From positions 1 through 33,249 of the forward strand of contig JAIRNH010000011.1 of the NCBI GenBank assembly GCA_031258155.1: 33,249 bases of DNA. The letters run 5' to 3'. The stretch comes from Helicobacteraceae bacterium. GTDB taxonomy: Bacteria; Campylobacterota; Campylobacteria; Campylobacterales; SZUA-545. Numbering within the stretch: position 1 is the first letter of the stretch; the number at the start of each line of letters is the position of its first letter. Shown here in pieces: positions 1 through 33,249 of this stretch. Below the pieces are notes generated by a model. That model had not been told where the DNA came from. It did no database searches and saw only the letters and a program-made list of their open reading frames with translations. The position numbers were made by a program, and so were the translations under genes.

Positions 1-19
1 CGGTTTTTGAAAACGCCAA

Positions 20-48
20 AACCGCCGCGCCTATAAAGCGCGGCGGTT
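20..48 (-). terminator. Hairpin terminator after the TonB-dependent receptor
   Basis: A perfect 11-bp inverted repeat (AACCGCCGCGC at 20-30 and its complement at 38-48) encloses a 7-base loop. On the minus strand the stem is followed by a short T run (TTTT then GCGTTTTC). It lies about 55 bp past the stop codon of the receptor gene, so a Rho-independent terminator is the natural reading; the T run is short. Confidence 0.6.
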
Positions 49-102
49 GTTTAACGCCCTAAAATATAACGGGCGGCGGCGTTCAAACCTCTATGGCGTT
101 AG

Positions 103-2365
103 CTAAAAGTCGGCGTTAACGCCGACGGTAAGCCTTCTGCCTTCTAGCGTCTTTCCGTGCGTGGCGCTTGTAACCTCTTTGTTGGCGACGTTATACACGC
201 CCGCTAAGAGCTTCACGCCGTCTTTGAGACGAATCACCGTCCCCATATCCACAAAATCGTAAGACTTGTTGGTCGCGGGCGAAGTAGCCGTCGTCTCGAG
301 ATACTTGCCTCTGTAGTTGTATTGCGCCCAAAGAGCAAACCTCGCGGTAACGTCAAAATCGACGTTCACGTTATACATGTGCTTCGAGATCGCGTTTAGC
401 GCTTTGCCTTTGTTGGTTCCCGTTTTTTGCTCGCTGTCGGTATGGGTGTAGGTCGCGGCTACCGAAACAATCGACGGCAGATTGTAGTTTAAGGTAACCT
501 CGATCCCTTCGAGTTCCGCTCCTTCTACGTTGTGATACGTGCTACCGCTTGAATAGGGTCCTCCGTTTAGGTCTAAAACGGGGTCTGAGAAAGAACTGCC
601 ATAGTAGGCTTCGTAATAATCTTTGGAACCCTGCGTGCAAAAGGGTATTCCGTCGCTTCGCAACGCCGCGTTGTTACCGCCGCCGTTGCAGACTGCATAC
701 GACTCGATTTTATCTTTGAAATCGGTGTGATAGGCGGTTAGGCTCGCGCCAAAACCGATCGCCTTATTGTCGTAAGCTACCGACGCTTCGTAACTTATGC
801 TAGATTCGGGGTCTAGATCGGCGTTGCCTATCGTTACGTTGGGAGGATACGCCCCTCCGCCGGACACGCTGCCGAAATCGTTAGATATCTGTCGTATGGA
901 CGGGGTTTTGTATCCGCCGGAAACGCCGCCTTTAACGACGACCTCGTCGATCGGGTGATACACCGCGTAAAGGCGCGGGGTTATATGCGCGCCGTAATCC
1001 TCGTCGTGATTTAGCCTAACGCCGCCCGTTAAAGCCAGATTATCCAAAATATTCCACTCGTCCTCGGCGAAAATAGCGTATTGATCTCTATCGATCTCCA
1101 TCGACTTATACTTCCACGTATTATTGCCCGTTACATTGTATTCCGCGCTAAGCACGTTCGAGCCAATATCGTCGAGCATTTCGTTTCTATACTGGGCGCC
1201 GACGGTCAGAATGTTCGTATCGAAGTAATACGTCCCCTGCGTATTAAGCGTCAACACCTCGTAAAAAATGCCGTCTCCCCGAGGATTTTCAGTAGCCGCT
1301 TTTTGAATATAGGTGTTTAGCGCGAAATCGTCGAGTTTCAGATCATGCCCCGCGGATGCGGTCTGTTTAACCGACATCGAGCCTGATCGCCCGGCGCCCC
1401 ACGCGGTATTAGAAACGCCGGCGGTCGCCGCTCTTTCTTGCCTTGAATAGTCGTAAGCCGCCCACGCGCTATTGGCTTTGTTGATCGCCCAAATAGCTTT
1501 GGCGCCGACCTGCCTGTTGTCATAGCGCGCCGCGGGCGCGGCGGCTTTGTCTCCGCAAGCGTTGTTGGTTCCCAGCGCAAGCAGCTCCTCCGGGCAGTGT
1601 TGTTCGTCCACGCCTAGAACCGATCCGTAAGCCTGCAAGGACAATAGGTCTTGCACAATGGGTCCCGCTATATTGAGGTTGCCCGAATAACCGTCTTGCG
1701 TAACGTCGCTTAGGGTTTTTGTGTATTCGCTCTTAAAACTGCCAGACCATTCGCTAGGAACTTTCTTGGTGATAATGTTGATAACGCCGCCTATGGCTTC
1801 CGAGCCGTAAAGCGAGGACATAGGACCTCGCACAACCTCGATCCGCTCGATCATAGAAACGGGAGGCAGAGCGCCTACGGCTACGCCGCCGCCCGTAGCG
1901 TTGGGGCTGTTGGCGTCGTTGCCCTGCATTGGTTTGCCGTCGATTAAGTAGAGCGTATAGCCGCTAGTCATACCGCGAATGGATATGTCTTTATATACGC
2001 TGCCGCCCGTTATATAAATGCCGGGTACGTTTTTAAGAACGTCGGTTAGATCGTTGAAGGATTTCTTCTCCAACTCCTCGCGCGCGATTACAAAGACGCT
2101 TGCGGGGGCGTCGGCTATATTCTGTTCGTAACCCGCCGCGCTGACGACTTTAATTTCGTCAAGCTCCGTTACGTCGTCGTCCGATTTTGCTCTCGTGGGA
2201 GCTGTTGTTGTTTGGCTTGATTGCGTTACGGCGGCTGGAGCGCCGTTTGATTCAGTCGATTCGTCGTCGGCTACTATAGGCAAGGCGAGGCTTAGCGCCG
2301 TTATTAGAGCTAAAAGCCCCCCCCCCCCCCGTCATGCTAGGATTTACGCTGATTGCGTTTGCCAT
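103..2365 (-). CDS. TonB-dependent outer-membrane receptor, CfrA/catecholate-siderophore type, phase-variable and out of frame here
   Basis: Outer-membrane active transporter that takes up a ferric siderophore or similar ligand using TonB energy. A TonB-box-like segment (DEIKVVSA) precedes a plug domain with DAPASVFVI, VPGIYITGG, DISIRGM, YLIDGKP and IERIEVVRGPMSSLYGSEAIGGVINI, followed by a beta-barrel ending in a C-terminal Phe, as outer-membrane proteins do. The plug resembles Campylobacter CfrA-like enterobactin receptors; the ligand is inferred only. An uninterrupted frame begins at a TTG at 2283, but the codons just upstream encode a signal-peptide core (LLALITALSLALPIVADD). The real start is probably ATG at 2365 (a second ATG is at 2335), 5 bases after AAGGAG. 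Between start and core lies a 14-G run (2317-2330): with 13 or 16 G the frames join, with 14 they do not. As given the gene is OFF, or the homopolymer was miscalled. Confidence 0.88.
2317..2330 (-). repeat. Poly-G tract (14 G), contingency locus in receptor signal peptide
   Basis: Fourteen consecutive C on the plus strand, so 14 G in the sense of the receptor gene, placed between the ATG codons (2365 and 2335) and the hydrophobic core of the signal peptide. From the 2365 ATG there are 35 bases before the tract; 35+13 is divisible by three and restores the frame into LLALITALSLAL, while 35+14 reads into a TGA within about 20 codons past the tract. Homopolymeric G tracts changing by slippage are the known phase-variation mechanism in Campylobacter and Helicobacter. 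Confidence 0.85.
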
Positions 2366-2412
2366 GGTTACTCCTTTTGATTTTGAGAATTAAACCAAAT
2401 TTCTCGCGTGGA

Positions 2413-2440
2413 ATAATAGCGAAATATAACCTTAAAGCAA
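2413..2440 (-). promoter_or_regulatory. Candidate sigma-70 promoter for the receptor
   Basis: On the minus strand TTGCTT (2440-2435) is followed after 16 bases by TATTAT (2418-2413), about 50 bp upstream of the ATG at 2365. No convincing Fur box was found by eye, though iron control would be expected for this receptor type. Confidence 0.4.
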
Positions 2441-2500
2441 GATAAAACCGCGCGCGGATTTAGTTCGCGCGTTTAATTTTGCGGCGTTTAGGCGTTATCG

Positions 2501-2686
2501 CTAGTCGCGCCAACGCGGCGCGCGGCTTCTTGCTTTGCGCCGAAATAAAATTGGCAAACGAAAAATAAGCGGGCGTTTTTGCGCTAGATCGAAACGTCCG
2601 AAAACGATTAAAGCGCAAAAAACTATGACGATTATAATCGCGGGATTAGAAATCCAAACGAGGGCGGCATTTACGAACGTTATCAT
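2501..2686 (-). CDS. Possible small single-pass membrane protein
   Basis: This 61-codon frame lies in the otherwise empty stretch between the receptor and porC (2366-2889). It encodes one strongly hydrophobic segment (NPAIIIVIVFCALIVFG, about residues 14-30) followed by a very basic C-terminus. Upstream on the minus strand TTGATT and TATTAG are separated by 16 bases, a possible promoter, but no good ribosome binding site precedes the ATG. I recognise no family. It may be a chance frame; the rest of the gap shows only promoter-like AT-rich sequence. Confidence 0.22.
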   Translation of the reverse strand: MITFVNAALVWISNPAIIIVIVFCALIVFGRFDLAQKRPLIFRLPILFRRKARSRAPRWRD

Positions 2687-2844
2687 AAAAGCCGTCCGTC
2701 TTTTGCGGCGAAATCTAATATAAAATCGAGCGAAATAATCAACTATTTTATTTAACGTTATGTTGAGCGTTCCAAAAACAGATTTTTAGCGCCTAAAATT
2801 TAAACAATTTACCATATTCAAGGCATAATTAAGAGAGGCTTTTC

Positions 2845-2850
2845 TACAAT
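2845..2850 (+). promoter_or_regulatory. Candidate -10 box of the por operon
   Basis: TACAAT lies 39 bp before the porC ATG, in an AT-rich stretch, with no clear -35 box, which is common in Campylobacterota. AAGGA at about 2879-2883 serves as the ribosome binding site. Confidence 0.35.
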
Positions 2851-2889
2851 CTATTTGCATACCCGCGAAAAAACTACGAAGGACGGAAA

Positions 2890-3444
2890 ATGCTGGAAAT
2901 TAGATGGCACAGCAGGGCTGGGCAGGGAGCCGTTACGGGGGCGAAGGCTCTTTGCGACGTAATGGCTGAGGACGGCAAATTTGTGCAGGCGTTTTCGGTT
3001 TATGGCGCCGAAAAGCGCGGCGCGCCGATGCACGCGTTTAATCGTATCAGCGACGAACAGATTATCGACCATAGCAAGTCGATGCTTCCCGATTATGTGC
3101 TGGTTATCGACCCTTCGCTGGTCTATACCAACATAACCTACGACGCAAAACCCGACGCGCGCTTTATTATCACTACTCATATGTCGAAAGAGGACCTTGT
3201 GAAAGAGGTTCCCGATCTAGCGGGCAAGAACGTGAGCGTCGTCGATTGTATAAAGATTTCGCAGGAGACGATCGGACGGGCGATTCCAAATACGCCTATG
3301 CTGGGCGCGTTTATAAAGGTTTCCGCGGCGTTTGATATAGAGAGTTTTTGCGCCTCTATGGGCAGAATACTCAAGAAGTTTCCGCAGAAGGTTATCGACG
3401 GCAATATGCAGGCGATCAAACGCGCCTATAACGAAGTTAGATAA
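2890..3444 (+). CDS. porC: Pyruvate:ferredoxin/flavodoxin oxidoreductase, gamma subunit
   Basis: Gamma subunit of the four-subunit 2-oxoacid oxidoreductase that oxidises pyruvate with CoA to acetyl-CoA and CO2, passing electrons to ferredoxin or flavodoxin in the cytoplasm. The 184 residues show the family start (EIRWHSRAGQGAVTGAK, equivalent to the GxGGQG region) and the VYGAEKRGAPMHAFNRIS segment, and the length is normal. It is the first gene of a porC-D-A-B series, the order known from Helicobacter and Campylobacter. The ATG follows a GGA-rich site (GAAGGACGGAAA). Assignment to pyruvate instead of another 2-oxoacid rests on this gene order and is the main uncertainty. Confidence 0.9.
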   Translation: MLEIRWHSRAGQGAVTGAKALCDVMAEDGKFVQAFSVYGAEKRGAPMHAFNRISDEQIIDHSKSMLPDYVLVIDPSLVYTNITYDAKPDARFIITTHMSKEDLVKEVPDLAGKNVSVVDCIKISQETIGRAIPNTPMLGAFIKVSAAFDIESFCASMGRILKKFPQKVIDGNMQAIKRAYNEVR

Positions 3445-3453
3445 GGAGAGCTA

Positions 3454-3843
3454 ATGGTTGACGAACATAATTTATTAGGTTGGAGCGAGTTTGAGGCGGG
3501 CGCGACGCTCTTTTCTTTTGAAGGCGATCGCGCTAATAACGTCTTCCACGAAAACAACTCAATCAAGCACAGCGTGGCGGATTGGCGGGTTTTGAAGCCC
3601 ATATACAACCCCGCGGGCTGTATTCATTGTCAGTTTTGCTGGATCGGTTGTCCCGATACGTCGATTGTCGCTCAAGATAAGAGGTTCGGATATATCGACT
3701 ACGATCACTGCAAAGGGTGCGGTCTTTGCTCTAGCGTCTGTCCCACCAATCCGAAATCTTTAGTAATGTTTCCAAATCAGATGCAGCAAGAAGAGGCGAT
3801 CAAGGCGTGGCCCGCTAAAGAAGAAAAGAAAAAGGAGCAATGA
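3454..3843 (+). CDS. porD: Pyruvate:ferredoxin/flavodoxin oxidoreductase, delta (ferredoxin-like) subunit
   Basis: Small electron-transfer subunit carrying two [4Fe-4S] clusters. Both binding motifs are visible: CIHCQFCWIGCP (Cys56, 59, 62, 66) and CKGCGLCSSVCP (Cys86, 89, 92, 96), each followed by Pro as in 2x[4Fe-4S] ferredoxins. The 129 residues also carry an N-terminal stretch of about 50 residues typical of the Campylobacterota PorD and a Lys/Glu-rich tail. It starts 9 bp after porC behind AAGGAG and its TGA overlaps the start of porA, indicating translational coupling. Confidence 0.92.
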   Translation: MVDEHNLLGWSEFEAGATLFSFEGDRANNVFHENNSIKHSVADWRVLKPIYNPAGCIHCQFCWIGCPDTSIVAQDKRFGYIDYDHCKGCGLCSSVCPTNPKSLVMFPNQMQQEEAIKAWPAKEEKKKEQ

Positions 3844-5051
3844 TGGCGACTCAAGAAAAAGTCGTTTGGGACGGCAACACGGCGGCTGCGCAGGCGATGC
3901 GTCAGGCGAAAATCGACGTGGTAGCGGCGTATCCGATCACCCCCTCCACGCCGATCGTGCAAAGATATTCGCAATTTGTCGCCGACGGCGAGGTTAAAGG
4001 CGAGTTTGTGATGGTCGAGAGCGAGCATTCGGCGATGAGCGCGTGCGTGGGCGCGGCGGCGGCTGGCGGGCGCGTGGCGACGGCGACGAGTTCGCAAGGC
4101 TACGCGCTGATGATCGAGGTTTTGTATCAGGCAAGCGGCATGCGGTTGCCGATTGTGATGAACGTTGTAAATCGCGCCTTAGCCGCGCCGCTGAATATTC
4201 ACGGCGATCACTCCGATATGTATTTAGGGCGCGACGCGGGCTGGATCAATCTCTGCGCGTTTAGCCCGCAGGAGGCTTACGATCTTAACTTCGTCGCCTT
4301 CAAAACGGCGGAGGATTTGCGCGTGCGCCTGCCCGTCGCGGTCAATCAGGACGGTTTTATCACGAGCCATACGACGGAGTTGGTTTTTTGTATGGACGAT
4401 GAAAGCGCCTACGGCTTCATCGGCGATTACAAACCGCATAACCCTATGCTTGATACCGAGCGTCCGGTTACCTACGGCGCGCAAACGGAAGGCGAATGGC
4501 ATTACGAACACAAGATGCGCCACAATCACGCAATCGTCGAGAGCCAAAAGGTTATCGAGGAGAATTTCGCCGATTTCGCCAAACTTTCGGGTCGTCAATA
4601 TAAGGTCGTCGAGAGCTACAAAGCCGACGACGCGGACGAGATTATTATAGCGATCGGCAGCGTTTTTGGCACGACGCAGATCGCCGTGGATAATTTGCGA
4701 AAAGCGGGGCGAAAAGTAGGCGTGGTTGGCGTTAGGCTGTGGCGACCGTTTCCCAAAAAGGAGCTTGCGGCGGCGCTTAAAAGCGCGAAAACGATCGCCG
4801 TTTTGGATCGCTCCGCGCCGCTTGGCACGACGGGCGCGCTTTACGGCGAAACGGCGGCGGTAATTGTGGAAAACGGCTTAAAAGCGACGCTGATCAACTA
4901 TATCTACGGGCTTGGCGGGCGCGACGCGACGACGGAGCATTTAGAGGCGATTTTCAACGACGCGCAAGAGTGTTCTAAGGCGGGCAAACGGGTAAAACCG
5001 ATTATGCAAACGGTCAATCTCAGAGGCAAACCTCTGAGTTTCTATCAGTGA
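3843..5051 (+). CDS. porA: Pyruvate:ferredoxin/flavodoxin oxidoreductase, alpha subunit
   Basis: Alpha subunit, carrying the pyrimidine-binding half of the thiamine diphosphate site. The N-terminus has the diagnostic AAYPITPSTPIVQ, then VESEHSAMSACVGAAAAGGR and TATSSQGYALM, and the C-terminal part has the transketolase-like domain II (RKVGVVGVRLWRPFPKKELAAAL). Two ATG codons are adjacent: 3840 and 3843. AAGGAG at 3832-3837 sits only 2 bases from the first but 5 from the second, so I prefer 3843 (402 residues). Its start overlaps the porD stop by one base. Confidence 0.92.
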   Translation: MATQEKVVWDGNTAAAQAMRQAKIDVVAAYPITPSTPIVQRYSQFVADGEVKGEFVMVESEHSAMSACVGAAAAGGRVATATSSQGYALMIEVLYQASGMRLPIVMNVVNRALAAPLNIHGDHSDMYLGRDAGWINLCAFSPQEAYDLNFVAFKTAEDLRVRLPVAVNQDGFITSHTTELVFCMDDESAYGFIGDYKPHNPMLDTERPVTYGAQTEGEWHYEHKMRHNHAIVESQKVIEENFADFAKLSGRQYKVVESYKADDADEIIIAIGSVFGTTQIAVDNLRKAGRKVGVVGVRLWRPFPKKELAAALKSAKTIAVLDRSAPLGTTGALYGETAAVIVENGLKATLINYIYGLGGRDATTEHLEAIFNDAQECSKAGKRVKPIMQTVNLRGKPLSFYQ

Positions 5052-5061
5052 GGAGAGCGCT

Positions 5062-6036
5062 ATGGGCGAAGCAAAACAGATCAAAAACCTAAAAGATTTT
5101 TCAACCTCGATCGAGCGCTTTCAGGGCGGTCATCGTCTTTGTCCGGGCTGTTCGCACGGCGTGATCGTGCGCGAGTTTATCAACGCCACCGACGAAGAGC
5201 TATGCGTTTCTAACGCTACGGGCTGTCTGGAGGTCTGCTCGACGATCTACCCTTTCACAAGCTGGAACGTAAGCTGGGTGCATGTGGGGTTTGAAAACGC
5301 GGCGGCGGCGATTAGCGGCGTGGAGGCTATGCATAAATCGCTCAAAAATCAGGGTAAAAGCTATAACGACAAAGAGATTAAATTTTTAGCTTTCGGCGGC
5401 GATGGCGGCACTTACGACATCGGCTTTCAGTCGTTAAGCGGCGCGGCGGAGCGCGGACATCGATTTATCTACGTGTGCGTCGATAACGAAGGCTATATGA
5501 ACACGGGCGGTCAGCGTAGCTCCTCCACCCCTATCGGCTCTTCCACCACCACTTCGCCTGCGGGCAAGGTAAGTTACGGCGAAAAGAAGCACAAAAAGGA
5601 CCTCGTGGCGATTATGGCTGCGCATAGATGCGAGTTTGTCGCGCAGATCGCGCCGGGGCATAAGTTTTGGAAAGACCTCGTAGCCAAAGCGCAAAAGGCG
5701 TATGCGGCGAACGGACCCGTTTTTATCAACGCGATGAGTCCCTGCCCCACCGAGTGGAAGTTTGATCCCGCGCTATCGATGCAAGTTAGCGAGATTATGG
5801 TCGATTCGTGCGTCTGCCCGCTTTATCAGATCGAGCATAACGACGAGGATTTTGGCTATAAACTCACGATCACCTACGAGCCGAAAAACAAACTGCCCGT
5901 AAAGGAGTATATCGCGTTGCAAGGGCGCTTCAAGCACCTTTTCAAACCTGAAAACGCGCATATTTTGGAGCGGTGGCAAAAAAATATAGACGCCGCGTGG
6001 GACTATCTGCGCCGCCGCCAAGACGCCGGCGTCTAA
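5062..6036 (+). CDS. porB: Pyruvate:ferredoxin/flavodoxin oxidoreductase, beta subunit
   Basis: Beta subunit, which binds the diphosphate and Mg2+ end of thiamine diphosphate and one [4Fe-4S] cluster. Visible are the cluster cysteines in LCPGCSHG (Cys27, Cys30) and NATGC (Cys55) with a further Cys in SPCPTEW, the TPP motif GGDGGTYDIG (about 112-121) and the substrate-loop signature DNEGYMNTGGQRSSSTP. Length (324) is normal. A GAGGAG site precedes the ATG, 10 bp after porA. The last 40 codons occur again, decayed, directly downstream (6034-6151). Confidence 0.92.
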   Translation: MGEAKQIKNLKDFSTSIERFQGGHRLCPGCSHGVIVREFINATDEELCVSNATGCLEVCSTIYPFTSWNVSWVHVGFENAAAAISGVEAMHKSLKNQGKSYNDKEIKFLAFGGDGGTYDIGFQSLSGAAERGHRFIYVCVDNEGYMNTGGQRSSSTPIGSSTTTSPAGKVSYGEKKHKKDLVAIMAAHRCEFVAQIAPGHKFWKDLVAKAQKAYAANGPVFINAMSPCPTEWKFDPALSMQVSEIMVDSCVCPLYQIEHNDEDFGYKLTITYEPKNKLPVKEYIALQGRFKHLFKPENAHILERWQKNIDAAWDYLRRRQDAGV

Positions 6037-6151
6037 AGGAGTATATCGCGTTGCAAGGGCGCTTCAAGCGCCTTTTCAAACCTGAAAACGCGCATATATT
6101 GAGGCGGCGGCAAAAAATATAGACGCCGCGCGGGCTATCTGCGCCGCCGCC
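6034..6151 (+). repeat. Decayed tandem duplication of the porB 3' end
   Basis: About 118 bp beginning TAAAGGAGTATATCGCG at the porB stop codon repeat the sequence at 5900-6018 inside porB, with a handful of substitutions and small deletions (CACC to CGCC, TTTT to ATAT, loss of bases near the end). The second copy is not in frame with porB and has early stops, so it is not translated as a PorB tail. It explains an apparent minus-strand frame at 5942-6154 that contains the same peptide twice. Confidence 0.85.
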
Positions 6152-6184
6152 CATTTGCGATTTTGACGCAGATAGATACTAGCA

Positions 6185-6218
6185 ATCGATAGCCGCGAAA
6201 ATTCTCGCGGTTATCGAT
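6185..6218 (+). terminator. Long hairpin after porB
   Basis: A 14-bp stem (ATCGATAGCCGCGA with TCGCGGTTATCGAT, one G-T pair) closes a 6-base loop. No T run follows on either strand, so it may be a transcript-end or processing hairpin instead of a classical Rho-independent terminator. It separates the por operon from the next gene. Confidence 0.4.
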
Positions 6219-6267
6219 CGTCAAAGCAAGCTGCATTGCGTTAAAATATGAACATAAGGAGTTCTAT

Positions 6268-7242
6268 ATGACGATCAATGAAGCGGCGCTAAAAGCTCTT
6301 GGCAATCTGCAAAAACCCGCAAACTCTTCAGAAATTTTTAACCATATTGTCGAGCGCAAATATTATGATTTCACCGCGCCAACGCCAAAAAACACGCTTT
6401 CCGCGTTACTAGGCAACTTTATTCGTCGCGGGGACGCTAGGGTCGGTCGAGTTCTCCAAGAAAATGGGGTATATCTTTATTATCTAACAAAAGATGAACA
6501 AACAATAGATTTTGAAAATATCAATTCGGATAACTCAGGCGCCTTGAGCGATAACAAAGTAAAACAAAAAACTTTTCATGAAAGAGATTTGCATATATTG
6601 CTTAGCTCATACCTAAACACTATCGCAATTCGCGCTAAAACGATTTATCACGAACAATCAATCAATAAAGGCAAAAATCAAATATGGACGCATCCAGATA
6701 TGGTTGGCGTTAAATTCAAGAAATTCAATACTGAAGAAAGCCGCAATTTACTCGAGGCTACCAATAGAAGAGACGCGTTAAAATTTTATTCTTATGAAAT
6801 CAAAAAATCAATAAGCAACGACAGCGAGCTAAAAGAAGCGTTTTTCCAAGCCGTATCCAATTCTAGCTGGGCAAATTACGGTTTTTTGGCGGCTTTAGAG
6901 ATCGGCGACCAATTAAAAGATGAAATTGAAAGGCTAAGCCAAGCGTTTGGCATAGGCGTTATAAAACTCTGCTCATATCCTTATGAAAGCAAAATTTTAT
7001 TTCAGTCAAAATATCGAGAGTTGGATTTTCAAACAATAGATAAATTATGCGGAAATAAGTCGTTCAAGGAATTTATTAAACAAGCTAGAGTGATTATTAC
7101 GTCCAATGACGAATATCGTAAAGATGTGGAAATCGGACTTGATAAGATGTGCGATACATATTTTAATAGCGATAGCGATATAAAAAAATATTGCGAGACA
7201 AACAATATACCATTTGATAAAATGTTCGCCGATATTATATAA
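6268..7242 (+). CDS. HrgA/COG2958-type protein: HARE-HTH domain plus PD-(D/E)XK-like nuclease domain
   Basis: The first 70 residues (NEAALKALGNLQKPANSSEI, TLSALLGNFIRRGDARVGRV, YLYYLTK) match the HARE-HTH winged helix found in COG2958/HrgA proteins, DNA-associated proteins known from Helicobacter pylori and Campylobacter restriction loci. The rest shows a nuclease-like pattern: Glu129 (YHEQS), Asp144 (WTHPDMVGV) and Glu177-x-Lys179 (YEIKKS), followed by the conserved AFFQAVSNSSWANYGFLAA. That fits a PD-(D/E)XK fold, so a DNA-binding or DNA-cleaving role is plausible, but no methylase is nearby and the substrate is unknown. AAGGAG lies 7 bp before the ATG. The following secreted-protein gene starts 9 bp later, suggesting cotranscription. 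Codon use is more AT-rich than in the neighbours, hinting at transfer. Confidence 0.75.
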   Translation: MTINEAALKALGNLQKPANSSEIFNHIVERKYYDFTAPTPKNTLSALLGNFIRRGDARVGRVLQENGVYLYYLTKDEQTIDFENINSDNSGALSDNKVKQKTFHERDLHILLSSYLNTIAIRAKTIYHEQSINKGKNQIWTHPDMVGVKFKKFNTEESRNLLEATNRRDALKFYSYEIKKSISNDSELKEAFFQAVSNSSWANYGFLAALEIGDQLKDEIERLSQAFGIGVIKLCSYPYESKILFQSKYRELDFQTIDKLCGNKSFKEFIKQARVIITSNDEYRKDVEIGLDKMCDTYFNSDSDIKKYCETNNIPFDKMFADII

Positions 7243-7251
7243 GGAGACGTA

Positions 7252-8208
7252 ATGCGTAACTTTGCCGTCAATAAATCGCTTTTGACAATATTTGTTGTAT
7301 CGTTATTTATTTTGCCGACGGATAGCGAATCCGCCATAACGCTAAGAGGAGACGATTTAGAAGCGTTGAGGGCTTCGGCGCGGGCGATTACGCGAGAGCT
7401 TTCGCCTACGGATCAGCAACGTTTTATAGATGCGTTTACAGCGATAGAGCGAGCGAAGCTTAGCGCTTTTATATACGCGATTTACGAGTTTGAGCGTAAA
7501 GTCGACTATGAAATTACGTACGAAGAGGAAAAACGGCTTTCAAAGGCATTAGAGGTGGTCGTTCAAGAAAAACAAAACGAACTTATACGTTTTCTTGACG
7601 GAAAAAGCGCGCAAGAGATTATTCAATATGCCGACCAAATTGGCGAGGCGGAATATAAAGCGGATATATCGCAGATAACAACCAAAATATTAAACGATCT
7701 TAATATCAAACTTGACGAATTTACAAAAGAAAGAGGCGACTTGAAAAAGTTGACTCCGCGATTGGTTACTATTAGGGGTAAGGTTATGGCCGCTAAACCA
7801 ATAACCACAATCGTTTTTGATCGCGCCGGCACTTCATACAATATAACAATACGCGCGTATAACAGCGCTTCGCCGGACGACGAACAAGGCTCTAGCAGAA
7901 GCGCTTATCCAAACGCTTTGAGTTTAAGATCGTGGAGCGATCCAATTTTATCTCGCGATTCTAACGCGGACGATCAGGCGCGCGGCTCTACCGCCCTAGC
8001 GTTGATCTTAGATCATGATGATCATAATTGGGATAGAGATGCTTGGACTACAAAAGCGCTCGGCGCTAAAACGGCGATTACGGGACCCGCGACAGGCAAA
8101 CTAACCGACAAAAATAAAGGGTTAAATACGGATAAATATTGGCTTTACGATCCAAACGATTTCGGAACCATTAGGCTCCAAACGGCGGGCGCCGCTAAGC
8201 CAAATTAA
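7252..8208 (+). CDS. Secreted protein of unknown function with central coiled-coil segment
   Basis: I do not recognise the family. The first 28 residues look like a Sec signal peptide (basic MRNFAVNK, hydrophobic LLTIFVVSLFILP, small residues near SESA), so the product is probably periplasmic. Residues about 35-170 are charged and helical (LEALRASARAITRELSPTDQQ, long Lys/Glu-rich stretches), followed by a region rich in Asp, Ser, Thr and Gly from about 205 that ends with a short motif KYWLYDPNDFGTIRL. There are no cysteines for a lipobox. AAGGAG is 5 bp before the ATG, and the gene follows the HrgA-type gene closely, but the pairing has no known meaning. Confidence 0.6.
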   Translation: MRNFAVNKSLLTIFVVSLFILPTDSESAITLRGDDLEALRASARAITRELSPTDQQRFIDAFTAIERAKLSAFIYAIYEFERKVDYEITYEEEKRLSKALEVVVQEKQNELIRFLDGKSAQEIIQYADQIGEAEYKADISQITTKILNDLNIKLDEFTKERGDLKKLTPRLVTIRGKVMAAKPITTIVFDRAGTSYNITIRAYNSASPDDEQGSSRSAYPNALSLRSWSDPILSRDSNADDQARGSTALALILDHDDHNWDRDAWTTKALGAKTAITGPATGKLTDKNKGLNTDKYWLYDPNDFGTIRLQTAGAAKPN

Positions 8209-8273
8209 CGATACGCGAAACATAAAGGCAACCGCGTTTAACGGGGCAAACGGGGCAAGTTTATTCGCGTCGT

Positions 8274-8302
8274 TTGATTAATCGCCTCAAAAGCGCTATA
8301 AT
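8274..8302 (+). promoter_or_regulatory. Strong sigma-70 type promoter
   Basis: TTGATT (8274-8279), a 17-base spacer and a perfect TATAAT (8297-8302), about 30 bp upstream of the next gene. This is the best -35/-10 pair in the window and probably drives the PDC-sensor gene and azlCD. Confidence 0.7.
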
Positions 8303-8331
8303 TCGCGGTTATTTTTGCGGCGGGGAAATAC

Positions 8332-9255
8332 ATGATCATTAGAGACATCAGGCAGTTTGCCGAAATTAGATATCAGGCAAGAGCTTATCTAACCTATCTT
8401 TTTACGCGCAACCTGCATAATCGAATGCCGGAACCGTTGCTTGATAGCGTGCTTGTCCAACTCGATAAAATAGCTAACGAAGTAAATAGTTTTGACGCGA
8501 TATACGTGCTTGATCCAAAAGGCGAGCAGGTGATCGATAATATCGCCAACGATCTGAAATTACGCGTAGGCAAAGGAATTGACCGAAGCTCCAAAGCCTA
8601 CTATTACCGCGCCGTAAGAGAAAAACGTTGCGTATTAACCGATCCGTATCCATCCGGCTTAACCAATGATCTATGCGTAACGGCAAGTTTCCCGTTATAC
8701 GACGAAAGCGGCGTTTTAAGGTATATTATATGTATTGACGTTTCTTTAAGCAACATAATAAAAATTTGCCAATCGACAAAACTCGATCTATTTTTTGCCA
8801 GTTTTTCTAAAATAATATATACTCTGTTTTCTTTTGCTCTGTTGATGGTGGCTTGCGTCGTTTTCACACACGGAATAGAAAGTTTTTTTGAGCATGGAAT
8901 TAGTATCTCCAACATAAACACCGAAGATATGTTTAGGGCGACGATCTTGCTGACTTTGGCTCTGGCAATCTTCGATCTGGTAAAAACTATATTTGAAGAA
9001 GAGGTTTTAGGTCATAGCAAAAAGGTCAAAAACGGCAGCGTGCATAAAACTATGGTTAGATTTTTGGGATCGATCGTTATAGCGCTAGCTATCGAGGCTC
9101 TAATGCTTGTGTTTAAGTTTGTGGCGAAAGATCAAGCCGAGCATATCGTATATGCGGTATATCTTATAGGCGCGGTTACTATGCTATTGATTGGACTGTC
9201 GCTTTATATATATCTTACCGGCGGGAAAAAATCAAAAATCTGCCGATCTAATTAG
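8332..9255 (+). CDS. PDC/Cache-type sensor domain membrane protein
   Basis: Residues about 35-145 form a PDC-like sensor fold: DAIYVLDPKGEQV, then RSSKAYYYRAVREKRCVLTDPYPS, then TASFPLYDESGVLRYIICIDVS, the usual ligand-binding layout of bacterial chemoreceptors and histidine kinases. It is unusual in that the sensor is at the N-terminus without a leading membrane helix and is followed by four predicted membrane segments (about 158-178, 203-221, 243-261, 271-295) and no kinase, cyclase or methyl-accepting domain. Similar proteins occur in Campylobacterota, but their function is unclear. A GGGGAAA site precedes the ATG. Confidence 0.7.
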   Translation: MIIRDIRQFAEIRYQARAYLTYLFTRNLHNRMPEPLLDSVLVQLDKIANEVNSFDAIYVLDPKGEQVIDNIANDLKLRVGKGIDRSSKAYYYRAVREKRCVLTDPYPSGLTNDLCVTASFPLYDESGVLRYIICIDVSLSNIIKICQSTKLDLFFASFSKIIYTLFSFALLMVACVVFTHGIESFFEHGISISNINTEDMFRATILLTLALAIFDLVKTIFEEEVLGHSKKVKNGSVHKTMVRFLGSIVIALAIEALMLVFKFVAKDQAEHIVYAVYLIGAVTMLLIGLSLYIYLTGGKKSKICRSN

Positions 9256-9268
9256 CCTCGCGCGGTTA

Positions 9269-9949
9269 ATGAGAACAGAGAAAATCGCGTCGATCTTTAG
9301 ATACGCCGCGCCCGTCGCTTGCGGGTATGTTCCGCTTGGCGCGGCGTTTGGCTTTTTCGCCGTTAAGATGAAACTAGCGTGGTATTTTACCCTGCTAACC
9401 AGCGTGATCGTATATTCGGGTAGCGCGCAATTTTTAGTAGCTTTGCTTATCGCGCAATCTAGCGGGTTATTCAATATATTCTTAGCGATCTTGTTGCTCA
9501 GTTTTCGTCATTTTTTCTATTCGATTGCCATGCTAAACGAATATAAATCTATGCGCGGGATAAAGAAACTATATTCGATCTTCGCGCTTACCGACGAGAC
9601 TTTTGCTCTGCTAAAATCGCTTAGTTTAAGCCAAAACGATAAAACGGATATTTATTTCGGCGTTAGTTTATTAAATCATATATATTGGATCGTCGGGACG
9701 ATTATTGGAATTGCGATCGGTTCAATTGCGACGTTTGAATTAAATGGAATAGAGTTTGTTTTAACCGCGCTTTTTATCGCGCTTGGAGTCGATCTGTTTA
9801 TAAAAACCAAACCGATTAAACCTCTTGTCGTATCTATAGCGATCGCCGCGATAGCGATCGAATTTGCGCCAAGGGATAACGCGGCGCTCTGCGCCCTGTT
9901 TGTTTCGCTTTTTTCGCTGATCGCTTTTCGTAAATGGTATGAACGATGA
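9269..9949 (+). CDS. azlC: AzlC family branched-chain amino acid exporter, large subunit
   Basis: Inner-membrane protein of the AzlC/YgaZ family, which with AzlD exports branched-chain amino acids or analogues. Diagnostic segments are ACGYVPLGAAFGFFAVKMKL, VYSGSAQFLVALLIA and LLLSFRHFFYSIAML, with several hydrophobic helices over 226 residues. A frame open from 9191 would overlap the preceding gene by 65 bp and add unrelated residues, so I take ATG at 9269 although its ribosome binding site is weak. The stop overlaps the azlD start (ATGA). Confidence 0.88.
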   Translation: MRTEKIASIFRYAAPVACGYVPLGAAFGFFAVKMKLAWYFTLLTSVIVYSGSAQFLVALLIAQSSGLFNIFLAILLLSFRHFFYSIAMLNEYKSMRGIKKLYSIFALTDETFALLKSLSLSQNDKTDIYFGVSLLNHIYWIVGTIIGIAIGSIATFELNGIEFVLTALFIALGVDLFIKTKPIKPLVVSIAIAAIAIEFAPRDNAALCALFVSLFSLIAFRKWYER

Positions 9950-10254
9950 GCGATGGTTATATTCTCTTAGCTCTGTTACTATCGTCAATCGCCGTAGTTT
10001 TGACTAGATCGCTTGGATTTATATTTTTTATAAACGTTAAATCTAATAATTGCCTATTAAAAACGCTTGAGCGTAATATGCCTATTATGATTATCGTCGT
10101 TTTGGTTTTTATTACCTTGCGAGACGCCGACTTTGGCGTCGCGCAAGTCGTAGGCGCTTTTTCCGCGCTGGCGGCGCATTTGATCTTTAAAAACGCGCTT
10201 ATTACGATAGCGTTTTCAACGACTATCTGCCTGTTGCTTGTCGCGATTTTTTAA
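9946..10254 (+). CDS. azlD: AzlD family branched-chain amino acid exporter, small subunit
   Basis: The 102-residue hydrophobic protein has about four membrane segments and the family feature of a short conserved stretch after the first helices (LERNMPIMIIVVLVFITLRD). It overlaps azlC by 4 bases (ATGA), the usual coupled arrangement of the two exporter subunits. It ends 16 bp before the convergent nifQ gene. Confidence 0.85.
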   Translation: MSDGYILLALLLSSIAVVLTRSLGFIFFINVKSNNCLLKTLERNMPIMIIVVLVFITLRDADFGVAQVVGAFSALAAHLIFKNALITIAFSTTICLLLVAIF

Positions 10255-10270
10255 GCGGCTATTTCCTTCG

Positions 10271-10825
10271 TTAATCTTCAGGCGCGAAACAGCGCGAGTA
10301 GTCGGAGCATTCGGCGCACGATGGCGACGGGCAGACATATATGCCCGACTTGGCGCAGTAAAACCGATACAAAAATTTTTTCCACCGCATATCGCCCGTA
10401 TTTTGACTAGCAAAAGAGGGAAAGGCGTTGAGAAGTAAACCGCTAAGCTCGGCGCGGCTCGCTAAACCTAGATCGCGCCACAAGTGCCTTTTGCCGGCGC
10501 AAGCCTGCGCTACTATCGACGCGAGCCAAACTTCCGATTCAAATCTACGGGCGCGATGCGACAGCAACAGCTCTATTAAATCTTGGCGCTCTAACAACTC
10601 TTGCGTAACTTGATTGGGAAGCTCCGGTCGTTCTCCGGAAAAATAACTTATCCATAGCGCGTCAAGCTCGTTTTCGCATAACCCTAGCGTCGCGTTTAGC
10701 GCGCCTTCGCCGCGCAAACGTCCGGCGATCAAACTCGCTAAAATCGATCGATTCGGATCGGTTAGCGCGTAGCCGTCGGCGGGTCGAGATAAGAGTTCCG
10801 ACACGATTAAAGCGCGATCTCGCAC
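10271..10825 (-). CDS. nifQ: NifQ, molybdenum donor for nitrogenase cofactor synthesis
   Basis: NifQ carries a molybdenum-iron-sulfur cluster that supplies Mo to NifEN/NifH during FeMo-cofactor assembly. The C-terminus has the family signature: RWKKFLYRFYCAKSGIYVCPSPSC with the cysteine pattern C-x4-C-x2-C-x5-C (CPSPSCAECSDYSRC) just before the end. Length (184) is normal. The start is GTG at 10825 with AAGGAA 5 bases upstream. It lies downstream of, and in the same direction as, the serine acetyltransferase, 180 bp away, so it may be read through from the sulfur operon or use its own promoter; no sigma-54 site was seen. No other nif gene is in the window. Confidence 0.88.
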   Translation of the reverse strand: MRDRALIVSELLSRPADGYALTDPNRSILASLIAGRLRGEGALNATLGLCENELDALWISYFSGERPELPNQVTQELLERQDLIELLLSHRARRFESEVWLASIVAQACAGKRHLWRDLGLASRAELSGLLLNAFPSFASQNTGDMRWKKFLYRFYCAKSGIYVCPSPSCAECSDYSRCFAPED

Positions 10826-11005
10826 CGATCTTCCTTGCGATTTTGATCGCTAAATTACCATATCAAAAATAAATAACGGCGCTTAAAAAATAACCGCGAA
10901 CATAAGTTTGAAATCGTTTCGCTATTGAAATGTTTATCGCCGTTTCAGTCTCGTTTTGTTATTGATTGGCTGGTTTTCTAGCGCGAATTAAACGGCGCGA
11001 CGCAA

Positions 11006-11965
11006 TTATATCGTCCATGTCCAGAACTCGTCTTGCTCCAATTCGCTTTTTGGCGAGAGGTTGTTGTCTTTGTATTGCAGTTCGGGGTTTTTGACGCTGA
11101 CCTTCGTGTATTCAGGCACGCTTGTGGCGATAAAGACGTTCGAGCCTATAACGCACCGTTTGCCGATAATCGTATGTCCGCCGAATATGGACGCGCCGCT
11201 GTAGATTGTTACGTAATCCTCGATAGTCGGGTGCCGTTTCACGCCGCGCAAAGCCTGCCCGCCTCGCGTGGATATGCCGCCCAGCGTTACGCCCTGATAG
11301 ATTTTGACGTGATTTCCGATAATCGTCGTCTCGCCGATCACGATCCCCGTGCCGTGATCGATGAAAAAGTGGTGTCCGATCGTCGCGCCGGGGTGAATGT
11401 CGATTCCCGTCTTGCCGTGCGCGCGCTCCGACCAGATACGGGGGATAAGCGGCACGCCGAGTTTGTGAAGCGCGTTAGCCAAACGATAGGTGGTAACCGC
11501 GTAAAAGCCCGGATAAGAGGAGATAATCTCGTCCAAGCTAAACGCCGCCGGATCGCCGTTGTAGGCGGCTTTGACGTCGGAGGCGAGCAGTTTTCTAATC
11601 TGCGGCAACTGCTCCAAAAAGGCGATCGCGAGCCACTGCGCCTGCGCGGCGATCTCTTTTTGATCCTCCTCGGCGAAGCGATCTAGGTGCGGCAGAGCCT
11701 TTGCCGCCTCGCGGCTTAACGCGCACTGAATCTCTTCTAACGCCACGCCGATATGGCAGCTCGCCGAAGCGGGAATGCTAAACGGCTTGCTAAAATAGCC
11801 CGGAAACAGTAGCGCCTGCAGTTTATCCAACAACTTTACCGAACGCTTAGCGTCGGGTAAAATCGAAGCGGAGCCGAACTTGAATGTAACGCTCAGATCG
11901 TCGTAACTTTGCGCGATCGCGGCGCTAAGAGCCTTTAGTCGGCTTTCTATCATCATTTTGCCCAT
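11006..11965 (-). CDS. Serine O-acetyltransferase, EpsC type
   Basis: Makes O-acetylserine from serine and acetyl-CoA, the acceptor for cysteine synthesis. The N-terminal two thirds are helical ([63 protein letters not shown]), followed by the left-handed hexapeptide-repeat domain with active-site segments [32 protein letters not shown] and the [20 protein letters not shown] turn. The 319-residue form with long N-terminus matches the acetyltransferase often encoded with family 2A encapsulins. ATG at 11965 has only a distant AAAGG; Met4 (11956) overlaps the stop of the small ORF upstream (ATGA) and may be the real start. Confidence 0.9.
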
Positions 11966-12051
11966 TTGCGCAACGCCTTTCTATCGATCGCGATCGGCTC
12001 TAACCAAGCGCTCTTTAAGCCTCGCGGCGGCGCAAAGCGAACTTGCCTCAT
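11953..12051 (-). CDS. Possible 32-residue protein between the desulfurase and acetyltransferase genes
   Basis: The interval between the two flanking genes holds one open frame, ATG at 12051 to TGA at 11953-11955, encoding a basic 32-residue peptide (begins [16 protein letters not shown], ends [10 protein letters not shown]). Its ATG overlaps the desulfurase stop (ATGA) and its own TGA overlaps Met4 of the acetyltransferase (ATGA), the coupling arrangement used throughout this operon. GACGAGG lies just upstream of the ATG. I recognise no family. It could encode a real micro-protein or serve to carry ribosomes across the gap; chance is possible at this length. Confidence 0.45.
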
Positions 12052-13538
12052 CGCCTCGTCCATTCAAATAACGCCTTTATTAGCAGATCAACCTCTTCAA
12101 AGGTGTTGTAAAAGGCGATCGAGGGGCGCACCGTCCCTTCCAGCCCAAAGCGGCGCAAAACCGGTTGCGCGCAGTGGTGTCCCGCTCTTACGGAAATCCC
12201 TTTGGCGTCTAAATATCTGCCGATCTCCTCGTTGGACGAGCCGTCGATAACGAACGATAAAACGCTGGTTTTCTCCTTCGCCGTCCCGATCAGGCGCAAA
12301 GAGGGGACGCGATTTAGCTCGCCTATCGCGTATTCCAAAAGCGAATGCTCGTAGGCGAATATGTTCTGCAAACCTATGTCGCTCACATACTCCAGCGCCG
12401 CGCCCAGCCCGACCGCGTCCGCTATACTTCCCGTGCCAGCCTCGAATTTCGCGGGCGCTTTTTGATAGAGCGTGCGCTCGAAGGTTACGTCGGCGATCAT
12501 ATTGCCTCCGCCGTGATAGGGTTTCGCCGCGTCCAACGCCTCTTTTTTCGCGTATAGCGCGCCGATTCCAAAGGGTCCGTATATCTTATGCCCGCTGAAA
12601 ACCAGCAGGTCTGCGTCCAGCGCGGATACGTTCAGCGGTATGTGCGAAACCGACTGCGCCGCGTCGATCAAAACGCGAACGCCGTATTTATGCGCGATCG
12701 CGACTAGCGCCTCTACGGGCGTAATCACGCCAAGCGCGTTTGAGACGTGCGCGACGCTGACGAATTTGGTGTTTCTGTTGAACAGCTTTTCATATTCGGC
12801 AAGGATAATCTGCCCGTCCTCGTCGATCGGCGCGACGCGCAAAATCGAGCCCGTCTCTTGCGCGACGAGTTGCCACGGCACGATATTGGCGTGGTGTTCG
12901 AGCAGCGTTAAGATTATCTCGTCTCCCGCTTTTAGCGTCGGTTTTACGATCGCCTGCGCGACAAGATTGATCCCTTCGGTCGTCCCGCGAACAAAAACGA
13001 TATTATCCTTGCTGGGCGCTCCGATAAACTTGGCGACGATCTCGCGCGACTTTTCGTAAGCGTCGGTCGATCGCGCCGCTAACGCGTGCGCGGCGCGATG
13101 AACGTTGCTGTTCTCGCGCGAGTAATATTGGACGAGCCTATCGATCACGGCTTGCGGTTTTTGGGTGGTGGCGGCGTTGTCGAACCATACGATCTGCTTT
13201 CCGTCTATCGCGTTGTTTAGCACGGGAAAATCGGCTCGAATCGACTCTAGGCTTCTGGCGCCCACCAATCCCGCCGCGCCCTGATAACGCGCCGATTCGC
13301 CGCCGCAACGTCTAACCTCGCCGTCGTAAGCCTCCACGATCGGCGAATAGCCGCCCGTCTTGACAAACGGCGAGGTCGATCGCGCCGCTTTTTCGTCGTA
13401 TATCGAATAGCCGCTAGCGGACGGTATTTGCTCGCCCTCGCCGTATTCGGGAAAAAAGCGCGAAGCCAAAGCGGCTAGCTCTGCTTCGTTTGGCAGACCA
13501 AACGCGCTCGGATCAGACGGGTTGCTGGGTATATTCAT
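12048..13538 (-). CDS. Cysteine desulfurase with encapsulin cargo-type N-terminal extension
   Basis: PLP enzyme of the SufS-like (type II) class that takes sulfur from cysteine, leaving alanine. The catalytic core starts near residue 97 (SLESIRADFPVL) and shows FDNAATTQKP, HHANIVPWQ, the PLP lysine in SGHK (Lys318) and the reactive cysteine in RAGHHC (Cys456). SufS proteins are about 400 residues; this one has 496 because of a roughly 95-residue, low-complexity N-terminal extension containing LAALASRFFP (21-30) and two SxxSIYDEK/GGYSPIVEAYDGE segments. Family 2A encapsulin cargo desulfurases have such disordered extensions with an LARLANEFF-like motif, and the shell gene is immediately upstream, overlapping by 26 bp, so packaging inside the shell is strongly suggested. 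Confidence 0.92.
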   Translation of the reverse strand: MNIPSNPSDPSAFGLPNEAELAALASRFFPEYGEGEQIPSASGYSIYDEKAARSTSPFVKTGGYSPIVEAYDGEVRRCGGESARYQGAAGLVGARSLESIRADFPVLNNAIDGKQIVWFDNAATTQKPQAVIDRLVQYYSRENSNVHRAAHALAARSTDAYEKSREIVAKFIGAPSKDNIVFVRGTTEGINLVAQAIVKPTLKAGDEIILTLLEHHANIVPWQLVAQETGSILRVAPIDEDGQIILAEYEKLFNRNTKFVSVAHVSNALGVITPVEALVAIAHKYGVRVLIDAAQSVSHIPLNVSALDADLLVFSGHKIYGPFGIGALYAKKEALDAAKPYHGGGNMIADVTFERTLYQKAPAKFEAGTGSIADAVGLGAALEYVSDIGLQNIFAYEHSLLEYAIGELNRVPSLRLIGTAKEKTSVLSFVIDGSSNEEIGRYLDAKGISVRAGHHCAQPVLRRFGLEGTVRPSIAFYNTFEEVDLLIKALFEWTRR

Positions 13539-14460
13539 AATAATCGCCTACTTCTACTTCCTCAAGCGCGGCAATCGCGTCGGGCGCTAAGATAGCCGCG
13601 GAGCAATACAGCGACAACAGATAGCTCGCCACGCCGTGATCGTCGATGCCCCTAAAGCGGACGCTTAGCCCTCTTGAACTCTCGTTTGGCAGACCCGCTT
13701 GGAAAAGCCCGATCACGCCGCGATTGGTTTCGCCCGTGCGCACGAGAAGGATATTCGTCTTGCCCGCTTTGGACTTTGGACTCTTTAGCCCGTCCACAAA
13801 CAGCTTGTCGCTGGGAATAATCGGAATCCCGCGCCACGAGATAAAAACGCCTCCCGCGACATTGACGCTCGCGGGCGGCACGCCTCGTCTTGTGCACTCT
13901 CTAGCAAACGCCGCGATCGCGCGCGGGTGCGCCAAAAAGAAACTCGGATCTTTCCATACTTTAGTTAAAAGCTCGTCGAGATCGTCGGGCATAGGGCGAC
14001 CGTAACGCGCGCGAACGCGCTGGCTGTCCGCCACGTTTTTTAGCAAGCCGTAATCGTCGTTATTGATAAGCTGGCTCTCTTGGCGCTCTTTTAAGCTCTC
14101 GATCGCGAGCGTCAGCTGCTCTTGCGTCTGATCGTAGGGTTTGCCGTAGAGATCGCTAATTCGCGTATCGACGTTTAGGATCACGTTAATCGAATTTAGC
14201 TTGTATTCTCTGGGCTTAGCCTCATACTCGATATATCCGTTTGGAATGGTCGTTTTCTTTAGGTCTTGCGAGCAAAGCACGTCGAGAGGCGTTTCCCCCT
14301 CGACCACCCTATTAACGCGGTAGATACCCGTTTCAAGACCCTTAAACTGTAAAACGCGCGTCAAATAGCGCGGAGTCAGCGCGCCGTATTGCGGCGTCGT
14401 TTTGACGACGTTGGATAGTTGCAGAGCCGCGTCGCGACCCAAAGCGTGCGTAGTAGCCAT
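13513..14460 (-). CDS. Family 2A (SrpI-type) encapsulin shell protein
   Basis: HK97-fold protein that self-assembles into a nanocompartment. The 315 residues follow the SrpI pattern along their full length: TPRYL, GLETGIYRVNRV, YIEYEAKPREYKL, DTRISDLYGKPYDQ, LKERQESQLINNDDYGLL, MPDDLDELLTKVWKDPSFFLAHP, RGVPPASV, GIPIIPSDK, LVRTGETNRGVIGLFQAGL and GLSVRFRGIDDHGVASYL. There is no cyclic-nucleotide-binding insertion, which separates family 2A from 2B. Known family 2A shells hold a cysteine desulfurase and, in studied cases, elemental sulfur; the desulfurase gene follows directly. AAAAGGAG is 9 bases before the ATG. It is 58 bp downstream of the MoeB-rhodanese gene, inside the sulfur operon. Confidence 0.93.
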   Translation of the reverse strand: MATTHALGRDAALQLSNVVKTTPQYGALTPRYLTRVLQFKGLETGIYRVNRVVEGETPLDVLCSQDLKKTTIPNGYIEYEAKPREYKLNSINVILNVDTRISDLYGKPYDQTQEQLTLAIESLKERQESQLINNDDYGLLKNVADSQRVRARYGRPMPDDLDELLTKVWKDPSFFLAHPRAIAAFARECTRRGVPPASVNVAGGVFISWRGIPIIPSDKLFVDGLKSPKSKAGKTNILLVRTGETNRGVIGLFQAGLPNESSRGLSVRFRGIDDHGVASYLLSLYCSAAILAPDAIAALEEVEVGDYYEYTQQPV

Positions 14461-14518
14461 CTGAAGATGCTCCTTTTGGTATGAAATCCGCCCTTCGCCT
14501 TAAAGGGACGCGGCGTTT

Positions 14519-15691
14519 TTAATAGGTCGGCAGCGAGGGATCAACCTGTTCAGACCACGCGTTTATCCCGCCCTCTAGGTTAAGCAGCGATCCGGCGTAA
14601 CCCGCCTCTTTGAGCGCGCGAATGGCAAACGCGCTTCTTGTTCCCATCTTGCAGATAACGACGACCTCGACGTTTGGATTTAGCTCGTCTCGCCGCCTCG
14701 CGATCTGACCGATCGGAATGGCTTTGGCGTTTGGAAATCTGGCGATCGCGAGCTCGTGCGGTTCGCGCACGTCGATTAACTGCGGTTTTTCGCCGCGATC
14801 CAAGCGACGTTTAAGCTCTTTGGGCGTTATGGCGGCGACAGGCTCCTCTTGCTCGTCAAACTTCAGCCCGCAAAACTGCTCGTAGTCGATCAGCGCCGTA
14901 ATTGTCGGATTCTCTCCGCAGACGGGGCAACTTGGGTCTTTGTCTATCGAGAAGGTATTAAACCTCATTTTCCAAGCGTCAAACAGGAGTAGCCGCCCGA
15001 TCATTGTTTTAGGCGCGTTGGCGGCGCTGAAATTGGGCGCGACGATCAACTTGATAACTTCGGAAGCCTGCATAGAGCCGACGATACCCGGCAGAGCGCC
15101 GACCACGCCGCCCTCCGCGCACGAGGGAACCAAGCCCGCGGGCGGCGGCGTAGGATAGAGGCAGCGATAGCACGGTCCGCGCTTCGCGTCGAAAACGGAG
15201 AGCTGCCCCTCGAACTGATAGATCGAGCCATAGACAATCGGCTTGCCCAAAAAGACGCACGCGTCGTTTAGCAGATAGCGCGTCGGATAGTTGTCCGTCC
15301 CGTCGGCGACAATATCGTAATCCTTAATAATATCGAGCGCGTTGGCGGCGCTAAGTTTCGTATTGTGAATCTCTACGTTGATAAAGGGATTTACGCCCTT
15401 GATCCGATCGCGCGCGGAGGCGACTTTCGGGCGACCTATATCGCGCGTGGAGTGGATCACCTGCCGCTGTAGATTAGAGGACTCCACCTCGTCAAAGTCC
15501 GTAAGCCCGATCGTTCCAACGCCCGCCGCCGCCAAATACAGGGCGATCGGCGCGCCCAAACCGCCCGCGCCGACGATCAACACCTTGGCGGCTTTCAGCC
15601 TCTTTTGCCCTTCCAGCCCGACCTCGCCAAGCAGTAGATGCCTGCTGTAGCGCTCGATCTCCTCTCGCGTCAGTTCCGTTTGAGCGCGCAT
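14519..15691 (-). CDS. MoeB/ThiF-type E1 enzyme fused to a rhodanese domain
   Basis: Adenylates the C-terminal Gly of a ubiquitin-like sulfur carrier and delivers sulfur to it as a thiocarboxylate. Residues 1-270 are the E1 domain with the nucleotide motif VGAGGLGAP (40-48), SSNLQRQVIH, DGTDN, zinc cysteines C174-x2-C177 and C255-x2-C258 and the Cys191 of PSCAEGGVVGALPG. Residues 285-390 are a rhodanese domain with LIDVREPHE and the persulfide loop CKMGTRS (Cys347). This E1-rhodanese fusion resembles MoeZ/MOCS3. It starts 5 bp after the carrier gene, its likely substrate, and precedes the encapsulin gene. The rhodanese could accept persulfide from the cargo desulfurase; that link is inference. 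Confidence 0.92.
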   Translation of the reverse strand: MRAQTELTREEIERYSRHLLLGEVGLEGQKRLKAAKVLIVGAGGLGAPIALYLAAAGVGTIGLTDFDEVESSNLQRQVIHSTRDIGRPKVASARDRIKGVNPFINVEIHNTKLSAANALDIIKDYDIVADGTDNYPTRYLLNDACVFLGKPIVYGSIYQFEGQLSVFDAKRGPCYRCLYPTPPPAGLVPSCAEGGVVGALPGIVGSMQASEVIKLIVAPNFSAANAPKTMIGRLLLFDAWKMRFNTFSIDKDPSCPVCGENPTITALIDYEQFCGLKFDEQEEPVAAITPKELKRRLDRGEKPQLIDVREPHELAIARFPNAKAIPIGQIARRRDELNPNVEVVVICKMGTRSAFAIRALKEAGYAGSLLNLEGGINAWSEQVDPSLPTY

Positions 15692-15695
15692 AGCT

Positions 15696-15983
15696 CTAGC
15701 CTATTTGCGGCGCGCCGCCGGCGATCGCGGGAATTAGCGTCAGGACGGTTTTATCGTCAATCTTGGTATCAAAGCCCTCTAGCGACCTGATATTTACGTC
15801 GCCGATAAAAATGTTGATAAACGATCGCGGTTTGTCGTCCGCGTCAAATATATGCTGCCTTATCGACGGGTATGTTTTAGCCAGCGCCTCTAGCGCCTCT
15901 AACGCGTTGGCGCCGCTTACCTCTATCTCGCTCTGGTGATCGACATAGGCTTTAAGCGCCGCGGGTAGTTGAATTATCGCCAT
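15696..15983 (-). CDS. CysO-type ubiquitin-like sulfur carrier with C-terminal extension
   Basis: Beta-grasp sulfur carrier of the CysO/MoaD/ThiS group, 95 residues. The second half (RSFINIFIGDVNIRSLEG, DDKTVLTLIPAIAGG) closely follows Mycobacterium CysO, which ends at AGG. Here five more residues, APQIG, follow the GG, so the diglycine is not free in the primary product and must be exposed by proteolysis before it can be adenylated. The neighbouring JAMM protease gene overlaps its start by 10 bp and is the obvious candidate. A comparable maturation (removal of a C-terminal Ala) is known for the Wolinella homocysteine-forming carrier HcyS. Confidence 0.88.
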   Translation of the reverse strand: MAIIQLPAALKAYVDHQSEIEVSGANALEALEALAKTYPSIRQHIFDADDKPRSFINIFIGDVNIRSLEGFDTKIDDKTVLTLIPAIAGGAPQIG

Positions 15984-16405
15984 ATTTTTACTCCTTGAAA
16001 CTCAAATCGAAGCCTGTCCTCGCTCAACTCAAATATATTGATCGTATCGGCTTTAGCCTTTAGCACGCTTACGATCGCGTAAGAGTAGAACGGCAAAGCC
16101 TGCTCCAAATCAAACTGCGAAGGATACGCGGGGTGATCGGGGTGAGAGTGATATATGCCAAGCAGATCGAGCTTTTTGGCGAGCGCCTCTCTTTCGGCGC
16201 GCAAAAAATCGATCGGCGCGATCTCGAAGCGGTTGCGCTGCGCTTCGTTTTCGCGAGCGTTCGCGATCGGCAAAATCTCGGTTATATACCGATCGCCGCC
16301 GCCCTCTAATTCGCCGAGCATAAAACCGCATATTTCGTAGGGGTATCCCCTCTCGCCCTCGCCTCTCATCGCGCGATCGGCTTCGGCGTTAAGATAGACG
16401 CTCAT
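15974..16405 (-). CDS. JAMM/MPN+ zinc metalloprotease, Mec/HcyD type
   Basis: Cleaves isopeptide-like or peptide bonds after the Gly-Gly of a sulfur carrier; in Mycobacterium, Mec releases cysteine from CysO-Cys. The complete JAMM motif is present: Glu24 (YEICGFMLG), His86-x-His88 (YHSHPD), Ser96 and Asp99 (PSQFD), so the enzyme should be active. Length 143 is normal for bacterial stand-alone JAMM proteins. It overlaps the cysM-like gene by 4 bp (ATGA) and the carrier gene by 10 bp. Two substrates are likely: the carrier's C-terminal extension and the carrier-cysteine adduct. Confidence 0.92.
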   Translation of the reverse strand: MSVYLNAEADRAMRGEGERGYPYEICGFMLGELEGGGDRYITEILPIANARENEAQRNRFEIAPIDFLRAEREALAKKLDLLGIYHSHPDHPAYPSQFDLEQALPFYSYAIVSVLKAKADTINIFELSEDRLRFEFQGVKIWR

Positions 16406-17298
16406 CGTTCGTCCCAGAACGGATCGGAGACATACCGAAGCCCGTTGTCGTTCAAAATCGTAACGACTATCTCGTCGCTAGAAAGCGTTTCGGCAAGCCG
16501 CAACGCCGCGAAAACATTGGCTCCGCTGCTGATTCCAACGTAAATCCCAGCCTCCCTAGCCAGCCTGCGCGTCGTCGCGTAAGCCTCTTCGGTGCTAACT
16601 TCGGCGAACCGATCGACAAGCGTTTCGTCGTAAAAGCCGCTTTTGAGCGTGCTTTGCAGGTGTTTTACCCCCTCTATGCCGTGTAGCGGGGAGTCGGGTT
16701 GAACATTTACGGCGGTTATTTTGGGGTTTAGCTCTTTAAGCCGTTTCGCGACTCCGCAAAAGGTTCCCGCGGTGCCGGACATAGCGACGAAATGCGTAAC
16801 CTGTCCTCTGGTCTGATTCCATATCTCCACGCCCGTCGAGTTGTAGTGCGCCAGCGGGTTTTGCGGATTGTGGTATTGGTTGGGATAGAAATAGCGATCG
16901 GGGTTTGATTCAGCCTCCTCCTTTGCCCGTAAAAACGCGCCGTCGCTGGAGGCGAGCGGATCGGTCGGCACAATTTGCGCGCCGTAGCTAAGCAGGATTT
17001 TCTTGCGCTCGCTCGAGGCGTTGGCGGGCATATACAAAACCACTTTATAGTCCAAAGCCGCGCCGATCATCGCGTAAGCTATGCCCGTATTGCCGCTTGT
17101 GGCGTCGATAATCGTTTTGTCTTTGGTCAGCGCGCCGCTATGTATCCCGTCGAGCAACATCGCTTTGGCGGCGCGATCTTTGATCGATCCGCCAGGGTTG
17201 AAAAACTCCGCTTTCGCGAATACCCTCGCGCCTTTTCTAGCGCCAAGTTTAATCTCAAGAAGCGGCGTGTCGCCGATTAAATCTATGATTCCCGCCAT
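16402..17298 (-). CDS. cysM: Cysteine synthase, CysM-like PLP enzyme
   Basis: Fold type II PLP enzyme that adds sulfur to an activated serine. The PLP lysine is Lys40 in NPGGSIKDRAAKAM; TSGNTG (67-72) binds the substrate carboxylate and GISSGAN the cofactor region; the C-terminus NDNGLRYVSDPFW has the look of the CysM branch. In Mycobacterium, CysM takes sulfur from CysO thiocarboxylate and not from sulfide. The gene neighbourhood (JAMM, CysO, E1) argues for the same here, with O-acetylserine from the acetyltransferase in the same operon as acceptor; O-phosphoserine is the alternative. A candidate promoter lies directly upstream. Length is 298. Confidence 0.9.
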   Translation of the reverse strand: MAGIIDLIGDTPLLEIKLGARKGARVFAKAEFFNPGGSIKDRAAKAMLLDGIHSGALTKDKTIIDATSGNTGIAYAMIGAALDYKVVLYMPANASSERKKILLSYGAQIVPTDPLASSDGAFLRAKEEAESNPDRYFYPNQYHNPQNPLAHYNSTGVEIWNQTRGQVTHFVAMSGTAGTFCGVAKRLKELNPKITAVNVQPDSPLHGIEGVKHLQSTLKSGFYDETLVDRFAEVSTEEAYATTRRLAREAGIYVGISSGANVFAALRLAETLSSDEIVVTILNDNGLRYVSDPFWDER

Positions 17299-17326
17299 TA
17301 TCTAAATCTCTATCGATTTTATTGTG

Positions 17327-17332
17327 ATTATA
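17327..17332 (-). promoter_or_regulatory. Candidate -10 box of the carrier-encapsulin operon
   Basis: TATAAT on the minus strand, about 30 bp upstream of the cysM-like ATG, inside the only 46-bp gap in the upper part of the operon. The -35 region is poor. It could allow the cysM-to-acetyltransferase part to be expressed separately from the two transsulfuration genes. Confidence 0.45.
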
Positions 17333-17344
17333 ACGAAAAACGGT

Positions 17345-18463
17345 TTAATCGCTTAGCGCTTGGGCTAGATCGGCGATCAGGTCCTCCTTGTCCTCTATGC
17401 CTACCGACAGCCTTAGAAGCCTATCGTTTACTCCCGCGCTCAAACGCATGGATTCGGGTATCGCGCCGTGCGTCTGCACAAGCGGATAGGTAACGAGGCT
17501 CTCCACGCCGCCTAAACTTTCGGCGAAAAGTATCAGTTTTAACTTTTCGAGAACCTTCGGCGCTTTGTTCGGGTCTTTCAGATAGAAGCTGACCATTCCC
17601 GCGTTACCGCGCGACTGCGGGTGCGGCGTAAAGCCGGAGTAAAAAACCCGCTCGACTTCGGGGCGGCTTTGCAGCCATTTGGCGATCGCCTCGCCGTTTG
17701 ACTTATGGCGCTCCATGCGCACGGCGAGCGTCTTTATGCCGCGCAAAACCAGCCAGCTATCCAGCGCGGAAAGCGACGCGCCCTCGCTCTTTTGCGCCTC
17801 TCTAAGCAAGGGGTCTAGATCGTCTCTTGAGTGCGCGATCAGCCCCGCGACCGTGTCGTTATGCCCGCTTAGATATTTGCTCGCCGAATGCACGACAATA
17901 TCCGCGCCAAAGGCGATCGGGTTTTGAAAATAGGGGGTCAAAAAGGTGTTATCGACGATCAGCAGCCCGCCGCGATCGCGGATTAGTTTCGCGCACGCGG
18001 CTATATCGGTAATTTTCATCATCGGGTTCGACGGCGTTTCGATAAACAGCGCTTTGGTATTCGGCTTCATCGCCGTCGCGACTTTGCCAAGATCGCTTGT
18101 GTCGATAAAGCTAAACTCCACGCCGTATTTAGAGTAATAGCCCTCGAATAGGCGGTAGGTGCCGCCGTAGAGGTCCTCGCTTACGATAATATGATCGCCG
18201 ACGCCGAATAGCTTGATCGCGCACGAGATCGCGCCCATTCCCGTCGCGAAGGCAAGCCCGTATTTCGCGCCCTCCAGCAGCGCGATCGTCTCCTCCAGAA
18301 CCGATCGCGTCGGGTTGATCGCGCGCGAGTAGTCAAACCCAGTGGATTCCCCAAGGCGCGGATGGCGAAAGGTAGCCGACTGATAGATCGGCGTGGAGAT
18401 CGCGCCCGTAACGGGATCAAACGGGCGCGCCGTATGAACGCAGACCGTGTCTAGTTTTTTCAT
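17345..18463 (-). CDS. Cystathionine gamma-synthase / O-acetylhomoserine sulfhydrylase-like, MetI type
   Basis: Cys/Met-metabolism PLP enzyme. The sequence follows Bacillus MetI: STPIYQSATFRHPRLGESTG, FDYSRAINPTR, EDLYGGTYRLFE, VDNTFLTPYFQNP, the PLP lysine in HSASKYLSGHND (Lys196), and the C-terminal SLGGVESLVTYPLVQTH, where QTH instead of MTHA favours the synthase branch. Reaction: acyl-homoserine plus cysteine to cystathionine, or plus sulfide (or a carrier thiocarboxylate) to homocysteine. It overlaps the metC-like gene by 4 bp (ATGA). Subfamily specificity in this group cannot be settled by motif alone; a lyase role is possible. Confidence 0.82.
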   Translation of the reverse strand: MKKLDTVCVHTARPFDPVTGAISTPIYQSATFRHPRLGESTGFDYSRAINPTRSVLEETIALLEGAKYGLAFATGMGAISCAIKLFGVGDHIIVSEDLYGGTYRLFEGYYSKYGVEFSFIDTSDLGKVATAMKPNTKALFIETPSNPMMKITDIAACAKLIRDRGGLLIVDNTFLTPYFQNPIAFGADIVVHSASKYLSGHNDTVAGLIAHSRDDLDPLLREAQKSEGASLSALDSWLVLRGIKTLAVRMERHKSNGEAIAKWLQSRPEVERVFYSGFTPHPQSRGNAGMVSFYLKDPNKAPKVLEKLKLILFAESLGGVESLVTYPLVQTHGAIPESMRLSAGVNDRLLRLSVGIEDKEDLIADLAQALSD

Positions 18464-19587
18464 CGCAAAGCCTTGTCGAAATCGTCGATTAGATCGTCTA
18501 TATCCTCTAATCCTACCGAAACGCGGATCAGAGCGTCGCTCACGCCAAGCCTCTCGCGTTCGTTAGGCGGTATGGCGGCGTGGCTCATCTTGACGGGATA
18601 GCTGACGATGGTCTCCACGCCGCCAAGCGAAACGGCGCTGGCGGCGAGGCGAACCTTTTTCAGAAATCCAAGCGCCGCCTCTAGCGTCTTTGTTTTGAAG
18701 CTCAAAACCGCGCCGAAGCCGTCCGCTTGCGAGCTATGCAGTTTCGCGCCCTCGCCGATCGACGGGTAATAGACGCGCTCTACCTCGTCGCGGCTTTGAA
18801 ACCACGCGGCGAGTTTTTGCGCGCCCTCCTGCTCTATTGCCAGACGCGCCCTTAGCGTTTTGATTCCGCGCAACGTCAAAAAGCAGTCAAACGGCGAAGG
18901 CGTCGCTCCAAAGCCGTTTTGAACCTGATAGATTCTCCTGCCGATCGTATCGCTCGCGGCGACGGCAAGCCCCAAAACCAGATCGCTATGCCCGCCCAAA
19001 AACTTCGTGGCGGAATGCACGACAATATCCGCGCCGAGTTCGATCGGACGCTGCAAAAGCGGCGTCATAAAGGTGTTATCCACAATGGTAAGCAGATCGC
19101 GCTCTTTGGCGATCGCGATCGCGCCTTTCAGATCGGTGATTTTCAGCAACGGATTCGACGGCGTTTCCAAAAAGATCGCTTTGGTGTTCGGTTTGATCGC
19201 CCTTCGTATCTCGCTTAGATCGCTCGCATTTACGGCGGTATGCTCCAAACCAAAGCGTTTATAAAAGGTGTTGAGAATGCGGTAGCTCCCGCCGTAAATA
19301 TCCTCCGCCGCCACGATATGATCGCCAGCCGCGAAAATACCCAGCGCGGAGCTTATCGCCGCCATTCCGCTGCTAAAGGCGTAACCGCGCGCGCCGCCCT
19401 CTAGCAGCGCGATCGTCTCCTCTAACGCCTTGCGCGTCGGATTGCCCGATCTAGCGTAATCGAACTCCTGATCGGCAAAAATATCCTTTTGCGCAAACGT
19501 GCTAGTCGCCACGATCGGCGTATTAAGCGCGCCCGTAGTCGGATCGACGCTGTGCGCGTTATGGATCAGTTTGGTCGCCGTTTTCAT
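18460..19587 (-). CDS. Cystathionine beta-lyase (or gamma-lyase), MetC type
   Basis: Second Cys/Met PLP enzyme, 375 residues. It follows Bacillus MetC: FDYARSGNPTRKALEETIALLEGG, FSSGMAAISSALGIF, EDIYGGSYRI, VDNTFMTPLLQRP, PLP lysine in HSATKFLGGHSD (Lys195), and SLGGVETIVSYPVKMSHAAIP near the end. The likely reaction splits cystathionine to homocysteine (beta) or to cysteine (gamma). Paired with the MetI-type gene it completes transsulfuration in one direction. AAGGA lies 6 bases before the ATG. It is the first gene of the minus-strand sulfur operon. Confidence 0.85.
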   Translation of the reverse strand: MKTATKLIHNAHSVDPTTGALNTPIVATSTFAQKDIFADQEFDYARSGNPTRKALEETIALLEGGARGYAFSSGMAAISSALGIFAAGDHIVAAEDIYGGSYRILNTFYKRFGLEHTAVNASDLSEIRRAIKPNTKAIFLETPSNPLLKITDLKGAIAIAKERDLLTIVDNTFMTPLLQRPIELGADIVVHSATKFLGGHSDLVLGLAVAASDTIGRRIYQVQNGFGATPSPFDCFLTLRGIKTLRARLAIEQEGAQKLAAWFQSRDEVERVYYPSIGEGAKLHSSQADGFGAVLSFKTKTLEAALGFLKKVRLAASAVSLGGVETIVSYPVKMSHAAIPPNERERLGVSDALIRVSVGLEDIDDLIDDFDKALR

Positions 19588-20180
19588 TGCAAATCCTTAA
19601 ATCGTCCGCGATCGCGAAATGTTATCGCGAGGCGGACAAATCTCTATAGAAAAAACGCGGTCGTAAGTATAGGGAATAAAGTTAAAGACGCGCTTTCGGG
19701 CGAAACGATCGGCGGCGATCGCGCCGAGCGAAAAGGCGTATGCGCCGACGCGTTAGAACGGATCGAACAAGAGCGATTCGTTAGCGCCGATCTCCCCAAA
19801 GCGCGCGCTATACGGGCGGATTGAAAACGGCGAAACATTATAATCGACTATAACCGATAAAAGTTTGAGTTTCGCGACGTAGGGATCGTTAAAACGCGCA
19901 AAGCCGCCGCGCGGACGTTTTAAGAGACGGCGGTAGCCGCAAACGCGCGGGCGCTAGATCGTTTCTTGTTTAAGCGCCTATAGACCGAATTTTCGCAAAG
20001 CAATCGCGTTATAGTAGGGTTTTGCGTTATCGATCCGCGATTAAGCGCGTTTTTAAGCGGCGAATTGTCCGAATACGCGCCGCCGAAATTTTGCGCGGCT
20101 TTACTAATAGGCGGCGAGCGCTTGCGTAAGAGAGTAGGCGCTAAAATCACGGACATTTAAGAGCTCGGAAGGTCGTTTGT
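19588..20180. other. 590-bp gap with possible gene debris and the sulfur-operon promoter region
   Basis: No intact gene is convincing. TATACT on the minus strand (19671-19666) could be a -10 box for the metC-like gene. Two plus-strand frames look coding in codon phase but lack starts: one ends at 19824 (peptide part DALSGETIGGDRAERKG), the other ends at 20160 (DPRLSAFLSGELSEYAPP then GGERLRKRVGAKITDI). They may be remnants of a lost gene upstream of gltD; no family is recognisable. A minus-strand frame at 19920-20156 is probably the shadow of the second fragment. Confidence 0.35.
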
Positions 20181-21557
20181 ATGCAAAACTTTACCAAAGT
20201 TGAAAGAGTAACGCCTAAAAAGGTCCCCGCCCTTGAACGGCTAACGAACTTTGGAGAGATTTACGCGCTTTTTGACGGCGATAAAGCTAGCGCGCAAGCC
20301 GAGCGTTGCGTGCAGTGCGGCAATCCGTATTGCGCGATAAACGGCTGCCCGCTTCACAACTATATCCCCTATTGGCTCAAAGCGATCGCCGAGCAGGATC
20401 GCCGCGCGGCTTTCAGGCTAAGCAACGAAAATTCGCCTTTCCCCGAAATACTAGGGCGCATTTGCCCGCAAGATCGTCTTTGCGAAGGCGCCTGTACGCT
20501 GGGCGCGGACAACTTTGGCGCGATAAGCATAGGCGCGATCGAGACTGCGATTACCGAAGGCGAATTTGAGCGAGGCGCTATGATCGACTATCCCAAAGTT
20601 ACCGGCAAAAAACGGGTCGCGCTTATCGGCAGCGGTCCCGCGTCGCTCTCGGCGGCTACCTTTCTGGCGCGCGCCGGTTTGTCGGCGGAGATTTTTGAAA
20701 AAGACGACAAGGCGGGCGGTTTGTTGACGTTTGGCATTCCCAATTTTAAACTGGACAAAAAAGCGGTCGATCGCCGCTTTGAGTTTCTGACTAAAGCCGG
20801 CGTAAAACTTCGTCTAGGAGTCGAGGCGGGCAAAGACATACAATTCGACGATCTGCTCCGCGATTTCGACGCGGTGTTCGTGGGCGTAGGAGCGCGACAA
20901 CCCGCTAAAGCTAAAATCGAGAACGAAAACGCTAAGGGCGTAATAAACGCGATCGATTTTCTTAGCGCGGCTCAGAGCGAGCTTTTCGATCCCTCCAAAA
21001 AAAGCCCTTACGACGCGCGCGGCAAAAATATCGTCGTAATCGGCGGCGGCGATACGGCGATGGACTGCGTCCGAACCGCGTTAAGGCTTGGCGCTCAAAA
21101 CGCGACGTGCGTATATCGGCGCTCGGAGGAGAGCATGCCCGGCAGCAAGAAAGAGTTTATCAACGCCAAAGAGGAAGGCGGCGAGTTTGTTTTTAATCGC
21201 GCTCCAAGCAAAATTGTCGTTAAAAACGGCGCGGCGATCGGCGTGGAGTTTGAGGAAACCAAAATTGCCGACGACGGCGCTCGCGGCAAACTCGTCGTCG
21301 TTAAAGGAAGCGCGAAAGTAATTCTCGCCGATATGACGATAATGGCTTTGGGATTTGAACACCAGAACAAATCGTGGCTAAAGGGCGTAAATCTCGCCGA
21401 AAACGGCGCGATCTTAACGGACGGCTTCGGACGCACAAATCTTAAAAACGTCTATGCCGGCGGCGACGCGGCGCGCGGCGCGAGCTTAGTCGTCAAAGCG
21501 GCTGCGGACGGCAAAAGAGCCGCGCTTTCTATTATTCATACGCTTTTAGCCGCTTGA
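20181..21557 (+). CDS. gltD: Glutamate synthase small subunit (GltD-type FAD/Fe-S oxidoreductase)
   Basis: Flavoprotein that passes NADPH electrons to the large subunit GltB for making glutamate from glutamine and 2-oxoglutarate. The N-terminus has the iron-sulfur cysteines (C43-x2-C46-x4-C51-x4-C56, then C95, C101, C105), an FAD dinucleotide motif ALIGSGPASLSAA (about 147-159) and a second motif VIGGGDTAMDC for NADPH, ending with GFGRTNLKNVYAGGDAARG. Length 458 is usual for GltD. The large subunit is not adjacent, so it must be elsewhere, or this copy serves another Fe-S partner. GGAAGG is upstream of the ATG. Confidence 0.88.
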   Translation: MQNFTKVERVTPKKVPALERLTNFGEIYALFDGDKASAQAERCVQCGNPYCAINGCPLHNYIPYWLKAIAEQDRRAAFRLSNENSPFPEILGRICPQDRLCEGACTLGADNFGAISIGAIETAITEGEFERGAMIDYPKVTGKKRVALIGSGPASLSAATFLARAGLSAEIFEKDDKAGGLLTFGIPNFKLDKKAVDRRFEFLTKAGVKLRLGVEAGKDIQFDDLLRDFDAVFVGVGARQPAKAKIENENAKGVINAIDFLSAAQSELFDPSKKSPYDARGKNIVVIGGGDTAMDCVRTALRLGAQNATCVYRRSEESMPGSKKEFINAKEEGGEFVFNRAPSKIVVKNGAAIGVEFEETKIADDGARGKLVVVKGSAKVILADMTIMALGFEHQNKSWLKGVNLAENGAILTDGFGRTNLKNVYAGGDAARGASLVVKAAADGKRAALSIIHTLLAA

Positions 21558-21558
21558 A

Positions 21559-22299
21559 ATGGAACCTTTTATAGCCGCGACAATCGACGCGATGCAAGAG
21601 ATCGCGGCTTTACTACGCGAAAACGACGACGACTCGCTCTTTTATCCCGCCAAAGAGGGCGACGAAGGAATCGGCTACGGAGGCGATCGGAGTTTGCGAA
21701 TCGATCTGATAGCGGAGGATATTTTTATCGATCGTTTAAGCCGTTTTGGGCGCGTTAATTCGGAAGAGCGAGGTTTGTTCGGCGAGGGAGCGGACGAGAT
21801 CGTAATCGATCCGATCGACGGCAGCGCCAATCTCGCCTCCGGAATCCCGTATTACGGCGCGGCGGTGTCCCTTAAACGAGACGGCAAACCGCTGCACTCC
21901 ATAATATGCAATCTCGCCAACGGCGACTGCTTTGTTAAATCGCTAAGCGATAGCTACCGACGCAATTTGCGCTCGCCCCAAAAAAAGCCGCTCGCGCGAA
22001 ACCTAAAGCCGCTCGCGGGGATCTTTGAAAAGGCGTATTCGCATCCGAAAACAGCCGCGACGCTTAGAAAAAACGGCTTCAAATTTAGAAGTCCGGGCGC
22101 GCTCGCGCTCTCTCTCGCCTACGCGCGCGACGTCTCTTTCACGCTGGCGATAGGGCGCTCTAGGGAATATGATATAATCGCGGGATTGCATCTATGCGAA
22201 GACGTCTATCGTTTTGTTAGTGAAAAATTGATTATCGTAAGCGCGGATCTCGCCGTTTTTGAGCGGCTAAAGTCAATTTTTGTCGAGGGCAAAGAATGA
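21559..22299 (+). CDS. Inositol monophosphatase family protein
   Basis: Mg2+-dependent sugar/inositol phosphatase fold. The metal-binding signature [23 protein letters not shown] (the family DPIDGTxNF site) is clear, with an upstream [11 protein letters not shown] segment supplying the Glu and a late [11 protein letters not shown] replacing the usual WDxAAG. The changed second motif (no Trp) leaves substrate specificity uncertain; it might be inositol, fructose bisphosphate or 3'-phosphoadenosine phosphate. It starts one base after gltD stops and overlaps accD by 4 bp, so it is translated as part of that operon. Confidence 0.82.
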
Positions 22300-23138
22300 G
22301 TTTTGGCGATTTTTTTAAGCGAGTCAGACGCGAGCGACCCGACGCCAAAGAGGCGCCCGTTCATTGGATTAAGTGCAAGAAATGTCAAGCTATTATGTAT
22401 TACAAAGAGGTCGCCGCCAAACAATACGTATGTCCAAAGTGCGGACTACACATGCGTATTAGCGCGAAAGATCGCATCGAGCTTTTGACCGACGCGGATA
22501 GTTTTGAGGAGTTTGACGCGCAATTAAAGGCGGTCGATCCGCTCTCGTTCAGCGACAAGAAAAGCTACGCGCAAAGACTGGAAGAGGGCTTCAAAAAAAC
22601 GCGGCGGCGATCGGCGGCGATTGCGGGCGAATGCGCGATCAACGGCATACCGACGCAAATCGTGGTTTTTGACTTTGATTTTATGGGCGGATCGCTAGGT
22701 AGCGTCGAAGGCGAAAAAATCGTCCGCGCCGTCAACCGAGCGATAGCCAAACGGCAAGGATTGATAATCGTTAGCGCCAGCGGCGGCGCGCGAATGCAGG
22801 AATCGACCTTCAGCTTAATGCAAATGGCTAAAACAAGCGCTTCGCTAAAAAAACTCGCGGCGGCTAAACTGCCCTTTATTTCCATTTTGACCGATCCTAC
22901 CTTTGGCGGCGTGAGCGCGAGCTTCGCGTTCTTGGGGGATATTATCATCGCGGAACCGGGGGCGATGGTGGGCTTTGCGGGCGCTAGGGTAATCAAACAA
23001 ACGATCGGCTCCGATCTGCCCGAAGGGTTTCAAAGCGCCGAGTTTCTGCTGGAATACGGGCTGATCGATATGATCGTAGATCGCGATCATCTCAAACAAA
23101 CCGTAGCCGATCTGCTCCGCTTCACGCTCAAACGTTGA
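22296..23138 (+). CDS. accD: Acetyl-CoA carboxylase carboxyltransferase, beta subunit
   Basis: Beta half of the carboxyltransferase that moves CO2 from biotin to acetyl-CoA to give malonyl-CoA for fatty acid synthesis. The N-terminal zinc ribbon is complete (Cys27-x2-Cys30-x15-Cys46-x2-Cys49). The crotonase-like part has [24 protein letters not shown] and [19 protein letters not shown], both highly conserved. The 280 residues match the shorter forms in Campylobacterota. It overlaps its neighbours on both sides (ATGA before, TTGA after). Confidence 0.96.
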
Positions 23139-23593
23139 TCGCTATCGATCTGAAATATATAAACAAGAGCGACGATAAGCTATTTTCATTAGCGCAAGAA
23201 CATTATGTCAAGCTGATAAAACCGTATGCGAAGCTAAACGTCGCGCCGATATGGAGCGTTGCGATTGAAAAGGCGCAGAAGATCGGCGTCGCGCAAGCGC
23301 AAGAGGCTTACGCGCGGGCTTTCGCGGCGCAATCCTCGCGCTATTCAATCGCCCTGAGCGCGGAAGGCAAAGCGCTTGATACGGCTGGATTCGCCGCGTT
23401 AATCGCGAGTCGCCCCTCGTTTTGCTTCTATATCGGCGGCGCTTACGGGCTTAACCGCTCGTTTTGCGACGCTTGCGATCTAAGCGTTTCGCTTTCGCCG
23501 CTAACCTTCTCTCAAAGTCTTGCGCGCGTCGTTTTACTAGAGCAGCTTTATCGCGCCTTTACAATCGGCGCGAATCACCCGTATAACAAATAA
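23135..23593 (+). CDS. rlmH: 23S rRNA (pseudouridine1915-N3)-methyltransferase RlmH
   Basis: SPOUT methyltransferase that methylates pseudouridine 1915 in helix 69 of 23S rRNA using S-adenosylmethionine. Recognised by the knot motif [10 protein letters not shown], the segment [24 protein letters not shown] and the C-terminal HPYNK (family HPYHK/R). The length of 152 is normal. The best start is a TTG overlapping the accD stop (TTGA); no ATG is available near the conserved N-terminus. The accD-rlmH neighbourhood is also seen in Helicobacter. Confidence 0.93.
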
Positions 23594-23671
23594 CGCGCTC
23601 GCCGCCCCCGTCCTTCCCGCCCCTTCTTAGTCATACCCGCGAAACGCGACCGCCCTTCGAGGCAAACGCGA

Positions 23672-23872
23672 AGTAACGCCGCGCGCGAGCGGCTTCCAAG
23701 CTGGCGTTTAAGCGCGGAGCTAATCGACGGCGTTAAATCCCGCGCCGATTTCGCGGGCGTTAGTTATAGCCGTTTTTTGGAGGAGTTAATACTCAAAGCC
23801 TTTACGCCGCGCGTTTATCGTAGAAAGCCGCTCGATAGAACCCCTTCGTTGTTCAAGCTTGACGATTTTTAG
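23672..23872 (+). pseudogene. Remnant of a small ribbon-helix-helix DNA-binding protein
   Basis: A plus-strand frame open from about 23627 to TAG at 23870-23872 encodes RLPSWRLSAELIDGVKSR, then GVSYSRFLEELILKAF, then a basic tail ending SLFKLDDF. That is the strand-helix-helix pattern of Arc/CopG-type repressors. No ATG, GTG or TTG lies upstream in frame before the domain. A 14-base piece (23630-23643) matching the dispersed palindromic repeats near 30.2 kb sits at its 5' side, so an insertion or deletion may have removed the start. It ends convergently with the antitoxin gene, overlapping it by a few bases. Confidence 0.5.
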
Positions 23873-24144
23873 GGCGCGACGGCGATCGTCAAGCGCATAT
23901 CGCACGCTTTGGCGAGCTTTTTCAAAAACGCAAGCGACGGGTTCAGCTTTCCCTGTTCGAGCTTGCTAATATTCGCCTGCGACGTTCCAATGCGCCGCGC
24001 AAGTTCGCGTTGCGTCAGATTGCGCGTCGTTCGCGCTTCGAGCGCCGCTTTCATCACCTGATATTCGGGTTCAAGCGCGTCGTATTCGGATTTAAGCGTT
24101 TCATTCGCGGCAAAGGCGCGGGTTTTATACTCTTGGTGCGTCAT
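23869..24144 (-). CDS. HigA-type XRE antitoxin
   Basis: Small DNA-binding antitoxin, 91 residues, with a helix-turn-helix at about 43-66 (LTQRELARRIGTSQANISKLEQGKLNPS), the XRE/Cro pattern. It would neutralise the toxin encoded just upstream and repress the operon. AAGGAG is 7 bases before the ATG. The gene overlaps the toxin gene by 20 bp and comes second, the usual higBA order. Confidence 0.85.
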   Translation of the reverse strand: MTHQEYKTRAFAANETLKSEYDALEPEYQVMKAALEARTTRNLTQRELARRIGTSQANISKLEQGKLNPSLAFLKKLAKACDMRLTIAVAP

Positions 24145-24487
24145 CTCGTTTTCTCCTTTGATAATCTTCGTAATAGCGTTTCGCCCGCTCTATTTCATTA
24201 GCAGACGTTTTTTGCGTCTTCTTGACAAAACCGTTCAGTAAAACTAACTTTCTCGCCTCCGCCGCAAAGTAAAAAATCCGCGCTATATCGCTTGCGAATT
24301 TAACGCGAAGCTCCCAGATTGCGCCGTCGATATGCTTTGCTAGCGGTTCGCGCAACGTCGCCCCCTTTTCTTCAAGCAGATCGATCGAGCGCAAAGCCTT
24401 CGCCGCGAACTTTGGCGCTAAAGAGTCCAGAAACTCCGCGACGGGGCAAGCGCCGTTTGCTTTCTTGTAGTATTCGATCAAATACAT
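24125..24487 (-). CDS. HigB/RelE-type toxin (phage Gp49-like family)
   Basis: Putative ribosome-dependent mRNA interferase. The family pattern is plain: ACPVAEFLDSL near the start, KHIDGAIWELRV, IARIFYFA, LVLLNGFVKKTQKTSANEIERA and RYYEDYQRR. I start it at the Met preceding YLIEYYKKANG (about 24487, 120 residues); a frame open to 24589 adds 34 residues through AT-rich promoter-like sequence and is unlikely to be translated. Conserved Arg and Lys residues of the active site appear intact, so the toxin is probably functional. Confidence 0.85.
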   Translation of the reverse strand: MYLIEYYKKANGACPVAEFLDSLAPKFAAKALRSIDLLEEKGATLREPLAKHIDGAIWELRVKFASDIARIFYFAAEARKLVLLNGFVKKTQKTSANEIERAKRYYEDYQRRKRDDAPRV

Positions 24488-24587
24488 AGCGCAAATTATA
24501 TCATATATAACATCATAATGGACAAAAAATCTCGAAAAATAATTTTGACCCCTATTTTTCGCGCGCACAAAATTGCAAACTGCCGCC

Positions 24588-25078
24588 ATGAAACGAGCCG
24601 TTAAGTTTAATTTAACAAGCTACGGAGAGGTAACGCTTTAAAACGCCTATGGGGAGAGGCTTGCAAACTTCGCGCCTATTGCGATTACGAACGGCGATCA
24701 AACAATCTTTCTTGCCCCAAACGCCGATCCGCCGCAACGGGGCGCTTGCGTTTTATCGCAAGCGAGCGGCGGCGCTTTATTTATCGTTACGCGAAGCGAA
24801 ATCGAAATCGAGTCTGAGAAGCTAACGCGACAACTGTCGCGGACAGGCTGGTTACTCCTTAACGGCGATATAAAGATAAGTTCGCGCCGTCGTTTATAGA
24901 GCGCATAGACGCTCATATACGCAACCTCCTGACCCTGCGCGGATATGAAGGCGCGTTTTTTGAGGATTTTTGTCGCGCCGAAAACGACGAGATAGAACGC
25001 GAGGGCTTAACCGCGCTCGATCTGCTGTTTTTTGATCTAGCGGGCGGCAATAGCCCCGACTATCCAACGGGAGCGTGA
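24588..25078 (+). pseudogene. Broken gene of unknown, possibly phage-related function
   Basis: An ATG at 24588 opens a frame that meets an in-frame TAA at 24639 after 17 codons; the same frame then continues for about 85 coding-like codons (NAYGERLANFAPIAITNGD, ALFIVTRSEIEIESEKL, SRTGWLLLNGDI). Around 24865-24880 the coding phase shifts to another frame (KFAPSFIERIDAHIRNL, GYEGAFFEDFCRAENDE, LDLLFFDLAGGNSPD), stopping at 25076-25078. One nonsense codon plus one frameshift make it a pseudogene, unless it reads through. I do not recognise the protein; the next gene suggests a phage tail context. Confidence 0.6.
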
Positions 25079-25081
25079 AAA

Positions 25082-25282
25082 ATGAAGTTCTACGAATTGT
25101 GCAAGTATATTTGGCAAAATATCTATCCCAGAGTAGAGGAAATTAACGAGGCGATTAATCAAGCCGCAGAGACGGCGCGGCAAGCGGCGGATGAAGCGTT
25201 AGCGGCAACATGCCAGAGCGCGCAAGCCGCCGGTAATAGCGCAAGCGCGGCGAGCGCCGCCGCTTTGTTTCAATCCGCATGA
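25082..25282 (+). CDS. Small Ala/Ser-rich protein resembling a phage tail-fibre stalk fragment
   Basis: This 66-residue protein has a short N-terminus (MKFYELCKYIWQNIYPRVEE) followed by heptad-like Ala-rich helix (INQAAETARQAADEALAA) and AGNSASAASAAALF. Ala/Ser repeats of this kind form trimeric stalks in tail fibres, but the protein stops abruptly. Its final codons lie within a CRISPR-like repeat unit (from 25267), so it may be a truncated version of a longer fibre gene. It begins 4 bases after the stop of the broken gene upstream. Confidence 0.5.
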   Translation: MKFYELCKYIWQNIYPRVEEINEAINQAAETARQAADEALAATCQSAQAAGNSASAASAAALFQSA

Positions 25283-25363
25283 TCGCAAGGAGCGCGACGC
25301 GCTTCGGTTCGCGCCCCAAAGCCCAGCTTATGCTTCAATCCGTATGATCGCAAAGAAACGCAA
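25267..25363. repeat. Two CRISPR-like repeat units (type I-C-like length) with one 33-bp gap
   Basis: Unit 1 (25267-25298, 32 bp) begins GTTTCAATCC and ends GCGCGAC, exactly the ends and the length of common type I-C repeats, though its middle differs. Unit 2 (25332-25363) shares GCTTCAATCC, ATGATCGCAA and little of the end. They are 65 bp apart, leaving a 33-bp interval, typical of I-C arrays. No third unit follows and no cas gene is in the window. It may be a decayed array end or a chance short duplication. The stretch 25283-25439 shows nothing else. Confidence 0.3.
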
Positions 25364-25439
25364 GCGCTGGCGCGCAGTTTCATGTCGCGCGCCTGCGGAA
25401 ACTTAAGCGGCGGGCGTTCGATTAGAAAAGGTCAAGCGT

Positions 25440-25829
25440 TTAGAGCAGGGTTATAATCGCTTGGCGATCGCGCGGTCCGTCAAAATCCGCGAAAAATACG
25501 CCCTGCCAGGGACCGATCAGCATTTGAGCGTTTTCGACCGGAACAACCACGCTAGAACCCATATACGCCGCTTTCATATGCGCGTCGCCGTTGCCTCCGG
25601 TATGCGCGTAACGCCCGTCCGAAGGGAAAAAATCGTGAAGTTTTTTCAGCAGATCGCGTTGGATATTGGGGTCTTTGTTCTCGCACACAAACACGCCGCA
25701 CGTGCTATGCGGCGAGAATATATTAACAGCCGAAGCGTTTACGCCGCTTTTAATAATCTCTTCGTTGATCCTCTCCGTTATATCGATCATCTCCGTTTTA
25801 TAACGGGTTTTAATCTCCAATTTGCTCAC
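25440..25829 (-). CDS. YjbQ/UPF0047 family protein
   Basis: Small conserved protein annotated in other bacteria as a secondary thiamine-phosphate synthase enzyme; its real role is not settled. Signature segments are SPHSTCGVFVCEN, DGRYAHTGGNGDAHMKA and IGPWQGVFFADFDGPRDR, which contain the His and Asp residues of the family site. I choose GTG at 25829 (129 residues) because AAAGGA lies 8 bases upstream; an in-frame ATG at 25871 would add 14 poorly conserved residues and lacks a ribosome binding site. Confidence 0.88.
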   Translation of the reverse strand: MSKLEIKTRYKTEMIDITERINEEIIKSGVNASAVNIFSPHSTCGVFVCENKDPNIQRDLLKKLHDFFPSDGRYAHTGGNGDAHMKAAYMGSSVVVPVENAQMLIGPWQGVFFADFDGPRDRQAIITLL

Positions 25830-25953
25830 TTTTATATTCCTTTGCGGTTTAATCGCCCTCTCGCCGACCAATACGGGCGCTAACGACTTTATCGTTTGGC
25901 GCGATCGCTAAAACGCCGTTTCGCTTTTTGACGCGCGTATAGTTCAACCGATC

Positions 25954-26772
25954 TTATTTTCTCGCGGCGTTGTTGGTAATTTTATTATTATGCGCCTTAG
26001 CGCCGATTATCCGTCGCAAAAAACGATACTCCTCTTTCGAGCAAAACCTCCATTTGCCGACGGGTAACGCGTTCAACGAGATTTCGCCGAAGCTAACGCG
26101 CTTTAGATCAAGCGTTTCGCGCCCAAAATGGGCGAAAAATCGACGTATTTCGCGGTTTTTCCCTTCGTTTAACGCGATTTTAAGCCGCGAAAAACGGGGG
26201 TGATTTTTCTCGATCCGCCATTTGACAAACGGCGCGAAAACGCCGATCTTGTCGCTGTTTAACGGGTGAGCGCCCGCGTTGCCGATCGGCTTTAAACCTT
26301 CGCTCATCGCCTTTTCAATCGCGGGAGTTACAAAACCGTCTATCTTGACGTTATATACGCGCTCAAGATCGCTTGTCGTCAGCTTTGCGGCTATCTCCGC
26401 GCTATCGGTAAGCAAAAGCGCCCCCTCGCTCGCGTAATCGAGCCGTCCAACGGCGATAAACCGCGCAAACCGATCGGGCAGACTCTCAAAAATAGTCTTT
26501 CGCCCCTGCGGATCGCGTCTGGTTACAAGCTCGCCTTTGGGTTTGTGATAGACGATAACGGTGTATTGCTCGCCTTTTTTCCCTAGCGGTTTGCCGTCGA
26601 TAAAAAGTTCGTCGTCCTCTTTGATCCTCGCGCTTAAATCGACCGCCTTTTGCGTTCCGATCGCCACGCGCCCTTCCAAGATTAACCTATCCGCCTCGCG
26701 CCGCGAATAACCGCCGCGCTCGGCGATCGCTTTGTTGATGCGTTTCGCGCCGATCTTTTGCTCGTTTGCCAC
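25954..26772 (-). CDS. RsuA/RluB family rRNA pseudouridine synthase
   Basis: Converts a specific uridine in rRNA to pseudouridine. An S4 RNA-binding domain (about 10-60; RINKAIAERGGYSRREADRLI) is followed by the catalytic domain with VGRLDYASEGALLLT, where Asp112 is the catalytic residue, and by KNREIRRFFAHFGRETLDLKRVSFG. The large-subunit enzyme RluB is the likeliest member, but RluE/RsuA types cannot be excluded. The start is a GTG with no ribosome binding site; a perfect TATAAT lies only 5 bases upstream, so the mRNA may be leaderless. Confidence 0.9.
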   Translation of the reverse strand: MANEQKIGAKRINKAIAERGGYSRREADRLILEGRVAIGTQKAVDLSARIKEDDELFIDGKPLGKKGEQYTVIVYHKPKGELVTRRDPQGRKTIFESLPDRFARFIAVGRLDYASEGALLLTDSAEIAAKLTTSDLERVYNVKIDGFVTPAIEKAMSEGLKPIGNAGAHPLNSDKIGVFAPFVKWRIEKNHPRFSRLKIALNEGKNREIRRFFAHFGRETLDLKRVSFGEISLNALPVGKWRFCSKEEYRFLRRIIGAKAHNNKITNNAARK

Positions 26773-26777
26773 GCCGT

Positions 26778-26783
26778 ATTATA
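26778..26783 (-). promoter_or_regulatory. TATAAT box directly in front of a GTG start
   Basis: Perfect -10 hexamer on the minus strand, ending 5 bases before the GTG of the pseudouridine synthase. Transcription normally begins about 6-8 bases after the hexamer, which is within the start codon. The opposite-strand ccsBA gene begins at 26866, so this 93-bp interval is a divergent promoter region. Confidence 0.55.
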
Positions 26784-26865
26784 CCTACCCGCGCCCAATC
26801 GCGGCGGCTGGCTATCAAGGTTGGTTTTGCTACTCTGTCGGTATTACAAGTTGGCGGTAGGATTT

Positions 26866-29800
26866 ATGACGTTTAACGGCATTTTCAACTTTCTCTTTTC
26901 TATGCGCGCGGCGGCGGCTTTACTCTTTCTTATCGCTTTCGCGTGCGCGGCGGCTACTTTTATCGAAGCCGATCCAGAGCTAGGAACTCAAGCGGCTAGG
27001 GCTCTTGTATATAACCATTGGTGGTTTGAAACCGCGCTGTTTTTGCTCTGCGCGTCGCTTGCGGGCAATATGATTAAATTCGGTATGCTCCGCAAAGAAA
27101 AAACGACGGTTTTTATCTTGCACTCCTCCGTTTTTATAATCCTGCTCGGCGCGTTTATCACCCGCTATTTCGGTTACGAGGGTCTTATGCATATTCGCGA
27201 AGGCGAGACGAGCGCGTCCATCTTCAGCGCCGATCCGTATCTGAAAATCTCCAGTAGCGGATTAAACGCGAGTTGGCGGCTGCCGCTCTCGCCGGTTAGC
27301 TCCGTCGGCGACGAGTTTAACGCCAATCTCGGAGGCGGCGCGCCCGTAACGATCGAAACTAAGGCTTACTATCCGCGCGCGAAAGAAGCCGTCGTGCCGC
27401 TAGAAACCGGCGGCAAGCCTTATATGTCCATTCTGATTAGTTACGCGAACGGCGCGCCCGCGTTTGCCGAGCTGTTTTACGGAGAGTCTGTCGAGCTTAG
27501 CGGCTCTATTATCGCGTTTGGCGAAGATCCGGGGTTTGAAAAGCCGGCGATTGTTATCGACGCGCAAGACGATCAGCTAGTTATCCGCGCCTATTCCGAT
27601 CTGTTGCGCGTAAATCTTGACGCGGACGAGCAGACCGTTCTGCGCGCTCACGCCGCGCATCCGTTTGATCGCAACGCGCGTTATAGCGCGATGGACGGCG
27701 TAAGCGTGGTTTTGCGCGATTATCTCGCGGCGGCGGAACGTAAAATAATCGAGGCAAAACCAAACGAGCCAAGCGCGGGAAGCGCCGTGATCGTCGAGGT
27801 ATCGCACAAGAACGACCGCAAAGAGGCGGCGCTGCTCGGCGGCGCTAACGTTAGCGGCTATCCGGTCGAATTGGAGCTTGCGGGGCGTAATTTCACGCTC
27901 GCTTTCGGCTCTGAAGAGATCGAGCTTCCCTTTTCGCTCAAGCTGGATCGGTTTATCATAGAGCGCTATCCGGGGTCGAGCTTGGCGTCGTCTTACGAAA
28001 GCCAAGTAACGCTAATCGACGACGAGCGCGGCGTGAAAGAGCCGCGCCGCATATATATGAACAATATCCTTGTTTATAAAAAGTTTCGCTTTTATCAACA
28101 CAGCTACGATCGCGACGAGCGCGGAACGCTCCTGTCCGTCTCCAACGATCCCGGCGTTTGGCTAACCTATATCGGCTACGCGATGCTTACAATCGGTTTT
28201 TTCATCGCGTTTTTTAGCCCGCATAGCCGCTTTAGAACGCTAGCGGCGCAAATTGAAAAAAACAGAATCGCGCGGAGTTTTTCTACCTGTCTAATCGCGC
28301 TGTTTTTTGTTTTCGGCGCCGCCGATCTAAAAGCCGACGAAACAAACTCGACGCGCATAATGGGCATAGTGGACGCGAAACACGCCGAACGATTCGGAGC
28401 GTTGCTCGTTCAGGATTCAAGCGGGCGAATCAAGCCGATCGACACTTTGGCTAGAGAGGCTTTAAGCAAAATGACGCGCAAAAACTCCATAGGAGACCTA
28501 AGCGCGACGCAGGTATTTCTAGGTATGTTAAGCGCGCCAAGAGGCTGGCAACAGGTCAAGATGATACGTTTAAGCCACCCCGATCTCGGCTCTATGCTAG
28601 GGCTGGAAGCGTCCGCGAAAGAGGCGTCGTTCCTTGATTTTTTTGGATACGATCAAAACGACGAGATCGTTTATAAACTAGGCGAGGTTACCAAAGTCGC
28701 GGATCGCACGCCAGATTCGCAAAAAAGCCTGTTGCAAAAAGAGCTAGTTAAAGTTCTTCAGCGCGTGGATACCGCTTATATGATCTATGAAGGTTATCTT
28801 TTGCGCGTCATACCGGTAAAAGGCGATCCGGCTTTCGCGTGGGTTTCGCCGCCGCAGACGTTGGAGCCGCTTTCGCCCGACGACGCGAAAGAGACGGCGC
28901 AAACGTATAACGAGTATATAAAGGCGCTCAAGAGCGCGCAAATGAGCGGCGAATGGGATAGCGCCGATTTAGCGTTAGATCGGCTTAAAGCCTATCAAGA
29001 AACCTACGGCGCGGCTGTGATACCAAGCGACGATAGGATCAAAGCGGAGATGCTGTTAAACTCGCTTGATCCTTTCTTTATTTTGCTTTTTTGCTACCTG
29101 ACGTTGGGTTTGATTTTTCTGATCTGGGCGTTTATACGATCGCTTGCGCCAAGTTTTATGAAAGACAAGGCGGGCTACGTTTCAGCCGCTCTAATAAGTT
29201 TGACCGCGCTGGCGTTTGTTTTTCACGCCGTCGCGCTGGGTTTGCGCTGGTATGTTTCGGGGCACGCGCCTTGGTCTAACGGCTACGAGTCGATAGTCTA
29301 TGTGTCGTGGGCGGCGGCGTTAGCGGGCTTGCTGTTTGCGAGACGCTCGATTTTCGCGCTTCCGGCGGCGGCGTTAATCGCGGCTTTCGCGTTAATGACG
29401 GCGTATATAGCCGCGATGGACCCGCAGATTACCACGCTCGCGCCCGTGTTAAAGTCGCACTGGCTGACGATTCACGTCAGCGTCATATCGGCAAGCTACG
29501 GCTTTCTCGGCTTGTCTATGCTGCTAGGACTGATCTCGCTTGCGCTGTTTATCTTCCGCGCGCCGAAAAAGACGAAAATAGACGAGGCGATCGCGGAGCT
29601 TACGCGCATAAACGAAATGTCTATGATGGTCGGCTTGGCGCTGCTGTCGATCGGCAACATTTTCGGCGCGGTATGGGCTAACGAATCGTGGGGGCGCTAT
29701 TGGAGCTGGGATCCTAAAGAGACGTGGACGCTTGTCAGCATGCTGATCTACGCGGCGATTCTGCACTTTAGATTTATACCCGCGCTTAAAAGCAGATTCG

Positions 29801-30009
29801 CGTTTTCGCTGGCGAGCGTATGGGGATTTTTGTCGATACTAATGACCTATTTCGGCGTTAATTATTATCTATCTGGCATGCACTCCTACGCGGGCGGCGA
29901 CGGCGCGGTTACGCCCTATTGGTTTTACTTTACCGTCCTCGCGCTCGCGTGCGTAACCGCTTTCTCGTCGATAAAAAGCGATATTCGTTTTCCGCTTGAT
30001 AGCAGATAA
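26866..30009 (+). CDS. ccsBA: Fused cytochrome c heme-attachment protein (ResB-CcsA, system II)
   Basis: Single-chain system II cytochrome c synthase, which moves heme across the inner membrane and attaches it to CxxCH motifs of apocytochromes in the periplasm. The N-terminal half is ResB/CcsB-like (membrane helices near residues 12-30, 50-65 and 80-100, then a long periplasmic domain), the C-terminal half is CcsA with the WWD heme motif WGRYWSWDPKETW and conserved His residues in GLRWYVSGHAPWSNGYES, HWLTIHV and SGMHSYAGG. The fusion is characteristic of Campylobacterota. I start it at Met 26866 (1047 residues), after TAGGA, because translation from 26758 would cross the start of the divergent gene. 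Confidence 0.93.
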   Translation: MTFNGIFNFLFSMRAAAALLFLIAFACAAATFIEADPELGTQAARALVYNHWWFETALFLLCASLAGNMIKFGMLRKEKTTVFILHSSVFIILLGAFITRYFGYEGLMHIREGETSASIFSADPYLKISSSGLNASWRLPLSPVSSVGDEFNANLGGGAPVTIETKAYYPRAKEAVVPLETGGKPYMSILISYANGAPAFAELFYGESVELSGSIIAFGEDPGFEKPAIVIDAQDDQLVIRAYSDLLRVNLDADEQTVLRAHAAHPFDRNARYSAMDGVSVVLRDYLAAAERKIIEAKPNEPSAGSAVIVEVSHKNDRKEAALLGGANVSGYPVELELAGRNFTLAFGSEEIELPFSLKLDRFIIERYPGSSLASSYESQVTLIDDERGVKEPRRIYMNNILVYKKFRFYQHSYDRDERGTLLSVSNDPGVWLTYIGYAMLTIGFFIAFFSPHSRFRTLAAQIEKNRIARSFSTCLIALFFVFGAADLKADETNSTRIMGIVDAKHAERFGALLVQDSSGRIKPIDTLAREALSKMTRKNSIGDLSATQVFLGMLSAPRGWQQVKMIRLSHPDLGSMLGLEASAKEASFLDFFGYDQNDEIVYKLGEVTKVADRTPDSQKSLLQKELVKVLQRVDTAYMIYEGYLLRVIPVKGDPAFAWVSPPQTLEPLSPDDAKETAQTYNEYIKALKSAQMSGEWDSADLALDRLKAYQETYGAAVIPSDDRIKAEMLLNSLDPFFILLFCYLTLGLIFLIWAFIRSLAPSFMKDKAGYVSAALISLTALAFVFHAVALGLRWYVSGHAPWSNGYESIVYVSWAAALAGLLFARRSIFALPAAALIAAFALMTAYIAAMDPQITTLAPVLKSHWLTIHVSVISASYGFLGLSMLLGLISLALFIFRAPKKTKIDEAIAELTRINEMSMMVGLALLSIGNIFGAVWANESWGRYWSWDPKETWTLVSMLIYAAILHFRFIPALKSRFAFSLASVWGFLSILMTYFGVNYYLSGMHSYAGGDGAVTPYWFYFTVLALACVTAFSSIKSDIRFPLDSR

Positions 30010-30035
30010 AAGCGGGCTTGCCGTCAACGTCGTTT

Positions 30036-30361
30036 CGTCATTCCCGCGCGAAGCGATAGGGCGGTTTACCGCCCGTAATCGCGAAGGAAGGCGGGAATCC
30101 ATAGAAATAACGTAATGCGATTGTTTGTTGTCTCTGCGAAACATCTGGAAATGGATTCCCGCCTACGCGGGAATGACGTAAGGGGGCGGGGGAGCGAGGG
30201 GAGACGGGTTTATGGATACCCGCCTTCGCGGGTATGACGTTTTCGCGAAGCGCACCCCGCGTGGGTAGAAGCGCAAGGCGCGAAGGAAGGCGGGAATCCG
30301 TAACAGCGATCATCAAAAAGATGGATACCCGCCTTCGCGGGTATGACGTTTTCGCGAAGCG
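30036..30361. repeat. Cluster of dispersed palindromic repeats (dRS3/REP-like)
   Basis: Fills the 360-bp gap after ccsBA. Short palindromes of the form ATTCCCGC-x-GCGGGAAT or ATACCCGC-x-GCGGGTAT recur: about 30039-30103 (with an inner GGGCGG/CCGCCC hairpin), 30152-30179, 30212-30252, a half at 30282-30300 and 30321-30361. The units at 30212 and 30321 are identical over about 40 bp, including TTTTCGCGAAGCG after the palindrome. Flanking GAAGGAAGGCGGGAATCC appears twice. They resemble Neisseria dRS3-type elements in form and could also end transcription between the convergent operons. Confidence 0.75.
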
Positions 30362-30372
30362 GGAGTTAAAGC

Positions 30373-30987
30373 TCAACAGCCGTCGTGAACGCGCCCCGTT
30401 TCAGGTTCAACGCACACTTTGGCGCTTTCGCCGTCGATATGCGTTAGCGTAATCTCGCAAGTATTTTGCAACAATTTGGCAACGCCTCCGTCGAACGCGT
30501 AAGGCCTGCCAATCTCGTCAAAAGAAATCATAAAATTGTCGCCGGGTACTCCCCCGCAATTATTCAAGGTCATACTCTGTATTTGACGCGCGGCTCCTAG
30601 CGATAACTCAGGCGTAGCGCGCTCGTCTGTCGCGCCGATAATGGCGCCGTAGCCGCCCGTAAGATAGTTTCTTGTCATCGGATCTAGCGCGAAATCGCTA
30701 AGCGTCGAAGCGTAACCCGTTGTGGCGCTAGGCGCAAATACGGAACAACTTGTATTTGCGAGATTGCAATGAAACTGCCAACGTTTATACTTCCACGAGA
30801 CGTTGTCCGGCTCAAACTTATCGTCCATCACGGCTAAATGTTGCGTATAACGCAAACGTAAAATCAGCTCTTCTTTAGCCAACATCAAATTATCAGGGCG
30901 GTAGAAATAGGAGACCGCGATCGCGGTCAAAATCCCCACGATAACCACCACTATAACAAGTTCGATAAAGGTAAACGCTTTTCTCAT
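30373..30987 (-). CDS. Type II secretion/competence-type pseudopilin
   Basis: Class III signal sequence and pilin helix at the N-terminus: MRKAFTFIELVIVVVIVG, with Glu at +5 of the presumed mature protein and Ala, not Gly, before the cleavage site, as in many Campylobacterota pseudopilins. The remaining 175 residues form the periplasmic head with five or more cysteines (CNLANTSC, NNCGG, QNTCE, VCVEPE, HDGC) that could form disulfides. It overlaps the gene before it by 4 bp (ATGA) and ends the operon. Confidence 0.85.
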   Translation of the reverse strand: MRKAFTFIELVIVVVIVGILTAIAVSYFYRPDNLMLAKEELILRLRYTQHLAVMDDKFEPDNVSWKYKRWQFHCNLANTSCSVFAPSATTGYASTLSDFALDPMTRNYLTGGYGAIIGATDERATPELSLGAARQIQSMTLNNCGGVPGDNFMISFDEIGRPYAFDGGVAKLLQNTCEITLTHIDGESAKVCVEPETGRVHDGC

Positions 30988-31388
30988 GGCAGTTGCACCG
31001 TCCTTCTGGCATAACGTATCGGCATTCCCTCTACCTCGCCGGTTACCACCGTATCGATAAGCATATAAAGGGCTTCCGGGTTGTGAGGCGCGGTAAGGCT
31101 GCCGTCAGCATAACGGATAGTGACGTTAATATCAAACTGATCGACTTTTATATCTATCTTATCGGGTCTGGAATCGCTGGCGGCGCCGGTCGTATTCCCC
31201 CGTCTTAATAGCTCGTTTACCGCGTATTCCATACCCATGCCCGCGTATAGCTCGGCTTGCGCGCGCATAAAAGCCTGCGTCTTTTGTTCGACAGACATAG
31301 TTGATAAGCTCAAAATCGCCATGCCGATCGTCGCTATAATCACCAGCGCCATAATCGCGGTGATCAAAGAAAACCCTCCGCGTCTCAT
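30984..31388 (-). CDS. Minor pilin-like protein without Glu5 (PilX/GspK-like)
   Basis: Start chosen at ATG 31388 because AAAGGAG lies 6 bases upstream and the following residues (MRRGGFSLITAIMALVIIATIG) give a prepilin-type leader with GG before Phe. At +5 the usual Glu is missing (FSLIT), which in known systems marks tip pseudopilins such as GspK or PilX, proteins added first at the pilus tip. The 134-residue size is smaller than GspK and closer to PilX. ATGA overlaps on both sides show tight coupling. Confidence 0.75.
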   Translation of the reverse strand: MRRGGFSLITAIMALVIIATIGMAILSLSTMSVEQKTQAFMRAQAELYAGMGMEYAVNELLRRGNTTGAASDSRPDKIDIKVDQFDINVTIRYADGSLTAPHNPEALYMLIDTVVTGEVEGMPIRYARRTVQLP

Positions 31389-32422
31389 AGCACGCTCCTT
31401 TCTCTGCAAAACTGCACTTCGTTGACCTCGCCAGGTCCCACCATTGCCGCCCAATCGCTCGCCTGCACGCACAACCTCAAACGCAAAACGCCGCCGGATT
31501 CTTGAAACAAAAACTTGGTTACGTTGCCAAGCAAAACCTCTGTTTTTGCCTCCACATCATCATAGGCTTCGTCATTCCACGGGCGGAAATCATACGCCAT
31601 CTTCAACTCTCCGTTATCCACCCACACGGCATACGCCGATCGCGCCAGAAAATAGTTAGGCGTGTTATTTGCGCCGCTATAAGAGGGCGGGTGATAGGCG
31701 GCGGAGTCGCCGCCAGCAGCGTCATATAAGGGCGTTATCGTAAAATCGGTCTCCGACGCGGCGTCGAGAGTTACTTGAAAATAGCTAGACTTGGTATGAC
31801 CGGCGCCGCCGTTTATCCAGTTCCAGCTTAAATGTTTCATGCTTGCGCTATTGCCCGCCGGCGTTTCGCCGCGCCAATCCCCGCCCGCGAAAATCAAAAC
31901 GGTTTTCGGACTCGGGATATCGAAGGGGTTTGCTCCCGCCAGCGTCGTTTCTATCCCTAGAGCGACAGTGCGTAAATTGCTAAGCGGCGTTCTAAATTGA
32001 TTGGCGCCCGCGCCGTCCGCGCCGGTTAAACGAAGCCCGATCGCGCTCCAGCCTGGTTCCACAATCGAACCGCCGGTCGACGCGCCGCGTTGCGATTCGT
32101 AGGCTATACCCACCCATTGGAGCGCTTCAAAATCCTCAAGATTCCAGCTCCAACTAGGAGTAGGCGTTACCTCGGGTTGGTAGATTGGACTTACGCTGTC
32201 GGTGTCTATATCATACGCGACCACGCTGTTTTTTACCCGATAGCTAAGTCTAGCCGCCAATATGTCTAACGTGCGGCGCAGATCGCTTTGCGCGCGTTCC
32301 GTATCCCGCGCGGCGGCGTATCGCTCAAAAAAACGAGAGAGTATTTCGGCGCCTATCATCGCCAAAATGCCCAAAACGACAATCGAAAAGATCAGCTCGA
32401 TTAAAGTAAAAGCGCGTTTCAT
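31385..32422 (-). CDS. Large pseudopilin (PilW/GspJ-like)
   Basis: Begins MKRAFTLIELIFSIVVLG, a standard prepilin N-terminus with Glu at +5, followed by a helix (ILSRFFERYAAARDTERAQSDLRRTLD) and a 290-residue head rich in Trp, Tyr and Asn. I start at 32422, one base after the upstream stop, with GGAAAG in the end of that gene; an in-frame ATG at 32440 lacks a binding site. Overall size resembles minor pilins of the PilW/GspJ kind. A C-terminal segment LRLRLCVQASDWAAM precedes the end. Confidence 0.82.
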   Translation of the reverse strand: MKRAFTLIELIFSIVVLGILAMIGAEILSRFFERYAAARDTERAQSDLRRTLDILAARLSYRVKNSVVAYDIDTDSVSPIYQPEVTPTPSWSWNLEDFEALQWVGIAYESQRGASTGGSIVEPGWSAIGLRLTGADGAGANQFRTPLSNLRTVALGIETTLAGANPFDIPSPKTVLIFAGGDWRGETPAGNSASMKHLSWNWINGGAGHTKSSYFQVTLDAASETDFTITPLYDAAGGDSAAYHPPSYSGANNTPNYFLARSAYAVWVDNGELKMAYDFRPWNDEAYDDVEAKTEVLLGNVTKFLFQESGGVLRLRLCVQASDWAAMVGPGEVNEVQFCRERSVL

Positions 32423-32423
32423 G

Positions 32424-33080
32424 TTAACGCTTTCCAACATTGGACGCGGCGTAACGCAAAACGCCTATCGTCTCGTCCGTGTCGTCATACGCGACGCGAA
32501 CGGTAATCAGCAATAGATCGCTAGGAGCGGCGCCCGCCGAAGGCCAGTTCGTCCAATTAGGCGGATTACCAAAATCAGCTACGTGGTTGTCACTAATCGG
32601 CGTGATCGTAACGTCCAGCCTGTAACCTTGCGAAAAATCGCGTTGCGTCCAGCCGTGATATTCGTTGATGGCGGATTGCGGCTCTACTAGACCTATACCA
32701 CCTATAATATCGGTTGCGCTCGCGTTATAACAAAGCGAATCGCGCTTTAAGGCGATACCCGACGCGGAAGATTTAAGCTCCGCAACGCCCCTTGTTTCCG
32801 TAATGCTTCCATCCGCGACAAGGGGGCAGATCGGGTTAATGCCCGCTCCATAGTTGATAACCAGCGGCTTGCCTCTCAAATCGTCTCTATTAAGAAGGCT
32901 GTTGTGCGGCTGAGCGATTATCTCCTGTATTTTCGCGGCGGCGTGATAGAGCGCCTCCCCTTCTAGGGAGGCTATATCGGACTCAACAGATTTAAGCAAT
33001 AGTCCGGGAACCGCCGCGAATATTATCCCTATCAATATGATCGTAACAATCAGTTCGATCATAGAAAAAGCGTTTCTCAT
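32424..33080 (-). CDS. Pseudopilin (PilV/GspI-like)
   Basis: Prepilin-type start MRNAFSMIELIVTIILIG with Glu at +5 and Ala at the cleavage site, followed by a 190-residue head with LITVRVAYDDTDETIGVLRY near the C-terminus, reminiscent of minor pilins whose last part reads as a beta sheet. AGGGAG is 5 bases before the ATG. It begins 1 base after the stop of the partial gene upstream and is followed directly by the next pseudopilin, so the group is one operon. Confidence 0.82.
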   Translation of the reverse strand: MRNAFSMIELIVTIILIGIIFAAVPGLLLKSVESDIASLEGEALYHAAAKIQEIIAQPHNSLLNRDDLRGKPLVINYGAGINPICPLVADGSITETRGVAELKSSASGIALKRDSLCYNASATDIIGGIGLVEPQSAINEYHGWTQRDFSQGYRLDVTITPISDNHVADFGNPPNWTNWPSAGAAPSDLLLITVRVAYDDTDETIGVLRYAASNVGKR

Positions 33081-33081
33081 A

Positions 33082-33249
33082 CTATCTCCCTAGCTTTGCC
33101 GGCGATGAATCCCGCGTCGAATTATCGTCATAAAAGCGATCGTCGTCGTCGCTCTCGCCATGACCTCCCCAACCGTCCGAGACGGACGGCAGGAACTCCA
33201 ACGTCCCGCAAGGATGTTTGAAGCAATCTCTGCGGTTTTCCATATCTAC
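33082..33249 (-). CDS. 3' end of a gene upstream of the pseudopilins (partial)
   Basis: The reading frame runs in from beyond the window edge and ends with TAG at 33084-33082, one base before the next ATG. The last 55 residues include RRDCFKHPCGTLEFLP, then an acidic, disordered stretch (GESDDDDRFYDDN) and a tail ending SSPAKLGR. No family can be named from this tail; from position it should be another pilus-operon gene. An internal Met two codons from the edge could also start a 53-residue protein. Confidence 0.6.
   Translation of the reverse strand, partial: VDMENRRDCFKHPCGTLEFLPSVSDGWGGHGESDDDDRFYDDNSTRDSSPAKLGR

Follow-up and report, generated by a model that had tools for sequence, protein, structure and literature searches.

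We describe a CirA-like TonB-dependent receptor gene of a Helicobacteraceae bacterium in which a run of 14 G lies within the signal-peptide coding region. The gene is on a 33,249-nt stretch of DNA (the window), which is contig C11 of genome G000 (1.94 Mb, 71 contigs). The explanation that fits best, and in which we have considerable confidence, is that this is a contingency locus where slippage in the poly-G tract would give translational phase variation. Under this model a promoter and a strong Shine-Dalgarno-ATG pair would start a short n-region, and the mRNA would then cross the hypermutable G tract into a downstream frame supplying the signal-peptide core and a receptor of CirA/FepA type. 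Replication slippage would add or remove G residues. At tract lengths (n) of 1 mod 3 (10, 13 or 16) the complete precursor would be made and exported (ON), whilst any other length, the assembled 14 among them, would end translation at some 37 residues and leave the outer membrane without receptor (OFF). Slippage in living cells and loss of the surface protein in the OFF state are what we infer. The benefit would be escape from bacteriocins or phages, or the sparing of an unneeded catecholate-siderophore receptor.

A single open phase upstream of the receptor

The earlier note had placed a poly-G tract inside the signal peptide of a TonB-dependent receptor. The gene lies on the minus strand, and we count exactly 14 G there (14 C on the plus strand), a number that, like any homopolymer length assembled from short reads, could be off by one or more (Table 1). 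The tract begins 35 nt after the ATG, that is, after 11 codons and two bases. At this length the ATG frame yields MANAISVNPSMTGGGGAFSSNNGAKPRLAYSSRRRID and then a stop, a 37-residue dead end that misses the receptor just as that note had said. The receptor frame itself opens at CTT 2316 (CTT TTA GCT...) and encodes LLALITALSLALPIVA followed by DDES. The ATG frame joins it at n = 10, 13 or 16, giving MANAISVNPSMTGGGGLLALITALSLALPIVA followed by DDES. At n = 14 and n = 15 a TGA or TAG lies in the receptor frame directly upstream of the tract, and because these stops close that frame only one phase out of three is open. The joined product had also been credited with a proper signal peptide. This is right for the core and the cleavage region and wrong for the n-region, since the ON form MANAISVNPSMTGGGG lacks Lys and Arg, in contrast to MTDANGVSLKTTNKRGGG (KTTNKR) in the paralog on contig C17. 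Moreover, the n-region of the tract-free relative G003, MTNAKGAINRGAGRLAGRLLALVTALICLNAPAIADE, carries basic residues, unlike the window ON form.

Table 1. Positions of the features of the receptor locus in the window
Feature	Position	Strand	Basis
Receptor 3′ end and terminator region, identical to C17:1-118 (118/118)	1..118	.	comparison
Mature CirA-like TonB-dependent receptor (N-terminal linker, plug, beta-barrel), uninterrupted	106..2268	-	Pfam, PDB
TGA closing the ATG frame at n = 14 (OFF)	2252..2254	-	
Signal-peptide core and cleavage region, LLALITALSLALPIVA	2269..2316	-	translation; 58/60 nt identical to C17
TTG, sole other near-5′ start in the receptor frame; within the signal peptide, no Shine-Dalgarno	2281..2283	-	
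Poly-G tract, 14 G	2317..2330	-	read directly
5′ switch module, upstream part common to C51 (94% over 158 nt)	2317..2474	-	
Coding part of the n-region, MANAISVNPSMT, no Lys/Arg	2331..2365	-	
Second ATG, same frame as the first, 11th codon	2335-2333	-	
ATG start, switch frame	2363..2365	-	
Shine-Dalgarno AAGGAG, 5 nt upstream of the ATG	2371..2376	-	
-10-like element TATTAT	2413..2418	-	alignment; inferred

The same AAGGAG precedes the ATG of C17, of a gene on contig C1 and of the related locus L035. Further upstream, a TAnnAT sequence occurs at the position aligned to the TATTAT element in C17, C1 and the related genomes G001 and G003. A strict-consensus promoter scan gave nothing above chance on the receptor strand and did not recover this element. 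Between the -10-like element and the Shine-Dalgarno lies an inverted GAGAA...TTCTC (window 2385-2405, minus strand). Similar sequences, with varying spacing, are present in C17, G001 and G003, and the repeat is a possible operator.

The receptor body is intact

The receptor is ~700 residues long, with its last coding position at 106 and the stop codon at 105-103. Pfam Plug and TonB_dep_Rec_b-barrel were both matched over cut-off. CirA (PDB 2hdf, 9nn6) was the best sequence match (E 1.4e-79, 28-29% identity); unlike E. coli CirA, in which we know of no tract, the window receptor carries one. CirA also led the fold search (E 1.5e-51; TM-score on target 0.86; model of moderate pLDDT, 70), ahead of PfeA and FepA. 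Together, the domain matches, alignments and fold model identify the protein as a TonB-dependent receptor of CirA/FepA type with a plug and a predicted 22-strand barrel. The NCBIfam CirA score was 305 against a cut-off of 745 bits, and the CfrA and IreA equivalog cut-offs were likewise not reached; therefore we do not assign the receptor to any one of them. Going by its relatives, it may bind catecholate siderophores. E. coli CirA is the receptor for colicin I and microcin V, and by analogy with this nearest solved relative the window protein might serve as an entry point for phages or bacteriocins. Our search of a phage collection returned distant receptor-like matches only.

The window copy is out of frame as assembled, yet a frame of 726 codons has been kept. 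Against every relative its pN/pS was 0.37-0.43, a ratio that says little on the very recent past since synonymous sites are close to saturation. By this measure, coding constraint is retained in the window copy.

A paralog in the opposite phase and a repeated module

The same genome holds a paralog, C17, with G11 at the same point and the same downstream signal peptide, and this copy is ON. The two 5′ modules are identical at 57/58 and 58/60 nt on either side of the n-region and tract, whereas the receptor bodies share 65% amino acid identity (35% of residues differ; dS 0.89). The 3′ ends are again identical (Table 1). Moreover, contigs C15 and C30 end in sequence that matches window positions 1-107 exactly, and the 3′ flank repeat extends there to 216 nt at 99% identity. 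The near-identical ends around divergent middles in the C11/C17 pair appear to point to recombination or gene conversion.

The upstream half of the module recurs on contig C51, which begins exactly at its own C14 tract (C51:1-157; L071, L170). Window 2317-2397 (81 nt) is 100% identical to it, and past 2474 the flanks are unrelated. The C51 copy adjoins a U32-peptidase-like gene. On C1 a copy of 76% identity, comprising promoter, Shine-Dalgarno, G12 tract and signal peptide in OFF phase, precedes a non-receptor secreted protein (C1:11198-11324; L084, L142). We rejected the C1 gene as a third receptor paralog since its body is not a TonB-dependent receptor, and it has no relative in 15 related genomes. 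Thus the arrangement of promoter, Shine-Dalgarno, tract and signal peptide is found at four loci (C11, C17, C51 and C1). With ends this alike, assembly from short reads may have paired the wrong halves, and as C51 starts at its own tract with the 81 identical nt, the two sides of the C11 tract could belong to different loci. The frame logic holds nonetheless, because the upstream halves of C11 and C51 are identical and the C11 and C17 tracts are both 2 mod 3.

Tracts in related receptors occur in both phases

The same-genus relatives are 'Helicobacteraceae bacterium' MAGs, L104 (the same locus as G003) and L130 (G001), which we read as coming from termite guts on the basis of isolate codes, accession series and the termite-gut MAG literature (PMC9137090). 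Tract-bearing relatives span the genus, the family, termite Campylobacteraceae and two cultured Arcobacteraceae, and their tracts of 8-14 G vary in place, lying within the signal peptide or immediately behind it. ON phase was seen at L034, L106, L116 and L128, and OFF phase at L035, L101, L108, L131, L133 and probably L032, in addition to the window and C1. Among the individual cases, G001 (n = 13) is OFF for its nearest ATG, which has no clear Shine-Dalgarno, and a farther ATG would be in frame; G004 is ON at n = 14, with the tract directly after the signal peptide; and G011 is OFF at n = 12. The termite-associated Campylobacteraceae include L101 (n = 11, OFF), L106 (n = 8, ON), L116 (n = 9, ON) and L108, which at n = 14 is OFF at its ATG and would be in frame from GTG/TTG starts. 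L131 (n = 14, OFF) has GTG/TTG starts only and no ATG. The isolates Arcobacter vandammei and Aliarcobacter vitoriensis, both n = 9, are ON and OFF, respectively. As tracts are present in isolates, they are not an artefact of metagenome assembly.

Other relatives lack a tract (L104, L102, L103, L107 and L109-L112), as do the receptor relatives of the gammaproteobacteria Pseudomonas, Acinetobacter and Xenorhabdus. The tract-free L105 (4001 onward) has an in-frame stop after 166 residues and a match continuing over the whole protein, possibly a frameshift. On a quick receptor tree, from which no direction was inferred, a minimum of 6 changes in tract presence is needed, and the sister pairs L101/L102 and G001/G003 differ in it. 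Tract positions run from the n-region through to where the core ends, which makes several of the gains look independent.

Long G runs are in excess across the genome

A first-order Markov model of the window predicts 1e-5 G/C runs of at least 14. No run in 200 simulations exceeded 9, and the second-longest run in the window is 5. In 156 kb of the genome, runs of length 5, 6, 7 and 8 numbered 62, 6, 1 and 0; since this sequence was picked around tracts, the count of long runs in it is not a rate. Genome-wide there are 55 runs of at least 9 against about 2 expected, and the distribution of run lengths is bimodal. Of these, 33 are internal, with lengths of 9-19, and the other 22 are no more than 150 bp from a contig end. 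For example, C52 ends in G72 and C5 has four C runs in 77 bp. The contig-end excess may reflect assembly breaks at variable tracts or a sequencing artefact, and these runs were left out of the tally. We rejected the reading that all 55 are artefacts, given the 33 internal tracts, which have coding context on both sides.

Many of the internal tracts stand at genes for surface structures. The products of tract-bearing genes include two acyltransferase-3 proteins, GT2 glycosyltransferases, an O-antigen ligase, FkbM and TylF methyltransferases, a subtilase and another two TonB-dependent receptors. At 13 loci (7 ON, 6 OFF) a Shine-Dalgarno start and a tract are followed by an open frame of at least 120 codons. 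The genome encodes six Plug-domain proteins: in four a tract of at least 9 stands close to the 5′ end, a fifth has G8 and the sixth has no tract. In a second type of TonB-dependent receptor the poly-G lies between signal peptide and plug (C53:12200-12214, ON at G15; C12:1201-1211, ON at G11; C54, L139, with G8). A lipoprotein-like gene (C19:91949-91958; L089) has G10 within its signal peptide (MRVANKR-G10-LALLAVVSAATLFTLVGC) and is in OFF phase.

Tract abundance and mismatch repair

We compared the number of G tracts of at least 9 with the presence of a full-length MutS1-like protein in 60 Campylobacterales genomes (G000-G059). At least 10 tracts were found in none of 33 genomes with the protein versus 17 of 27 without (Fisher 2e-8, a value that ignores kinship). 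In the family of the window, the protein is present in genera g2, g3 and g7, which have 0-1 tracts. It is missing from g1 and g6, which have 26-61, and also from g4 and g5, which have 1. Aliarcobacter vitoriensis (G073), with the protein and 32 tracts, is an exception. MutL was absent at cut-off in all 60 and so does not discriminate. A link with the MutS family was proposed from few genomes in the A. butzleri genome paper of 2007 (PMC2147049), where the protein is called MutS2, so its orthology to the MutS1-like protein counted here needs checking. The inverse relation across Campylobacterales makes that conjecture testable (PMC2147049).

Alternative explanations

The assembled tract could be an assembly or sequencing error, the true one being fixed in frame at 13 and the receptor constitutive. 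Homopolymer lengths are error-prone, and with so many tracts at contig ends, one of them G72, some artefact is possible. However, the window tract is internal, both its flanks are common to paralogs and relatives, and the corresponding genes in other assemblies, isolates included, have other lengths and phases. Even a swap of tract lengths between C11 and C17 (both 2 mod 3) leaves the upstream half of the window OFF and that of C17 ON. We therefore see only a small chance that this is the answer. A frameshifted pseudogene on its way to being lost is very improbable: such an allele would be out of frame, as the assembled one is, and might well have an n-region devoid of Lys and Arg, but here 726 uninterrupted codons follow, pN/pS is about 0.4 and a one-base change in the tract restores the frame.

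Expression itself might overcome the frameshift. Long homopolymers can slip in transcription or translation, and since n = 14 differs from an ON length by a single base, RNA polymerase or ribosomes slipping on it would give a steady low level of in-frame receptor, the tract then setting a level rather than acting as a switch. We consider this unlikely as a substitute for DNA slippage, to which it would add. We give next to no credence to the TTG at 2283 as a source of receptor whatever the tract length. At n = 14 the receptor frame offers no earlier start codon, but this TTG lacks a Shine-Dalgarno and its product begins at LPIVA-DDE; with the signal-peptide core lost, this product could not be exported. 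We thus retain phase variation by poly-G slippage. ON/OFF control by tract length, which the earlier note had proposed, is strongly supported by comparison, with the paralog ON and the relatives in both phases.

Comparison with known systems

The mechanism is already known. The haemoglobin receptors HmbR and HpuAB of Neisseria meningitidis have a poly-G within the ORF and are ON at one of three length classes, as measured in isolates (PMC3786947). The window likewise has a poly-G in the ORF of a TonB-dependent receptor and one ON class in three; it differs in its unrelated lineage and receptor subfamily, and is known from sequence alone. The position within the signal peptide also has precedents in oipA and bab. 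In H. pylori, bab, sab and oipA carry CT repeats in the signal-peptide coding region, and gene conversion moves the repeat-bearing 5′ end of bab among paralogs whose ends are conserved and whose middle varies (PMC4552749, PMC10564699). The window and C17 resemble bab in the site of the repeat, the near-identical ends and the divergent middles, whereas the repeat is G rather than CT and the protein is a TonB-dependent receptor rather than a Hop adhesin type. At most, then, the pair may work like bab; it is not a bab/Hop member.

The Campylobacter poly-G phasome (PhasomeIt), in the passages of that paper covered here, comprises sugar transferases, methyltransferases, a DUF2172/M28-type protein and surface proteins (PMC6321876), and G000 shares with it the phylum, the repeat type and the kinds of target gene. 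These passages make no mention of TonB or siderophores (PMC6321876). A literature search that covered few subscription journals found no paper describing TonB-dependent receptors with poly-G tracts in Campylobacterota. Novel here are the lineage, the CirA-like receptor, the recurrence of tracts within that receptor and the hint of a shared switch module.

Significance

To our knowledge, work on poly-G phase variation has been confined almost entirely to pathogens of humans and animals. A large poly-G repertoire with switched siderophore receptors in termite-gut Campylobacterota means that host immune escape is not required as an explanation. Bacteriocins, phages and shifting iron sources are alternative candidate selective agents, and they are testable. 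Recurrent tracts at differing points of the same signal-peptide region suggest convergent selection for switching this receptor. It is possible, if rather doubtful, that the segment from promoter through Shine-Dalgarno, ATG and poly-G to signal peptide is an exchangeable switch cassette, reassorting receptor bodies through the near-identical ends. If true, this would amount to combined phase and antigenic variation of siderophore receptors in insect symbionts, with switches flipping independently.
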